Virus record (IMG/VR): IMGVR_UViG_3300032893_000054
Coordinates: 1 to 56,770 of that record
Strand: one strand, 5' to 3'
Source: a virus
DNA: 56,770 nucleotides
Part shown: positions 1 through 56,770 of the stretch, piece after piece
How the letters are laid out: the number at the start of each line of letters is the position of its first letter
How positions within the stretch are numbered: the first letter of the stretch is position 1
Translations under genes and position numbers: made by a program
The notes under the pieces: generated by a model
The model's database searches: none
Seen by the model: the letters and a program-made list of their open reading frames with translations, nothing else
Told to the model about the DNA's origin: nothing

Positions 1-127
1 GCGAACGCCGCTGGTGGCTACAACATCTACCGCACCGTCGCAGGCGGCGCCTCGGGCACGGAGCACTTCGTCGCGACCGTCGCTGGCCAATCCACGGTCG
101 CCTACACCGACAACACCGCCGACGGCT
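1..127. repeat. Terminal direct repeat, left copy (circular-contig overlap)
   Basis: Bases 1-127 are identical to bases 56644-56770. The length of exactly 127 equals a common de Bruijn k-mer size, and one reading frame continues across the join. I therefore read it as the overlap left when a circular (or circularly permuted) genome is assembled, not as a packaged terminal repeat. Confidence 0.93.
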
Positions 128-2157
128 CGCTCGGCCCGGCCACGCCACCCGCCTCCGACACGACGCAGGTGTGCCAGTTCTACAATTTCACCTTCCCCTC
201 CTATGGCGCGGGCCAGATCATCAAGACGCTCCCGGCGGACCTCCTGCCCTATCAAGGCGGCGGCGTCGGCGGCGGCACTGGCGGCTCCGGCTCCGGCGGC
301 GGCGGCAACTCCGGCTACAATCCTCCCACTCCCGTCGGCGGCGTGGCGGGCAACCTCTCTCCCCTGCCCCAGATCGTCCAGTTCGTCAACAAGATGATGC
401 TGGCGCTGGGCAACGGGATCACGCCGTACCAGTCCGACGGCACCACGGGCGGCACCACGCAACTCACCAACACGTTCTCCGCCACCTACCCGGCATGGGC
501 AGCCTCGACTCTCTTCAACCAAGGCGACCAGATCCAGGCCACTGTGAGCGCGGTCGCGTATGTGTTCACCGCCAAGCAAGGCGGCGAAACGGGCTCCGGT
601 GGTGCGCCATCCTTCTCCGCGACGCTGGGCTCGACGATCGCGGACAACAATATCATCTGGGTCAACTCGGGGCAGGTCTCCAATTCCCCTCCCCCGCGCG
701 GCGGGGCGCACGCGGAGGTCTACGCGAGCTCGCTCTGGGTGGCCAATACAGGCGTCAGCGAATCCTCGGATCAGCTCGACGGGCCGTCAGCGCTGCGTAT
801 GTCGGACCTCAACAATCCTCTGTCGTGGAATCCACTGAACGCGGCGCAGATCTCCCCCGACGACGGCGACCAGTGCTCCGGCATCAAGGCGTTCACCGTG
901 GCCGAGGCAGGCATCGCGCCACAGAACTTCCTCATGTTCTTCAAGAATTTCTCCACATACCTGATCCAGGGAGTGTTCGGCGCCACCGACTTCTCGATCA
1001 CGCGGCTGCAGACTGACCTCGGCTGCGTGGCGCCGCGCTCTCTCCAGTTCGTCCCGGGCTACGGGATCATGCGGCTCTCTCACCTGGGATTCGCGGTGAC
1101 CGATGGCATCTCCGACAAGTTGCAGGATCCAGAGGCCATCCGCCCGTACCTGTTCCCCGAATCCACCGAGACTGATATCACGCCGATCGACCAAGGCTAC
1201 CTGTGGTTCTCGAAGGGCGCGCAGACCGCCAACCCTCCTATGTATGTGTGCGCGGTGCCGCTGCAGGGACTCGCCGCGACTATCTTCGGCGCGATCTCGG
1301 TCACCGCGGTGTACTCGTCCGGCGGCCCGGCTACCCTCAACGCGGGCAACTATTACATCCGCATCCAGTTCACCACGTCCGGCGGTCAGACCTACACCTC
1401 CGGCGAATACTCGCTGCAGATCGTCTCCGGTGGGAGCCAGTTCTGCCAAGGAATCTACATCACCCTCCCCTCGAACTCGCAGATCGCCTCGTGGCGCGTC
1501 TACGTCGGCTCCGCGTCCGGCCAGCAGACCGAATACACCGCCGTCGCCGCTGGCACGCCGAGCGTCATCCTCAACAACTCTACCTCCTACACGTCCAGCG
1601 ACATCGTAGCCGGGCTGGGCGGCCAGCTCTCGCGCATCTTCTGCTACGACCTCGTGCTCAAGTCGTGGACGATCGTGGACCTCCCGTTCCCGATCTCGGT
1701 GCTGCGCCAGTTCCGCACTCCCGGCTCGATCCCGCTGACCGTGATGGCGGGATTCTCCGACGGCGCGCTCCGCCGCTGGCAGGCTGGCGACTCCACGTGG
1801 GACGCAGGCGCGACCAACGCGGGTGCGGCCTCGACCTCCGTCCAGTGGTCGTTTCAGGACGCTGAGGTATTCGCGGAAGGCGGTACGGTCAACCTCTTCC
1901 ACAACCAGGTGATCATCCGCGGCGACGGCGGTCCCAACTCCATTTCCGTGACGCCGGAACTCGATGGGAACATCCTCGCGACCATCCAGACCGCCCTGAC
2001 CGCGCTCGGCAACAACCAGTACGAGGCCCGCGCGCGCATCCTCCAGACCGCGGAGAACCTGAACCTGACCGTCAGCGGCTCCGGACCTGCCACGGTCGAG
2101 GCGATCGACTACGTGGTCGTGCCGAAGCCTGTGGGCACTCCGGTGGTGATCTCATGA
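1..2157 (+). CDS. Nozzle / packaged-DNA-stabilisation-like protein, 3' part (gene starts at 56203)
   Basis: This is the C-terminal 718 codons of a gene that begins at 56203 and crosses the contig join; base 1 is a first codon position and the frame is open. The whole protein is 865 aa. An Fn3-like segment (GGYNIYRT, then a TDN-rich strand) lies at the join. A glycine-rich linker follows, then a region (about bases 700-1150) with a pattern I associate with P22 gp10-like and tail-tubular-B-like beta-propeller nozzles: NPLSWNPLNA, FKNFSTYLIQG, and a GC..RS..FV...GI..LS..G run. A second Ig/Fn3-like insert (YYIRIQFTTSGG) interrupts the C-terminal half. It sits directly after the adaptor gene, the usual podovirus order. 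The fold is inferred from pattern and context. Confidence 0.7.
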   Translation, partial: ANAAGGYNIYRTVAGGASGTEHFVATVAGQSTVAYTDNTADGSLGPATPPASDTTQVCQFYNFTFPSYGAGQIIKTLPADLLPYQGGGVGGGTGGSGSGGGGNSGYNPPTPVGGVAGNLSPLPQIVQFVNKMMLALGNGITPYQSDGTTGGTTQLTNTFSATYPAWAASTLFNQGDQIQATVSAVAYVFTAKQGGETGSGGAPSFSATLGSTIADNNIIWVNSGQVSNSPPPRGGAHAEVYASSLWVANTGVSESSDQLDGPSALRMSDLNNPLSWNPLNAAQISPDDGDQCSGIKAFTVAEAGIAPQNFLMFFKNFSTYLIQGVFGATDFSITRLQTDLGCVAPRSLQFVPGYGIMRLSHLGFAVTDGISDKLQDPEAIRPYLFPESTETDITPIDQGYLWFSKGAQTANPPMYVCAVPLQGLAATIFGAISVTAVYSSGGPATLNAGNYYIRIQFTTSGGQTYTSGEYSLQIVSGGSQFCQGIYITLPSNSQIASWRVYVGSASGQQTEYTAVAAGTPSVILNNSTSYTSSDIVAGLGGQLSRIFCYDLVLKSWTIVDLPFPISVLRQFRTPGSIPLTVMAGFSDGALRRWQAGDSTWDAGATNAGAASTSVQWSFQDAEVFAEGGTVNLFHNQVIIRGDGGPNSISVTPELDGNILATIQTALTALGNNQYEARARILQTAENLNLTVSGSGPATVEAIDYVVVPKPVGTPVVIS

Positions 2158-2561
2158 CGACGCGCGTGCATGGCGAGCTCGACGTCCGGCATCCCTACGT
2201 GAATGAAGTCCCGCCGGAGCTGATGACCGGATTCGAGTCCCTCCCCATCGATCCGGAATGGCAGTGGGTGCTGACCGTCGACGGCCGCATCCGCGCGCAG
2301 ATGCTATGCGCCTCCGCGCATGGCATGCTGCTCATCCTGCGCGTCAAAGCGATGCCCGACGCGCCTGCCGCATGGCTCGTATGTTTTATGCGACGTGTAT
2401 TGGCCGACGCACGTGCCCTCGGTATGATTGGCTACGTTAGCTTCCTCAGCGACCGCAACCCGCAGGAAGTCAAGCTGATGCGGATCGTGCAGCGGGCGGG
2501 CGGGCTGCTGCTGCCCCAGTCCGGCGCGATGGTCGCAGGGTCGCTGGAGGTAGGGTACTGA
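2154..2561 (+). CDS. GNAT-like acetyltransferase, putative
   Basis: 135 aa. The start overlaps the nozzle stop by 4 bp (ATGA), so translation is coupled. The layout resembles small GNAT domains: an acidic N-terminus, beta strands around WQWVLTVDGRI and MLLILRVKA, a long helix (WLVCFMRRVLADARALG), and a C-terminal RIVQRAGG segment like the GNAT 'lyeklGF' end. GNAT-like proteins often follow nozzle or tail genes in podovirus maps, where they may modify host or virion proteins. I see no certain acetyl-CoA P-loop motif, so the family call is tentative. Confidence 0.45.
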   Translation: MTTRVHGELDVRHPYVNEVPPELMTGFESLPIDPEWQWVLTVDGRIRAQMLCASAHGMLLILRVKAMPDAPAAWLVCFMRRVLADARALGMIGYVSFLSDRNPQEVKLMRIVQRAGGLLLPQSGAMVAGSLEVGY

Positions 2562-2917
2562 TGCCGGAGGGACTGATTGCGCTGCTGCCTGCCCTGATCC
2601 CGGCCGCGACGGCTGGCACCGAGGTCGGACTGCAACTGTCCGGGGCGCTGACTCCCAGCACGTCCAGCGGCCCGACGCAGCAGCAACTCCAGCAACAGCA
2701 GCAACAGCAGCAGCAGGCACTGACCACGCAGGAGCAGGCCGCGTTCAAGCATGCCGCGCCGGACGCGCAATCGCAGACCGGCGGGGCGCTGTCGGACCCG
2801 TCGTTCGCGGCCATGGTGGCGGAACTCTCAGGCTCACCAGCGGACGTGGGCCTCGCGCAGCAGACATTGTTCGGCAGCACGCCGGGCCTATCGTCGAGCA
2901 ACGCAGGAGGATCGTAA
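2561..2917 (+). CDS. Polyglutamine-containing virion-associated protein, unknown
   Basis: 118 aa, start overlapping the previous stop by one base (TGATG). It opens with a short hydrophobic helix (LIALLPALIPAATAG), followed by a run in which 12 of 13 residues are Gln (bases about 2677-2715), and ends in a Ser/Gly-rich tail. I recognise no family. It lies between the nozzle and three larger Q/A-rich helical proteins, the position of internal or ejection proteins in podoviruses. A structural or ejection accessory role is inferred from place only. Confidence 0.6.
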   Translation: MPEGLIALLPALIPAATAGTEVGLQLSGALTPSTSSGPTQQQLQQQQQQQQQALTTQEQAAFKHAAPDAQSQTGGALSDPSFAAMVAELSGSPADVGLAQQTLFGSTPGLSSSNAGGS

Positions 2918-3531
2918 TGCCGGACGCACTCTCCCAGATCGGATCGTTCTTCACCTCCGGCGCAGGCAAGGCTGTCGAAGGCGGCGCGGCTGCTGGGACC
3001 GGGCTGATCCAGAACCTCCTCGCCAATCGCGAAGCTACGAAGAAACAGAACTTCGTCGAGAGCCTGATCACCAACCCGGCCAAGTTCAGCCAGTACGTCG
3101 CGTCGTTCGAGAAGCCGCTGACCGCTGGCCTGACCGCCGACATTTCGCGGCAGACGGATGCCTACGGCGCCGAGCGTGGCCTCGGCTCCTCCCCTGCGAT
3201 CATGAAGGACGTGCTCGCGCAGGCACTGGCCCCGTACTACCTCCAGCAACAGCAGATGGCGCAGCAGCAGGCGCTGCAGGGGCTCGGGATCTACGAGCAG
3301 TCGCCGACGACGAAGCCGATCGACGTATCCTCGATCCTCAAGGCGATCATGATGGGCGGCAAGACGCCCCTCCCACCCGGGCCGCCAACCGCGGACCCCG
3401 GGACCAGCGTGCTTCAGCCGTCCTACATGCCCGGTAACGCACCGGTGCCGCCACCGTACTTCGATCCTAACGCGACAGGCCAGCTCCCCAGCCCGTCGTT
3501 CGAAGCTGACTCCACGGGGCTATTCTCATGA
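2917..3531 (+). CDS. Candidate internal virion (ejection) protein, 204 aa
   Basis: Starts ATG at 2917 after AGGAGG, overlapping the preceding stop by one base. The N-terminus is Gly/Ala-rich (about residues 1-30), the middle is helical and Q-rich (ALAPYYLQQQQMAQQQALQGLG), and the C-terminal 60 residues are Pro-rich and disordered. No family is recognised. Low complexity, helix content and a place downstream of the nozzle fit a DNA-ejection protein. It is co-transcribed with its neighbours, and the next gene starts inside its last codons. Confidence 0.6.
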   Translation: MPDALSQIGSFFTSGAGKAVEGGAAAGTGLIQNLLANREATKKQNFVESLITNPAKFSQYVASFEKPLTAGLTADISRQTDAYGAERGLGSSPAIMKDVLAQALAPYYLQQQQMAQQQALQGLGIYEQSPTTKPIDVSSILKAIMMGGKTPLPPGPPTADPGTSVLQPSYMPGNAPVPPPYFDPNATGQLPSPSFEADSTGLFS

Positions 3532-4598
3532 GCGCCTTCCTCACTTCCCTCGCCTCCGTCGCCGACCAGTACGGCCAGGCGAAGGAGTCCGCGCGGCAGG
3601 AGAAGCAGCAGATCGCCGAGAAGGCCCAACGCATGGACGTCGAGCAAGCCTATCTACAGTTGGCTCGGCAGGCGGAGGCGCGGCAACGGGAATCGGAGCA
3701 GGCGCGGATCGCTCAAGGCGACATCATCAAGGTCGGCAATCGGCTGTGGTCCGTATCCAAGGGCAAGTTCATCGACCCGCAGCAACCTGACCCGATGATG
3801 CACCTCCGCGAGTTCATAAAGACTCTCCCGCCGGATATCCAGAAGGGAGCCACGGCACGCGCGCAGGCCATCGCGGAGCAGGATCCGAACGACCCCAAGG
3901 GAGTGATCACCGAGGTCATGCGGTACGCGGACGAGGCCCAACGATTGGCACAGGCCGAAGCCAACCGACGTGAGGATACCAAGACGCGCCATCAGGAGCA
4001 CGAAGAGGACGTCAAGAACCAGCACGAGTTCCAGCAGCAGCAACGCCGTGAGCTAGAAGCCTTCCAGCGCAACATGGTCGACTGGCGTCTGCAGGAAAAG
4101 GCCAAGCAGATGAACCCGCAGGAGCGTCAGATCTATGACTCCGTCCGCGGCATGGAGCCCATGATCAATCGCACCGTCACCTTCCTCGAACAGACGAAGG
4201 ACGCATCCGGCAAGCCGCTGAAGGATGAGAACGATCTCGTGTTTGGGAACCGCTCAGCGCTGATGCAGCACTTGCGGTTCAAGGGATACCAGTTCGGCCA
4301 ATCGCAGGAGGCAGCAACGCAGCAGCTCATCAAGAATGCCGCCGCGCTGCAGATCATGGGAGCCGCGCCGTGGCGCAACATCGCTGGACGCTCCAAGTAC
4401 AGCTACGAGGTCATCATCCAGCACCTGCCGCGGCCGACGGACACGCCCGGCCAGCTCTATGACAAGATCACATGGCTACGGGACAACGTGATCCCGGACG
4501 TGAAGCAATCGCTGGCGGGGTATGAGACTCCGGGCGGCAGCGGCAGTGTAGGTGGCGCTGGAGCGTCGGATTCCGATCCTCTAGGAGTGCTCAAGTAA
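3528..4598 (+). CDS. Coiled-coil candidate ejection protein, 356 aa
   Basis: ATG at 3528 overlaps the upstream stop (ATGA). Residues about 15-70 and 130-195 are highly charged, Q/E/R-rich helices that should form coiled coils (for example QEHEEDVKNQHEFQQQQRR). The C-terminal third is a more globular helical region, and the tail is Gly/Ser-rich. No enzymatic motif was seen. This composition, and the place between two other helical late proteins, match podovirus inner-core or pilot proteins, but sequence alone does not prove it. Confidence 0.6.
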   Translation: MSAFLTSLASVADQYGQAKESARQEKQQIAEKAQRMDVEQAYLQLARQAEARQRESEQARIAQGDIIKVGNRLWSVSKGKFIDPQQPDPMMHLREFIKTLPPDIQKGATARAQAIAEQDPNDPKGVITEVMRYADEAQRLAQAEANRREDTKTRHQEHEEDVKNQHEFQQQQRRELEAFQRNMVDWRLQEKAKQMNPQERQIYDSVRGMEPMINRTVTFLEQTKDASGKPLKDENDLVFGNRSALMQHLRFKGYQFGQSQEAATQQLIKNAAALQIMGAAPWRNIAGRSKYSYEVIIQHLPRPTDTPGQLYDKITWLRDNVIPDVKQSLAGYETPGGSGSVGGAGASDSDPLGVLK

Positions 4599-6487
4599 TG
4601 GCCACACAGCCTCTTACCGTAGATCAGTTCGCAGCGTCGATCAAGGCTAAGTACCCTCAATACGACTCGATTCCAGACGCGCAACTGGTGGAAAAGATTG
4701 TGGCGAAATATCCACAGTATAAGTCCCGGATCGGTGGAGCGGCACCACAGCCTCCCGGAGTGCCTAGCGCCCCGCCTATCCCGTTCGCCGACCGTGTGAT
4801 CCAACGGCTCAGTGAGAACGCGAAGGGCGTAGCGCAGATGCCTTCCGACATCATCACCGACGCCCGGTCGCGCTACGACGCGCGTCGCGGCAAGGAATTC
4901 GGCCCACTTAATGCTGCTCACTCGGCGTTCGAGGCGGTGGAGTCCAAGGGAGTCGAGCCTGCACTGCAGGGACTCTACTCTGTATCCACTCCGGGGCTGA
5001 TCGGTCGTATGTCGTCGAAGGAAGACCCTGCCATCACCGCCGCTGATCTGGGCACGTTCTTCGCCACCAGCGGCGAGGAGCCTGTCCGTGGTGCGCTTGA
5101 GGGTGGTGCCAAGCTACTCGACAAGATTCTAGGCAAGGTAGGCGGCGCGACCCGCATCCTCGGACAGGAGATGGCTGGGGCAGGTAAGGAACCTGTCTAT
5201 CTAGAGCGCCTGCGTCGATTCGCAGTGGCGAATGAACGCTTGGAGCGCTACAAAGGCGACGTGGATAGCGTGATCAAGGAGAACGCGCAACGACTGCAGG
5301 AACACTCCAGCAAGGCCCGTGAGGCGCAAGCGGTGTACCAGAAGGAACTAGCAGACTATCAGCAAGCCACGGCGGATAAGAAGGCTGCGCATGCTGAGAA
5401 GGTGAAGGTGGCTCGTGATGAGTGGGTGCAGAAGGCCTACGAGGCCAAGCGTCTACAGGCCCAGCACGATAGCGCACAGGCCCAACTCGACACCATTAAG
5501 CGTGGGCAGGAGGCCTACGCCAAGATCGTCAAGCAAAACGTAGACTCTACCTACGCTGCCGTGAAGGGGAGTCTCGATCAGCGCTGGAAGGCGGTCAACG
5601 ACACGGTGGGCACGACCACACCCATAAATTCCGTCGCCGTTCGGGACGCGATCGAAGCGGCCAAGGAAAAGTACCTGATGGGTGCACCAGAGAGCCTGAA
5701 AGTCTTCAACGATCTCACGCGCCAGATGCAAGGCCCGGAACAATTGGACGCTGCGTCTGGAATCGAGCAATCCCTGCGCCCGCTTACGTGGGGCGAGGGA
5801 CGGGTGCACTACTCCGCGCTCGGAGACAAGATGTATTCCGGCGAACTCCCCGGCAACGTCTATCACGCGCTCGGCGCCGTGCGTGATGCGTTGGACAGGC
5901 AACTCAGTGACGTTGCTAAGGCTCGCGGCGCAGGCAAGATGTACGACTCCGTTCGCGCTGACTGGTCGCGCTTCATGGACGACTGGCGCGACATGCGATC
6001 TATCTCAGTCGGTGGCAGCCCCTTAGCCCGCGTGATGCGTGCACAGGATCCCGGCTTCGTCGCGGCGCAGATCACAGGCAAGGCGGGAGAGCGCATGGCA
6101 GCTACGCTGGGCCACTACAAGCAATTCGGAGGCAATCCGGAAGCGGTATCCAAGTACCGTGCGCTGGGCGACCGCGCCAAGAGCGTCCCCAAGGTACGCG
6201 TACCTGCTGCGCCGGGGAAACTGGAACTACCTCCCGAGCCTAAGACAGGCGAAGCGCCAACGCCAAGCACTGTCAAGGCTGCCAAGCTGAAGCCTGCGCC
6301 TCGATTCGAATTACCTAAGGAAGTTGATCCGGTTGAAGTGCGTCGACGCAAGTTGGCGGAGATGGCCGGACGACCGTTCCGATTCTACGATCTGTTCCCA
6401 CCGTACCTGATCGAGCACTTGGCGGTGAAGAGTCCTGCCATCCGGGAGTGGCTGGCCACACAGACCCGACAGGAGTTGAAGCCATGA
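4598..6487 (+). CDS. Large coiled-coil candidate ejection/pilot protein, 629 aa
   Basis: Begins ATG at 4598, one base into the previous stop. The first 50 residues hold two similar short repeats, each a helix followed by KYPQY (KAKYPQYDS and VAKYPQYKS). Residues about 205-320 are a long Lys/Glu/Ala/Gln coiled coil. Pro-rich stretches follow near residues 525-580. No lytic transglycosylase signature was found. The largest protein of the helical late set, it is the best candidate for the main ejection protein. Base composition is somewhat lower in GC than the fibre genes downstream. Confidence 0.6.
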   Translation: MATQPLTVDQFAASIKAKYPQYDSIPDAQLVEKIVAKYPQYKSRIGGAAPQPPGVPSAPPIPFADRVIQRLSENAKGVAQMPSDIITDARSRYDARRGKEFGPLNAAHSAFEAVESKGVEPALQGLYSVSTPGLIGRMSSKEDPAITAADLGTFFATSGEEPVRGALEGGAKLLDKILGKVGGATRILGQEMAGAGKEPVYLERLRRFAVANERLERYKGDVDSVIKENAQRLQEHSSKAREAQAVYQKELADYQQATADKKAAHAEKVKVARDEWVQKAYEAKRLQAQHDSAQAQLDTIKRGQEAYAKIVKQNVDSTYAAVKGSLDQRWKAVNDTVGTTTPINSVAVRDAIEAAKEKYLMGAPESLKVFNDLTRQMQGPEQLDAASGIEQSLRPLTWGEGRVHYSALGDKMYSGELPGNVYHALGAVRDALDRQLSDVAKARGAGKMYDSVRADWSRFMDDWRDMRSISVGGSPLARVMRAQDPGFVAAQITGKAGERMAATLGHYKQFGGNPEAVSKYRALGDRAKSVPKVRVPAAPGKLELPPEPKTGEAPTPSTVKAAKLKPAPRFELPKEVDPVEVRRRKLAEMAGRPFRFYDLFPPYLIEHLAVKSPAIREWLATQTRQELKP

Positions 6488-6672
6488 GCAAGCGCCGCGC
6501 CAAGAAGTCCGGAGTCAGCAACAAGATCGCCAAGCTCGTCCGCGAAGGGAAGACGCCTGAGCAGGCTGCGGGCGAGGCCTACGGCATGGAGCGCGAGGGA
6601 CGGCTCACGCACGCCGGAGGGTATATTCGCTCGTCCGCCAAGCGCCGCCGCCGAAAGGGATCACGCACATGA
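6484..6672 (+). CDS. Small basic protein, 62 aa
   Basis: Start chosen at ATG 6484: AGGAG lies 8 bases upstream and the start overlaps the preceding stop (ATGA); an upstream in-frame ATG lacks this. The ends are strongly basic (MSKRRAKKSG... and ...SSAKRRRRKGSRT), around a short helix (VREGKTPEQAAGEAYGM) resembling small phage 'KTPEQA-AIAy' proteins. Probably nucleic-acid binding. It is one of several tiny basic proteins in the late operon. Confidence 0.65.
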   Translation: MSKRRAKKSGVSNKIAKLVREGKTPEQAAGEAYGMEREGRLTHAGGYIRSSAKRRRRKGSRT

Positions 6673-9600
6673 TCAAGAGACTGGCATTCCTGTTACTCCT
6701 GCTGTCGGGCATCGCCGCCGCGCAATCCACCGGTATCCTGAGCCCCGGCGGCGTCGGCGTGTCCTGCAACGCGGTCACGGCGGCCTCGGCGAACAACCCC
6801 GGCACCGCCGGCGGCTGCACCTCGTTCAACCTTCTGGCCAGCGGCGGCCAGCTCCCGGGATTCTACACGTGGACGGTCTCGACCACGGGATCCCCATCCG
6901 GCTTGAGCGTCAAGCTGATGGGCTCGGTCGACGGAACCAACTGGACGCAGGTCGATGTCGTCAGCAGCGCTACGACGACCAACGACGGGCCGTATGCGTA
7001 TCGATTCCTCGGCTGCATCGTGGCCACGCTCAGCGGCGGCTCCTCACCGACAGCCACCTGCCTCATCTCGGTCGGCACGTCCGGCACGGGCGGAGGCGGC
7101 GCGGGGATCACGATCACCACGGTGGCTGGCCTAGCGTCCGTGTCCGGCAAGAAGAACGGCACCATCGCGACCGTCACCGACGGCGCTTCAGCGTCAGACT
7201 GCACCACCGGCTCCGGCTCTACCGTCGTCAACTGCCAGTACAACGGCTCCGCATGGTCGCAGGTCGTAGCAGCCTCCAGCGGCTCGACCGCCTTCTCCGC
7301 GCTTACCACGTCCACCAACACTACCGCCACGCTGACCTGCGGCACGGGCTGCGCCATCACGACCTCGGGCTCGGGCACCAACACGGCGACCAACACGACG
7401 GGCGTCAATGGCGCCGCGGTCCCAGCATCGAAGACCATCGTCGGCACGAACGGTAGCAACCAACTGGTAGACGCTTCTAGCGCTACCCTAAACAACAACA
7501 CGAACGGCACCGCCGCCAGCCTCAGCGCGATCCTTGCCAACACTCTGGGCGGCACCGGCGCCAACTCCTCCACCTCGAACGGTGTGGCGCAGGTCTCCTC
7601 GGGCACGTGGTCCTTCTCGACCGGACTGGCGAACGGCACGACCGCGACCACCCAGACCACCGGCGACAACTCGACCAAGATCGCTACGGACGCGTTCGTC
7701 GCATCCAGCATCCTGCCCACCGGCACGCAGGGCTACTCCGTATTCAACACTTCCGGCTCGACCGCCTACGCGCCTTCCTCGGCAGCGGGCGTGGATAGCA
7801 CCCAGTTCAGCGGCACCGACCGTTGCGCAGCGGCGAAGACCGACTGGACGACCAACGGTGCCGTGTCCCCGGTCAACATGGTCGGCGAGCAATCGAACGA
7901 GACGACGCAGCTCCTCACCTGCTCCAGCAACCCGTTCCCGGTCGTCGCGGCGTTCGGCGGCAGCGACACGAACAATGGCGGCGTCTTCTGGCTGCCGCAG
8001 GGCGCGCTGAATCCCGCATTCGGGCTGCAGGTAGGCATGGACGGCGTGCTCATCCAGGGCGTTGGCATGGAGGCCAACAACTCCGTCCGCCAGGGCAGCT
8101 TTATCATTCCGCACTCAGGATGGAGCAGCTTCTCCGCGCCAGCCGCGACCTGCTCGCCGGGATCCGGAGGCGGCGCGGTCTGCACGAACTACAACCCGTT
8201 CCTGCTCGCGCTTGGTCCGGTCGTCGGCTACACCTCGACCTATACGACAGCCAGCGGCCCCTACAACACGAAGATCAAGAATGTCTCCTTCGATTGCCAG
8301 CAGATCGCCGGACTCGGCGGCGTCAGCGACGTGGGGCAGGAACTCTCTGGCTTCGACACCGCGACGATCCTGAACTGTCGCACCGTCAGTTTCTTCCAGC
8401 AGTTCGACACAGCGGATCAGGTAGCGATCCAGCATCTCTACGTGCGCCATCCCAACACCTCCTCGGTTGAGGCGAATACGACCCCCGCCACCGGGCTGTC
8501 ATGGTTCAACGACACCAATGGGAACGTCCTGCTCCAGTGGACGAACTCCCCGACCGCGACTCCAGGCTGCGGTATGACGGTGCTGGTCAGCAACGCTTCC
8601 GCCGGCGGCACGCACTCGAACACCATCAACGGGCCGTGGCAGGTATCCGGCCTCGTCGACGCTTCCGGCAACCTGCTCATCTGCGACCGTACCGCAGGGA
8701 CGGCCAGCGACCTGAGCGGACACTTTAGCGGCACGGCGAAGCAGGTCATCTTCGACACTCCGCTGACCCTCGCCGACTCTCAGTCCACGAACACCAACGC
8801 CATCGCGGAATTCTTCACCACCGGCATGGACGTGCAGGCGACCTCCGCCCGCACCGTGCCGGACATGACGATCACCAGCAACATCACAGACTTCACGAAT
8901 GGTATCTATGCCAGAGTCACCACGTCCGGCACGACGATCACCTACTCCAGCGGCAATCACTGGCTAACCTCTACTTCAGGCACGGTCCATATTAACGGCG
9001 TCGGGTACACGATCTCCGGCACTTGCGGCTCGACCTCAACCTGCACGACCGTCCAGACGCTCCCGACCTATGCGACTCCAGTGGTATTCGACTCCGGGAT
9101 GCAGGCTCCGTGGTGCGAACTCACGGTCAGCGGCAACGCGGTCAGCTACGACGGCACGCACGTGGAAGAAGCCGAGAACGGTATCTGCGTCGGGCTGGAG
9201 CAGCAGACGATCGGCCTGACCATGACGAACGTCAGCCCGGGCGTGTACCTGCAGAATGGCATCCACCTATTCTCCACGTTCGGCGCGTGCCTCGGATGCA
9301 CGTTCCGGCCGTCGCAGGTCTACACGGGCTCGATCTCGGTCTACAACTCCTTCGTAGACGACTTCAATCACAACACGCTCACCTCCGCCAACAATCCCTA
9401 CGTGACCTACATGACGGGATGGAGCGGCATCGTCGGCGACGTGGAAGTGTGGGCGCAGACCTGTTCGGAGATGACGAACGGGTGGTGCAACTCCGGCTCC
9501 GGCAGCGCGGCGACGAAGACGTACTACAACAATGGGGTCGCGCAGATCATCCTCAACGGCACTGGGACCATCGCGCTTTCCGGTTGCGCAGGCATGTACA

Positions 9601-11135
9601 TCAAGGCTGACGGCGGTGGCTGCGGTTCACCTGCTCTCCCGACGGCCACGGCCAGCGGACAGACCTCTGTCGCCACCGGGCCGGGCACGACCTACACCGC
9701 GCAGAATCCCGGCTTCAACGATTCCACGACGGTGAACTCCGGCAGCGCATACACGCTGGCCTGTCCATCTACGACGCAGGGGGACAACGCGCACGCGGTG
9801 CATTTCGCGTCTGGTGCCAACACTTCCCCGCTCATACCCGATTCCACAGCCAGCGGCTGCGCCAGCACGATTTACACAGTATTCATCGATAGCGGCGGGC
9901 CATACACGTTCGGCCGCACCAACTCCAGCGACACGTTCACGACCTACGTGAACGGGTTTCTGGCTACCACGGGCGCGGCCAGCTTTCAGGTCGCCGCCGG
10001 ACAGTACTTCACGATTAACAATGGCGCTACGAACCTGTGGGAGGTTCGGATCAGCGTGGCCATGCCGCTGCTGGCCGCCGACACGTCCGGCTCCGGCACA
10101 GCACAGTCCGCGAATACGATCCCGGTGTTCACGCCTCAATCCGGCAACTGCATCATCTACACCACTACGACCACGAACAGCAGCACCGGGCTGACGGTCA
10201 ACATCAACAGTCTGGGAGCCAAGTCGGTCGCGGTCGCGGGGACATCCGGCTACACCACCACGCTGACTACATCTCCGCACTCGATTCCGGCCAGCACGCC
10301 GATCCCGCTGTGTTACAACGGCACGCAGTGGGGCGCGGTACAGAACGGGTTGCTGCCGACCGCGTCCGGCGGACCCGAGAGTTCGATCACCGCCTCTGCC
10401 GCGTCGAACACGATCGCTGAGAACGCTGCAGGAGACTGGATCGCTCGCAACGGCGTCGAGACCGCCGCGCTCACCGCGCCGTGGTCCTTCAGCGATGCCA
10501 ACTCCTCCAACAACAACACGAACATCGGCCTGCTGGTCGGCGCTACCGGAACCTCCACCGGCGGTATCGGGCTGCTGGTCTACGACGTCAGCGGGACGGG
10601 TGACATCTTCCGCGCCTACAGCGGCGGCTCGGTCACATCGAACGTGTACACAGCAGGAACGCTCGAAGCCAACGTCACTGCTGGCGGCGTGGTCAACGCG
10701 GCGACCGGGTTCCGGATCGCCAACGCCGCAGCCAGCGGGCACTTCCCCTGTGGCAATGGCACTAACTATGTCGATTGCACGAATGTCACAGGCGCGACCT
10801 ATGCTACCGCCACCAAGTGCGCAGCCGCAGGCAGCGCTGCGAATCCTTCTGTAGCCTCCTGCTCGGCAGCGCCAGCAGGCTCGTTCTCCTGCGCCACCAA
10901 CGCCTCCGCCGGAACCTGCACGATCAACACTTCGGCAGTCACCGCGAGCAGCGCGATATTCGTGCAGCCGGATTCCAGCCTCGGGACGTTGCTCTCGGTG
11001 ACCTGCAACACCACCGCAGACACGGCGCTCACCGCGCCTCGTGTATCGGCCCGCAGCGCTGGCACCAGCTTCACGATCACGCTAGGCACATTCTCTACTA
11101 ATCCGCTGTGCTTCAACTACTGGGTGGTGAACTGA
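6669..11135 (+). CDS. Giant secreted-type tail fibre/spike protein, 1488 aa
   Basis: N-terminus is a textbook Sec signal peptide: MIKR, then a Leu-rich core, then an AAAQS cleavage region. The mature part is Ser/Thr/Gly/Asn-rich with many cysteines. A GDNSTKIATDAFV motif near residue 332 is the repeat widespread in phage fibre proteins. Residues about 500-950 hold alternating short strands (KIKNVSFDCQQI, SGFDTATILNC) typical of a pectate-lyase-like right-handed beta-helix, as in tailspikes. The C-terminal 400 residues contain beta-sandwich repeats. Likely receptor-binding or polysaccharide-acting. A cleavable signal peptide is not expected for a protein built into virions in the cytoplasm. 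Confidence 0.7.
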   Translation: MIKRLAFLLLLLSGIAAAQSTGILSPGGVGVSCNAVTAASANNPGTAGGCTSFNLLASGGQLPGFYTWTVSTTGSPSGLSVKLMGSVDGTNWTQVDVVSSATTTNDGPYAYRFLGCIVATLSGGSSPTATCLISVGTSGTGGGGAGITITTVAGLASVSGKKNGTIATVTDGASASDCTTGSGSTVVNCQYNGSAWSQVVAASSGSTAFSALTTSTNTTATLTCGTGCAITTSGSGTNTATNTTGVNGAAVPASKTIVGTNGSNQLVDASSATLNNNTNGTAASLSAILANTLGGTGANSSTSNGVAQVSSGTWSFSTGLANGTTATTQTTGDNSTKIATDAFVASSILPTGTQGYSVFNTSGSTAYAPSSAAGVDSTQFSGTDRCAAAKTDWTTNGAVSPVNMVGEQSNETTQLLTCSSNPFPVVAAFGGSDTNNGGVFWLPQGALNPAFGLQVGMDGVLIQGVGMEANNSVRQGSFIIPHSGWSSFSAPAATCSPGSGGGAVCTNYNPFLLALGPVVGYTSTYTTASGPYNTKIKNVSFDCQQIAGLGGVSDVGQELSGFDTATILNCRTVSFFQQFDTADQVAIQHLYVRHPNTSSVEANTTPATGLSWFNDTNGNVLLQWTNSPTATPGCGMTVLVSNASAGGTHSNTINGPWQVSGLVDASGNLLICDRTAGTASDLSGHFSGTAKQVIFDTPLTLADSQSTNTNAIAEFFTTGMDVQATSARTVPDMTITSNITDFTNGIYARVTTSGTTITYSSGNHWLTSTSGTVHINGVGYTISGTCGSTSTCTTVQTLPTYATPVVFDSGMQAPWCELTVSGNAVSYDGTHVEEAENGICVGLEQQTIGLTMTNVSPGVYLQNGIHLFSTFGACLGCTFRPSQVYTGSISVYNSFVDDFNHNTLTSANNPYVTYMTGWSGIVGDVEVWAQTCSEMTNGWCNSGSGSAATKTYYNNGVAQIILNGTGTIALSGCAGMYIKADGGGCGSPALPTATASGQTSVATGPGTTYTAQNPGFNDSTTVNSGSAYTLACPSTTQGDNAHAVHFASGANTSPLIPDSTASGCASTIYTVFIDSGGPYTFGRTNSSDTFTTYVNGFLATTGAASFQVAAGQYFTINNGATNLWEVRISVAMPLLAADTSGSGTAQSANTIPVFTPQSGNCIIYTTTTTNSSTGLTVNINSLGAKSVAVAGTSGYTTTLTTSPHSIPASTPIPLCYNGTQWGAVQNGLLPTASGGPESSITASAASNTIAENAAGDWIARNGVETAALTAPWSFSDANSSNNNTNIGLLVGATGTSTGGIGLLVYDVSGTGDIFRAYSGGSVTSNVYTAGTLEANVTAGGVVNAATGFRIANAAASGHFPCGNGTNYVDCTNVTGATYATATKCAAAGSAANPSVASCSAAPAGSFSCATNASAGTCTINTSAVTASSAIFVQPDSSLGTLLSVTCNTTADTALTAPRVSARSAGTSFTITLGTFSTNPLCFNYWVVN

Positions 11136-13396
11136 TGCGGCAGCTCCTCTTCGTCCTTGGCTTCGCGCTACTGTGTCCGTACTCGTGGGCGGTGTCCTAC
11201 GTCTCGGCCTCACACACGGTATGCCTGCAGACGACCGCGTCCGCCGGAGTGGCTTGCACGCTTGGGGCAGCGACGACTGCGGGCAACACCGTCGTCGTGG
11301 GCATGTCGCTCAAGACGCCGACGCGCACCATCACGAACATGGTGGGTTCGGCTGCATCGGCTTTCTTCATGCAGATCACGCCTGTCACGCCGAATGGTTC
11401 CAGCGATGGCGCGGTGATCCTGATCTGCTTCAGTTGCGCCTCGCTCACCACGGTCACGCCGACGTTGAGTGGGACCAGCATCTACGCCCTTTCCGTGGAA
11501 GAGTACGCCAGTGTGGGAGCGATTGGCGGCTGGGTCTCGGCGACGGGAAGCTCCACGACGCCATCCGTGTCCATCACCACGACCGACAGCAACAACTGGA
11601 TCGTGGCGGTCACTTCCAACCTGGGTAACGCAGGCATCCCCACAGCGAACACGGGCAACCTGCGGGACGCAAACCGCACCGGCACGACCTCCAGCCACGT
11701 CGCGATCGGCGCCTGTGATAACACAGTAGCCTCGCCGGGGAGTGTGACCTGTTCCGACACAATTACCAGCGGCGTGTGGGCGGCGGTGGGAGTCGAGCTG
11801 CGCACCGTGTCGACGCCTGTGGCCTGTTCTGCTCCGTGTCCCGCGCTGGTGCAGTATGCCCAGTGGGGATCAAACGACGGCGGGACACCAGAAGCGGCAC
11901 AGTTCATAGGGAGCCTGCCACAAGCCACGCTATCCAATAACCTGCTCGTCTGTGGCACTGGATTCGACAATTCCGACGGGTCACACTCGGTAGCGTTCTC
12001 CAGTTTCACCATCGACGGAACGTCATTCACGGCTGGACCGACCTCGAACGACGGGACGCGCATCCTCGGGTTGTATTACATCGCTGGTATTGCAGCAGGG
12101 AAACAGAAGCTGGACTTGGAGTTGACGGCCACCACGTTCGACATCCAAGTGTGGTGTGCCGAATTCTATGACGTAGCCACATCCACACCTGTAGACGGCA
12201 CTTCTACGAGTGCATCTGGTATCACCGGGCCATTGGTGCAACCGGGAAGTATCACGACGACTGCCGACAACGATCTTATATTTGTGGCGGGGGTGAACGA
12301 CGCTACTCTTAGCGCCGCCCACGTTGCATCAGCCTATTCTCCTGCCGGAGGAAGCGGCGGTACAGGAACGCAGCGGCTGACAATGCTCGGCGATACGCGG
12401 CGGTTCGGCCCTTTCGCGTATTACCTGAACCAGCCGACGCACGGTGCGATCAACCCTGCGATGTATATCGATCAGGCGACGAAAGACACGTGGGGCATCG
12501 GGGCGATCGCGTTCAAGTCCGCCTCCGCTGGTACAGCTCCGTCTGGGATGTATATCGCCCGAGACATCGTAGAAATCCCCAACGCGACGACCTACCGGAT
12601 CGACTCTCCCTGCGTCGGCAACCTGCTGGTCGCGCTGGGTTCCACGCAGCCCTCCCAAGCGAAGATCACGGGCATCACCGACGCCTCGAACAACACTTAT
12701 ACGTGGATCGGCTCCAGCACCACGCAGCCGCAGATCCTGTACGTCGGCAACGCCCTCTGCAACAACCTGAACTACCGTCAGGCCACAATCACGATGAACA
12801 GCGTCGCCGTGGTAGACCCGATCCATATCTACGATGTCGTTGGGGCGAACGCTACTCCGCTGGACACGTCGGTGACGACCAGCACTTCCGGCGCCTCGGC
12901 GTCTGGTGGGCTGGTGAACTCGGGCAGCCAGAATCAGGCGCACTACGCGGTGTCCTCGGTCACCTGCACGAACAGCGCCAACTCGAACTCGGTGATGAAC
13001 TTTACTCCATCCACGAGCAGCGGGATCGCGTTCGTGGTAGAGAACAATGGGCAAGGGCCGGAATGCGGAGCCTCCAGCACGAATAACGTTCCCGACATGG
13101 CGTGGTTCGGCGGTGAAGATGACGCCTGCTGCGGAACGCTGGATTCATCGTCCGGCTACGGACACGTAGCGTATTCGAGCACAAGCGCGTGGACGTGGAC
13201 CTTCAACTGGGCCAACTGCCTAGCGGACACGCCGAACACAGGCTGCGCTTCAGGTACCGGGCCGGGGAACGCTCCGGGGTCAAGCTATTCCATGTCACTG
13301 GCGGCGTTCAAAGCGGCCGGCGGTGGAGCGAGCGGCCACTGTAACGGCTGCGAGTTGTCGCAGGTAGCCATGCCACAGAAAGAGGTGGGACAGTGA
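11135..13396 (+). CDS. Secreted-type beta-sandwich repeat protein, 753 aa
   Basis: I chose ATG 11135 (TGATG overlap with the upstream stop) because it puts a signal peptide exactly at the N-terminus: MRQLLFVLGFALLCPYSWAVS. The protein reads as three related beta-sandwich (jelly-roll-like) units, with recurring patterns such as GNTVVVGMSL, NNLLVCGTGF, GNLLVALGST and later T(D/N)..NWIVAV or DNDLIFVAG. Such repeats occur in extracellular proteins of soil bacteria. Cysteine pairs (VACSAPCPAL, CNGCEL) suggest disulphides. Binding to a glycan or surface is likely but not shown. No catalytic motif was seen. Confidence 0.65.
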   Translation: MRQLLFVLGFALLCPYSWAVSYVSASHTVCLQTTASAGVACTLGAATTAGNTVVVGMSLKTPTRTITNMVGSAASAFFMQITPVTPNGSSDGAVILICFSCASLTTVTPTLSGTSIYALSVEEYASVGAIGGWVSATGSSTTPSVSITTTDSNNWIVAVTSNLGNAGIPTANTGNLRDANRTGTTSSHVAIGACDNTVASPGSVTCSDTITSGVWAAVGVELRTVSTPVACSAPCPALVQYAQWGSNDGGTPEAAQFIGSLPQATLSNNLLVCGTGFDNSDGSHSVAFSSFTIDGTSFTAGPTSNDGTRILGLYYIAGIAAGKQKLDLELTATTFDIQVWCAEFYDVATSTPVDGTSTSASGITGPLVQPGSITTTADNDLIFVAGVNDATLSAAHVASAYSPAGGSGGTGTQRLTMLGDTRRFGPFAYYLNQPTHGAINPAMYIDQATKDTWGIGAIAFKSASAGTAPSGMYIARDIVEIPNATTYRIDSPCVGNLLVALGSTQPSQAKITGITDASNNTYTWIGSSTTQPQILYVGNALCNNLNYRQATITMNSVAVVDPIHIYDVVGANATPLDTSVTTSTSGASASGGLVNSGSQNQAHYAVSSVTCTNSANSNSVMNFTPSTSSGIAFVVENNGQGPECGASSTNNVPDMAWFGGEDDACCGTLDSSSGYGHVAYSSTSAWTWTFNWANCLADTPNTGCASGTGPGNAPGSSYSMSLAAFKAAGGGASGHCNGCELSQVAMPQKEVGQ

Positions 13397-15807
13397 AATA
13401 CCTGACACTCATCCTCGCGCTGTCCTGCGTGGCGCAGGCGCAACTCTGGAATGGGCTGCTATCCAACGCGCGCGCGGGGAACACTTGGTCCACGGCCGGA
13501 GCCGATCCGACGGTAGAATATGCCACCCGAACCACTTGTACCACGCTGGCAGCAGGCTCCACTGCAGCCCAGATCAACACGGCGATCAAGAATTGCGCGG
13601 CGGCACATTTAGCGGATGCCGGAGGAGTCGTAGTGTTGTCGGCGGGAAGTTACTCTATTGGCACGGCTGGCATCGACTTCTCCCACAACAATTGCGGCAC
13701 CGTTTCACAGGGTTGCTCAAACGTTACCCTGCGCGGAGCTGGAGCCGATCAGACAACGCTTACCCTATCCAACTCGACAACCAGTTGTCCGGAGTCGGGT
13801 GGAGTAGACATCTGCATCGCTCCTCAAGGCACAGGGCTAGGATATGACGGATCGACGGACAACATCGCCAGTTGGACTGCCGGATACTCTCAAGGCACAA
13901 CCTCGATCACGATCAACAGTTTCTCGAAAGGGGCGATCGGCAATTGGTCGGTTGGAAGCATTGTGTTCCTCGATCAGATGGATGTAGCGAACACGCCTTA
14001 CCCCACTACCGGACTTCTAATTTGCAATCAGGGAAACTGCGGACAAGGAAACGTAAGCGGAAGGCCGAATCGCTCTCTGACGGAGCCGCAAATCATCACT
14101 TCGGTCTCTGGCTCGGGGCCGTGGACGATTGGCATCAAGCCCGGAATCAGGACGCCGAACTGGTTTACCAATGCGAGCACTTGCGCGAACGGAAGTGGCG
14201 TGGGAAGCTCCAGCCCGTGCAATCCTCAGATATGGGGTAACTCTGGCAAGGCGATCTCCGGCGTCGGGCTGGAGAACATGACTCTGGATCTGTCCAGTGC
14301 TCTCAGTAACTTCTCCGTGGTGCAGTGTTTCGGCTGCTACAACGTGTGGATTCGCGGGATCAAGTTCATCGACACGCACGGAGACACGGAGACCGGGGCG
14401 AACGGCTTCTACAATTTCTGGCCTCTGCAATCCACCAACGTAACGTACCGGGACAACTATTCGCAGAACTCTCCACCAGTCTCGAACTACTATTCCATGT
14501 CCTGCTGGACGAGCGGCGATGAACTTTATGAGAACAACATTGACGTTCACAAACCGTTCAACTTCATGGCGGAGGGATGCATAGGGTCGGTCAGCGCCTA
14601 CAACTTTGCTTTGGATATGTATTACACGCATTGTCACGGTTGCGGTACGGATACAGGCTGGCAACAGAACTCGAACTATCGTCACGGTGGGACGGACATG
14701 CTCGGCCTCTTTGAAGGGAATATCGGGACAGGTGTGATCGGTGATGAGGTGTTTGGAGCCTCCGACCTATACACCTCGTTTCGTAGCTTCTATTCAGGGC
14801 GCGACCCGAACGGCGGTGCTCCAGCAGGAGGAAAGACGGAGCAGACAACGGCGGTCCTTCTGTATCCCCCCAACCGTTTCTGGAACATCATCGGCGACGT
14901 TCTAGGGACACCGAGCTACCACACGACTTACGTCTGCGCTCCTCCGAACGTGTCCGGGAGTTGCGCGAACAACAATGCAGGAAACTTCGTTGCCGATATT
15001 TACTCGCTCGGATATCCGGATGGATATGCGGGCTCCAATGATTCCTACACCAGCAGTAGCATGGTCAAGTGGGCTAACTTTGACACGGTGACGAACGCTG
15101 TCAGGTATTGCAGTCCCGCGGATCCTAGCTTCGCATCGGCACCTTGTAGCAGCACGTCGGAAGTGGCAACCAGTCTTTCGGACGGATTCTCAAACGTTGA
15201 CCCGTATTCTGGCTTAGGCCATACACTGCCCAACTCTCTGTTTCACGCATCGCAACCGTCATGGTGGCCTGCGTCGAAAACATGGCCCATCATCGGGCCG
15301 GACATCACGGGTGGCAATGTCGTGCGCTGCACGAGCGGCACCTACTCCGGGAACGTGGTTCCGAACTCCAGTTATTGTTCTGGAGGCACGAGCGCTTCGG
15401 TAGGAGCAGGCACGGTCTACAGTAACCCCGCGATGGACTGCTATTTCAACACGATGGGCGGGGCGCCGAACGGGGGATTCGAGAATCTGACGTTCAATGC
15501 CGATACCTGTTACCCGACCGGAGCAAGTACCTACATGATCACCGTGTCCTCGATCGTCGGCCACGGCACGATCACCGACTCCCAAGGGCTCATCAACTGC
15601 CCCGGCACCTGCACGACGTCCGCCGCGTCCGGCTCCGACGTGCTCACCGAGTCGCCGGGCACGGGATACACGTTCACCTCGTGGGGCGGCGGGACGTGCT
15701 CCGGCTCGGCGACAACGTGCACCGTCAGCGGGCCAGGGCCGGTCAGCGTGACTGCAACATTCACAGCGAACCCGGTGACACCGGCAGCGGTGCCGTATCT
15801 GCAGTAG
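13393..15807 (+). CDS. Secreted-type right-handed beta-helix protein with C-terminal InlB-like domain, 804 aa
   Basis: GTG start overlaps the previous stop (GTGA). The signal peptide is MKYLTLILALSCVAQAQ. Residues about 50-130 (NTAIKNCAA, GGVVVLSAGSYSIG, SNVTLRGAGADQTTLTL) are the classic opening of a pectate-lyase-like beta-helix, and further rungs run to about residue 560. The last ~90 residues (SIVGHGTITDS..., GTGYTFTSWGGGTCSG, PVSVTATF) match the divergent InlB B-repeat type found on bacterial surfaces. That domain is clearly more GC-rich than the beta-helix before it, suggesting module exchange. Probable polysaccharide-binding or cleaving spike. Confidence 0.7.
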   Translation: MKYLTLILALSCVAQAQLWNGLLSNARAGNTWSTAGADPTVEYATRTTCTTLAAGSTAAQINTAIKNCAAAHLADAGGVVVLSAGSYSIGTAGIDFSHNNCGTVSQGCSNVTLRGAGADQTTLTLSNSTTSCPESGGVDICIAPQGTGLGYDGSTDNIASWTAGYSQGTTSITINSFSKGAIGNWSVGSIVFLDQMDVANTPYPTTGLLICNQGNCGQGNVSGRPNRSLTEPQIITSVSGSGPWTIGIKPGIRTPNWFTNASTCANGSGVGSSSPCNPQIWGNSGKAISGVGLENMTLDLSSALSNFSVVQCFGCYNVWIRGIKFIDTHGDTETGANGFYNFWPLQSTNVTYRDNYSQNSPPVSNYYSMSCWTSGDELYENNIDVHKPFNFMAEGCIGSVSAYNFALDMYYTHCHGCGTDTGWQQNSNYRHGGTDMLGLFEGNIGTGVIGDEVFGASDLYTSFRSFYSGRDPNGGAPAGGKTEQTTAVLLYPPNRFWNIIGDVLGTPSYHTTYVCAPPNVSGSCANNNAGNFVADIYSLGYPDGYAGSNDSYTSSSMVKWANFDTVTNAVRYCSPADPSFASAPCSSTSEVATSLSDGFSNVDPYSGLGHTLPNSLFHASQPSWWPASKTWPIIGPDITGGNVVRCTSGTYSGNVVPNSSYCSGGTSASVGAGTVYSNPAMDCYFNTMGGAPNGGFENLTFNADTCYPTGASTYMITVSSIVGHGTITDSQGLINCPGTCTTSAASGSDVLTESPGTGYTFTSWGGGTCSGSATTCTVSGPGPVSVTATFTANPVTPAAVPYLQ

Positions 15808-15826
15808 GGACTTATAGGAGGCGGTA

Positions 15827-16144
15827 ATGGATCAACTGATTGGAATGCTAGGGCAGTTCATCATGGCGCACCCACACTGGGCGATCGTGGCGCTGGTGGG
15901 GAGCTGGGTGCTGTCGAATGTGGTCAGCGCCATGCCGTCGCCGGACCAGGGAAGCGGCAAGGGGTACAAGTTCCTGTTCACGCTGGGCCACGGGATGATG
16001 GGATCGCTGGGACGGGTGATCCCATGGCTGCGGCTGCCGTCGGACCCGTCGCGCAAGGATCCATCGTTCTTCGGCAAGCCGGACGCGACGGGGGGTCAGA
16101 GTATAGCACAACCTCCGACTCCTCCCGAGGCACCTAAGCCGTAA
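15827..16144 (+). CDS. Small single-TM protein, 105 aa (holin candidate)
   Basis: Starts after GGAGGCGGTA. One membrane helix (WAIVALVGSWVLSNVVSAM) lies at about residues 17-36, followed by a weakly amphipathic segment (FLFTLGHGMMGSLGRVI) and a Pro/basic tail. It opens a run of membrane and lipoprotein genes at the end of the late operon, where lysis genes commonly sit. No family is recognised. A holin role is inference from size, topology and position. Confidence 0.5.
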   Translation: MDQLIGMLGQFIMAHPHWAIVALVGSWVLSNVVSAMPSPDQGSGKGYKFLFTLGHGMMGSLGRVIPWLRLPSDPSRKDPSFFGKPDATGGQSIAQPPTPPEAPKP

Positions 16145-16205
16145 TTCCTGAAAGTGTAACAAGAAGTGGCAGCCGTCATTCGTCTGGAGAGGAAAGGGTA
16201 AAGTG

Positions 16206-16757
16206 ATGACGTGGGGCCTCAGCCCGAAAACGTGGGAGTGGGTTGGTTACTTGGGCTGGTGCTTCTCTATCTACGCAGCCTATCTGTTCGTGTCGACGAT
16301 CTTCGGCGGGAGCAGGCCGAAACACGCCGAATCGTGGATGAAGTTTGTGCAACGGTTGTCGAAATGGAGAGATCGGCTGAAGGAGAAGGGTAGGGCGCAT
16401 CAGGTGGCGATTGCGAACCTCATCGCGCTCCTGTGTCTGGTGATCATCGTCGGCGGGAGCTGGGGCAAGGCCTTCCCGGTGGTCGAGGAGCACAACGTGA
16501 CGATTCTGGCGCGGCTCGGGGATGGAGATTTCGCGTACCGTAGCGACGAGGAGCCAGGCGGAGGCGAGTTCCGGCCGTGCACGACGGACGTGGAGGCGGG
16601 CGTGGACGTGCTCAACCTGCTGAAGGGCGCGGTAGGGTACACTGCGGAGCACGCCCGGTGGGAGGAACGAGGGACGTGCAAGAGCATCCGGCGCGCGGAT
16701 CTGGGATTCTGGTTCAGAGATGAAGCGACTAACTTCGAATACAGGAGAGCACAATGA
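16206..16757 (+). CDS. Two-TM membrane protein, 183 aa
   Basis: ATG at 16206 (an overlapping GTG at 16203 is equally possible), preceded by GGAGAGGAAAGGG. TM1 lies about residues 14-33 (YLGWCFSIYAAYLFVSTIF). A basic linker follows (KWRDRLKEKGRAH), then TM2 about 67-85 (IANLIALLCLVIIVGGSWG), then a 100-residue, probably extracytoplasmic domain with Cys at two sites. Possible roles are holin, antiholin or inner-membrane spanin. It lies upstream of a lipoprotein gene, but no spanin signature is obvious. Confidence 0.55.
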   Translation: MTWGLSPKTWEWVGYLGWCFSIYAAYLFVSTIFGGSRPKHAESWMKFVQRLSKWRDRLKEKGRAHQVAIANLIALLCLVIIVGGSWGKAFPVVEEHNVTILARLGDGDFAYRSDEEPGGGEFRPCTTDVEAGVDVLNLLKGAVGYTAEHARWEERGTCKSIRRADLGFWFRDEATNFEYRRAQ

Positions 16758-16939
16758 GCAACGGTGGTCCCCCCAACAAATTCCCGCAACAGGTTGACCT
16801 GACCAACGTTCCACCCGGCCAGCGCGCTGCCGTGCTGGGCGCGGCATGGCAAGACTACTACGACGTTTACCATCAGTGGCCGAACACGTGGGTCACGGTG
16901 GGCGATATCATATACCTCGGAGGCTACGGACGGCCATAA
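16754..16939 (+). CDS. Small conserved-looking protein, 61 aa
   Basis: ATG overlaps the preceding stop (ATGA) and follows AGGAGAGCACA. It is soluble, with the Pro-rich motif VDLTNVPPGQRAAVLGAAWQ and an aromatic C-terminus. I do not recognise it. Coupling to the membrane protein gene suggests a shared function. Confidence 0.5.
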   Translation: MSNGGPPNKFPQQVDLTNVPPGQRAAVLGAAWQDYYDVYHQWPNTWVTVGDIIYLGGYGRP

Positions 16940-16976
16940 CCCACAACCCTCATCTCCGCTCAGAGACGAGACAACG

Positions 16977-17669
16977 ATGATCATCGATCCGAATAACGAG
17001 TTCAACTCCGCGTGGTTCGTGGCGCCGTGGAACCCCGGCATCGGGCCGGTCCAGCCGAACGTGGCAACGGTCACTCCCGCGTCCGCCGGCAACCCGAACC
17101 TGCAAGTGTATATCGACGGGCCGAGTGGTTACAGCAACATGCTGGCGGCGCTGCATCGGCCGTTCATGCCGCTGTCGAACCTCGGCAACCTGTCCAAGGT
17201 GGCGTTCTCGTTTTCCTTCAACCTGATCACGGACAAGAACATCGGCCTGCTGCAGGCGCTGGAGTTCGAGGTGCGTCCGGTGTTCATCGACCAGCACGGT
17301 CGGTGCTGCAACGTCAACAACTGCATGCAGATGAATTTCGTCAATCCCAAAGGCGCGATCCAGGCGTATGCGAGCCCCACGAACGTGTGGGCGGACACAG
17401 GCATCAGGATACCGCCGCTCGAGCCCAAGGAGACGTACCCGATCCAGGTGAACTACGTGACGGACATGCTGAACGGATTCAACAGCACGCCGTCGGTCAC
17501 CATCATGGGGAAGACGTATCCACTGCCGGCGATGTTCCAGAACGTGCCTGCTCCGATCATGAGCCCGCCGTGGACCAGCGCCATGTACATGCAGATTCAG
17601 ATGGACTTGGCCAAGGCGGGCGGCAAGGTGATGACCGAGTACAACGATATGAACATAAATTGGAACTGA
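16977..17669 (+). CDS. Unknown beta-rich protein, 230 aa
   Basis: No signal peptide and no membrane helix. Strand-rich sequence (KVAFSFSFNLIT, EFEVRPVFIDQHG, TYPIQVNYVTDM) with a CC..NNC cluster near residue 105, compatible with a lectin-like or jelly-roll beta sandwich. The ATG lies within GACAACGATG and has only a weak SD. Its place beside the secreted fibre genes suggests a virion or surface role. Function unknown. Confidence 0.5.
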   Translation: MIIDPNNEFNSAWFVAPWNPGIGPVQPNVATVTPASAGNPNLQVYIDGPSGYSNMLAALHRPFMPLSNLGNLSKVAFSFSFNLITDKNIGLLQALEFEVRPVFIDQHGRCCNVNNCMQMNFVNPKGAIQAYASPTNVWADTGIRIPPLEPKETYPIQVNYVTDMLNGFNSTPSVTIMGKTYPLPAMFQNVPAPIMSPPWTSAMYMQIQMDLAKAGGKVMTEYNDMNINWN

Positions 17670-17682
17670 AAGAGGAGGGCGT

Positions 17683-18051
17683 ATGCGTCGTCGAGTAGCG
17701 ATAGCAGTGCTCGGGTGTGGCATGGCGCTGGGGGCGGGATGCCATTCCAGTGCAATCAAGGCTCCGGTGCCGATCTCCGGATCCGTCAACCAGTTCGACT
17801 CTGACACCTACCGCGGGCTGATGGATGCCGAGGCGGCCATCAACTCACTCAAGGCGGATATCGCTGTGGGCAGGCTCACGGAGACGCCGACGATCAAGAC
17901 GGCGCTGAACCAGGCCATCACGGACTACAACGCCGCGAACGCGCTGTGGCAGGCGTACCACGCGACCGCGGGCGCCACGCAGCAGGCGGCGGTACAGGCC
18001 GCCATGACCAAGCTGAATGGAGACGTCACCGCGATCGGAGGTGCCAAGTGA
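17683..18051 (+). CDS. Lipoprotein, 122 aa (outer-membrane spanin candidate)
   Basis: MRRR plus a hydrophobic core and a lipobox (LGAGC, Cys about residue 20) mark it as a lipoprotein processed by signal peptidase II. The mature part is helical (INSLKADIAVGRL, ALNQAITDYNAANALWQAY). An outer-membrane spanin is possible given the place and lipobox, but it lacks the usual proline-rich region. It starts after AGAGGAGGGCGT and its stop overlaps the next gene. Confidence 0.55.
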   Translation: MRRRVAIAVLGCGMALGAGCHSSAIKAPVPISGSVNQFDSDTYRGLMDAEAAINSLKADIAVGRLTETPTIKTALNQAITDYNAANALWQAYHATAGATQQAAVQAAMTKLNGDVTAIGGAK

Positions 18052-18383
18052 ACTGGGTCACACTCATCACAGCGTTGCTCCCGGTGGCCGTCAGCGCGAT
18101 CCCATCGCTGTCTGCGGCTGTCAAAGAGATCATCATCGATATCAGTACGTCCCTTGGTGCGGTCTCGGCCTCGGGTGTGCTGACCGCCCCCTCCGCCTCG
18201 TCAGCGCTGGTGGCGCTGAGTGGAGTGATTGCGGCGTTGAAGGCGCAGCCGGGGATTCCGGCAGCCACGCTGCAGTTGATCGACGCTCTGGACCGGGCAG
18301 CGCAAGCCGGGCTGGCAGCGGATCAGGTGGCGCAGCAGGGCGTGGATCCGACGAAGGTGCAGCCGATAGCACCGTTGCCGTAG
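18048..18383 (+). CDS. Small hydrophobic/amphipathic protein, 111 aa
   Basis: The start is GTG 18048: GGAGG lies 5 bases upstream and GTGA overlaps the lipoprotein stop. The N-terminal region (WVTLITALLPVAVSAIPSLSAAVKEII) is a likely membrane or peripheral helix. The remainder is Ala-rich helical and ends VQPIAPLP. Last gene of the plus-strand late arm. It may belong with the lipoprotein in lysis or envelope interaction. No family recognised. Confidence 0.5.
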   Translation: MNWVTLITALLPVAVSAIPSLSAAVKEIIIDISTSLGAVSASGVLTAPSASSALVALSGVIAALKAQPGIPAATLQLIDALDRAAQAGLAADQVAQQGVDPTKVQPIAPLP

Positions 18384-18395
18384 CGATCGGGGCGT

Positions 18396-18429
18396 GCAGG
18401 AGCCGGCGCATCCGTGCGTTGACTCCTGC
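18396..18429. terminator. Inverted repeat between convergent genes
   Basis: GCAGGAG (18396-18402) can pair with CTCCTGC (18423-18429) around a 20-base loop, in the 72-bp gap between the end of the late arm and the end of the convergent polymerase gene. There is no clear U tract, so only position supports a terminator. Confidence 0.3.
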
Positions 18430-18455
18430 CACCATCACCTCCCCACGATAGGTCA

Positions 18456-21203
18456 TCAGCCAGTCGCGCATGCGGCCTTCCTCGGCTTCACGTCCACCTC
18501 GTGCATGTCGGCCCAGTTCGGCCCCACATTGCACTCGGCGTCGATCCACAGCCCGTCCGGCGCTATCGTCGGATGCCGGAGCACTTCCGAGGGCCGGATG
18601 AGGATGGGATATACTTCACGCACGTGCTCGTCAACCATGGCTGCTGGGAAGTGGAAGACGAGAGAATCGTGTACGTTGTTCGACAGTCCGTACTTCTCGT
18701 TGAGGCCAGCTTTCTCCAGTAGCTTGATGTGCTCTCGGATGTAGCCAAACGCAATATTAGACAGGTGGTAAGAGATGGCCTCTTCCGCCTGATCCCCGTG
18801 AGAGTAAGCAGCCTTCTTATAATCCCACCGAAAGACCTCATAGAAGCGGCGAATGTGCCCATATTGTGTCCTCTGGAATTGCTGCTCGTGCGCGAGCTGC
18901 TGGACCTTCTTGTGCCACTCGAAGACGCGCGGGAACAAGGATTCGACGACGTCGAGGAATTCCTGCGCCTCCTTCTGGCCACTGAAATCCTCCATGTGCT
19001 TCTCGTAGAGTCCGCGCGCCTTGAGCCCGTTGCCGATGCCGAGGATCGCGTGCTTCATGCGGGCGTCGCGGATGTGCTTCCACTCGGGATTGGACTTCAG
19101 CCATCGACACTTGGCGCGGATCTCCCCGTCACTATAGTCACGTAGTAAGTCGATAGCATGCCACAGTCCCAGCTTGTGTCCGGTAACGATAGAGTGCATG
19201 TCGATCCGGGCGCAGCGTATATAATTTGCATCTTCGGCCAAGAATCCAAGAGTAAGCACGTGACAGGACTTGTAATCCCACTCTGATAGAACATACCCCT
19301 CCTTCGCCGCGATCATCTTGCGTACCGCCTTCGCCAGCCGACCGTGCTTGGGGAAGTTCTGGATGTTCGGATTGCGGGACGAGAGCTGGCCTATTCCTGT
19401 ATCAAAGGTGAACGTCGTATGTGCGAAGCCGTCCGCGTGTGGCTTGAATCCTTCTATGTACGTGCCCCTCATTTTGGACAGTTCGCGATACTCGATCACC
19501 TTCAGGTAGAAGTTGTCACCGGTGCGATTGGCTAGGCGGACGAGTTCCTTCTTCGCTGTCGTGTCTTTGTCGTTGCCTTCGTCGTCTTGCTTGCGGGACT
19601 TGGGGCGCTTGTGACCTTTGGCATCCATGTAAGCGAGAAGCTGTAATCCCGAGTTAGCGTTAAAAGGCACGACTCGACACCAGCGCGTGACGCTTCGTCT
19701 ACAAGGTTCACCAGTATCCTTTTCAACTTCTGTGACTGTGAAGGTACGTTCAACAAGGCCTGTAGTGTCGTTCGGCGTCCGGATATACCCGTAGTCATAG
19801 TTTCCTTTCTTACCGCGTCGCGGCTCCAGTCCCAGCACTTCCTCCGGCACCCTCGACTGGAGTTCCGCGTCGAGCTCCTGCTGCGCCAAGTCGAATTCCC
19901 CGTCTAGCTGCAGCCGGGTGGCGTCATCCACAGGCAGCCCGCGGCGCTCCATGGCGGCGAGGATCGGACGCACCTGCTGCACCTGACCCACGTAACCGCT
20001 CACGCAGTCCCCATCAGCGTCGTACGGAGAATCGTAGATCTGGTCCCGCCGCAACTGTTGATCGAGGAACGTATACAGCCGCAGCGTCGCATCCACGTCC
20101 ACGCAGCCGTAGAACTCCAGGTTCGTCGCCGCTAGATGCTTCCACGGGAACGGGAACTGCACGAACTGGGCACAGAACTGCAGGTGCGCGGGGAGATCCG
20201 GCTGCCAGTGGTGGAACATCTGCAGGGTATCGTGGATCACGCCGCGGGGGCGGAGGTCTAGTCCTTCGCGGGCTCCGCAGGCTTCGAGGACTTTGTTGTC
20301 GAAGAGCCACACGTTATGCCCGAACTTGGCGTTGGACGATCGAAGAACTCTCTGAACAACGCTTCGATACGCTCCTTCCCAAGGGAGCGCAATTCCTTCT
20401 CCAGCGCCCGCGCTGAATTGCACAAGTCGTAGGCGGGTATCAGTAAATCCATCTCGGGCATCTTCGTCGAGTGAGGCTGACTCGTAAGTCTCGATATCAT
20501 AAGAGACGACAAGCGATTCATTGTCTTCAACTCGCCGAGCAAACGCTTCCGCCTCATCGATACTTGGGTGCGTTTGATACCGTAGCGTCGCATACGTCTC
20601 CTTCCTTTCCGGATCAATATTCCACAGCCACTCCCTGTCCCGGCCCGCGGCCACGTTGACCGCTTTCATCACGGTGCGGGACAGGAGGCCTTGGTAGGAG
20701 GCCTTGCCGCGGCGGATGAAGGCGGGATGGTAGCAGCCGACCGTCGGTATCCCGTCCGGCCCGGGCAACGTATACCCGCCCAAGTGTGACACGCCCCTCG
20801 CCTCCCCGGTCATCCCTGTGAGCTCCCTGAGCGCCGTGTCGCCCAGCGCGAGGATCGCCCGGGGGCGGCGCTCGGCGATAGCCGCGTCGAGGTTCGGGCG
20901 GCAGTGGGTCAGCGCGGACCACTCCCACGGTGCACCGGTGAGCCAGTTGTTGCGCGGGCGGCAGCGGAGCATGTTGGTGAGAGAGAACTGCTGCCGCGAG
21001 AGGCCCATCCGCTTGAAGGTACGTTCGAGGAGGGAGCCAGCGGGCGCGTAGGGGCGCAGGGGGAGCTGGTCGCGTGCTTCCATTTCACCAGATGCTTCCG
21101 CGACGACCATAACGCCGAGCGATCCGGAGCCTTCGACGCGGGAGAAGTCGGTGCCGTGGGAGTAACAAGGACAGTCGGTGCAGGATGGAGGCTTGCTACG
21201 CAT
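18456..21203 (-). CDS. Uracil-DNA glycosylase-like domain fused to family A DNA polymerase, 915 aa
   Basis: Three domains. Residues 1-195 are a family-4-type UDG-like domain: AEASGEMEA (35-43) stands for the GEAPG motif, and GCYHPAF (156-162) for the HPS motif. Cysteines at 8/11 (also 13), 81 and 101 match the four [4Fe-4S] ligands of that family. Residues about 230-385 are a DnaQ-like 3'-5' exonuclease: DIETY (236), GHNVWLFD (295) and YGCVDVD (365). Residues 400-915 are the polymerase: motif A EWDYKSCHVL (D643), motif B around RMKHAILGIGNGL (K717), motif C NVHDSLV (H845-D846). It is the replicative polymerase, with a built-in uracil-recognition or repair domain. ATG 21203 overlaps the methylase gene end. 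Confidence 0.9.
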   Translation of the reverse strand: MRSKPPSCTDCPCYSHGTDFSRVEGSGSLGVMVVAEASGEMEARDQLPLRPYAPAGSLLERTFKRMGLSRQQFSLTNMLRCRPRNNWLTGAPWEWSALTHCRPNLDAAIAERRPRAILALGDTALRELTGMTGEARGVSHLGGYTLPGPDGIPTVGCYHPAFIRRGKASYQGLLSRTVMKAVNVAAGRDREWLWNIDPERKETYATLRYQTHPSIDEAEAFARRVEDNESLVVSYDIETYESASLDEDARDGFTDTRLRLVQFSAGAGEGIALPWEGAYRSVVQRVLRSSNAKFGHNVWLFDNKVLEACGAREGLDLRPRGVIHDTLQMFHHWQPDLPAHLQFCAQFVQFPFPWKHLAATNLEFYGCVDVDATLRLYTFLDQQLRRDQIYDSPYDADGDCVSGYVGQVQQVRPILAAMERRGLPVDDATRLQLDGEFDLAQQELDAELQSRVPEEVLGLEPRRGKKGNYDYGYIRTPNDTTGLVERTFTVTEVEKDTGEPCRRSVTRWCRVVPFNANSGLQLLAYMDAKGHKRPKSRKQDDEGNDKDTTAKKELVRLANRTGDNFYLKVIEYRELSKMRGTYIEGFKPHADGFAHTTFTFDTGIGQLSSRNPNIQNFPKHGRLAKAVRKMIAAKEGYVLSEWDYKSCHVLTLGFLAEDANYIRCARIDMHSIVTGHKLGLWHAIDLLRDYSDGEIRAKCRWLKSNPEWKHIRDARMKHAILGIGNGLKARGLYEKHMEDFSGQKEAQEFLDVVESLFPRVFEWHKKVQQLAHEQQFQRTQYGHIRRFYEVFRWDYKKAAYSHGDQAEEAISYHLSNIAFGYIREHIKLLEKAGLNEKYGLSNNVHDSLVFHFPAAMVDEHVREVYPILIRPSEVLRHPTIAPDGLWIDAECNVGPNWADMHEVDVKPRKAACATG

Positions 21204-21579
21204 AGATCACCACAAGAGAGTCAAACGGAGCACTGTTCTTGGTTCCCGAAAACTTCAGCCTACCACGCAGAAACCGTATCTCCGTAGCGAAGGGCAGCAC
21301 TTGCTCGTGAAACCACTTAGTACCTGTACGTGATGGCAAGAGGAACACGGACACCTCAGCCACCTTACGCATCTCCAAGAACTCTGTAATCTTGTTATAA
21401 GGCGGATTGCAAAACACGCGATGTCCACGCCATTTTTCAACGTCCAGCCCATCCATAGAATACAGGGGATTGGGATCAGTATCTAACTTGAACTCTTCAT
21501 AGAGTTTGGCTCGAATGTCTTCGGGCGTAGCCCAGTGAACGGATTCCTTAGAGAAGATGCCCTTTACATTCATAACCAC
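21196..21579 (-). CDS. Dam-type phage N6-adenine DNA methyltransferase, 127 aa
   Basis: Matches the short phage DNA N-6-adenine methyltransferase pattern: WATPEDI near the N-terminus, FKLDTDPN, W.GHRVFCNPPY (catalytic NPPY about residues 57-60), VSVFLLPSRTGTKWFHE, and an IRFLRGRLKF strand. It transfers a methyl group from SAM to adenine. Likely use is protection of phage DNA from restriction. Lower in GC than the flanking polymerase and helicase genes, so possibly acquired later. Overlaps both neighbours by 8-10 bp. Confidence 0.85.
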   Translation of the reverse strand: MVMNVKGIFSKESVHWATPEDIRAKLYEEFKLDTDPNPLYSMDGLDVEKWRGHRVFCNPPYNKITEFLEMRKVAEVSVFLLPSRTGTKWFHEQVLPFATEIRFLRGRLKFSGTKNSAPFDSLVVIYA

Positions 21580-22955
21580 GGCCTCACCCTCTCATCCACC
21601 GCGCACTGCTTCACATACCGCTCCCGCTGGCCCACCACGCGCAATCCCTCCAGCGTGCGGCATCGAGACATGGCCACGTAGAGCATCGCCGGGGAGCCGA
21701 AGAAGTGGTCACGGATATCGATCTGGCAGCGATCCAGACTGAGCCCCTGACTTTTATGACAAGTACTCGCGTATGCCAGCCGCACGGGCCATAGCTCGAC
21801 TTGCCCCTCCGCGAACCGCCGCTTGTCCGGCATCCAGTGCGGCCGCGGGCACCACTCCCCGTGCCCGGTCGCGCCCAGCCCCTTCGCCCATCCCTCTGGC
21901 TTCGACTTGGTGCCCACGTCGCGGACCACGCGCGGGACGTCGACCAGCGACCCGTTGCGGACTAACTCGACCCACAGGTGGGAGGCGTCGGAGCCCTCCG
22001 CCACGTGGCCGCAGTCCCCGTTCGCGTACACGAGGTTGCGGTCCTCGTCGTAGCGGTTGGCGAGGAGCATGACGTAGGCGCCCTGCTTGAGTGTCACCCG
22101 GTCGGGCACCTGCTTCCACTCGCCGCGCTGCTTGCCCCAGCGGCGATTGCCCAGCGTGAACGTGCGTCCGGGGAGGCGGTCGAGGGCCATCCCGTTATAC
22201 CTGTCTACTTGGTCGTTCTTGCTGACGATCGTGGTGCCATCGAAGTCGAGCGATAGCGCCGAATGCCACTCCAGCCCCTCCTGCGCCAGCACCTGCGACG
22301 CGGCATCACCATTCCCACTCCGGGTGAGGTTGAGCGCGTTCAGGAACGGCCCGGCGTCCTGGCGCCATACCTTGGTGAGTCGCGTCGTGTGGGCGTCGAA
22401 GCGGTGCCACTCGTCGGACTCGAACGCCCAGCGCGCGCGGACAGGAGGGAGCTGCGCGAAGTCGCCGACCAGCGTCAGGCCGATCGGTGGCTGATCGGAT
22501 ACGAACGAATTGGCCTCCAGCGCCGCGCGGACGAGGATGGACAGTTGTTCCCCGTCCATCATCGACACTTCGTCGATCACGATCCGGCGGTAGTCGTCGC
22601 GCAGCTCGCGCAGGCGGCGGACGAGGGAGCCATTGAGGTACGAATCGCGCAGGGAGTCAGTGTCGAAATAGCGCAGGAGGGAGTTGAGCGTGGTGGTGCC
22701 GAGGTTCACGGCGGCGATGCCAGTCGTCGCGGCCAGCACGCCTGCGGAGGGGTCTGCGGCTATCCGTTCCCGCCAGTGGAAGGTCTTGCCCGAGCCGGCG
22801 ACGCCGCAGGTGAACTCGCAGGGCACCGTGGCTTCCCCTGCTCCCGGCTCCACTTCCACCGGGTCTGCCAGTGGATCCATGAGTGGTAGGAGATCAGCCC
22901 CTGACGGCTCCTGCGCTGCCAGTTCGCCTTGCTGAGGTTTTTGCATATCCTGCAT
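21570..22955 (-). CDS. SF1B DNA helicase (Pif1/RecD/Dda-like), 461 aa
   Basis: Walker A is GVAGSGKT (about residues 51-58), followed by AATTGIAAVNLGTTTLNS. Walker B is IVIDEVSMMD (about 125-134). Motif III is LVGDFAQLPPV, and the C-terminal motifs are YASTCHKSQGLSLD and LYVAMSRCR: a complete SF1B set. It probably unwinds DNA ahead of the fused polymerase. Start chosen at 22955: AGGAGG (22964-22969) is 8 bases away, whereas it is only 2 bases from the upstream ATG at 22961. The first codons are shared with a zinc-finger frame (22760-23059). Confidence 0.88.
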   Translation of the reverse strand: MQDMQKPQQGELAAQEPSGADLLPLMDPLADPVEVEPGAGEATVPCEFTCGVAGSGKTFHWRERIAADPSAGVLAATTGIAAVNLGTTTLNSLLRYFDTDSLRDSYLNGSLVRRLRELRDDYRRIVIDEVSMMDGEQLSILVRAALEANSFVSDQPPIGLTLVGDFAQLPPVRARWAFESDEWHRFDAHTTRLTKVWRQDAGPFLNALNLTRSGNGDAASQVLAQEGLEWHSALSLDFDGTTIVSKNDQVDRYNGMALDRLPGRTFTLGNRRWGKQRGEWKQVPDRVTLKQGAYVMLLANRYDEDRNLVYANGDCGHVAEGSDASHLWVELVRNGSLVDVPRVVRDVGTKSKPEGWAKGLGATGHGEWCPRPHWMPDKRRFAEGQVELWPVRLAYASTCHKSQGLSLDRCQIDIRDHFFGSPAMLYVAMSRCRTLEGLRVVGQRERYVKQCAVDERVRPWL

Positions 22956-23059
22956 TGCCATTTCCTCCTACTGGTGAATATCACGTTGTCCGGGGTCAGC
23001 GTATGACCGTGGATACAGGCCGCCGGGATGACGAGGGCGCCCACTGCCCTGCGGGGCAT
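22760..23059 (-). CDS. Zinc-finger/HNH-like small protein overlapping the helicase gene, 99 aa
   Basis: The motif C-IHGH-LTPDNV ... W-CRIC-...-W-RRSR (about residues 15-54) is the hallmark of a widespread phage family of small HNH/zinc-ribbon proteins ('C.GH.lTpeN...CR.C...R'). The ATG directly follows the stop of the upstream gene (TAGATG), so re-initiation is plausible. The CRIC half is encoded by the same bases as the helicase's first codons. The last ~45 residues lie in the helicase frame's shadow and look unconserved. I judge the frame real because the motif is specific. Confidence 0.6.
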   Translation of the reverse strand: MPRRAVGALVIPAACIHGHTLTPDNVIFTSRRKWQCRICKNLSKANWQRRSRQGLISYHSWIHWQTRWKWSREQGKPRCPASSPAASPARARPSTGGNG

Positions 23060-23269
23060 CTACGAGTGTGTAGGGGCGTAGCAGATCCCCTCCTCCATGG
23101 GCGGCGCGTCCATCATCTCGGCATGGAGTTCGCACAGGTCATGCCCGTGCCCGTCTGCGTCCTGCCAGAGCCCGACCGCGCGGCGGCGGCAGACCTCGAT
23201 CCGCTCGCACGGCGGAGCGGTCAATCCCTTGCTGTAGTAGCGCTGAATCCAACGAAGCGGCGTTGCCAT
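23060..23269 (-). CDS. Small Cys/His-containing protein, 69 aa
   Basis: ATG follows AGGAGGAGTCCGAT. Contains PPCERIEVCRRRAVGLW and DLCELHAEMM, a spacing (CxxxxxC ... CxLH) suggesting a small zinc knuckle. Ends CYAPTHS and is immediately followed (TAGATG) by the next small zinc gene. Unknown function, in the replication operon. Confidence 0.55.
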   Translation of the reverse strand: MATPLRWIQRYYSKGLTAPPCERIEVCRRRAVGLWQDADGHGHDLCELHAEMMDAPPMEEGICYAPTHS

Positions 23270-23401
23270 ATCGGACTCCTCCTGCTCGGATTGTGGTGCT
23301 GGGACAGAAAACGCAGAGGGCCACTCCCAGCCTTGGGCGGCCCCCTGCGACGGCCCTCCCGGTCAGGCTGTCACGCGCTGGGGGAGGGCCGATGGCGATG
23401 G

Positions 23402-24151
23402 TCACTTGGCCGCGCCAGTGCCCTGCGTGGCCTGCGACTCCTTGAGCGAGAACGGAGCCACCAGCCGCGCTTGCGCCCGCACCTGTTGCTTGCAGACTTG
23501 GCACTGCACCATGGGATCGTGCACGCCGGGCGTCTTGGTCGCGGCGAACCGATGCATACCCTGCAGGATCGGCCGCGGCTGTCGCTCCCCGCGCTTCTTC
23601 GCCACCTCCTGGCAGTGCTGGCACTCGGCCGACCACGCGGTCTCGTAGATCAGTTCCGGTTCCGACGCCAGCACCTGTAGCAGCGTCTCCATGACCGCCT
23701 TCTGGGTGGGGGAGGGGGGAATCTTGCCGCCCAGCTTCAGGATCATGGTGGCCGCCTGCGACGTGCCCTTGCGCTGGTCGACCAGCGTCTTGACCCAGTA
23801 GTCGGTGAGTTGCGTCCCGTCGAAGTCGCCAGAATGGTCGATCACCGAATACTGGATGTTGGTCGCGAAGAACGGCCGCCCGTTGTCCATCTTGGCGCGG
23901 GAGAAGACCGCATACCGTTGCTGCTGCCCGCGGTCGTCCTTGATGTCGAACTGCTTGGCCTTCATGCGCCATTTCCCGTCGGGCAGCGGGGGCAGGACCG
24001 CATACGCATCCGCCTCCGGGTCGATGGTCAGGACTTCGGAGGTCAGCCGGGGGTCGTTAGGGTCGATCAACTGCTGCGGCTCGCTACCGGATGAGGGCTG
24101 AGCGTCAGCAGGTGCGTCTGTGTTCATCACTTCACCAAATGCTGCTGTCAT
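23402..24151 (-). CDS. SSB-like protein with C-terminal zinc ribbon, 249 aa
   Basis: Acidic, Pro-rich N-terminus. Then a beta-rich core (WRMKAKQFDIKDDRG, YAVFSRAKMDNGRPFFATNIQY, DYWVKTLVDQRKGTSQAAT) followed by two CxxC pairs (CQHC about residue 186, CQVC about 226) forming a likely zinc ribbon. The place directly downstream of a Sak4-like ATPase gene fits a single-strand-binding partner; such pairs are common in phage recombination modules. No clear SSB signature, so the role is inferred. SD GGAGACAACA precedes ATG. Confidence 0.45.
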   Translation of the reverse strand: MTAAFGEVMNTDAPADAQPSSGSEPQQLIDPNDPRLTSEVLTIDPEADAYAVLPPLPDGKWRMKAKQFDIKDDRGQQQRYAVFSRAKMDNGRPFFATNIQYSVIDHSGDFDGTQLTDYWVKTLVDQRKGTSQAATMILKLGGKIPPSPTQKAVMETLLQVLASEPELIYETAWSAECQHCQEVAKKRGERQPRPILQGMHRFAATKTPGVHDPMVQCQVCKQQVRAQARLVAPFSLKESQATQGTGAAK

Positions 24152-24160
24152 TGTTGTCTC

Positions 24161-25186
24161 CTATTTAGTTGATACTGTCGTTGTAGCCTTGCCGCGCCCT
24201 AGCTTCTCGTCGGCGCGCTGACGCCAACCTTGTAGTGTGTCCGCCTGGCCGGCGGCCAGTTCGTCCACCGTGGCCAGATAGCGGTCGAGCCCACCGGAAT
24301 CGTCGGACTCGAAGTATCCGCCCGGGAACCGCCGCTCCAACTCCTTCACCTTCTCCGGCGTCACACGCGGCTTGGCGGGGAACAGGATCCCGGTCGCAGG
24401 GTCCGGATGCTTCTTGTAATAGAACCGGACCACCGTGTCCAGCAGTTTCTGGTCGACCAGCTTGGACTTGTCCGTCGGGTCTGGCACCTTCTCGATGCGC
24501 TCGATCGAGTAATCCTGCGCGTGAATCAGGTCGCCCACCCATGAGCCGCATTGCGATGTCGCCTTCTTGCCGGAGATCGCAGGACCGTAGATCGTCGAAC
24601 GGTCGTCGTCTTCGGTCTTCGACTCCAGCGCGGTGTAGAGGACGTAGCGCAGAGGGAGGGAGTTGAAGTTCATCACCAGGCCGTAGAGGAAGTTCTGCAC
24701 GAAGCCGTAGTCGCCGCGCGTGGAGGACATGAACGATTCCTGCTGCGACACGCCATCAATGACCACTTGGTTGTAGAATCCGCCCAGCTTCGCCCGATCC
24801 TCGCCGCCCACGTTCTTATTGGTGTCGGGGAGATAGCGCATCGCGGCCGAGGTGATCGACGTCCAGCCTTCGACAATCATTCCGCCGATGAGATCGTAGT
24901 TGAGCCGGGTGAGTCCTTGCGCGCTGTAGGGGTCGGCCAGGTCCTTCGGCCAGTAGCCTTGCGACACCTTGCGCAGGATAGCCAGCGGCACGATCGTGGA
25001 GTCGCAGAAGAACGGCACGATCATCCCTGCGTCGATCTCGGGCTGGCACGGCCCCCAGCCGCCGCCATCCATGGAGAGGAGCGCGGTGGCCTTGCCGGTG
25101 GTGCGTGCGATGTAGTGCGCGAACCACTTGCCCTGGGTCGTCTTCCGCGATCCGGTAGAGCCGTAGACGCAGCCGCTCCTAGCCAT
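24161..25186 (-). CDS. P-loop ATPase, Sak4/RecA-like recombinase candidate, 341 aa
   Basis: Walker A GSTGSRKTT at residues 9-17. Walker B-like strand QVVIDGVS near residue 140, followed by a Q-rich turn, and a later LPLRYVLYTALESK strand typical of the AAA_24/Sak4 ATPases. These bind ssDNA and promote annealing with an SSB partner, which fits the next gene. GGAGACGGTCA precedes the ATG, which overlaps the upstream gene by 8 bp. A DNA-packaging or other ATPase role cannot be excluded. Confidence 0.6.
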   Translation of the reverse strand: MARSGCVYGSTGSRKTTQGKWFAHYIARTTGKATALLSMDGGGWGPCQPEIDAGMIVPFFCDSTIVPLAILRKVSQGYWPKDLADPYSAQGLTRLNYDLIGGMIVEGWTSITSAAMRYLPDTNKNVGGEDRAKLGGFYNQVVIDGVSQQESFMSSTRGDYGFVQNFLYGLVMNFNSLPLRYVLYTALESKTEDDDRSTIYGPAISGKKATSQCGSWVGDLIHAQDYSIERIEKVPDPTDKSKLVDQKLLDTVVRFYYKKHPDPATGILFPAKPRVTPEKVKELERRFPGGYFESDDSGGLDRYLATVDELAAGQADTLQGWRQRADEKLGRGKATTTVSTK

Positions 25187-25391
25187 TGACCGTCTCCACT
25201 ATCGATGGCGATGGAGTCACGCGCGGGGACACCGTGGCCCGCTTCTTCCGCGGGGTCGCTGAGGGCTTGCGCTCTTTGGGCGCGGGACGCTCCAGCAGCA
25301 GATAGTCCGCGCCTTGCCCCACTACCTTGGCGCCGGACAGGTTGGTCTTGGGATCGACACCGATGATCACTTTCACATAAGGACTTCTCAT
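25179..25391 (-). CDS. Small basic protein, 70 aa
   Basis: The N-terminal half is strand-like (YVKVIIGVDPKTNLSGAKVVGQGADYLLLE). The C-terminal half is Lys/Arg/Pro/Ser-rich (KERKPSATPRKKRATVSPR), probably disordered and DNA-binding. Its ATG overlaps the stop of the RHH gene (ATGA). Unrecognised; second gene of the replication operon. Confidence 0.55.
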   Translation of the reverse strand: MRSPYVKVIIGVDPKTNLSGAKVVGQGADYLLLERPAPKERKPSATPRKKRATVSPRVTPSPSIVETVNG

Positions 25392-25531
25392 TGCACCACC
25401 GCCTTTCTGAGTAACACGAGAACCAGATTGTGAAGCGTGCGCTGCTCCTTCTGGGCTCTGAGGATCAGCATCTTGTAGAGGGCGTCGTCAGGCTTGATGT
25501 GGAGCGTGTTGTTGTTTGGCTTGCGCTTCAT
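25388..25531 (-). CDS. Ribbon-helix-helix protein, 47 aa
   Basis: The peptide MKRKPNNNTLHIKPDDALY... shows an RHH pattern: a short basic strand (NTLHIKP), helix 1 (DDALYKMLILRAQKE) and helix 2 (RTLHNLVLVLLRKAV). Probably a dimeric DNA-binding regulator. It is the first gene after the promoter at 25542-25569, and the predicted transcription start is only about 4 bases before ATG, so the mRNA may be near-leaderless. Its stop overlaps the next gene. Confidence 0.65.
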   Translation of the reverse strand: MKRKPNNNTLHIKPDDALYKMLILRAQKEQRTLHNLVLVLLRKAVVQ

Positions 25532-25541
25532 GACGGACCTG

Positions 25542-25569
25542 AGTGTACATCAGTGGTAAAAATTGTCAA
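25542..25569 (-). promoter_or_regulatory. Sigma70-type early promoter for the replication operon
   Basis: On the minus strand: TTGACA (25569-25564), 16-bp spacer, TACACT (25547-25542). Upstream lies an AT-rich tract (AATTCTGATATTTTATGC) also found before the promoter at 32390-32418. Confidence 0.7.
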
Positions 25570-25625
25570 GCATAAAATATCAGAATTTGATGCAATGTCT
25601 GGTGCCGTCTACTGAGACCAGAGCT

Positions 25626-26033
25626 TTACGTTCCGTCCTTTTTGGGAATTCTAGCTTCTGCGTCCCGGATGGCAAACGCGCAGGCCACTGAGCGGGACTC
25701 GGTTATGAATCCATCGCACTGCTTGTGGACTTCATCGACGGAGACGCGTTCCTCGCGCAGCCGCTTAAGCATGTAGGCGATTGCGTCATCAAATGCGTAA
25801 TGGAATGTGGCGTTATATTGAATCTCCTCCGCAGTGTGCCAAGCCTTCTGCTCCTTAGCCTTCGGCGGCTCTCCGCTTGGCTCCAGCGTGACCGGAGTGC
25901 GCGAACCGAGATGCGGCGCGTAGTCAAACGAGCAGAATGTCGTACTGTTAATATCGGCGTTCGGGTTACATGACCAGACGTTCGCTTGCTGCCCTACCGC
26001 TGCCAGTACCAGTGCCAAAGCGAAAGAGGTCAT
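25626..26033 (-). CDS. Secreted small protein, 135 aa
   Basis: Start at ATG 26033: GGAGG lies 9 bases upstream and ATGA overlaps the upstream stop. The N-terminus MTSFALALVLAAVGQQANVW is a signal peptide. The mature part has four to five Cys and a helical region (AFDDAIAYMLKRLREERVSVDEVHKQC). Unrecognised. Probably exported, like its neighbours. Confidence 0.6.
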   Translation of the reverse strand: MTSFALALVLAAVGQQANVWSCNPNADINSTTFCSFDYAPHLGSRTPVTLEPSGEPPKAKEQKAWHTAEEIQYNATFHYAFDDAIAYMLKRLREERVSVDEVHKQCDGFITESRSVACAFAIRDAEARIPKKDGT

Positions 26034-26263
26034 CGGGTTGGCTCCTCCGCGCAATCCCAAGCGAACAATCCAGAGTTGCCTTTCTTTGTGGTGCTGGCAT
26101 CCATGAACCAGTAATCACTTTGCGCGAAAATGCAATCGTCCTGAGGTGGGATCGGCTTATAAGTCCACACGTACTGCCGTCCAGTTGGAAGCGGAATATA
26201 CCAAGCCGCATATCCAGCCAAAAGTGGTGTAACCAGAACTAACAATATTAGCCAGCGCGTCAT
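26030..26263 (-). CDS. Small membrane/exported protein, 77 aa
   Basis: MTRWLILLVLVTPLLAGYAAWYI forms an N-terminal membrane anchor or signal. The remainder contains two Cys (DDCIFAQ, AWDCAEE). Both ends overlap neighbouring genes by 4 bp (ATGA), so it is part of a coupled string of small genes. Function unknown. Confidence 0.6.
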   Translation of the reverse strand: MTRWLILLVLVTPLLAGYAAWYIPLPTGRQYVWTYKPIPPQDDCIFAQSDYWFMDASTTKKGNSGLFAWDCAEEPTR

Positions 26264-26361
26264 TTCCGCCCCTCGTTCATGGCCTCTCCCTCGCTTTTTA
26301 CAACACGTACCACGTAGGGCTGATGTGCCGCGACAATGTAATCACTAGGCGTGTTCTTCAT
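26260..26361 (-). CDS. Very small protein, 33 aa
   Basis: Reads MKNTPSDYIVAAHQPYVVRV and continues to EGRK. GGAGG lies about 7 bases upstream, and the gene overlaps both flanking genes by ATGA, which supports translation. No motif. Confidence 0.5.
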   Translation of the reverse strand: MKNTPSDYIVAAHQPYVVRVVKSEGEAMNEGRK

Positions 26362-26582
26362 GGCAATCCTCCAGTCTCCCCGCGACCAATTTGGATGTCG
26401 TCGAATCCTGTGAACTTGGGTATAGCTGATCTACGCAGAACACACATATTTAACCGCCACATCTCATCGAGATAATCCAATGACTCATCTGTCGGCGCTT
26501 CAGGTATCCATACTTGGATAAGGCTATCGTGGCCTGACGTGCAGCCGATCTGGTACAAGCGCAATATAGGTTTCGTCGCCAT
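26358..26582 (-). CDS. Small protein, 74 aa, unknown
   Basis: Good SD (GGGAGGAAGGGACA before ATG). Mixed alpha/beta sequence with IQVWIPEAPTDESLDYLDEMWRL in the middle and Cys at two positions. No family recognised. Part of the accessory minus-strand string. Confidence 0.55.
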   Translation of the reverse strand: MATKPILRLYQIGCTSGHDSLIQVWIPEAPTDESLDYLDEMWRLNMCVLRRSAIPKFTGFDDIQIGRGETGGLP

Positions 26583-26676
26583 TGTCCCTTCCTCCCTCAG
26601 CCCTCACTGCGATACGAAATATGAAACCAGCACAGCACCCGCCCGCACCAACCGACAATCGGTCGTGAACCGCGTG

Positions 26677-26931
26677 TCAGTGATGGTTGAACACGCTTGG
26701 ATCACATCTTCGACATTTGTAAACCATTGCCACCGTTACGCGAACCATCTGTAGACCGCAACGGGAACAGTTCGATTCCAATTTGGTCGCACCCGTGGCA
26801 CACGGTCGATTAACTTGAAATCCGTCGTCAAACCGAAGCCAGTGTCGCAAGATCCCATCGCCGTAGATGTCCTCCGCCTTTTTCCAGTGGCGCACATCTT
26901 GGCATCTAGCGCAGACTTTTCGGATATCCAT
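26677..26931 (-). CDS. Small zinc-ribbon protein, 84 aa
   Basis: Start chosen at ATG 26931 after GAGGATTGTC. Three metal-binding pairs are visible: CARC near the N-terminus, CSRC in the middle and CRRC near the C-terminus. Likely binds zinc; role unknown. Overlaps the upstream gene by about 26 bp. Confidence 0.55.
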   Translation of the reverse strand: MDIRKVCARCQDVRHWKKAEDIYGDGILRHWLRFDDGFQVNRPCATGATKLESNCSRCGLQMVRVTVAMVYKCRRCDPSVFNHH

Positions 26932-27220
26932 GACAATCCTCACGTTGACATGCCTGTCCCTCTCCACAGTCGCAACTAGTCGTTTCTTCTAAATCTTGAA
27001 TCTGCTCGCATACAATGCACACACTATGCCAGCCGATATCATGCGGTGGATGTAGCTGGCGCAGCAATCGCGCCGCAACAGTCAGCCGCGACTGGGGATC
27101 AAGTTCCTTTGTAAGCGGGTTAAACGGGATACGCACTTTCTTTGATGTTTGATGGCGAGCTACCTTGCAATCATTCGGACAGGTGCAGGGTCCGTCTGGG
27201 TCTTTGCCATAACTACTCAT
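26906..27220 (-). CDS. Cys-rich small protein, 104 aa
   Basis: Contains CTCPNDC near the N-terminus, CIVCEQIQ, and CDCGEGQACQREDC at the C-terminus: a Cys-dense, metal-binding or disulphide-rich layout. ATG 27220 follows GAGGGGATT. A longer form starting GTG at 27334 would overlap the upstream stop (GTGA), so the start is uncertain. Confidence 0.5.
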   Translation of the reverse strand: MSSYGKDPDGPCTCPNDCKVARHQTSKKVRIPFNPLTKELDPQSRLTVAARLLRQLHPPHDIGWHSVCIVCEQIQDLEETTSCDCGEGQACQREDCHGYPKSLR

Positions 27221-27330
27221 AATCCCCTCACTTTTTTGGGGTTTCATGTGTCGTACTGACGTTCGTTCTTTTGACCCCCAGTACCCATCATGCCAACCTC
27301 GACCCTTAAAGTTCTGTCTGCGGAAACGGC

Positions 27331-27519
27331 TCACAACTGTTTCTCGGCTTTCTTGACCGCTTCATCATTCTGGCGATTCAGTTCGTCGTATTTCGCCTGA
27401 ACCTCTGGGCTCGCTTTGTCGTAGGCCGCTTGCATGTCGGCATCGGTTCCGTAGGGATAGACGCCTAGCAACTTGCGCATCTCATCCAAGATGGCGATGT
27501 GCTTCTCTTCCCAGTTCAT
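27331..27519 (-). CDS. Small helical protein, 62 aa
   Basis: Start at ATG 27519, five bases after GGAGG (GGAGGAAACAATG, the same RBS string as before 28214). Sequence MNWEEKHIAILDEMRKLLGV then a charged helix (EVQAKYDELNRQNDEAVKKAEKQL), so coiled-coil prone. Unknown function. Confidence 0.55.
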   Translation of the reverse strand: MNWEEKHIAILDEMRKLLGVYPYGTDADMQAAYDKASPEVQAKYDELNRQNDEAVKKAEKQL

Positions 27520-27592
27520 TGTTTCCTCCATTGAGTACAGCGGGAATCGGCTGCCATCCACTTCAGGAATTGAGGCTTACTAAGGCTCATAA

Positions 27593-27931
27593 TCAATCGA
27601 CGTCTCCGCATTCTGTGGACTCAGTGAAATCCTCAAAGCACTCGTTAGGTGAATTTACGGTCATCCACATCGACATGCACGTCTCGCAGCCTTCGCGATC
27701 TCCCACGGCACACACCATGCCTTTTTCGCCGAACAATCCGGTCTGGTCATTGATGATCTCTCCGTATCGCCGAACGCTGCGACTCTTGTAGCACCCGTAT
27801 CCATAACTCGACATCTTCTGATCTTCGTGCCACTCGCCGTAAACTGCATACCCATCAGGATGAGCGCCACAGCCAGTCAGAAATGGGGAGGTGGAGAGAA
27901 GCAAGAAGATGAGCAAGAATTGTGGCTTCAT
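27593..27931 (-). CDS. Lipoprotein, 112 aa
   Basis: MKPQFLLIFLLLSTSPFLTGC is a lipoprotein signal with lipobox LTGC (Cys about residue 21). The mature chain has further cysteines (YGCYKS, EGCETCMSM, ECF, ECG), suggesting an envelope-located, disulphide-stabilised protein. An envelope protein in an early block is typical of superinfection-exclusion or host-takeover functions, but that is inference. Confidence 0.6.
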   Translation of the reverse strand: MKPQFLLIFLLLSTSPFLTGCGAHPDGYAVYGEWHEDQKMSSYGYGCYKSRSVRRYGEIINDQTGLFGEKGMVCAVGDREGCETCMSMWMTVNSPNECFEDFTESTECGDVD

Positions 27932-27944
27932 GATTGATTGATAT

Positions 27945-28051
27945 TCCTAGAAATGCTGTAAAACCTGTCGCGATCTTCTACGAAATTCGGGCATGGGCTA
28001 GGCTCCTTCTCCTAGAAATGCTGTAAAACCTGTCGCGATCTTCTACGAAAT
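27945..28051. repeat. 42-bp direct repeat pair, 65-bp period
   Basis: Bases 27945-27986 recur exactly at 28010-28051 (begins TCCTAGAAATGCTG, ends CTACGAAAT). A copy of the RBS cassette separates them. The duplication forms the 3' end of the gene at 27978-28214 and changes its C-terminus. Confidence 0.85.
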
Positions 28052-28214
28052 AAGGCTTTTCTGCTTCGATCAGAATGTCATCACCTTCGTCGCTTTCGTA
28101 GTACAGGTCTTTGCTGTCAGGCACTCCGAAGAATGCCCGGAGGTTGCTGCCTTTATGTTCGCCACGCAGTAGAGCGTAATTCGTCTTGTTGTGCTTAATA
28201 TTTGCTATTTGCAT
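27978..28214 (-). CDS. Small protein, 78 aa, 3' end altered by duplication
   Basis: Start ATG 28214 after GGAGGAAACA. Sequence MQIANIKHNKTNYALLRGEH is followed by an acidic stretch (DLYYESDEGDDILIEAE). The last ~23 residues (RDRFYSISRRRSLAHARIS) come from the 42-bp repeat and the intergenic cassette, so the original C-terminus is probably lost. Unknown function. Confidence 0.5.
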   Translation of the reverse strand: MQIANIKHNKTNYALLRGEHKGSNLRAFFGVPDSKDLYYESDEGDDILIEAEKPYFVEDRDRFYSISRRRSLAHARIS

Positions 28215-28237
28215 TGTTTCCTCCGTTCGGGCATGGG

Positions 28238-28462
28238 CTAGGCTCCTTCTCGTATGGGCACAAATTCGTAATCTTCGGAAGCGTCCGATTCGCCAGTCGT
28301 GCATGTGAAACACAGTCCACATCCTCCGTATCTCCATATAGGCTGACCACATTGGCACTTTCCACGAGATTTGGCGGCCCTCCGTAATTCCTTCAGGGTA
28401 CGCGTGTCACCTTGTTCCTTAGCTTGTTCTGGCGTTATGAAACCATAGAAATTGTTGGGCAT
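28238..28462 (-). CDS. Small zinc-ribbon protein, 74 aa
   Basis: MPNNFYGFITPEQAKEQGD start, then KCQCGQPIW and GGCGLCFTC, a four-cysteine zinc ribbon in the middle, and an acidic tail ending REGA. Its start and stop both lie in copies of the repeated cassette. Unknown role. Confidence 0.6.
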   Translation of the reverse strand: MPNNFYGFITPEQAKEQGDTRTLKELRRAAKSRGKCQCGQPIWRYGGCGLCFTCTTGESDASEDYEFVPIREGA

Positions 28463-28465
28463 GGG

Positions 28466-28756
28466 CTAGGCTCCTTTGCCTTCGTATGGTGGTGACAACC
28501 AAATATCCATGCAATCGAGGCAGGTGTAACACTTTGACCAGATGCCCTCGACTAAAGCGGATTCGTATCTCGCTTCCGTGCCTGCCGGGATTTCGTGCGG
28601 ATGCCCATTTAAAATCGGAGGAGGTACACAGGTAGCAGGCTTGCGCGTCTTGACAATTCTTACCTTGCGCAGCCGAATATCCGTTTCCCCGTCACCCCAC
28701 GGATAATTGAACGGATCGTGCCACAAGTACGTCGGGTCATTTAGGCGGTTTGTCAT
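28466..28756 (-). CDS. Small zinc-binding protein, 96 aa
   Basis: Contains RIVKTRKPATCVPPP followed by EIPAGTEARYES and WSKCYTCLDCMD. This pattern (single Cys, 'I.aGt..r', then CxxC..C) is common in small phage zinc-ribbon proteins of unknown function. It ends KGA-stop in a cassette and starts in another. Confidence 0.6.
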   Translation of the reverse strand: MTNRLNDPTYLWHDPFNYPWGDGETDIRLRKVRIVKTRKPATCVPPPILNGHPHEIPAGTEARYESALVEGIWSKCYTCLDCMDIWLSPPYEGKGA

Positions 28757-28762
28757 GGTGGG

Positions 28763-29074
28763 CTAGGCTCCTTTGGGCGCGGCCTTCTCTGGTACGGAAT
28801 TGGTTCCTCCAGAATCGCGCGACGAACTCGTGTACCGGATCGTTCCGATAGCACCCGGTATTGGCTGTGGCGTTGCTTGCGGTAGGGACGAAACCCCAAA
28901 TGCGTGATTGATGACTCGGCAGACCACTTCGTAAAATATTCGCGCCGAAGCCTCATCTACGCTGTAGAACAGTCCGCAAACCGCCTGCCCGTAAGTCGTA
29001 GGATCAGTGCCGCGAAGTTCAACAATCCACTCTTTACCAGGCTTGCTAAGTTTTATTAGTTCCTGTGCATTCAT
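28763..29074 (-). CDS. Unknown protein, 103 aa
   Basis: Helical N-terminal half (SARIFYEVVCRVINHAFG) and a Pro/Gly/Ser-rich C-terminal half ending PKGA. The -GA-stop sits in the repeated cassette, which supports this frame over a competing frame at 28753-28956. No family recognised. Confidence 0.5.
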   Translation of the reverse strand: MNAQELIKLSKPGKEWIVELRGTDPTTYGQAVCGLFYSVDEASARIFYEVVCRVINHAFGVSSLPQATPQPIPGAIGTIRYTSSSRDSGGTNSVPEKAAPKGA

Positions 29075-29093
29075 TTCTGCGTCTCCCTCGCCC

Positions 29094-29327
29094 TCAAACT
29101 TCCGTGTCTAGTGAAATCGGGTAAGTTGTATGTCCGTGAACACAGACTCGCACTGGCCGACCGAAAAGAACTCTCAACCGTTCCTTCCATGTCAGACGCC
29201 AGTACGAAGCTATGAATCCGTCACCGTCGCTTATCGGCAAGCCGACAATCGGCCCGTCAGTCTCTTCATCCCAGAACGGCGGAGCGCCTAGAACTCTCGT
29301 TGTGTGTGGAAGTGATATTGGTTTCAT
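29094..29327 (-). CDS. Conserved small phage protein with WRLTWRERLRVLF motif, 77 aa
   Basis: The pattern 'MKPI.LP ... G.(I/V)AS.WRLTWRERLRVLFG(R)PV.V.V' is one I associate with a widely distributed phage protein family of unknown function. ATG overlaps the upstream stop (ATGA). Lower GC than the replication block. Confidence 0.6.
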   Translation of the reverse strand: MKPISLPHTTRVLGAPPFWDEETDGPIVGLPISDGDGFIASYWRLTWKERLRVLFGRPVRVCVHGHTTYPISLDTEV

Positions 29328-29545
29328 CGCGTCTCCTTCGATCTCTCGGCCTCAGCGATCACTTGATTTGCTTCATACTTCGCTATTGCGAACGTGGCAC
29401 ACGTTCCGTTATCGTGCCCACGCTCCCAGTAAACCGACCACGCCCATCTCTGTAACGGCGAAGGGGCGCCAAAAATCTCCGCATTGGCTTCAGAAGACGA
29501 ATAGAAATACAGCTTCGGCTTCTTGCGCGTCCACGAGCCTTTCAC
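29324..29545 (-). CDS. Unknown small protein, 73 aa
   Basis: GTG start overlapping the upstream stop (GTGA). Basic N-terminus (MKGSWTRKKPKLYFY), tryptophan-rich centre (RWAWSVYWERG), and tail AERSKETR, which is nearly the same as the C-terminus of the next gene upstream. No function recognised. Confidence 0.5.
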   Translation of the reverse strand: MKGSWTRKKPKLYFYSSSEANAEIFGAPSPLQRWAWSVYWERGHDNGTCATFAIAKYEANQVIAEAERSKETR

Positions 29546-30198
29546 TGGGATTCTCCCTTCGATCTCTCGGCGGTCGGCGGAGCCAAGAACGGACGAAGAA
29601 GTATCTGAATCCGCCTCAGCGCAAACTCGGCATCCTCGCCATCTTCAACTTGATTCTCGCCACTGCACCATTTGTCAATTTCGCGTGCTACGGCTATCCA
29701 CGGTGACTCGACCGAAGAACGCGCCGCCTTCGCCTGCCAGCCTAGCCAGTAGTGCTGCACGTGGTCTAATACATAATCTCCATCCTCGTCGCGTTTGAAC
29801 CAATCGGCCTCCAGAGGCATGGCATCAGCTTCATACCATTCCTCAAACTCCGCTCGTTCGTCCGTTGGCTCCGTACCTACGTCCGTCGCTCTCCGATTTA
29901 CGATCTGATCGCCGTCTACGTCCAGCGGCTCTCTTCCGCATTCCGGGCAAGGCTCGATCAGCATTTTGCCGTGAGAGCAGTCCGTCGCTGGGCGCATCGC
30001 CTCCGATTGTTGCTCGATATAATCGGCTAGAATCACGTCCACATCTTCGGGATGCGGCGGAACATGCAAACTCGGTGCAGGCTTCCCGTTGTACACGGCC
30101 CCGTGGTACTTACGAACGGCCTCGCGTGCCATTTCGTGCGTAACAATCCTCTTACCTGCTTGCGGCGTCCGAGTTGGCGCTGTCCTCTCAGTAGACAT
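29542..30198 (-). CDS. Unknown acidic protein, 218 aa
   Basis: Starts MSTERTAPTRTPQAGKRIVT. Contains a CPEC pair in MLIEPCPECGREPLDVDG (likely zinc site) and several Trp-rich acidic helices (EFEEWYEADAMPLEADWFK). Such mixed segments resemble small early phage proteins, but no family is certain. Ends AERSKGESQ, repeating the tail of its downstream neighbour. Confidence 0.5.
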   Translation of the reverse strand: MSTERTAPTRTPQAGKRIVTHEMAREAVRKYHGAVYNGKPAPSLHVPPHPEDVDVILADYIEQQSEAMRPATDCSHGKMLIEPCPECGREPLDVDGDQIVNRRATDVGTEPTDERAEFEEWYEADAMPLEADWFKRDEDGDYVLDHVQHYWLGWQAKAARSSVESPWIAVAREIDKWCSGENQVEDGEDAEFALRRIQILLRPFLAPPTAERSKGESQ

Positions 30199-30256
30199 AA
30201 ATTCCTTTCTTTGCTACAAAGCACGTCCCCGAAGTTTGTCCCGGTGGGATGGGGCC

Positions 30257-30466
30257 CTACCCGCGTACTATCGTGATGTGGCCAGATGGACAAACGAACA
30301 CCTTTCCCGCAGGAGAGCCATGCGGAGCGCTATCGGGATGAGCCATGTCCGGTATCGAGCAAACGGAACAGTACACTCGATAACTTTGCCCCGGTTTTGT
30401 CTTTACGCGAGAGCCGTTTTTCTTGCCGTGTCGATCAGTCTTTCCTTTGATTCTGATGTCCACCAC
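30257..30466 (-). CDS. Small basic zinc-ribbon protein, 69 aa
   Basis: GTG start preceded by AGGAGAAGG. Lys/Arg-rich first 25 residues, then YCSVCSIPDMAHP and VFVCPSGHITI, giving a Cys/His metal site. Possibly DNA-binding; unknown role. Confidence 0.5.
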   Translation of the reverse strand: MVDIRIKGKTDRHGKKNGSRVKTKPGQSYRVYCSVCSIPDMAHPDSAPHGSPAGKVFVCPSGHITIVRG

Positions 30467-30532
30467 TCACCACCTTCTCCTACGCTTGGGGGTAGGGACC
30501 CATCCCACTGAATTGACCAACAGCAAAACTGT

Positions 30533-30568
30533 TTAGCAAATAAGGGCTGTCCTCTCAGTCTCACTCAT
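30533..30568 (-). CDS. 11-aa remnant ORF related to the N-terminus of the 29542 gene
   Basis: Reads MSETERTALIC and stops. The bases ACTGAGAGGACAGC are the same as at the start of the 218-aa gene (MSTERTA). The ATG overlaps the end of the nuclease gene. Best read as a leftover 5' end from recombination or duplication, although it could act as a leader peptide. Confidence 0.3.
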   Translation of the reverse strand: MSETERTALIC

Positions 30569-32147
30569 GGCTCCGGGCCTCCTTCTCCATCACGTGATTC
30601 GGCTCGCGCCGGCGATACAGCCCAGATCCCAGTGGATCGCGCTGCAGGTCTTCCGAGCCCCAGCAGATCTTCGACATGGCGCAGGTGGAGGGGTACTCGC
30701 AGGCCTTCCGAGTCTGGCTGAAGTGCTGATTCAATAGGCTGCGCCGCTCGCCCTCATCGGTTGTGGATTCCAGCTGCGCCACGGCCTCAGCCACGCGCCG
30801 CTCCTGGTACTCGGTCTGCTCCACCCAGTTTCGTAACTCTTCGTCTTGCCGGAACACAGTGATCGGCGGAACGAATACCGCGTCCAGAGGATGCTGGGCC
30901 GTGTAGCCGACCGCCTGCGCGCGCGACTTCCATCCCACGGGACGCGGGTCGGCGCCGGTGGTCGAGTCGTAGGCGGACATGGTCTCCTCGGCGTCGTCAA
31001 GCGCGTCGATCCACGCACGGACGCTGCCACCGTGCTCCCACACCGGCTCGCCGTGCCAGTTGGACGCGGACAGTTTGGACGTCGATCCGTCCTCCAGATG
31101 GTAGTCCCACGACCACGCCTGATCGCCGACGTTGAATGCCGATGCGTTCTTCCCTCGCGATGGCGTCGAATGGGCCACGAAGCGGCGGATCAGGTGCGAG
31201 CGCTGGGACCACACGTTGAGCCCGAACCGCTGGGAGAGTTCCTTGTCCTGCCACCTACTGCCCTTGAGCAGATATTCGTAGCGGATGCCGAGGATCCGGG
31301 GTGGGGCGGGTACTCCCCCGAGGAAGTTGACCACAGGCAGCACTTCGGCCGCGGTGTAGCCTGCCGGGACATTCAGCAGCCCTCCGGCTTGGCGCATCTC
31401 CTGCCACCATGCCGCCAGCCGCCGCTCCACCTCCACGCCCTCGCTCAGCCCCTGCATGTCGTGCTCGGCATCGCGGGCCTTGCGGATGTCCCACGACGCT
31501 GCCGTCTTGAATGAGAGGAGGTAGAGGGAATTGTCGTTCCGGTTGCGGAGGAGCGCGTCGGGGCGGGACATGAAGCGGATCGCAGGGACTACCGTCAGAT
31601 TAGTACCGTGTACTCCTTCGTAGAGTTCCCAGTCCCCCTCCCGCTCCACCTCCAGCACCTCGTACTCCTCCAGCAGGGGACGGAGGCGGCGCCTAGAGTA
31701 AGCGCGGACGAGTCCCTCCACCAAGCTGGCTTGCTCCTGCCACAGCCAGTCATCGAACTGGGCTGACGCGCTGTCCCGCTGCTTGGCCAGCGCCACGAGG
31801 GACGGATCGTCCGCGGGGAGGCCCAGATCGGCCGCCGTAGCCAGCATCTGCGACTCCAGCGACTGAGGATCGACGGTGGTCATCGCGGTGAGCTCGGTGG
31901 TGTCGAGCGCCAGGGCGCGGCGGTGGGTGGCAAAGTCAGCAAGGGCAGCGGCGACCGCAACGTCCTCGGTATCGCCCAGCAGGAGATGTTCGAGGCCCAC
32001 GTGGACGGAGCCGCCGACACACAAGGCTAAAGGTTTGCGTGCTGGTGCAATTCCTGTCCCGTTCTGGTGATACTCCAGAAATCTCAAACGCGGACACCGT
32101 TGGTATGTCTCCGTTCTCGACCGATCAGTCCACACGATGTCAGGCAT
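30561..32147 (-). CDS. PD-(D/E)XK nuclease, RecB/Cas4-like, with Fe-S cluster cysteines, 528 aa
   Basis: Starts with SRTETYQRCPRLRFLEYH, the 'S.l..y..CP..f' opening of RecB-family exonucleases (Cys18). The central motif SRPDALLR...LYLLSFKTA gives the metal-binding Asp and catalytic Lys; the usual acidic residue before x-K is Ser here. Then HDMQGLSE replaces the QL..Y motif. The C-terminal CEYPSTCAMSKIC (C-x6-C-x5-C) with Cys18 forms a likely [4Fe-4S] site as in AddB/Cas4. Probably a 5'-3' exonuclease for recombination or host DNA degradation. Overlaps the upstream gene by 8 bp. Confidence 0.75.
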   Translation of the reverse strand: MPDIVWTDRSRTETYQRCPRLRFLEYHQNGTGIAPARKPLALCVGGSVHVGLEHLLLGDTEDVAVAAALADFATHRRALALDTTELTAMTTVDPQSLESQMLATAADLGLPADDPSLVALAKQRDSASAQFDDWLWQEQASLVEGLVRAYSRRRLRPLLEEYEVLEVEREGDWELYEGVHGTNLTVVPAIRFMSRPDALLRNRNDNSLYLLSFKTAASWDIRKARDAEHDMQGLSEGVEVERRLAAWWQEMRQAGGLLNVPAGYTAAEVLPVVNFLGGVPAPPRILGIRYEYLLKGSRWQDKELSQRFGLNVWSQRSHLIRRFVAHSTPSRGKNASAFNVGDQAWSWDYHLEDGSTSKLSASNWHGEPVWEHGGSVRAWIDALDDAEETMSAYDSTTGADPRPVGWKSRAQAVGYTAQHPLDAVFVPPITVFRQDEELRNWVEQTEYQERRVAEAVAQLESTTDEGERRSLLNQHFSQTRKACEYPSTCAMSKICWGSEDLQRDPLGSGLYRRREPNHVMEKEARSHE

Positions 32148-32370
32148 CGTCCCTCTCCCCCCGCGTCAGCTCGGCCACGCGCTCGGGCGCCGTCGTGAGG
32201 AACGCCACCGTGCTCGATCCGGCTTCCTCCCGCGTGATCGCGCCTACATCCTGCAGACACTCCGTGTAGGCCTGCAGCTGGCCCATCTGGTAGGCGCGTA
32301 TCAGCGCCACGCGGACGCCGTAGAGGGCGGATTCGACTTCCAGCTGGTTGAGCAGTGTGTCGTCCATCAT
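32140..32370 (-). CDS. Small helical protein, 76 aa, first gene of the early operon
   Basis: I place the start at ATG 32370: GAGGT lies 7 bases upstream, and the predicted transcript from the promoter at 32390-32418 begins about 32383, which rules out the longer frame. Sequence MMDDTLLNQLEVESALYGVR continues as two helices, with an acidic end. Unknown function. Stop overlaps the nuclease start. Confidence 0.6.
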   Translation of the reverse strand: MMDDTLLNQLEVESALYGVRVALIRAYQMGQLQAYTECLQDVGAITREEAGSSTVAFLTTAPERVAELTRGERDDA

Positions 32371-32389
32371 TGTGGTCACCTCGCCCATC

Positions 32390-32418
32390 ACTCTACCGCG
32401 GACGTGGGTAGTTGTCAA
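32390..32418 (-). promoter_or_regulatory. Sigma70-type leftward early promoter
   Basis: Minus strand TTGACA (32418-32413), 17-bp spacer, TAGAGT (32395-32390). The upstream AT-rich tract (ATTCTAAATTTTTAATGC) resembles that of the promoter at 25542-25569. Confidence 0.7.
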
Positions 32419-32445
32419 GCATTAAAAATTTAGAATTGTGGGGAA

Positions 32446-32475
32446 TTGACAATTATTGGCTTGTCGCGGTATAGT
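32446..32475 (+). promoter_or_regulatory. Sigma70-type rightward promoter, divergent
   Basis: TTGACA at 32446-32451, 18-bp spacer, TATAGT at 32470-32475. It is back-to-back with the leftward promoter. Only 27 bp separate the two -35 boxes, so one regulator could control both. Confidence 0.7.
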
Positions 32476-32500
32476 AGCCTTCGTGCATACTCCTGGAACC

Positions 32501-32752
32501 ATGATAGCCATCGAGGACTCGCGGCCAAAGGGCGGTCGTCCGCTGGGCGAGTGGGGAAGGATCGTCCAGGACCTGCTGGATGCCGAAGCCGCCGGAAAGC
32601 GCTGCCACGTCATCGAGGAGCGCAAGCTGACCCTGAGCCAGCGCAACCGTATCCGTTGTGCCGCTGCGTATCGCAAGCGCGCAATCCACATATCCACATC
32701 ACCGATTGGTTGCCGTATATGGTTGGGGGAGCACAAGCCGACTAAAAATTAA
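32501..32752 (+). CDS. Small basic regulator-like protein, 83 aa
   Basis: ATG 32501 is the first start after the promoter. The N-terminus contains RPKGGRPLGEWG, an AT-hook-like or basic motif. A helix follows (IVQDLLDAEAAGKRCHV), then a basic second helix (LSQRNRIRCAAAYRKRAI). Plausibly a DNA-binding regulator of the divergent promoters, but no known family is evident. Confidence 0.5.
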   Translation: MIAIEDSRPKGGRPLGEWGRIVQDLLDAEAAGKRCHVIEERKLTLSQRNRIRCAAAYRKRAIHISTSPIGCRIWLGEHKPTKN

Positions 32753-32785
32753 CAGTTGACGGGATTGACATTCTAGCGTAGTTGT

Positions 32786-32883
32786 GGAAGGGTTACCCAT
32801 AAGGGCCATTGGCCCCCGTGCCGACGGGTACATCTTAGGGGGACTGGGCCGGGAACCCATCCCCCGTAGCTTCCCGGAGCTAA
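32786..32883 (+). promoter_or_regulatory. Structured 5' leader with serial hairpins
   Basis: Four inverted repeats in 80 bases: GGGCC/GGCCC (32803-32815), CCCGT/ACGGG (32815-32828), a long stem GGGGG..TGGG/CCCA..CCCCC (32838-32865) and AGCT/AGCT (32868-32881). The last holds the GGAG Shine-Dalgarno of the 32884 gene in its 3' arm. This looks like a folded leader that could control translation, though no known riboswitch class is recognised. The frame through it (32784-33041) gives only a low-complexity product. Confidence 0.5.
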
Positions 32884-33999
32884 ATGTCAGACGCCATTTC
32901 TCCACTCGCCAAGCAAAAACTCATCCTCGCGCTTCTAGCCCAATCCCCCGACCACGCCCGCAAGCATTCCCAGTTCCGCGACTGCCTGCACCACATCCAC
33001 CATTACATCTCCCGGCTCTACTCACGCACCAAGACGCCTGAGACTACCCACATCCGATGTGCGCTCAAGACGAAGTGTCCGAAGTGTATGGACCCGATCA
33101 ACGTGACTGCGGCCAGGCGGATGGATTTCCGCACGATCCTCAAGACCGCACGCAAGCTGGGCGGAGGCGAGACCGGGGAGCATTGCAAGGTGTGGGTGCT
33201 GTCCGGCCAGCTCCCGCATCGGCTCAGTGGCCGAGATCTCGGGCGGATCCTTGGGCGCAAGGATCGTGGGGCATCGCCGGCCATGACCGGAGCATGGGCT
33301 GGGGAGTCAGTTTGCGGACCATTTAGGGCTATTGTTTATAGTAATAGCCCTAAAGAGTCCGCAGCCTTTGTTTTCAACAGTTTAGTTTTTGGGGCTCCAG
33401 AGGCCGAATTGGACGAGGAACGACTCACCAAAATGGGTATCGCGGTGACCCGATTTCACGGTAAGTTAGGGGCAGCATGGCAGTTATACCTCGAACGGTG
33501 GGCCACGGCGCAGATTACCCAGTCCATGCCGGAGCAGATCGTCGAATGGATGACCCGGCGCGGGAGACAGTTTGAAGCGATCGGAGCGTTGCGCGGCGTC
33601 CGGGTGCGCGAGCGCGAGGAGCATCTCGACAAGCTGCATGAGACCATGGGAGAATCGACGCGGATCGGATTCTTCACTCGCTTGGAGCAGGCGGACTCAG
33701 TGATAACCCGTATTGCGCTCAACCTGCCGCTCATGGCATCTAATCTGTTGAACCGTCCAATCAGCAGCGAGGAGTACGAAAGGATCATGGCCATGGTGAA
33801 ACCTCAAGTCAGAACCGCGCTCACTCCGCCGATAGATCCTAGCGAGTTACAGGATTACGCGCCCATGTCGCCAGGAGAGCTCCGCCAGCGACTGGAGGAA
33901 TTGCGAGTGCAGCAGGAACGTATGCTCCAAATGTTGGCGGACAAGGAACGCGACTCCACATCGAACCGCGTGGTTGGGATTCCCGGCAAGGTGATGTGA
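32884..33999 (+). CDS. Unknown 371-aa protein, replication-control candidate
   Basis: ATG follows CCGGAGCTAA. N-terminal region is His-rich and helical (HIHHYISRLYSRTK), then a single zinc-type pair (TKCPKCMDPI, about residues 61-70). A basic stretch follows (GRDLGRILGRKDRG), then a helical middle and a C-terminal coiled coil (ELRQRLEELRVQQERMLQML). The composition suggests a nucleic-acid-binding protein. The segment near 33320-33400 is AT-richer than its flanks. Monocistronic, with the structured leader upstream and a hairpin terminator after it. Confidence 0.55.
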   Translation: MSDAISPLAKQKLILALLAQSPDHARKHSQFRDCLHHIHHYISRLYSRTKTPETTHIRCALKTKCPKCMDPINVTAARRMDFRTILKTARKLGGGETGEHCKVWVLSGQLPHRLSGRDLGRILGRKDRGASPAMTGAWAGESVCGPFRAIVYSNSPKESAAFVFNSLVFGAPEAELDEERLTKMGIAVTRFHGKLGAAWQLYLERWATAQITQSMPEQIVEWMTRRGRQFEAIGALRGVRVREREEHLDKLHETMGESTRIGFFTRLEQADSVITRIALNLPLMASNLLNRPISSEEYERIMAMVKPQVRTALTPPIDPSELQDYAPMSPGELRQRLEELRVQQERMLQMLADKERDSTSNRVVGIPGKVM

Positions 34000-34000
34000 T

Positions 34001-34032
34001 ATCCACAGGGTAATCACAGGCTGTGGATTACC
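34001..34032. terminator. Bidirectional hairpin between convergent genes
   Basis: Two alternative stems: ATCCACAG/CTGTGGAT (34001-34008 with 34021-34028) or GGTAATC/GATTACC (34009-34015 with 34026-34032). It lies exactly between the convergent genes ending at 33999 and 34028. ATCCACA also resembles a DnaA-box core in both orientations, so an origin-related role is possible. Confidence 0.4.
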
Positions 34033-34171
34033 GCCACGCCTCCACGCACGCCAGCGCCATCACCGCCGCGATCCCGGCCAGCAGCAGCGCGCCGGCCAGC
34101 GCATCCGCCAGCGCACGCAGGCGCCGCGCCCGGGCAGCACGCTCGCGCCAGGCGGCCATCATCGCAGCCAT
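34028..34171 (-). CDS. Small single-TM protein, 47 aa
   Basis: MAAMMAAWRERAARARRLRA followed by one membrane helix (LAGALLLAGIAAVMALACV) and a short tail. Overlaps the upstream small membrane gene by 13 bp. Positive-inside charge suggests the N-terminus is in the cytoplasm. Unknown; small early membrane proteins can act on the host envelope. Confidence 0.5.
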   Translation of the reverse strand: MAAMMAAWRERAARARRLRALADALAGALLLAGIAAVMALACVEAWR

Positions 34172-34362
34172 CCGTACAGCAGCATGGCCAGCCTGAGAAT
34201 CCCCGCCTCGATCAGCAGCGCCATGGCCAGCCCGCGCCATGCGCTGCCATCCACGACCGGCGGCTGTTGCAGCTCCGCCCACTCCGTTGCGTCGTCGTAC
34301 CGCGCCAGCACGATGCCAGCGATCTCCCGTCTGCGATCCATGCTGCCCCAAGTCATCGACAT
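34159..34362 (-). CDS. Small protein with C-terminal TM, 67 aa
   Basis: ATG 34362 preceded by GGGGAGG at 9 bases. Soluble N-terminal part (MSMTWGSMDRRREIAGIVLA), then a hydrophobic C-terminal helix (GLAMALLIEAGILRLAMLLYG), i.e. tail-anchored. Paired with the next small TM gene. Confidence 0.5.
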   Translation of the reverse strand: MSMTWGSMDRRREIAGIVLARYDDATEWAELQQPPVVDGSAWRGLAMALLIEAGILRLAMLLYGWLR

Positions 34363-34447
34363 GCGTATACGCCTCCCCGCGTCCGCCCATCCGACCACGC
34401 CAGCACGCCATGGAGGTATGCCAGCGTCGGCAGATGCGCGAGGCGAA

Positions 34448-35179
34448 TCAGACCGCAACCGCCGAATCCTCTGGCACCGCTCCTGCCACCTCCGATGGCT
34501 CTGGCACCTCCGCGAACGGATCAGGAACGGACGCCACTTCATCGAACGGATAAGGGCGATTCTGGATGTCGCCGCCGCGCATGGGCATGAGAATCGCGGT
34601 CCAGTGCTGATTCGTGGCACTATCGAATGCGTCCAGACGTACCGCTTCCTGTGGACTCCAGATGCTCAGTTCCACGTAATTGGACTGCTCATACACCTTC
34701 GCCGATTTCGCGAGTTGCTCCAAGTAGGCCGCGCTCAGCCCGATGCGCATCTTCGGTTGCGTCCGCTTGAAGAGCATTTCCCATTGCGGGAACTGGCCCG
34801 TCACCTTGCGGATCGTCATCGGATGCGTGGTCGCCAGGTCCGTCGTGACCGCTCGGATGTTCCCATCCGCGTCCACGCCTACCTTGGCATGATTGAGGAT
34901 CGGAATGCTTTCCTTCTTGGGCGTCACCTTCGCCAGTGCCAGCGCACCATCGCTACCGAGCAGGAACGATCCCACCTCCGTCGCTTCCGGCTCTCCTGCC
35001 ACGTTCGGATACGACGCCAGTTCCTGCTTCGGCGTGTCCACGCGGACAAGGTAATGCCCGTTTGTGACTACGGTCTCTTTCTCAGTGACCTGCATCGCGT
35101 TCAGCGTGTAGCGACTCTCCTGCTTGTCGATCAGGTTCGCCACTGCCAGATTGTGATGGTTCAACAGTACGTGTTTCAT
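34448..35179 (-). CDS. DNA polymerase sliding clamp (beta/PCNA-like), 243 aa
   Basis: The segment RYTLNAMQVTEKETVVTNGHYLVRVD (about residues 23-48; quoted as RYTLNAMQ and TNGHYLVRV) matches the 'L.av......vaTDGhrL..v' signature of beta-clamp domains. Alternating strands follow, and the LMPMRG near the C-terminus corresponds to the clamp's final strand. It would tether the fused family A polymerase. The last 25 residues are an acidic, Pro-rich tail. GAGG precedes the chosen ATG by 10 bases. Confidence 0.7.
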   Translation of the reverse strand: MKHVLLNHHNLAVANLIDKQESRYTLNAMQVTEKETVVTNGHYLVRVDTPKQELASYPNVAGEPEATEVGSFLLGSDGALALAKVTPKKESIPILNHAKVGVDADGNIRAVTTDLATTHPMTIRKVTGQFPQWEMLFKRTQPKMRIGLSAAYLEQLAKSAKVYEQSNYVELSIWSPQEAVRLDAFDSATNQHWTAILMPMRGGDIQNRPYPFDEVASVPDPFAEVPEPSEVAGAVPEDSAVAV

Positions 35180-35286
35180 TGGGATTCGCCTCTTGCGGTT
35201 AACGTTCGCCAACGGGATAAACTCTATGCGGCGCTCCGGTTGTGCGCGGTTGCGCCTTACTCTTGGGACTCTCCCCTCCAGCCTGC

Positions 35287-35571
35287 CTACGCTGCGATCT
35301 TGTGGATAATGCGTTTATTCTCCTCGATGGCATCCAGAGCAAATCGAACCATGTCACAGAATTCGCGTGCATTGTGTCGGCTCTGCCCAAATGGTTGCCT
35401 AACGCCACCTTGCTCGTTTATGACTTGCTCGATGTTACCGCCGCCGTAAACGCCATTCCAATCAAGGCGATAAGCTCCGACATCGTTGTAGTGGTTCGCT
35501 ACTCGTCCACCGATTGCGGCTATCAATCTATCGAATGCAGCGATTGCATCATTGCGCGTATAGCGTTCCAT
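35287..35571 (-). CDS. Unknown helical protein, 94 aa
   Basis: Strong RBS (AGGAGGATTTATG). Sequence begins MERYTRNDAIAAFDRLIAAI and ends in a helix (MVRFALDAIEENKRIIHKI); the centre has YRLDWNGVYGGGNIEQVIN. The layout resembles small phage proteins of the 'nucleotide/clamp-neighbour' region, but no family is certain. Confidence 0.6.
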   Translation of the reverse strand: MERYTRNDAIAAFDRLIAAIGGRVANHYNDVGAYRLDWNGVYGGGNIEQVINEQGGVRQPFGQSRHNAREFCDMVRFALDAIEENKRIIHKIAA

Positions 35572-35678
35572 AAATCCTCCTAAGTTGTTGAATTCTTTGG
35601 TTTACGCGGCACGTCCCAATCATACCGCTTAGACTCCCAACAGGACGCCCGGCGCGCGGCCAGGCGGCCGATGGTGGC

Positions 35679-35849
35679 CTAAGCCTGCCTGTCCGGTACC
35701 ACCTGCGGATGCTGGCCGCGATTCGCCGATTGCACGCGCGCCATCGCAGCACGACGGCATTCGTAGCATAACCAATCGGCCGGGTCATCCGCGTGCAGGA
35801 TGCTGCGCACCTTGCCGCATCCGCCTTGACATTGCGTGTCTCGTGTCAT
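35679..35849 (-). CDS. Small zinc-ribbon protein, 56 aa
   Basis: ATG 35849 has GGAGG 8 bases upstream. Contains CQGGCGK and LCYEC (CxxxC...CxxC), a small zinc ribbon, with a basic tail. First gene behind the promoter at 35886-35914. Confidence 0.6.
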   Translation of the reverse strand: MTRDTQCQGGCGKVRSILHADDPADWLCYECRRAAMARVQSANRGQHPQVVPDRQA

Positions 35850-35885
35850 TGTCCTGTCCTCCGTAGCACTCTCAACCACGTGCCT

Positions 35886-35914
35886 ACTATCTCACTCATT
35901 CCAACAGTTGTCAA
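35886..35914 (-). promoter_or_regulatory. Sigma70-type leftward promoter
   Basis: Minus strand TTGACA (35914-35909), 17-bp spacer, GATAGT (35891-35886). It shares GCTTGACA with the two other leftward promoters. About 37 bp separate its -10 from the ATG at 35849. The 150-bp region up to 36002 carries no gene. Confidence 0.55.
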
Positions 35915-36001
35915 GCGGAAACTACTAACAACCTCACAATTCCTGCTATCCTGTTGACCCTGCTACGAAGATAGTTGACGCGCCATGCTATCCTTGCTCC
36001 C

Positions 36002-36436
36002 ATGACCGGACAGATGGCCGCATCGATACGCTCACGCCTAGGCGTAACGCAATGCGATCTGGCCGCGTATCTCGGATGCTCGGAGCGCACGATTCGCCGC
36101 ATAGAACGCGGAGAAACCATTCCTCTGCCGATCTTCCAGCGATTGCTCTGCCAGCGTGCGGCGACAGCGGCATTGTCGGCAGCACAGCCGTCGGTAAAGA
36201 CGTACCGCATTAACGCGGCATCGATGTGGCGATATCTGGGTAAAACAGGCGGATGGCAGCGCTGGACGTGGGGAGAACGTGGCCGCTGGTTGCGCTGGAA
36301 ACGGTTCTACGAACGCGTGCGCCAGGAGGAGCAGCTGGGGCTCGCCCGCGTGGAGTACACGCTGCATCGCCGTGACTACCAGCGCCCACAGCCAGCCGCC
36401 GACTTGCTCGCCTCTGCGCCTGACCTCGACGTGTAA
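36002..36436 (+). CDS. Cro/CI-type HTH regulator, 144 aa
   Basis: Residues 5-50 form an XRE-type helix-turn-helix: IRSRLGVTQCDLAAYLGC then SERTIRRIERGE, with the canonical TQ.dLA...G.s..ti...E.G pattern. The C-terminal half is Trp/Arg-rich (WRYLGKTGGWQRWTWGER) and unlike CI oligomerisation domains. Start ATG 36002 rather than the upstream TTG. Probably controls the divergent leftward promoter and the late arm. Three TGTnACA repeats lie at its stop. Confidence 0.75.
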   Translation: MTGQMAASIRSRLGVTQCDLAAYLGCSERTIRRIERGETIPLPIFQRLLCQRAATAALSAAQPSVKTYRINAASMWRYLGKTGGWQRWTWGERGRWLRWKRFYERVRQEEQLGLARVEYTLHRRDYQRPQPAADLLASAPDLDV

Positions 36437-36470
36437 CATTGATACTCATCGATGTAACAATGTGACATCG
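36432..36470 (+). promoter_or_regulatory. Operator-like TGTnACA cluster
   Basis: TGTAACA at 36432-36438 and 36453-36459, TGTGACA at 36461-36467; the last two lie in the inverted repeat CGATGT-N9-ACATCG (36450-36470). Likely binding sites for the adjacent HTH protein. The rest of the 36437-36657 gap contains a GTGGG/CCCAC hairpin near 36576-36597 and no gene. Confidence 0.45.
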
Positions 36471-36618
36471 CTCCTGGCCGCGGCCGGCTTGGCGTTTCTC
36501 CTGTCCAGCACGAATAGTGGTATCCAAGTCACTTTGAGCCGAGCCCCCGTCGATGGAACCGCCGGGGAGGGGATGTGCGTGGGCGTATACCCCCACGTAA
36601 AATAAATTTCCGTTAGAT

Positions 36619-36635
36619 GTGTACAAAGCGTACAC
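36619..36635 (+). promoter_or_regulatory. Perfect inverted repeat operator before the RHH gene
   Basis: GTGTAC-AAAGC-GTACAC, 23 bases before the RHH start codon at 36658. Placement and symmetry fit autoregulation by the RHH dimer. A promoter must overlap it, but I cannot assign -35/-10 boxes with confidence. Confidence 0.55.
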
Positions 36636-36657
36636 GAGTATGGTATACGTTCCTGTG

Positions 36658-36813
36658 ATGAGCGTTTCCCCGAGCATCACCATCCGGCTGCCGGAGTGGG
36701 TCATGGCCAAGGTGCGGCAGATCGCGGCGCTGGAGAGTCGCACGGTCGGCGCGGTGATCCGGCTGCTGGTGATGCGTCAGTTGGGATCGTCGTCGCGGAA
36801 GGAGCGGGAATGA
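36658..36813 (+). CDS. Arc/CopG-type ribbon-helix-helix regulator, 51 aa
   Basis: MSVSPSITIRLPEWVMAKVR continues to IAALESRTVGAVIRLLVMRQL: strand SITIRLP, helix 1, a turn at S-R-T, helix 2, the standard RHH. First gene of the long rightward late operon, with the perfect operator just upstream, so it likely represses or times late transcription. Confidence 0.7.
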   Translation: MSVSPSITIRLPEWVMAKVRQIAALESRTVGAVIRLLVMRQLGSSSRKERE

Positions 36814-37304
36814 CCGAGCGCAACCTCATATCACCTATAGAGGCGCTAGAGTTCCTCTCCCGCGGCGACGAGCGCTACCGCTGGGCCGCTGACGTGGCCA
36901 TCGTGCACGCGCTCCGCGATATCGCTGAAGAGTTGCGCCGCATCCGTGTCATACTCCACCACGAGTTCGTTCCACACATCTCACTCACGAGGATCACCAT
37001 CATGCCGAAGACAGTCGCACCCGGTCAGACCGCCACCGCCCACATCACCGCCGCCAAGTCCGACGGATCAACATACACGATCACCACCGCCGACTCCGTG
37101 TCGCTCGCTGCCGCTGTCCCCGGCGACGTCACCTTCGGCGCGCCCACGTTCAACGCTGATGGCTCGTGCGACATCGTGGTCACCGCGGTCAACGCGGACC
37201 CGGGCGACGCGATCACCGCCACTGTCGACGGAGTGACGTCGCAGCCGGACACGCTGACGATCTCGGCGCCCGCGCCAGCCACCGTCACCGTCACACTACA
37301 GTAG
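36810..37304 (+). CDS. Ig-like domain protein, 164 aa
   Basis: ATGA overlap with the RHH stop. Residues 1-50 are helical (ADVAIVHALRDIAEELRRIRV). From about residue 60 (TIMPKTVAPGQTATAHITAA) to the end the pattern is an immunoglobulin-like beta sandwich with repeated 'T(I/V)T' strands. Such domains often decorate virions. The ATG at MPKTVAPG could be an internal or original start, so the helical part may be a fusion. Confidence 0.5.
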   Translation: MTERNLISPIEALEFLSRGDERYRWAADVAIVHALRDIAEELRRIRVILHHEFVPHISLTRITIMPKTVAPGQTATAHITAAKSDGSTYTITTADSVSLAAAVPGDVTFGAPTFNADGSCDIVVTAVNADPGDAITATVDGVTSQPDTLTISAPAPATVTVTLQ

Positions 37305-37311
37305 GAGAGCG

Positions 37312-37806
37312 ATGAAGTCACTCACCGAGTCCCCGGCGCTGCTCACCGTCCACGAGTCGGCGCCGGGCCACTACGTCCTTCGCGTGCGGGACACCTCGCT
37401 GCGCCCGCTCATCGTGGGCGTGACTAAACTCCTCCCCGACGCGGAATCGTTCGTGGTGGTGACGCCGTCGGACATCAAGGTGTTCTCGGCGAACGGAGAC
37501 GGACCCGCGGCGGCGGCGGAACCCGCGGCCACGCTGGACCCGGAGATGCAGGCCGCGATCGCCGAAGCCGAAGGCGTCGACACCTCCGCGCCACCGCAAT
37601 CCGAGGTCGTGGGCGACACTCCCCAGGGCACCAAGGTGGTCCGGCGCAAGAAGCCCTCCTCGGTGGCCAACAAAGCCGAGCCCTGCGGCCGCTGCACCGG
37701 CACCGGCGTGATCCAGATGATCCTCGACGGCGGCGGGACGGGCGAGGCCGCGTGCCCGGTGTGCAAGGGATCGGGGACGATGAACCGGTTTGGAGTGAGT
37801 AAATGA
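37312..37806 (+). CDS. DnaJ-type zinc-finger protein, 164 aa
   Basis: N-terminal half is strand-rich. The linker is Ala/Pro-rich. The C-terminus holds CGRCTGTGVI and CPVCKGSGTM, two CxxCxGxG repeats as in the DnaJ cysteine-rich domain. May act as a chaperone-like or nucleic-acid-binding factor in head assembly; function unknown. GGAGAGCG precedes ATG. Confidence 0.6.
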   Translation: MKSLTESPALLTVHESAPGHYVLRVRDTSLRPLIVGVTKLLPDAESFVVVTPSDIKVFSANGDGPAAAAEPAATLDPEMQAAIAEAEGVDTSAPPQSEVVGDTPQGTKVVRRKKPSSVANKAEPCGRCTGTGVIQMILDGGGTGEAACPVCKGSGTMNRFGVSK

Positions 37807-38102
37807 CACCTGACGACATCCCCTCCTGCGTGTGCACGGCCCATCCGAAGGGCGACGATCTCAAGAAGTACATGGTCGTCGTCGAAGAGACGCCGGAGCA
37901 TGTCGTATGGTGCTGCCAGCGCTGCACCGAGATCTCGCACGTGTCGACGATCCAGGTGCGCACGCTGAAACGCGGCCGGGAGAAGGCGGCCCACGCGGTC
38001 GCCGAGCGCCGGCGCACGATGGACCCGCGCCTGCTGCGCATGCTGCACGCGCGCAAGCGTGGCGGGATGACGATCCGAGAGATGGAGGACCAGCGACGAT
38101 GA
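37803..38102 (+). CDS. Small zinc protein, 99 aa
   Basis: Overlaps neighbours by 4 bp at both ends. Contains SCVCTAHPKGDD and CCQRCTEISH, a Cys/His zinc site, followed by a basic helix (LKRGREKAAHAVAERRR). Possible nucleic-acid binding. Unrecognised. Confidence 0.55.
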   Translation: MTPDDIPSCVCTAHPKGDDLKKYMVVVEETPEHVVWCCQRCTEISHVSTIQVRTLKRGREKAAHAVAERRRTMDPRLLRMLHARKRGGMTIREMEDQRR

Positions 38103-38371
38103 CGACCAAGAAGATTATCGAACAGGCGGCGGAGAACATGGTCGCGGATCGGCTCAAGCTGGCCGCCGACCGCATCCGCGCCTCCCGTGCCGTCCCCGAC
38201 ATCGCGATCTGCGATGCCATCGGCGATGCCGCATGGTTCCGCGAGTACTGCAACATCTGCCTGCAGTCCCCCATCGCCAACTCCTTCCTCGGCTGCATCC
38301 TGTTCGGATGGCAACTCTGCGAGGAGTACAAGCGACTGGAAGGCAAGAACGAAATCATCTATCGCGCATAG
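38099..38371 (+). CDS. Small helical protein, 90 aa
   Basis: Starts MTTKKIIEQAAENMVADRLK and stays helical, with several Cys (ICDAIG, YCNICLQ, GCILFGWQLC) in the second half. ATGA coupling to the gene before. No family recognised. Confidence 0.5.
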   Translation: MTTKKIIEQAAENMVADRLKLAADRIRASRAVPDIAICDAIGDAAWFREYCNICLQSPIANSFLGCILFGWQLCEEYKRLEGKNEIIYRA

Positions 38372-38381
38372 GAGGACTTAC

Positions 38382-38591
38382 ATGATCTGCTGGCTGGTTG
38401 GACACAAGTTCAAGGATGTTACAACCAATGTGGATTGGTTTATTGATGAGCGGACGGGCATTGATCCATCGACGTTCGATGCCAATAACGTGCATCTCTG
38501 TAACGCTAACTCTCCTGTTCCTGCAGCCGTGCATAGTGGAGTTACCTTAATTTGTCTTAGATGTGGTGATGTAAGGAGGCTACATGCCTGA
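38382..38591 (+). CDS. Zinc-ribbon-like chimera carrying a portal-protein segment, 69 aa
   Basis: The ends, MICWLVGHKFKDV and LICLRCGDVRR, are those of a common small phage zinc-ribbon protein (C..lGH.w ... C.rCG). The middle, WFIDERTGIDP-x-x-F ... V ... NANSP-x-P, matches residues about 351-380 of this phage's portal protein (WFIDERTGIDPESF ... INANSPAP): about 20 identical residues in 31. Codons differ from the portal's mostly at third positions, and the gene is AT-richer than its neighbours. GGAGGACTTAC precedes ATG. The next gene starts within its last codons after AAGGAGG. Confidence 0.65.
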   Translation: MICWLVGHKFKDVTTNVDWFIDERTGIDPSTFDANNVHLCNANSPVPAAVHSGVTLICLRCGDVRRLHA

Positions 38592-39021
38592 ACTAGAGTT
38601 GACCCCACATCCGGACGAGCAACGATCGCTGGCAGAGTTGCGATCCGAGTTCCGTGCCCAGCACCTCGCCGACTTGCGTTCCCAGTACGCAGGCTACCAC
38701 CCCGTCGGCTGGGCCATGATCGGCGATCCGGAGATGTCCCGGTCACAATTCACCGCGCACGAGTGGTCCGAGCAAATGTTGAGATGGCTGGACGCTCCCT
38801 GCACGCAGGACTTCGGCCTTCCAGCGGTCCCTGCTGCCACCGTCGACCGCCTGTACAAGCTGGCCGAGGAGTCCCTGCTCCACGAATCCGCGACGTGGGA
38901 TTCCAGCGTCGATGGCGTCACCGACCACGACGCCCCGCCGTGCGCCGACGTACTGACGATGACGGATGAACAACTCTGTACGTACATTGACCAAGCGATC
39001 GAGGCTTCCGCAAATGGCTAA
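38584..39021 (+). CDS. Unknown acidic protein, 145 aa
   Basis: ATG follows AAGGAGGCTAC. Helical, acidic, with HEWSEQMLRWLDAP and a C-terminal MTDEQLCTYIDQAIEAS. No catalytic motif. It precedes the glycosyltransferase cluster, overlapping the first by 8 bp. Confidence 0.5.
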   Translation: MPELELTPHPDEQRSLAELRSEFRAQHLADLRSQYAGYHPVGWAMIGDPEMSRSQFTAHEWSEQMLRWLDAPCTQDFGLPAVPAATVDRLYKLAEESLLHESATWDSSVDGVTDHDAPPCADVLTMTDEQLCTYIDQAIEASANG

Positions 39022-40546
39022 GTTCAACATCTCCCGCATCGTCCCCGAAGGTTTCATCCACTCCTCCGGGTTCCTTGAAGTCATCGACTCGCTCGCGTGG
39101 TCCCTCGCTGCTCTGGAGCACGATGTCAACGTCACGCAGAACTGGTTCTCTGAGTCCAAGGAGCACAATATCCTGTTCGGCGCTGAACTGGTCGCCGACT
39201 TCCAGCGCCTGCCGCCCGGGACCATCATCTTCAACCTTGAACAGCCGTCCCATCCGCGCCTCGACGTCGTCCGCCGAATAGCTAAGGAGTCTGATGCCGT
39301 AATATGGGACTACTCTCACCGCTCGGTCGCTGACTGGCGTGATCGAGGCTTTACCAACGTTTATCACGTCCCTATTGGTTACACTCCCAACCTGACTCGT
39401 ATTCCACACCTCGCTCCCGACTACGACGTCTTCTTTTGCGGTTGGCCTACTCCGCGCCGCGTGGAACTCCTGAATTCCCTCCGCGCCGCCGGCCTGCGTG
39501 TGTTCTTCTCCGACGCCTGCTACGGCGGGGGCCGTGACAACGCGATCGCCCGCTCTCGCCTCTGCCTCAACGTGCACCACGACGGCCGCGACCGCTTCGA
39601 GATCGTGCGCTGCTCCTACCTGATGGCCAACTCGCACGCTATCGTCACCGAGGTTTCCTCCGATGACGACGAATACGCGGACCTGCAGGGGATCGAGCGC
39701 GTACCCTATCGCCTGCTCACTGACTTCACCATGTCCCTGCTGACCAACGACCGCCAACTCCAGGACATGCAGATGCAATCCCTCGTGTCGATCAAGAAAC
39801 GCAACTTCGTCGAATCCGTCGACGCGGCGCTGAAGGACTGGCAACCCGCGACGCCATCCACCGCGCCGGTCATGTCGAAGCCGCTCGCCCACGCCATGGC
39901 CAGCTCCGAGCGCAAGCGCGACTATCTGTCCGCCGCCCGCGTCCTCCCCCGCGCCATCCCGACCGGCGCCCGCGACCCGCGCGTCGCAGCCCGCTACCAG
40001 GCCGCCCTCCGCCAGGGCGACATGAAGGACTTCGTCGAGTGGATGGCACAGCACGCCAAGGGCAACATCCTCGAGATCGGCGTGCGCGACGGCGCCTCCA
40101 CCTCTGCATTCCTGACCGGCCTCGAACTCGCAGGCGGCCACCTCTACTCCGTCGACGTGCAGCCCTGCGGCCACCTGTTCTCCGGCCATCCCCAGTGGAC
40201 CTTCATCCACCTCAACTCGATCGAGTTCCAGAAGGTGATCGCGCAGATCCCCTACGAGCTGGACATCATCCTGATCGACGGCGACCACTCCAAGGTGGGC
40301 GTGCTGACCGACTGCGAGTACCTGCGCCAGCTCCGCCCCGGCGGCATGGCCCTGTTCCACGACATCGCGCCGGAGCCTAACTCGACCAACGATCCCACGT
40401 GGCCGGGTGACGCGGTGAAGGAGGTCTACGAGTCGCTGTGCCGCGGCATGGCGGAGCACGGGTGGACGAACGAAATCCTGCCGGGACGCTACGGGATGGG
40501 AGTGCTGCGCCGCCCGCAGCCGCAACCAGCAGAGGTGAGCGCGTGA
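39014..40546 (+). CDS. Glycosyltransferase-methyltransferase fusion, 510 aa
   Basis: Residues 1-~290 resemble GT-B glycosyltransferases (CgeB/GT1-like): VYHVPIGYTPNLTRI, YDVFFCGWPTPRRVELLNSL, then FEIVRCSYLMANSHAIVTE, the usual acceptor/UDP-sugar C-lobe. A linker follows, then about residues 340-480 are a class I SAM methyltransferase of the Methyltransf_24 type: ILEIGVRDGAS (motif I), LYSVDVQP, DIILIDGDHS, LRPGGMALFHDI. The enzyme would add a sugar and methylate it or a nearby group. Targets may be virion protein, host glycan or DNA. An AT-richer patch lies near 39290-39430. Confidence 0.75.
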   Translation: MAKFNISRIVPEGFIHSSGFLEVIDSLAWSLAALEHDVNVTQNWFSESKEHNILFGAELVADFQRLPPGTIIFNLEQPSHPRLDVVRRIAKESDAVIWDYSHRSVADWRDRGFTNVYHVPIGYTPNLTRIPHLAPDYDVFFCGWPTPRRVELLNSLRAAGLRVFFSDACYGGGRDNAIARSRLCLNVHHDGRDRFEIVRCSYLMANSHAIVTEVSSDDDEYADLQGIERVPYRLLTDFTMSLLTNDRQLQDMQMQSLVSIKKRNFVESVDAALKDWQPATPSTAPVMSKPLAHAMASSERKRDYLSAARVLPRAIPTGARDPRVAARYQAALRQGDMKDFVEWMAQHAKGNILEIGVRDGASTSAFLTGLELAGGHLYSVDVQPCGHLFSGHPQWTFIHLNSIEFQKVIAQIPYELDIILIDGDHSKVGVLTDCEYLRQLRPGGMALFHDIAPEPNSTNDPTWPGDAVKEVYESLCRGMAEHGWTNEILPGRYGMGVLRRPQPQPAEVSA

Positions 40547-40764
40547 GCAGCAACATTAGCTATCGAGTTCGCTTGAAAGATAATCCCGACGAGATTCGTA
40601 TCGACGCGGAAGACGTTAACCTAGACTGCCCTTGCAGCGAGTTCAGCGGCGAGAGCTTGGAGAACATGACATGCTCGCACGAGAAGGCGTGGTTCAACTT
40701 CACGAAGGAGTCGATAACGGTAGCGGCAATCCCATACGCACAGATCGTCTACATAATCGACTGA
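40543..40764 (+). CDS. Small Cys-containing protein, 73 aa
   Basis: GTG start (GTGA overlap) reads MSSNISYRVRLKDNPDEIRI, then LDCPCSEF and MTCSHEKAW: Cys/His residues that may bind metal. AT-richer than its neighbours. Unknown. The following 120 bases hold only doubtful ORFs. Confidence 0.5.
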   Translation: MSSNISYRVRLKDNPDEIRIDAEDVNLDCPCSEFSGESLENMTCSHEKAWFNFTKESITVAAIPYAQIVYIID

Positions 40765-40885
40765 TCCGACAAGTGGTCGAATGGTATGTCCATGCGCGGC
40801 GTGTGGAACGAGAACGATGGCATCCTCGCAATCGTGGAGGGAATGCGCATCAGCGCAGAGTGCATGCGCGTAAGGTAGTAACCGA

Positions 40886-41782
40886 ATGAGAATCCTCTAC
40901 CTGAGTGACCACGGCGATCGCGCCGACTACCTGCGCGATTGCCTGTTCCACGGCCTGCGCACGCTGCTTGGCCCGGACGTCGTCGACGCGGATCGGCTGG
41001 ACGTCATGTACTCTGACTTCCCCGCTAACCACTCAATCTACGGTCGCGGCTTCTCCCTCTACCGCCTCCTGCCCGAGATCCCCGTGGACCGCACCGACAT
41101 CACCGGCAAGATCCGCACCCGCTACTTCGATCTCGTGATCTACGGGAGCATCCACCGCTGCCAATCCTTCCTACGCCTCGTCGCTGACACCTACGACGGT
41201 CGCAGCGTGTGTGCGATCGACGGGGAAGACCATCCGGGATATCTGCAGGGGTTAGGCATGCGCTACTTTAAACGCGAGCTTCATCACCCGCAGCCTGGCT
41301 GCCATCCCATCTCGTTCGCCATCCCCAAGGAGAAGATCCGCCCGCACCCCGCGCCCAAGACGCGCATCATGGCCCCCTGCGATCCCATCGACCGCACGAC
41401 CTACATCTACACGACCGAGTCCGCCTACTATCAGCAGTACGCCGAGTCCTACTACGGCCCGACGATGAGGAAAGCAGGATTTGATTGTATGCGCCACTAT
41501 GAAATCCTGTCCCAGTGGTGCATCCCCTACTTCCGCGTGCTGGAAGACCTCCCTGCTCCCATCTGCACCACGCTCCCGCGGCCGGAACTGAACCTCGCCA
41601 AGACGCTCATCGAATACTGGGCGCAGGACCGCTCGAACGACCGCATCCGCGCGCTGCTGCCTGCCCTGTGGGAGTCCCTCATCGATCCCGTGATGGCCGC
41701 CGTGCGCAGCCGCATGACCACCGAATCCCTCGCGACCTACGTGCTTGACACGATCGGCGTCCGCGCCAAGGAGTATGCCTGA
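40886..41782 (+). CDS. Glycosyltransferase-like protein (CgeB/GT-B type), 298 aa
   Basis: N-terminus MRILYLSDHGDRADYLRDCL has the first strand and loop of a GT-B fold. RYFDLVIYGSIHR and VCAIDGEDHPG resemble the family's middle motifs, and NAxY-type GPTMRKAGFDCMRHYE follows. The C-terminal helical part fits. No metal-binding DxD is expected for GT-B. It forms a module with the fusion enzyme before it and the GT-A enzyme after it. Confidence 0.6.
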   Translation: MRILYLSDHGDRADYLRDCLFHGLRTLLGPDVVDADRLDVMYSDFPANHSIYGRGFSLYRLLPEIPVDRTDITGKIRTRYFDLVIYGSIHRCQSFLRLVADTYDGRSVCAIDGEDHPGYLQGLGMRYFKRELHHPQPGCHPISFAIPKEKIRPHPAPKTRIMAPCDPIDRTTYIYTTESAYYQQYAESYYGPTMRKAGFDCMRHYEILSQWCIPYFRVLEDLPAPICTTLPRPELNLAKTLIEYWAQDRSNDRIRALLPALWESLIDPVMAAVRSRMTTESLATYVLDTIGVRAKEYA

Positions 41783-41783
41783 G

Positions 41784-42773
41784 ATGGACATCACCATCGA
41801 CCCTGCCCAGCTCTCCCGCTGCCGGTTGTGGATCCTGATCCCCGCCGCCGGCGACCGCATCCACGCGACCTTCGCCGCCTGCCTGATCAAGCTCCTCGGC
41901 ACCCTGCGCGTCCATGGCGTCTGGTACGAGCTCCGCTTCCTCCCCGGCGACTCCCTCGTGACCCGCGCACGCAACAACCTCGCTGACATCTTCCTCTCTC
42001 AATCCTCCTCCCCGGACACCGACTTCTCCCTGTGGCTCGACTGCGACATCCTGTTCAATCCAGACGATGTCCTCCAGCTCCTCGCCCTCGACCGTGACTT
42101 CCTCGCCGCGCCGTACACGCGCAAGGGCCTGCACTGGGACCGCATCATCGCGGCCTCGCAGCTCGGCTGGACCGCCGCCCAGATCTCCGCCGTCTCGGGC
42201 ACGCCCAACGTGAACTGGATCGCCAATCCCGTCCGCATCTTCGAGCCCATGCCGGTGCTCGAAGCCGGCTCCGGCTTCTGGTTAGTCAAGCGCAAAGTGT
42301 TCCAGCACCTGATCGACTTTGGCGCAGCCCCGCGCTACCGCCGCACCGTGGACGAGACCGCCCACTACGGCCGCGACTTCGCGCACGACTTCTTCCGCGT
42401 CGGCGTGTGGCCGGAAACGTCCGAGTACCTCTCCGAGGATTGGTGGTTCTGCCGCGAGTGGCGGCGCCTCGGCGGCACGCTCTACTGCTGCTTCTGGATG
42501 AAGACGCAGCACCTCGGCCTCTACCCGTTCCAGATGGACATGACCGCGATCTCAGCGCTACTCTCAGCGACAGGGGGATACATCAATGGCGAAACGCAAC
42601 CCGGCAAGCAACGCAGCAACGGCGACGCTCGACCCGGTGGAGAACATTCCACCATCACCGATGCAAACAGAAACGGAGACGGAGCTGCTGGACTCAGCGC
42701 CCTCCTCCAATCCCTCGCCGTCCCGCCCCATGAAGCAGCAGTCCCGCGCGATCCAGGCCCGTTGGGCGACTGA
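41784..42773 (+). CDS. GT-A family glycosyltransferase, 329 aa
   Basis: Start at ATG 41784, ten bases after AAGGAG; an upstream ATG (41775) is too close to the SD. WILIPAAGDRI starts the Rossmann-like half. SLVTRARNNLADIFL and FSLWLDCDILF carry the DxD-type metal/nucleotide-sugar motif (DCD about residues 82-84), followed by FNPDDVLQLL. Then AGSGFWLVKRKVFQHL and EDWWFCREWRRLG match acceptor and catalytic regions of phage GT2-like enzymes. The last 60 residues are low complexity and overlap the next gene. Confidence 0.7.
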   Translation: MDITIDPAQLSRCRLWILIPAAGDRIHATFAACLIKLLGTLRVHGVWYELRFLPGDSLVTRARNNLADIFLSQSSSPDTDFSLWLDCDILFNPDDVLQLLALDRDFLAAPYTRKGLHWDRIIAASQLGWTAAQISAVSGTPNVNWIANPVRIFEPMPVLEAGSGFWLVKRKVFQHLIDFGAAPRYRRTVDETAHYGRDFAHDFFRVGVWPETSEYLSEDWWFCREWRRLGGTLYCCFWMKTQHLGLYPFQMDMTAISALLSATGGYINGETQPGKQRSNGDARPGGEHSTITDANRNGDGAAGLSALLQSLAVPPHEAAVPRDPGPLGD

Positions 42774-43176
42774 GTCCGCGACCGAGGCAGACCTGCGATC
42801 TCACTTCGAATCGCTGCCCCTCGACCGCGCGCTCGCGCTCCTGGCGGTGATGCGGCGCAACTGTACCACCGCCGGCGAGATCATCAACTCGCGCATCAAC
42901 GCGCCCGGGGACCAGCGCTGCGCCACCTGTGGCACCACGCTCGCCGACTTCAAGAAGCGCGGCAAGCCGGACTGGTGGCTGAACCGTCCCTACTACGACA
43001 AGGACGACCGCAACATCATCCACGTCGCGCACTATTGCTCCGCCGCGTGCGTGTCCCTTGAAAACAATAAGACTCAGGGCGTCCGTGGCATCGCCGACCG
43101 CGGCATGCTGCCCGGCGATAATCCGAAGAACCACCCACGCACGCACCCGGCGCAGGCCGCCGCGGCCAAGGAGTAG
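42586..43176 (+). CDS. Zinc-finger protein overlapping the glycosyltransferase 3' end, 196 aa
   Basis: ATG 42586 follows GGGGGATACATCA, so 188 bases are read in two frames. Residues 1-60 are Pro/Ser/Thr-rich. Then comes a helix (LPLDRALALLAVMRRN), and CATCGTTLADFKKRGKPDWW with HYCSAACV, a four-Cys zinc site. Later starts (42661, 42730) have no SD. Role unknown; it precedes the terminase region. Confidence 0.55.
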   Translation: MAKRNPASNAATATLDPVENIPPSPMQTETETELLDSAPSSNPSPSRPMKQQSRAIQARWATESATEADLRSHFESLPLDRALALLAVMRRNCTTAGEIINSRINAPGDQRCATCGTTLADFKKRGKPDWWLNRPYYDKDDRNIIHVAHYCSAACVSLENNKTQGVRGIADRGMLPGDNPKNHPRTHPAQAAAAKE

Positions 43177-43181
43177 CCGCC

Positions 43182-43430
43182 ATGGACCGCCCTGTACTTT
43201 ACCGGGTCGAAAGCGCGGAGCACGTGGTCCGGGTGATGCTTGGGCCGCTGTCCGTCATGGAGGTGTGTGAAGTCTGCTACCGCCAAGGGGTGATCGCGGC
43301 TGTCCACCCTGCCGCGCAGGCGCACGCGGGCAGCCCGCACTTCAAACCTTATCAGCCGACGCCGGAATCCCTGCGACGCACCGCGGATCGGATGGAGCAG
43401 GAGCTGAAGCGGACGGGGGAGACAGAATAG
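43182..43430 (+). CDS. Small protein, 82 aa
   Basis: MDRPVLYRVESAEHVVRVML, then VCEVCYRQG (CxxC) and a charged C-terminal helix (LRRTADRMEQELKRTGE). Possibly zinc-binding. Ends just before the homing endonuclease gene, where base composition drops sharply in GC. Confidence 0.5.
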   Translation: MDRPVLYRVESAEHVVRVMLGPLSVMEVCEVCYRQGVIAAVHPAAQAHAGSPHFKPYQPTPESLRRTADRMEQELKRTGETE

Positions 43431-43432
43431 CT

Positions 43433-43978
43433 ATGGAACCTACTAGCATTGATTGGGCACAATTAGCGGCTTACATAGACGGCGAAGGTGCGATCATTAT
43501 TCTGCGTCGAGCTGGGTTGATGGGATACAAAAATCCTTACTATCAACTTCGACTAGTTGTGTCGAACACCGATAGGCGACTCATCGACTGGATTGTGGCT
43601 ACGTTTGGTGGACATATTAGCACACGAAAAAATGGATACGGCTTCCATCCCTATTGGGAGTGGAGAACTCAGAGCGGTAACGCTGAAGCTATCTTGCGTG
43701 GCTGCTTACCCTACTTCCACATAAAAAGGGAACAGGCTGATATAGCGTTGCAATTTAGAGACACCTTTAACAAGCGTGGACTTAATGCAGGCATACCTCC
43801 GGAAATAGTAGCCCTCCGCGATTCTCTTGGGGAGGGGCTTAAATTATGCCGCAAGCGATTCTTGGCGGAGCGTACGACGCTGCAGGATGCAGAACAGATG
43901 AAAAGGGCTAACCACATAACGAATCTCAATGCCTTGAAACGGAGACACAACACACGTGTTGAATCTGGACAACTTTGA
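43433..43978 (+). CDS. LAGLIDADG homing endonuclease next to terminase, 181 aa
   Basis: LAAYIDGEG at residues 11-19 is the LAGLIDADG motif with its catalytic Asp/Glu end. DWIVATFGGHIS and YWEWRTQSGNAEAILRGCLPYF follow as in single-motif enzymes that act as homodimers. Paralogue of the gene at 52204. Free-standing, AT-rich, with rare codons compared with its neighbours. It overlaps the first 23 bases of the terminase gene. Expected to cut an allele lacking it and to be copied by repair. Confidence 0.85.
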   Translation: MEPTSIDWAQLAAYIDGEGAIIILRRAGLMGYKNPYYQLRLVVSNTDRRLIDWIVATFGGHISTRKNGYGFHPYWEWRTQSGNAEAILRGCLPYFHIKREQADIALQFRDTFNKRGLNAGIPPEIVALRDSLGEGLKLCRKRFLAERTTLQDAEQMKRANHITNLNALKRRHNTRVESGQL

Positions 43979-45719
43979 GAAGTTTTGTGCGCGCCTAAAA
44001 ATAAAGCATCGTGATCATGGAGGAATGGTCCCGTTCCTGTTCAACCCCTCCCAGCGCAAGATCATGGAGAAGGTGCGGCGCCACCAGTCCAAGCGCCGCC
44101 ACCTGTGGCTGATCTTCCTCAAGGCCCGCCGCCTTGGGATCTCCGTGTGGTCCTCGGCGCTCTCGAACGCACACTGCCTGCAGAAGGTGAATGCCAATGC
44201 CAAGCTCGTCGCCCAGCTCTCGGAAACGTCCAAAGCCATGTACGACCAGTGTGGGGAGTTCGCGGACCAGTTGCCAATGCGCCTGCCGCCCAGAACGCAA
44301 CGTGAAATGTACTTTCCACATTCTGGTGGAATTTCTAAACTCTCACGCGCCACAGCTAAGACAGTCATCGGAGGTAGGGGACTTACTCACTCTTTCCTCC
44401 ACCTCACGGAAGCCGCGTTCTATCCGGGCGAGGACTCATTTATATCGCTACTCAACACAGTATCAGCGGCTGATCCAGATAATGTAGTCGTCATCGAAAC
44501 CACCGCTAACGGCATTGAAGGCCCCGGCCAGGCCTACCACGACTACTGGAAGGCCGCCGAAACCGAGGACAACGAATTCCTCGCGATCTTCCTCCCGTGG
44601 TGGGAAGACCCGGCCTCTCGCCTGCCCGACGCCCTAGCCGAGGACGCCCCTGCCGACGACTACGAGCGCTGGCTGATGTCCGAGTTCAAGTGCTCCCGCG
44701 GCCAGATCGCGTGGTTCCGCTCCACCCTCGAAACGAAGTGTGGCGGCTCGATCTACAAGTGGCGTCAGGAGTACCCCGCCACGCCCGACGAAGCCTTTAT
44801 CTCCTCCGGCGAGCCCATCTTCGATCACGAGGAACTCGAATACATGCGCCAATCCTGCTGCGACCCGATCGCGCTCGGCGATATCCTCGGGCCACCCTCG
44901 GATATGTTCTTCATGGAGCGCCGCAACGGGCCGCTCGCGCTCTGGGAGAAGCCGCAGCCCCTGACCCACTACTTCGTCGGCGTCGACGCGGCCAAGGGCG
45001 TCGAAGAGGGAGACTTCGCAGCTATCGTCGGCTGGAACGCGGAGACCGGTGAGCAGGCATTCCGCTACGCTGGCCGCGTGGGCCCGGAAGCCCTTGCCGA
45101 GAAGGTGAACTATCTATGCCGCTGGTACAACAAGGCGATGGTGAACGTGGAGGTGACCGGTGGATGGGGATACATCGTCGTCAAAGCGCTGCGCGACCAG
45201 TTCCACTATCCGAACCAGTACCTATGGAGGTCTCGCGATGACAAGCCGGACACCAAGCCGCGTCAGGCTCTGGGCTGGGAGACTACTGACCGCACTCGGC
45301 AAATGCTGTTTAACGTATTCCGTACGGCTCTCAGGAACTCCCTCCCAAAGCACTACGGAGATGGAGTTCCGGTACAGAGACGGGAGATCATCGTTAAAGA
45401 TATTCAACTCTACTCTCAGTGCTCCAAGGCCCAATCCGACATCGGCTTTCGCTGGCGCGTCCTCAAGGGCCACGACGACATCGCCATGGCCGCGTGGCTC
45501 GGCTGGATCGCACTGGCTCACTACCACATCCCGCATCCGGACGTGCGCCTCGTAGCCTCCACGATGGAGCAGCGCGAGCCGCGCCTCCCGCTCACCGTCC
45601 AGGACTCCCCTGAAACCACCGCCGCAGGCGTGATCGGCATGACCTCCGAGCGTCACCTGCGCCGCGTGCTAAACTACGGTCGCAACCGCGCTGGCGACGA
45701 CCGACTGAAAGGGATCTGA
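43956..45719 (+). CDS. terL: Terminase large subunit, 587 aa
   Basis: ATPase: KARRLGISV (56-64) is the adenine/Walker A region, FLHLTEAAF (147-155) Walker B with Glu152, and ETTANG (181-186) motif III. YPATPDEAFISSG is a typical terminase linker. Nuclease: VGVDAAKG (Asp344) and a C-terminal GHDDIAMA with paired Asp. It packages DNA at the portal. Start GTG 43956; the N-terminal region aligns with the usual 'F...LkIk...G...pF.fNPsQ' opening, so the overlap with the endonuclease gene is real. The first ~75 bases and patches near 44310-44520 and 45290-45420 are AT-rich. Confidence 0.9.
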   Translation: MLNLDNFEKFCARLKIKHRDHGGMVPFLFNPSQRKIMEKVRRHQSKRRHLWLIFLKARRLGISVWSSALSNAHCLQKVNANAKLVAQLSETSKAMYDQCGEFADQLPMRLPPRTQREMYFPHSGGISKLSRATAKTVIGGRGLTHSFLHLTEAAFYPGEDSFISLLNTVSAADPDNVVVIETTANGIEGPGQAYHDYWKAAETEDNEFLAIFLPWWEDPASRLPDALAEDAPADDYERWLMSEFKCSRGQIAWFRSTLETKCGGSIYKWRQEYPATPDEAFISSGEPIFDHEELEYMRQSCCDPIALGDILGPPSDMFFMERRNGPLALWEKPQPLTHYFVGVDAAKGVEEGDFAAIVGWNAETGEQAFRYAGRVGPEALAEKVNYLCRWYNKAMVNVEVTGGWGYIVVKALRDQFHYPNQYLWRSRDDKPDTKPRQALGWETTDRTRQMLFNVFRTALRNSLPKHYGDGVPVQRREIIVKDIQLYSQCSKAQSDIGFRWRVLKGHDDIAMAAWLGWIALAHYHIPHPDVRLVASTMEQREPRLPLTVQDSPETTAAGVIGMTSERHLRRVLNYGRNRAGDDRLKGI

Positions 45720-45720
45720 C

Positions 45721-46194
45721 ATGGCCCCCCGCAACCCCTTCGCCTTCCTCGACTCCGAGTCCCCCCGCAACCGGATCTATCTCTTCCTGCTCGCCCTCCT
45801 GCGCAAGCAGCCTTCCGGCGAAGTCACACTCTCCCTCGAAGACCTGACCTCAGTCGAAGAAGGCGCCTCCTTCCACACAATACCCGATGACAAAGGCACC
45901 TCCCTCGTGCTACGATTCGCCCGAAGGGGCGCTGAGGCGTACTTCCTCACGCCGGAGGATCAGCCATCTCCGCCAGCGACGAGACGAACGGCTCGAACTA
46001 CCCAGTTGGCGGTCCCACCGTCACCGGAACTGGACTCTTCGTCACCTCCCCGCCACGCGATCCACGACGACCTCGACCTCGCCCTGCGCGAGGAGGAGAT
46101 GGCGACGCGCATGACCACAGCGCAGCGCCAGCGGACCCAGCAGGCCCGGGCCGCAGCCGGAGCGATGCCGTGGCGCACGGAACGCCCCCAGTAA
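45721..46194 (+). CDS. Unknown protein, 157 aa
   Basis: MAPRNPFAFLDSESPRNRIY, then strands (GEVTLSLEDLTSVEEG, GTSLVLRFARRGAEAYFL) and a long disordered Pro/Thr-rich, then acidic-helical tail. Ends MPWRTERPQ. It sits directly behind terL. No family recognised. Confidence 0.5.
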   Translation: MAPRNPFAFLDSESPRNRIYLFLLALLRKQPSGEVTLSLEDLTSVEEGASFHTIPDDKGTSLVLRFARRGAEAYFLTPEDQPSPPATRRTARTTQLAVPPSPELDSSSPPRHAIHDDLDLALREEEMATRMTTAQRQRTQQARAAAGAMPWRTERPQ

Positions 46195-46487
46195 CCGGCG
46201 ACGCCGCAGCCGACCGCCTCACAGCCCTCCAAGTCTTCGAGCGCCTCTCGCGCGCGTTCGCGACCGGCTTCGACGAGTCCGAACCGCAGGCCTACGGCAA
46301 CCTCCTGCGCGACCTCATGGACAACTCCGCCCTGCTCGTCTCCGGCGGCCTGATGTCGGCCAAGGAAGTCCTCGACAAAATTGAGGATCTCCAACAACAC
46401 ATCCGCAAGTCCGGCACGTCTGGCAAGTCCATGACCGACATCTTCCAGTCGTGGCTCAACGATCCCACTCCCCCGGAGGCTGCCTGA
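46170..46487 (+). CDS. Helical protein, 105 aa
   Basis: GTG start inside the previous gene (25-bp overlap). Almost wholly helical: ALQVFERLSRAFATGFDESE, LLRDLMDNSALLV and EVLDKIEDLQQHIRK. Possible small virion or terminase accessory protein; unknown. Confidence 0.5.
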   Translation: MAHGTPPVTGDAAADRLTALQVFERLSRAFATGFDESEPQAYGNLLRDLMDNSALLVSGGLMSAKEVLDKIEDLQQHIRKSGTSGKSMTDIFQSWLNDPTPPEAA

Positions 46488-46672
46488 TGCCTCAGCTCCA
46501 ACGCGTAGTCGACTATCTCGCTCGTACGATGGACGGCGACCACGACCGCTTCCACGCTTACCAGATATGCAAGACGCTGGAGTACAGCCTCGACTCCCCG
46601 ACTCCAGCCACCCGCGCCGCCTTCGCTGACGCTCACGCATGGTGGCTGCAGCACACGCGGAGGGCCGCCTGA
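46487..46672 (+). CDS. Small helical protein, 61 aa
   Basis: TGATG coupling to the upstream stop. MPQLQRVVDYLARTMDGDHD with a Trp-rich end (AHAWWLQHTRRAA). Unrecognised, in the terminase-portal gap. Confidence 0.5.
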   Translation: MPQLQRVVDYLARTMDGDHDRFHAYQICKTLEYSLDSPTPATRAAFADAHAWWLQHTRRAA

Positions 46673-46863
46673 TGTCGCGCCTCATCGCCCGCCACGGCGT
46701 CATCGAGTGCCCGGTCTGCGACGTCCGTCTGCTCACGCTGATCGAGTGGGACCGCCGGCTGGCCCTGATGCAGCATCCCGTGACTCCGATGTGCTGCTTC
46801 GGTAACCTCAAGTTTCGAGTCAACCGCCTGAACGGCGACGCGGAGATCATCCATGAAGCGTAA
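46672..46863 (+). CDS. Small zinc-ribbon protein, 63 aa
   Basis: TGATG coupling. CPVCDVRLL and MCCFGN provide four Cys for zinc. Short basic C-terminal part. Role unknown. Confidence 0.5.
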   Translation: MSRLIARHGVIECPVCDVRLLTLIEWDRRLALMQHPVTPMCCFGNLKFRVNRLNGDAEIIHEA

Positions 46864-46963
46864 TCCCCAGAAGTACACCTTCCACCGCGCTGCATCTCGT
46901 CCCCGAGGGCGCAGCGGTAACGGTCGTGTCTCGGCGCCAGCACGCCACCGGAGGCGGTACTGA
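46853..46963 (+). CDS. Very basic peptide, 36 aa
   Basis: ATG within the last codons of the upstream gene. MKRNPQKYTFHRAASRPRGR ... RHRRRY contains 13 Arg/Lys. It belongs to the set of tiny basic proteins in the head region; DNA binding is inferred from charge. No SD stands out, so translation would rely on coupling. Confidence 0.4.
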   Translation: MKRNPQKYTFHRAASRPRGRSGNGRVSAPARHRRRY

Positions 46964-46964
46964 G

Positions 46965-47147
46965 ATGCCCCGCCCCGTCCCACTCCCCTCCACCGACTAC
47001 GGCTCCCCCGACGAGGAGACCAACCGCGTGTTCCGCCGTAAGCAGGGCACGCTGCCCGGCACGCGCGTCGGCATCCCCGGGCGCTCGGACTCGCCACAAC
47101 GCAGCGACGGCTCATGGAGGCCCGGTCCCATAAAGCGCAATGGCTAA
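46965..47147 (+). CDS. Small disordered protein, 60 aa
   Basis: ATG one base after the previous stop, with GGAGG ten bases upstream. Pro/Ser/Arg-rich (MPRPVPLPSTDYGSPDEETN ...GSWRPGPIKRNG), no fold visible. Overlaps the portal start by 8 bp. Confidence 0.45.
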   Translation: MPRPVPLPSTDYGSPDEETNRVFRRKQGTLPGTRVGIPGRSDSPQRSDGSWRPGPIKRNG

Positions 47148-48822
47148 CCTCGCCCTCATCACGTCGCGGAAATCGGCAGACTACTACTCCCCCATCTCGA
47201 AACATTTAGACGAGTGGCAGCGCCTATCCCGCGACTACCGCGACCAGAAGCTCGGCAAAAACTGGTTCGACGAGGTCGAGGCCTTCTACCAACTGACCGA
47301 GGGCGGCGACCCGCTCCCTTCCTTCCGCCCGCAGGTGCGCGTTCCCCAGCTCCAAGTCCTGATGATGCACGAGGCCAACGACCTCTCGGAGACCTCCCCG
47401 CGCCCCTACATCGTAGACATCGAGCGCGGCCAGCGCGACTCCGAGCGGGAGAAGGCCCTCCAGGCCGCATGGCGACTCGCCCAAGTCAACTATCACTCCA
47501 TGTTCACCACGCTCATGTCGCTCTTCAGCGGCATGTGCCCGATGCAGGTCGGCTACGACCCGGACGCGCGCCAGGGACGCGGCGCCGTGTGGACCAAGAT
47601 GCGCGATCCCCGCACCTTCGACTGCGACCCGGCTGCCGACTATACCTGCAACTGGTCGTGGATCATGTTCGAGGATCGCGAGCATCTCGAAAAGGTGAAA
47701 TCCGATTGGGGCGCCGCCGCCTCCCAAGTCCGTCCGCGTGTCTCCGGCAAGTCCGTCTCTCCGATGCTCGGCGACTCCGCCTACGGCGTTGACATGCCCT
47801 CCGGCCCGATGTCGATGGTGCCCGGCCTCCCGCGCGGCCACGCGATCCCCTCCGACAACCGGGTCCGCGTCCGGCGCTGCTACCTGCTCGACTACACCCG
47901 CGAACAAGTGGAGTCCCACACGCTCCCCTCCGGCGCGATGGTGCCTGCTGACTTCTCTTGGCGCTACCCGAACGGCCGCATGATCGTCGAGTGCGAAGGC
48001 TACACGCTGTTCGACGGCGACAACCCATACCCGCTGCGCATGTTCCCCGCGGTCCCCTTCTGGTCGACCCTCCCCCTCTACGGCGTATGGACGGTCCCGG
48101 CGATCCGCTACTCCAAAGACCTGCAGAACGTGGCTGAGCGGCTCTACACCAACGTGTTCGAGAACGTCGTCCGCCTCAACAATGGCGTATGGTTCATCGA
48201 CGAGCGTACGGGCATCGACCCGGAATCCTTCGGTGGCATGCCGGGCGAGGTGCAGATCATCAACGCCAACTCCCCCGCGCCGACAATGGTCAGCCCACCG
48301 CAGATGCCGCAACAGATGACGCAGTTCCCCCAACTCCTCCTCGACAAACAGAAGGAGCTCCAAGGCTTCACCGACGCGCGCGCGGGCAAGCCGGGCGCAG
48401 GCAACATCTCCCCGGAACTGTTCGACTCCTCCGTGATCCGCTCGCAAGGCGTGACCCAGCTCCGCGGCCGCCTGAACTCTGTCTCCTACCAGCGCCTGGG
48501 CGAGCTCCTGTTCTACACCATGGCCCGCTTCCAGCCGACGCAGACCATGCACACCAAGACCTCCGCGGGCTACGACGCGATCAAGTGGCAATCGACCAAC
48601 CGTCCGGACCAGTTCGACTTCGAGCTCGACACGGCCTCGATCCTCCCGTTCTCGCAGGCCATGCTGCGCAAGATGGCGCCGGAGCTGCGCAAGGCTGGCC
48701 TGCTCGACGTGCACACGACTCTCGAAACGCTGGAGTTCCCCGACGCCGAGAAGATCGCTACCAACCTCGAACAGGAGCAGGCCCTCGCCGCCCTCGCGAA
48801 ATCCAAAGGAGCGCGCAAGTGA
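47140..48822 (+). CDS. Portal protein, 560 aa
   Basis: Size, place after terL and before scaffold/capsid, and pattern all fit: a Trp/Tyr-rich N-terminus (KHLDEWQRLSRDYRDQ), MHEANDLSETSPRPYI, then VWTKMRDPRTFDCDPAA and WIMFEDREHLE in the body. NNGVWFIDERTGID ... IINANSPAP follows in the stem/wing region, and a long C-terminal helical part (SQAMLRKMAPELRKAGL). The dodecameric ring is the packaging channel and anchors the adaptor. Its residues ~351-380 are mimicked by the small gene at 38382. Confidence 0.8.
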   Translation: MANLALITSRKSADYYSPISKHLDEWQRLSRDYRDQKLGKNWFDEVEAFYQLTEGGDPLPSFRPQVRVPQLQVLMMHEANDLSETSPRPYIVDIERGQRDSEREKALQAAWRLAQVNYHSMFTTLMSLFSGMCPMQVGYDPDARQGRGAVWTKMRDPRTFDCDPAADYTCNWSWIMFEDREHLEKVKSDWGAAASQVRPRVSGKSVSPMLGDSAYGVDMPSGPMSMVPGLPRGHAIPSDNRVRVRRCYLLDYTREQVESHTLPSGAMVPADFSWRYPNGRMIVECEGYTLFDGDNPYPLRMFPAVPFWSTLPLYGVWTVPAIRYSKDLQNVAERLYTNVFENVVRLNNGVWFIDERTGIDPESFGGMPGEVQIINANSPAPTMVSPPQMPQQMTQFPQLLLDKQKELQGFTDARAGKPGAGNISPELFDSSVIRSQGVTQLRGRLNSVSYQRLGELLFYTMARFQPTQTMHTKTSAGYDAIKWQSTNRPDQFDFELDTASILPFSQAMLRKMAPELRKAGLLDVHTTLETLEFPDAEKIATNLEQEQALAALAKSKGARK

Positions 48823-49019
48823 CTCCCCCTGCCCTACCGCATCCCGATTGGCGCGGCCAGTGGCTCTCGGTCCACGATCTCGCCGCCATCATAGGCAAGT
48901 CCTACTTCAACGTCTACCACTTGATCCAACAGGACACGCAGGGCCTCTCCATCCTGCGCTGCGGCGGCCGCATCTGGGTGCGTATCGATCCCAGCATCTA
49001 CGACGCGCTCGTCTCCTGA
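48819..49019 (+). CDS. Small HTH DNA-binding protein, 66 aa
   Basis: GTG start overlapping the portal stop. WLSVHDLAAIIGKSYFNVYHLIQ then LRCGGRIWVRID is a MerR/excisionase-like winged HTH with a C-terminal wing. Small HTH proteins in packaging modules can be terminase small subunits. I could not find another terS candidate, so this is a weak suggestion. The 80 bases after it carry no gene. Confidence 0.55.
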   Translation: MTPPALPHPDWRGQWLSVHDLAAIIGKSYFNVYHLIQQDTQGLSILRCGGRIWVRIDPSIYDALVS

Positions 49020-49099
49020 CCATTCCCCCTGCGTCCCCGCGTCGTATGTTTTAACCGTTATCCTTTACACTCTCCCGCTCCGTCCTCCATGCTGTCAGC

Positions 49100-49342
49100 G
49101 TGCAACCGGGACTGGAAATCCTCGAACTCGATCCCAGCGGATCCGACTACGTCCGTGCGCGTGTAGCGCTTCATGGCCGCCTTGCGATCCCGTTCGAGTT
49201 TCCCAAGTCCGATTACGTTGAAACATTCCGCCGCCCGGACGCTCTCGAAGCGTTCCTCGCGCGGCAGGCCGAGACCCTGCTCGAACGCTACGGTGACGCG
49301 CGTGAGCAACGGCCCGAGCCGATGGACGAATTTGTTGCGTGA
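49100..49342 (+). CDS. Unknown protein, 80 aa
   Basis: GTG start. LEILELDPSGSDYVRARVAL and an acidic helix (DALEAFLARQAETLLERYGDA). No recognised family; lies between packaging and scaffold genes. Confidence 0.45.
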   Translation: MQPGLEILELDPSGSDYVRARVALHGRLAIPFEFPKSDYVETFRRPDALEAFLARQAETLLERYGDAREQRPEPMDEFVA

Positions 49343-49398
49343 CCGGCGGGCGATGCTCTTCTCTCCCCGCACGGAATATACGAGAGGAGGTAATACAC

Positions 49399-49434
49399 AT
49401 GGCACGTCGGAAACGTCACTCGAAACGCAAGTAG
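49399..49434 (+). CDS. Eleven-residue basic peptide with a perfect RBS
   Basis: GAGAGGAGGTAATACACATG: an 8-base SD core at optimal spacing, then MARRKRHSKRK and stop. Nine of 11 residues are basic. No gene in the same frame continues. The RBS quality argues for translation; charge suggests DNA or RNA contact in the head. Confidence 0.45.
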   Translation: MARRKRHSKRK

Positions 49435-49504
49435 TGGTGGATTGAGATTCAACCGGAGCGGGGCCAACGTGGTGCCCGCTCCATCACTGACGGAGGTAGC
49501 GACA

Positions 49505-49675
49505 ATGGCACCAGAGCGTATGGGCAAGTCATTCGATGATTCCATGCTCAAGTCCCCACTGACCGTGGGACGGCCCAAGAACGAACCCGGCCCGGAAACG
49601 AACAATGTCCCGGTGGCCAAGCCCGAAGACCCGCTGAAGTTCATCCCCATGAACTCGCGCAAGTCAGGAAGGTAG
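49505..49675 (+). CDS. Small disordered protein, 56 aa
   Basis: Start at ATG 49505 (GGAGGT eight bases upstream) rather than the upstream ATG 49442. MAPERMGKSFDDSMLKSPLT then Pro-rich, ending NSRKSGR. Possibly a head-assembly accessory; unrecognised. Confidence 0.5.
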   Translation: MAPERMGKSFDDSMLKSPLTVGRPKNEPGPETNNVPVAKPEDPLKFIPMNSRKSGR

Positions 49676-49681
49676 CTCACC

Positions 49682-49816
49682 ATGCGAGGACATCACAAGC
49701 GCGGCAAGTCCCTGAAGCCGGGTGGCAAGTTCGGATTCAAATCCGCCCACATCCCGATGAAAGGCCCGCGGCGGACCAAGAAGATGCACGGACGGCGCGG
49801 AGGGGTACGCTCCTAG
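49682..49816 (+). CDS. Small basic protein, 44 aa
   Basis: MRGHHKRGKSLKPGGKFGFK continues to GPRRTKKMHGRRGGVRS: 18 Lys/Arg/His-type residues and many Gly. AGGAAGG lies about 8 bases upstream. Similar in style to other tiny late basic proteins; probably binds packaged DNA or scaffold. Confidence 0.5.
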   Translation: MRGHHKRGKSLKPGGKFGFKSAHIPMKGPRRTKKMHGRRGGVRS

Positions 49817-49820
49817 TCCC

Positions 49821-50228
49821 ATGGCCACTCCCCCGGTCAACCTGCCAGCCATGCGAGCATCGCAGATGATCCAGCAACTCGCACAGCGTGGCCCTTCTGC
49901 TGGTGGCGCTTCCCCCGAAGCCGCTGGGCAGCAATTCTCACAGCAACTGGCAGAACTGAAGGGCGCTGATCCGCAGCTCCTTGTCAAAGGGGCTGAGCAG
50001 ATGAAAGCTATGGCGACTGCGATCTACGTGCGCACTTCGTTCCAGGTTCCCGAGGCCGCGCGCCACATAGCACAGGCTACGAAGTCTCTGGACGCTGCGA
50101 TCAAGGCGCTCCAGCAAGCCGCTGGCACGGTCAACACAGTATCGGCCCCGATCGTCAACAACGCCGGCATGCCTCCCACGCAGATGGGCGGCGAGCAGCA
50201 GCCCGGCGGAGAAGGGATGGTAGCGTAA
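49821..50228 (+). CDS. Helical protein next to scaffold, 135 aa
   Basis: Ala/Gln-rich helices (SQMIQQLAQRG, FSQQLAELKGADPQLLVKG, IAQATKSLDAAIKALQQA), C-terminus Gly/Gln-rich. It overlaps the scaffold start by one base. Comparable small helical genes precede scaffold in podoviruses; function unknown. Confidence 0.55.
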   Translation: MATPPVNLPAMRASQMIQQLAQRGPSAGGASPEAAGQQFSQQLAELKGADPQLLVKGAEQMKAMATAIYVRTSFQVPEAARHIAQATKSLDAAIKALQQAAGTVNTVSAPIVNNAGMPPTQMGGEQQPGGEGMVA

Positions 50229-51070
50229 TGGCAAAGAAATGGAAGGATATTCTCAAGGACTCTCAGGCCTTCCCCGATGACTTCGTCGTCGCGCTCAAGA
50301 TCGACGGCAAGGACGAGACTCTCTCCCTCGGCGAGATGCGTGCCTACGACCGTGAGACCGAGGGCGCTCTGACCCAGCGCCTGACCGCCAAGGAGCAGGA
50401 AGTCGCCAAGCGCGAAACCCTCCTCAACACCGCCTCGATCGAGTTCGGCAAGGTGGTCGAGCGCGTGGCCGAGAACGCTGGCCTCTCCGTCGACGACCTG
50501 CTGGCGGGGAAGACGCCTACGAAGCGCTCTGTCGCCGCAGCCGCGGACCTCGATGAGAACGATCCTCTCGTCGGCAAGCTGGTCAAAGAATTCAACTCCC
50601 TCAAGTCCACCCTCGCGACCCAGTCCGAGGAGATCGGCAAGTTGCGCAAGGAAGCGCTCGGCCCGATGCTCAACACGTACCTCGAAGACTACTACGAGTC
50701 CACGTGGGACAAGCTCTCTCCCTCCCTGCCCGAAGGCGCGTCCGTGACCCGCGACGCGGCCATCAAGTACGCGCAGGACAACGGCTACAAAGACAAAAAG
50801 GGCCGACTGGACCTCTCGAAGGCTGTGAAAGACCTGACCTACGACGCGCGCGTACAGGCCGACGCGAAGAAGATCGCCGCCGACCTCCGCAAGAAGGCCG
50901 ACGACGAGCGCATCCTGGCCAACGCGCCCAAGCCCTCCGGCACGCACCTGAACCAGAAGCCGGATAAGTCCATCCTGAACGCCCAAGGCCGGGTGAAGTC
51001 GATCGACGAGGCCCTGATGGACGCAGCCAACGATACCGACCTGTGGCGCGGTATCGCCGGGAACGCATAG
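50228..51070 (+). CDS. Capsid scaffold protein, 280 aa
   Basis: Highly charged, Lys/Glu/Ala-rich with coiled-coil stretches (LTQRLTAKEQEVAKRE, LVKEFNSLKSTLATQSEEIGK) and a basic, Pro/Gly C-terminal part. It lies immediately upstream of the capsid gene, the usual place for scaffold. No protease motif. Translation coupled to the upstream gene (TAATG). Confidence 0.7.
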   Translation: MAKKWKDILKDSQAFPDDFVVALKIDGKDETLSLGEMRAYDRETEGALTQRLTAKEQEVAKRETLLNTASIEFGKVVERVAENAGLSVDDLLAGKTPTKRSVAAAADLDENDPLVGKLVKEFNSLKSTLATQSEEIGKLRKEALGPMLNTYLEDYYESTWDKLSPSLPEGASVTRDAAIKYAQDNGYKDKKGRLDLSKAVKDLTYDARVQADAKKIAADLRKKADDERILANAPKPSGTHLNQKPDKSILNAQGRVKSIDEALMDAANDTDLWRGIAGNA

Positions 51071-51143
51071 CCCCGGACGCAGTCAGCCGCACCAGTAGAT
51101 TCGCAGCCGGAGTCACTCCCGGCCGCACTCAAGGAGCCTTATC

Positions 51144-52133
51144 ATGGCGAACAGCGTAGTGGGACTCGGACTGGCGACACCTCCTGTCCAGCTCTCGAAC
51201 ACCGTCAACGCGATCTCCCAGAAATACATTGTCCCGGTACTCGGCGACAACGTATTCAAGCCCTCCCCCGTATTCTGGGGCTTGACGCGCGACGGCAAGA
51301 AATTCGGAGCAGGCGAACTGGTCTTCCCCGAAATCAACCAGGAAGAGCTCCCCGGCGGCGCCTACTACGGCGACCAGCTGCTCGACACTTCGGTCGTCGA
51401 CTCGGTGCAGCCTGCCAACCAGCCGTGGAAGCCGTACCGCCAGCCGATCGTGATCCCGATCACGGACGTGATCCTCAATCGTGGCGGCGCGGGCAACCTC
51501 GACATCATCAAGCTCAAGTACCAGACGGCCTCGGGATCCTTCCTCCAGAAGCTATCCCGCGCCCTGTGGCACACCTCGCCGCAGAACACCCCCCTCGACG
51601 TCGATGACATCGACTCCTGGCTGGGTCAGACCACGAACAACATCGCGGGCATCAACCGCAACCTCGCGGCCAACGCCTTCTGGCAGCCACAGGCGAACCA
51701 ATCGAACACCTCCGGCGCGCTGACGCCGACCACCGCCGAGATCGCGTACCAGGCGGTCACGTTCGGCTACGACGAGCCGGACATGATGATCATCGTGCAG
51801 AACCGCTACGCCGGGTTCAAGGGCAACTTCACCACGCTGGTGCGATTCGGCCAGGGCATGCAGGACGAGGAAGCGTTGCAGGTTGGCTTCCGCAACCACT
51901 TCCTGTTCAACAACGCCATCGTGGTGCCGGACGTATTCTGCCTCAGCAACAGTGCGTACTTCCTGAATTCGAAGTATATGTTCCCGGTGTTCCACGAGGC
52001 GGACTACTTCAATGTGGATCCGTTCGTGAAACCCAGTAATCAAAGGGTGCTCGTGAGTACCATGTACTTGACATGGAACGTTTCAAATATATCTCCCAGA
52101 ATGGGCATTAAAATCACTAACATAACGGCCTAG
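51144..52133 (+). CDS. Major capsid protein, HK97 fold, 329 aa
   Basis: AAGGAGCCTTATC precedes ATG. Features of the family: an N-terminal arm (MANSVVGLGLATPPVQLSNT), strands around GAGELVFPEINQEELPGG (E-loop-like), a helical spine (NLDIIKLKYQTASGSFLQKL), and a P-domain end (YLTWNVSNISPRMGIKITN). The last ~100 bases (52030-52133) switch to AT-rich codons beside the homing endonuclease gene. No decoration or protease domain is fused. Confidence 0.85.
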   Translation: MANSVVGLGLATPPVQLSNTVNAISQKYIVPVLGDNVFKPSPVFWGLTRDGKKFGAGELVFPEINQEELPGGAYYGDQLLDTSVVDSVQPANQPWKPYRQPIVIPITDVILNRGGAGNLDIIKLKYQTASGSFLQKLSRALWHTSPQNTPLDVDDIDSWLGQTTNNIAGINRNLAANAFWQPQANQSNTSGALTPTTAEIAYQAVTFGYDEPDMMIIVQNRYAGFKGNFTTLVRFGQGMQDEEALQVGFRNHFLFNNAIVVPDVFCLSNSAYFLNSKYMFPVFHEADYFNVDPFVKPSNQRVLVSTMYLTWNVSNISPRMGIKITNITA

Positions 52134-52157
52134 GTCGTTATTCAGTTCTTTGAAAAC

Positions 52158-52186
52158 TTGACTATTTTTCACTTCATGCTTAACAT
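52158..52186 (+). promoter_or_regulatory. Promoter of the second homing endonuclease gene
   Basis: TTGACT (52158-52163), 17-bp spacer, TAACAT (52181-52186), then GGAGGT (52194-52199) and ATG 52204. Gives the endonuclease its own expression between late genes. The 70-bp region is strongly AT-rich. Confidence 0.55.
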
Positions 52187-52203
52187 GTAACTCGGAGGTA
52201 ATT

Positions 52204-52695
52204 ATGCCGAGACGTGGACCAGATCATGAAGTGGACTACGAAGCTATAAGCCAGATCGATTGGGCAAGGATTGCAGCCTACATCGACGGTGAGGGTTGTA
52301 TTCGGATTCACCAAAACAGCCCACACACGAAAACCGGAGAGATTTACCACGGGGTTCTGATCATCGTAGCTCAGCGGGAGCCAGCACTCCCGGAGTGGCT
52401 TGTAGCAACATTCGGAGGCTTTCTCTATCGCTCTAAGGCGCAAGAGGGAAAGACGACGATGACGTACTGGCGGGCCTCTACCGTTCAGGCTTGCGAAATC
52501 CTGAAACGGTGCAGACCTTACATGATAGTCAAGGGAGCACAGGCCGACATAGCCATTGAGTACAGGGAGACTACTGGAGGGACCGGGAGAAAGGTTCCTG
52601 AAGAGATCAAACTGAGGCGACAGGCGCTAAGGCTTAAGTTGGATGCTTTGAAGCATGGTCACAAGGCTAAGGTAGAAATCGAAAGCTCGGTGTGA
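52204..52695 (+). CDS. LAGLIDADG homing endonuclease next to the capsid gene, 163 aa
   Basis: IAAYIDGEG at residues 23-31 is the LAGLIDADG motif. EWLVATFGGFLY, TYWRASTVQACEILKRCRPY and QADIAIEYRETTGG align with the endonuclease at 43433, so the two are paralogues. Free-standing, with its own promoter and a perfect SD. AT-rich island with 3' capsid and 5' downstream-gene bases sharing its composition, as after co-conversion. Confidence 0.85.
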   Translation: MPRRGPDHEVDYEAISQIDWARIAAYIDGEGCIRIHQNSPHTKTGEIYHGVLIIVAQREPALPEWLVATFGGFLYRSKAQEGKTTMTYWRASTVQACEILKRCRPYMIVKGAQADIAIEYRETTGGTGRKVPEEIKLRRQALRLKLDALKHGHKAKVEIESSV

Positions 52696-52705
52696 GGGAC
52701 AGAAA

Positions 52706-53161
52706 ATGATCATCAACACGATTAAGAAATGGTACGCGGGTGGCGGCTCCCCGACCGTGTATTTCAGTAATCAGAACTTCAACATCACCAATGGCAACAC
52801 GACCGTCTCCTGCCCGGTCGGTGCGAACGTCCAGACCAACCAGTCGGGCATCGGGCCGGTGACCGTCGGCATGGTGCGCGTCAAGACGGAGCAGTGCGGC
52901 AGCTTCGTCAACACGGGCAACACCTACCCGAACGCGCAGATCGCCCGCGTGATCGCCATCACCGGGGACGACGCGGCCTCGAACACGGTCCTGCTCTACA
53001 CCGGGGACACCAACATCGCGGTCGCCAACGCGAATTTCGACATCATCTACGAGTTCTCGTGCGACCTCGCGCTGGCCAACGTCAACGTGATCATCAACGT
53101 GCTCAACGTGAACTCCACGGGCAACGCGGTGATGTCGGTGGAAGTGGCTGCCGGGCCGTAA
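52706..53161 (+). CDS. Capsid-associated protein, 151 aa
   Basis: Directly after the capsid/endonuclease pair. Asn/Thr/Val-rich beta sequence (TVYFSNQNFNITNGNTTVSC, VIAITGDDAASNTVLLYTG, LANVNVIINVLNVNSTG). Looks like a small beta-sandwich decoration or head-fibre protein. No motif. The first ten codons are AT-rich, then GC-rich. Confidence 0.55.
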   Translation: MIINTIKKWYAGGGSPTVYFSNQNFNITNGNTTVSCPVGANVQTNQSGIGPVTVGMVRVKTEQCGSFVNTGNTYPNAQIARVIAITGDDAASNTVLLYTGDTNIAVANANFDIIYEFSCDLALANVNVIINVLNVNSTGNAVMSVEVAAGP

Positions 53162-53204
53162 CCACCAGCCCAACATTTGTCGCTGCTGTACCTGTTAGGG
53201 GAGA

Positions 53205-53238
53205 GCCGAAGTCGGCGCGAGTCGGCTTCGGCCATTTT
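53205..53238 (+). terminator. Intrinsic terminator-like hairpin
   Basis: GCCGAAG (53205-53211) pairs with CTTCGGC (53226-53232), followed by CATTTTC. It lies after the capsid-associated gene. The T run is short, so it may only reduce read-through. Confidence 0.5.
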
Positions 53239-53254
53239 CGTTAAGGAGGATTCG

Positions 53255-53362
53255 ATGGCATACCGTCACAAGCCCCGCGGCCCCAAGGAACGCAAATACA
53301 TGGGCAAGCTCTACCGCTTCGCCGACAAGATGAAGCGTGGGCGCAAATCCAAGCGAGCGTAA
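53255..53362 (+). CDS. Small basic protein, 35 aa
   Basis: AGGAGGATTCG precedes ATG. MAYRHKPRGPKERKYMGKLY ... KMKRGRKSKRA: about 16 basic residues. Resembles the other tiny basic late proteins. DNA-binding role inferred from charge. Confidence 0.55.
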   Translation: MAYRHKPRGPKERKYMGKLYRFADKMKRGRKSKRA

Positions 53363-53368
53363 CCGCCT

Positions 53369-54889
53369 ATGTCCCGACGACTCTTACTCCTCGTCGCCTT
53401 CGCCCTCGTGTCCGCCGCCGTCGCGCATGCGCAGTCCGGCACCACGACGGTCACGGCTGTGGTCCGTGACGCCAACAATGCCATCTACTCGAACTGTCAG
53501 TGGTCGGTCGTGTTCGTGGGCGAGAACACCACTCCGGGCGCCGGGCCCTACCTCCCTGACTCCTACACCCAAGGCCAGCAGGGCGTCTGCGACGGCTCCG
53601 GCAACCTTGGCCCGATCCAGCTCGGCGACAACATCAACACGATCACTCCGGTCCCCTCTCAATGGTCCTTCTCCATCTGCTCCGGAGTCGGCTACCCGGG
53701 TGGCGTCCGCTGCAAATCCAACATCCTGATCACCATCACCGGGACGTCGCAGGACATCTCCTCGACGCTCCAACCGCTGCTCCCCCTGCTGCCGATCCTG
53801 AACGGGGGATGCCTGAACGCGGTCTGCGCCTCCCTGTCTGGCAACAACGCTTTCACCGGGTCCAACACGTTCACCAATATCGCCTCAGCCACGTTCAGCG
53901 GCGCGGCCACCTTCAACAACCTGACCACGTTCTCAAACACCGGCAACTTCACCAATGTCCTGCCGATCACCAACGGTATGACCTCGATCATCTCCGGCTG
54001 CAACCCGAACACGAACTTCGGCGTGCAGGGTGGCAAGGGATACACGAACGCCTTCGTCGGCTGCACCGACATGCCGAACGGCGCGACCAACCAGCAATCA
54101 AACGGCGTGGCGGCCTATGTCACCACGGTCGCCGACTCGCGCGTGATCAACCCTGGCGTGATCGGCGGCGGCCCGAATGCGGTCGCCTTCTACGGCACCA
54201 TGGAAGTCAACGGGAACTACGCCGCCGGGTGGGCCAGCAACCTAGTCCTCGCTTGCGGCGGCGGGGCCTCCACCACCGCCATGAAGTGCATCGGTAACGA
54301 GACCGACGTGCAGTACAACGGCGGCAACAGCCTTCTAGGCACCGCCGGAGCCATAGAGCCGATGCTGATCACCGGCAATGCGATCGGTGCGGCGATCCCG
54401 GTCAACGCGACGCACCCCGCGCTCAACTCCATGTACCTTGGCATCCAGACCGGCGTGACCTGCTCCGGCTGCCCGGCAGGCTCCGGGCCGTGGCCGTATG
54501 GGTACTCCGCCTACCGCGGTCTCAGCCAGCGGGCGTTCTTCGCGGGCGCTACCTGCTTCACCAGCTACCCGTGCGGCTCGCAGAACTTCACCATGGAGTC
54601 CTACGACGCCTCCGGCAATCGGCGCGAATCGAACATCGGCGCGACGCAGGACGGCGATATCTACCTGTTCCCGCAGGCTGGGTCCAACCGGGTGCTGGAG
54701 ATCCCGGGCGCTGGCGGCGGCCTCACCTTATCCCAGATCAACGCGCTATCGAACCTCGTGAACGGCATGGTCGCCTTCTGTGGCGACTGCACCAACACTC
54801 CCGGTGGCCACACTGCAGGCGCGATCTGCGCTGGCTCGGGTACGGGCGCGATGGCGGTACGCGAGAACGGTCAATGGAACTGCTTCTGA
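53369..54889 (+). CDS. Secreted-type fibre/surface protein, 506 aa
   Basis: Signal peptide MSRRLLLLVAFALVSAAVAHAQS. An N-terminal beta domain (TVTAVVRDANNAIYSNCQWS, GVCDGSGNLGPIQLGDN) is of a kind seen in other fibre-type proteins. Then come TFSGAATFNNLTTFSNTGNF repeats, Cys-containing strands (CSGCPAGSG) and a C-terminal CGDCTNTPGGHTAGAI...GQWNCF tail. It lies between the head genes and the adaptor gene, an unusual place for a secreted protein. Likely virion decoration or fibre; export is predicted, not shown. Confidence 0.65.
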   Translation: MSRRLLLLVAFALVSAAVAHAQSGTTTVTAVVRDANNAIYSNCQWSVVFVGENTTPGAGPYLPDSYTQGQQGVCDGSGNLGPIQLGDNINTITPVPSQWSFSICSGVGYPGGVRCKSNILITITGTSQDISSTLQPLLPLLPILNGGCLNAVCASLSGNNAFTGSNTFTNIASATFSGAATFNNLTTFSNTGNFTNVLPITNGMTSIISGCNPNTNFGVQGGKGYTNAFVGCTDMPNGATNQQSNGVAAYVTTVADSRVINPGVIGGGPNAVAFYGTMEVNGNYAAGWASNLVLACGGGASTTAMKCIGNETDVQYNGGNSLLGTAGAIEPMLITGNAIGAAIPVNATHPALNSMYLGIQTGVTCSGCPAGSGPWPYGYSAYRGLSQRAFFAGATCFTSYPCGSQNFTMESYDASGNRRESNIGATQDGDIYLFPQAGSNRVLEIPGAGGGLTLSQINALSNLVNGMVAFCGDCTNTPGGHTAGAICAGSGTGAMAVRENGQWNCF

Positions 54890-54901
54890 CAGGAGCGATC
54901 G

Positions 54902-56179
54902 ATGTCACTGGTTGGTGAACTGATCCTGAGCGCGCGGGAGCTAATGGCGGACCTGCCACAATCCTTCCCTACGCCCTCTATCCTGAACGTCGCCACCGCG
55001 TCCGGGCTGCTGCTCTCGGTGGGCACGTGGTACATCCGCATCACCATCATCACGCCATTCGGCGAGACCGCGCCGTCGAACGAGCGCAGCATCGTCACCA
55101 CGACGAACAACCAGAACGTCTCCGTCGCCGTCGGCGTCGCGGGCGAGGGCGTCAACACGCAGGTGCTGGCGGTACGCATCTACTTCAGCCAGCAATCCCA
55201 GGGCCAGGTTACCTATCAGCAGATCAGCCCGTTCCCGGCGAACGGCATCGTTACTACCGTCGACGCCAACACACAGCCGGACGCCTCACTGCTGATCGTC
55301 AACGGTGCGCCACCTTCCCGTTCCACCGCCTACCTCCCTGACACGGACGGCCCGGCGTTCGGCGCCTACGCATTCTACCGCGCGCTGAACCAGGCCCTCT
55401 CGTGGGCCGCAGCCAAGAACCGTGGCGGCCTGCCCGACTTCGGCGCTGCGGGCACGATCAACGGGCAGGGGAACTACGTGATGCCGGGCTGGTGGCGCAA
55501 GATCGACTCGGCGTGGTTCGACGGCTACCCGCTCGGGCTCCTGCAGAAGAACAATGTCTACCGCCGCAACCCGGTCCCGGGCTACTCGGGCATGCTGATC
55601 GTATTCCAAGCCACCGACCGGCTGATGCTCGAGGCGTGGCCGCAGCCGAACCGCACCTCCGGCCAGACTACACTCTCGTCCGGGATGGGATCGACGGACA
55701 CGGTAGCCAATCTGACCTCCTCCGCTGGCTACGTCCTCGGCTTCGGCATGACCCAGATCGACTCCGAGATCGTCTACTTCTCCGCCATCAACGGCAACCA
55801 GCTGACCGGGCTGCAGCGTGGCATGTGCGGCACCACGCCAGCCTCGCACTCCACCTCCGCGCCGGTGACCGAGCTGAACCTCATGATTTCCGGCTACCGC
55901 GTGCCATCGACGTACTCCGTCGGCCAATCCGCGAAGACTCTGTACCTCCCTCCGGGCTGGGACGAAGCGCTCGTCTCCTACATGCTGTACCGATTCCGCA
56001 AGGCCGAGCAGGACGAAGCGGGCGCGAAGGCCGCCTACGCGGAAGCCACCGAGAAGATGTCTGGCCTGAGCGCCAACCGGATCATCGCGGGGCCGCGCCA
56101 GATCTCGCCCTACGCGGCCATCGGGCCTGAAGTCGGCGCCGGATTAGGGACAGCCTTCGGTGGCGTGATAATCCCTTGA
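54902..56179 (+). CDS. Head-tail adaptor-like protein with Fn3 insert, 425 aa
   Basis: N-terminal helix (ELILSARELMADLPQS) and C-terminal helices (ALVSYMLYRFRKAEQDEAGAKAAYAEA) form the adaptor core typical of podovirus gatekeepers. Between them are an Fn3-like domain (YIRITIITPFGETAPSN) and beta insertions (FGMTQIDSEIVYF, LQRGMCGTTPASH). Placed directly before the nozzle-like gene. CAGGAGCGATCG precedes ATG. Confidence 0.65.
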   Translation: MSLVGELILSARELMADLPQSFPTPSILNVATASGLLLSVGTWYIRITIITPFGETAPSNERSIVTTTNNQNVSVAVGVAGEGVNTQVLAVRIYFSQQSQGQVTYQQISPFPANGIVTTVDANTQPDASLLIVNGAPPSRSTAYLPDTDGPAFGAYAFYRALNQALSWAAAKNRGGLPDFGAAGTINGQGNYVMPGWWRKIDSAWFDGYPLGLLQKNNVYRRNPVPGYSGMLIVFQATDRLMLEAWPQPNRTSGQTTLSSGMGSTDTVANLTSSAGYVLGFGMTQIDSEIVYFSAINGNQLTGLQRGMCGTTPASHSTSAPVTELNLMISGYRVPSTYSVGQSAKTLYLPPGWDEALVSYMLYRFRKAEQDEAGAKAAYAEATEKMSGLSANRIIAGPRQISPYAAIGPEVGAGLGTAFGGVIIP

Positions 56180-56202
56180 TAACAAAGGAGTTATCCTAGT
56201 AT

Positions 56203-56770
56203 ATGGCCAAGCCGATCCTCCACTCCCGCTGGCTCCGCGGCATCCAGGCTGGCTTCGACCGCTACTCGCAGCCGAAGGGATCGATCGCCCGGGCCTCGTG
56301 CATCGTGCTGACCCGGCGCGGCGCGCTCAAGACCTGCGACGGCACACAGCTCATCACGGAATACAACTCCGCGCTCCAGTCCTCGTTCGGCCCGATCACG
56401 GAGGTGTTCCTGTTCCAGCCGACCGGCGCCGACGCGGCCTACTTCGGGATCGCCAAGGATCTCTCGACGCACATCGGCGCGCCATCCGGGCTCGGCGCAG
56501 CGGCCGGGGCAGCAGGCGTTCTCACGGGCACCTACAAATACGTCATCACCGGCCTCGACGGCGCGGGCGGGGAGACCACCAAGTCCAACGAAGCCACGGT
56601 CTCTCTCACCGCGCAAAAGGGATCCCTCTCATGGACCGCGCTCGCGAACGCCGCTGGTGGCTACAACATCTACCGCACCGTCGCAGGCGGCGCCTCGGGC
56701 ACGGAGCACTTCGTCGCGACCGTCGCTGGCCAATCCACGGTCGCCTACACCGACAACACCGCCGACGGCT
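56203..56770 (+). CDS. Nozzle / packaged-DNA-stabilisation-like protein, 5' part (continues at base 1)
   Basis: AAAGGAGTTATCCTAGTAT precedes ATG 56203. MAKPILHSRWLRGIQAGFDR opens the protein. IARASCIVLTRRGALKTCDG and TEVFLFQPTGADAAYFG give beta-propeller-like blades. YKYVITGLDGAGGETTKSNE starts an Fn3-like domain that is cut by the contig end and completed at base 1. Full length is 865 aa across the join. See the entry at 1-2157. Confidence 0.7.
   Translation, partial: MAKPILHSRWLRGIQAGFDRYSQPKGSIARASCIVLTRRGALKTCDGTQLITEYNSALQSSFGPITEVFLFQPTGADAAYFGIAKDLSTHIGAPSGLGAAAGAAGVLTGTYKYVITGLDGAGGETTKSNEATVSLTAQKGSLSWTALANAAGGYNIYRTVAGGASGTEHFVATVAGQSTVAYTDNTADG
56644..56770. repeat. Terminal direct repeat, right copy
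   Basis: Exact copy of bases 1-127. Dropping one copy gives a circle of 56,643 bp and rejoins the two halves of the nozzle-like gene. Confidence 0.93.

Follow-up and report, generated by a model that had tools for sequence, protein, structure and literature searches.

A 69-codon ORF with a portal-like middle

The window analyzed here is the whole of IMG/VR record IMGVR_UViG_3300032893_000054 (positions 1 to 56,770). Its two ends share an exact direct repeat of 127 bases (1 to 127 and 56644 to 56770), which makes it likely that the record is a complete genome, either circular or terminally redundant; end overlaps of the same kind occur in two related genomes (G003 and G008). On the plus strand, an ORF at positions 38382 to 38591 encodes a product of 69 aa, MICWLVGHKFKDVTTNVDWFIDERTGIDPSTFDANNVHLCNANSPVPAAVHSGVTLICLRCGDVRRLHA. 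A strong Shine-Dalgarno AGGAGG (38370 to 38375) is read directly 6 bases 5' of its ATG, and its stop codon overlaps the start of the downstream gene (38584), whose own AGGAGG ribosome site lies within the C-terminal codons of the ORF (38574 to 38579). The product consists of an N-terminal part, MICWLVGHKFKDVTTNVD (38382 to 38435), with the pattern C3-x4-H8; a segment resembling the clip of a portal protein, WFIDERTGIDPSTFDANNVHLCNANSPVPAAV (residues 19 to 50; 38436 to 38531); and a C-terminal part (38532 to 38588) with a C58-x2-C61-G-x2-R-x-L knuckle.

Two zinc-ligand pairs (i.e., C/H-x4-H and C-x2-C; C3, H8, C58, and C61) are present. The sequence-only reading had taken the outer parts for a common small phage zinc-ribbon protein. 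The zinc-ribbon likeness holds as a likeness in pattern only, and no tie to a family could be made, because searches of Pfam, PHROGs, NCBIfam, and PADLOC returned no convincing family match for these parts. The best scores were E values of 0.009 in Pfam (16.4 bits; cutoff, 25), 0.04 in PHROGs, and 0.11 in NCBIfam, and PADLOC gave no match for the ORF itself. The 69-aa protein is presumably expressed and would bind zinc.

The codon usage of the ORF is foreign (AT-rich): its GC3 is 0.44, compared with 0.76 to 0.88 for the neighboring genes and 0.88 for the portal gene. This value resembles those of two LAGLIDADG-like genes of the same phage (0.46 and 0.57). The latter are related low-GC ORFs on the plus strand (43433 to 43978 and 52204 to 52695; 37% identical) that resemble LAGLIDADG homing endonucleases (Pfam E value of 0.018 for the former; no Pfam match for the latter). 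The former directly precedes the terminase gene, and the latter lies after the portal region. Also before the terminase gene, an ORF at 39014 to 40546 (plus strand) encodes a Methyltransf_24 domain (E = 2e-13) and a glycosyltransferase-like N-terminal part, and an ORF at 41745 to 42773 has a weak match to Anp1; together, they suggest a sugar-modification cassette.

A variable slot between conserved genes

The ORF lies between two conserved neighbors on the plus strand. Homologs of the upstream gene (38099 to 38371; 90 aa; MTTKKIIEQ...) adjoin the slot in G007, G008, and G009, while the downstream gene (38584 to 39021; 145 aa), which anchors the slot, is kept in five relatives (G003, G007, G008, G009, and G010) and in two further contigs (L155 and L157). 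No additional ORF stands directly 5' of the 145-aa gene in G008, G009, or L155 or, as far as the sequence reached, in L157. Elsewhere the slot holds an ORF of 100 aa (G007), two small ORFs (G003), or an ORF of 81 aa (G010; contigs L034/L126). A slot that is empty or differently filled in relatives, combined with a deviant GC3, characterizes the ORF as moron-like accessory cargo. The two small conserved genes 5' of the slot (37803 to 38371) are in swapped order relative to G007 (L028) and G008 (L031). In G010 (L034), a minus-strand ORF containing YGTWEGMKRRCLNPKDKRFADYGGRGIKICKKW, which we take to be an HNH-type homing endonuclease pattern, adjoins the cargo slot on its 5' side.

The ORF in the slot of G010 is the closest counterpart that we found for the outer parts. 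It has the same C-x4-H-x-F and C-x2-C-G-x2-R-x-L patterns as the 69-aa ORF but lacks the portal piece, and its middle has no match in eight related genomes. Among frames of up to 250 residues in these genomes, only the two ORFs carry the full Cys/His pattern, which none of the shuffled sequences did, and their C-terminal local match was equaled by 0 of 1,000 shuffles. The G010 ORF was also checked for a segment taken from some other virion protein, and no match was found. Since ribbons with and without a portal piece occupy the same slot, the arrangement fits the capture of a portal piece into a ribbon loop; the two sequences compared are suggestive of such an event and lend support to the chimera of zinc-ribbon-like ends and portal piece proposed in the sequence-only reading.

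Homology of the middle to the portal clip

When all frames of the window were compared by BLASTP, residues 19 to 50 of the ORF aligned with residues 351 to 384 of the phage's own portal protein (E values of about 1e-9 to 1e-8, against 0.3 for the frame ranked second). The match lies where the sequence-only reading had placed it, and it is borne out by the controls below. The identity count needs correction: 20 of 32 aligned residues are identical (34 columns, including two gap columns), rather than 20 of 31. With the portal of one relative, 22 of the 32 are identical. Among 4,458 small frames of eight related genomes, this was the only match of a small frame to a large one from the same genome with an E value below 1e-4 (contig-end overlap aside), and the best match in reversed-sequence controls of the same comparison was 0.002. 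At the sequence level, the homology of the piece to the portal is beyond reasonable doubt. DNA differences are mostly at third positions, as had been noticed earlier (8, 7, and 20 at the three codon positions). The homology covers a 32-residue clip stretch only; the ORF does not contain a full portal with its wing, stem, clip, and crown.

In a separate observation, a 53-aa frame of G007 (4502 to 4660) resembles the N terminus of a nearby 982-aa frame (5063 to 8008; E = 4e-4), and it may be another instance of a large phage protein being represented by a small fragment.

The portal gene (47140 to 48822, plus strand; 560 aa) matches portal PHROG 156 (E = 1.8e-11). A profile search of the PDB with the portal found nothing, and the fold was therefore compared by structure instead. 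The AlphaFold model was built from an alignment of 48 portals (mean pLDDT, 72; an alignment of 10 rows gave only 32), and in a Foldseek search it matched the SU10 portal (E = 7.9e-15). The model has, in order, a helix at residues 322 to 346, a short strand (351 to 353), a short helix, a second short strand (371 to 373), and a helix at 391 to 407. The counterpart of the captured stretch (residues 351 to 384; 48190 to 48291, plus strand) occupies the loop joining the two stem helices, which is where the T7 portal has a clip of three strands and a short helix (PMC6702177). On the basis of this order of structural elements, we assign the matched segment to the portal clip in a model whose pLDDT there is near 60 (only about 57 to 63 at the clip residues).

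The portal clip docks the terminase and the adaptor (PMC6702177), and the TIR defense protein SpbK also docks on it (PMC12847820 and PMC11984713). In the window, the candidate clip-binding partners are the terminase large subunit (43956 to 45719, plus strand; PHROG 2, E = 2.6e-22) and a possible SU10-like head-tail adaptor (54902 to 56179, plus strand), for which the Pfam SU10_adaptor match (E = 4.5e-5; 24.4 bits) is under the curated cutoff of 27.

Divergence of the piece and signs of selection

Portals were collected from IMG/VR, i.e., nine close relatives (69 to 81% identical) and dozens of more distant ones. The piece shares 19 to 22 identical residues with each of eleven clade portals, the highest number (22) being found for L009 and L015 and 20 for the phage's own portal. 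At the DNA level, 61 of 96 bases of the middle are identical to the own portal gene and no more than 62 to any other portal compared. At shared residues, codon agreement is at chance level for every clade portal (P = 0.10 to 0.79). A recent copy of the own portal was rejected on this comparison, and since synonymous similarity is at chance level throughout, the same holds for every other portal compared. These values also bear on the possibility of an assembly chimera or sequencing artifact, in favor of which nothing speaks except the singularity of the find. Because the middle copies no portal DNA compared, and because its GC3 is 0.50 against 0.88 in the portal gene, we regard such an artifact as scarcely credible.

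Between the piece and the eleven clade portals, changes at silent sites have reached or nearly reached saturation (pS, 0.71 to 0.96), while pN is only 0.20 to 0.27. The replacement changes are unevenly distributed. In the motifs WFIDERTGIDP and NANSPVP, pN is 0 relative to six of the eleven portals and at most 0.07 relative to the others, while at sites outside both motifs it is 0.47 to 0.61. All 18 motif residues are unchanged relative to several portals despite the saturated silent sites, and the motifs equal the phage's own clip except for one residue in NANSPVP. Between them, the loop has diverged and lost two codons (FGG.PGEV in the portal; FDA--NNV in the chimera), and the conserved form was not found in the chimera. 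In 48 portals, G366 and P368 are invariant and G365, G369, and E370 nearly so; the loop thus probably changed after capture, while the 18 motif residues stayed. The differences are clustered along the piece (p = 0.003 in a run test that was chosen after the data had been seen), and a one-step loop replacement could account for this clustering. An unsampled donor portal with AT-rich codons could alone explain the silent saturation, but not the change of the loop.

The near-clade character of the motifs is relevant to a reading in which the portal-like stretch is an ancestral domain shared by a family of small proteins, so that no capture took place. The recurrence of the slot and its occupation by small zinc-ribbon-like ORFs would agree with that. 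However, the G010 ribbon in the same slot has an unrelated middle, and the piece corresponds to the clip of near-clade portals (WFIDERTGID and NANSP), which distant portals lack, except for one group sharing part of it. We consider common ancestry of this kind very improbable.

Searches for further copies covered several collections. No close relative of the 69-aa protein was found in IMG/VR or in cultured phages, and no second chimera was found in roughly 50 related virus records; in the records around related portals, the portals alone matched, along with the G010 slot ORF that had been used in the profile. A pattern search for the chimera at the DNA level gave two matches in IMG/VR, both due to chance, and 18 in GTDB genomes, which are unrelated and mostly represent one Helicobacter protein. 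The second copy that the sequence-only reading had proposed to look for in related contigs was thus not found in these records, IMG/VR, or GTDB. With one known copy, selection after capture is not measurable across relatives, and the argument comes from one alignment.

A single occurrence would be natural for a relic of illegitimate recombination, i.e., a stretch of portal sequence that became joined to a small accessory gene and now drifts without a role of its own, which was one of the meanings first considered; the diverged and shortened central loop points the same way. However, the 69-codon frame is intact, with a ribosome-binding site and an operon overlap, and the 18 motif residues are unchanged despite saturated silent sites. 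When neutral drift was simulated to equal pS, the number of identical residues averaged 2.5 to 3.1 and reached at most 13, never the 20 to 22 observed. Since the motifs are kept and the intervening loop is lost, a plain relic is disfavored, and we hold it to be unlikely. The clip copy instead looks preserved by selection; the earlier suggestion that the piece came from a diverged portal or was kept under protein selection gains in precision from the chance-level silent similarity, the kept motifs, and the lost loop.

Predicted role of the captured piece

We give about an even chance to the reading that the ORF encodes a captured clip mimic, kept by selection, that occupies a partner normally bound by the portal clip. 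The gene would be moron-like accessory cargo of the variable slot. Its product would be a small protein resembling a zinc ribbon, with a loop that has taken up the clip of an own-clade portal. Selection would keep the clip copy as a binding surface, and the copy, presented on a small scaffold, would compete with the portal for clip partners. Since the clip docks the terminase and the adaptor, such competition is expected on analogy with these contacts, and the 69-aa protein may be a decoy or competitor for a portal-binding partner.

Interference with competitors or superinfecting phages is another reading, in which the piece binds the terminase or the adaptor of related phages, or inserts itself into the portal ring, so that packaging fails or heads are not completed. 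The role of the clip as the dock of both proteins would allow this, the piece is slightly nearer to the portals of L009 and L015 (22 identical residues) than to its own (20), and its AT-rich character suggests acquisition from outside. The kept motifs are nevertheless those of the own clip as well, so that the phage would be expected to harm itself, barring protection by timing or by the altered loop; we judge this reading doubtful. Because the kept motifs and the own clip are one residue apart, we favor two uses over a poison directed solely at rivals: a decoy that hides the phage's portal from a host sensor of the clip, or a brake on the partners of that portal's clip.

The most specific form of the captured-mimic reading is a monovalent clip decoy on a zinc-ribbon scaffold that would occupy a ring-reading host sensor without clustering it, and thereby act in counter-defense; we put this forward as a tentative and rather unlikely proposal. 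Against a clip mimic of any kind, the clip depends on neighboring ring subunits, and an isolated piece may therefore not fold. EcAvs4 is reported to bind the portal before assembly, and by analogy a clip mimic might trigger, rather than block, a sensor of that type.

Several proteins converge on the portal clip: the packaging motor and the head-tail adaptor dock there, as does SpbK in Bacillus. A lone gene in which two clip motifs alone stayed unchanged would serve as a ready, minimal probe of what clip binding requires. Should the protein act as a decoy, counter-defense would rely on a fragment captured from the trigger; should it block packaging, it would count as a naturally occurring inhibitor of terminase docking.

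Comparison with known systems

A literature search found no portal decoy, no portal fragment in a small protein, and no separate portal-clip gene. The nearest system is SpbK, which senses the portal YonE of phage SPbeta via its clip and whose activation requires clustering on the dodecamer (PMC12847820 and PMC11984713). In that system, too, the element concerned is the clip joining two stem helices, and a host defense protein binds it. Given the need for clustering, the sensor could in principle be occupied by an unattached copy of the clip and yet stay unclustered. In SPbeta, however, the clip is within the whole portal and triggers defense, whereas here a clip piece is in a separate small protein, and the comparison is made for a phage with no known host or SpbK relative.

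Two other systems resemble single aspects of the proposal. DSAD1 (PMC11087589) competes with the tail tube protein for binding to DSR2, i.e., it is a small phage protein occupying the site of a sensor for a virion protein. DSAD1 is not known to be a piece of the virion protein, whereas the competitor here would be a captured piece. The Gol peptide of the T4 major capsid protein engages the Lit protease (as cited in PMC9712102), and a short stretch of a virion protein thus appears, from that citation, sufficient to engage a host defense protein. As described there, Gol differs in lying within the capsid protein, with no separate gene, and in activating defense. Competitors of virion triggers and sensed stretches of virion proteins are therefore known; what is new here, from one copy, is a portal-clip segment carried by a gene of its own.
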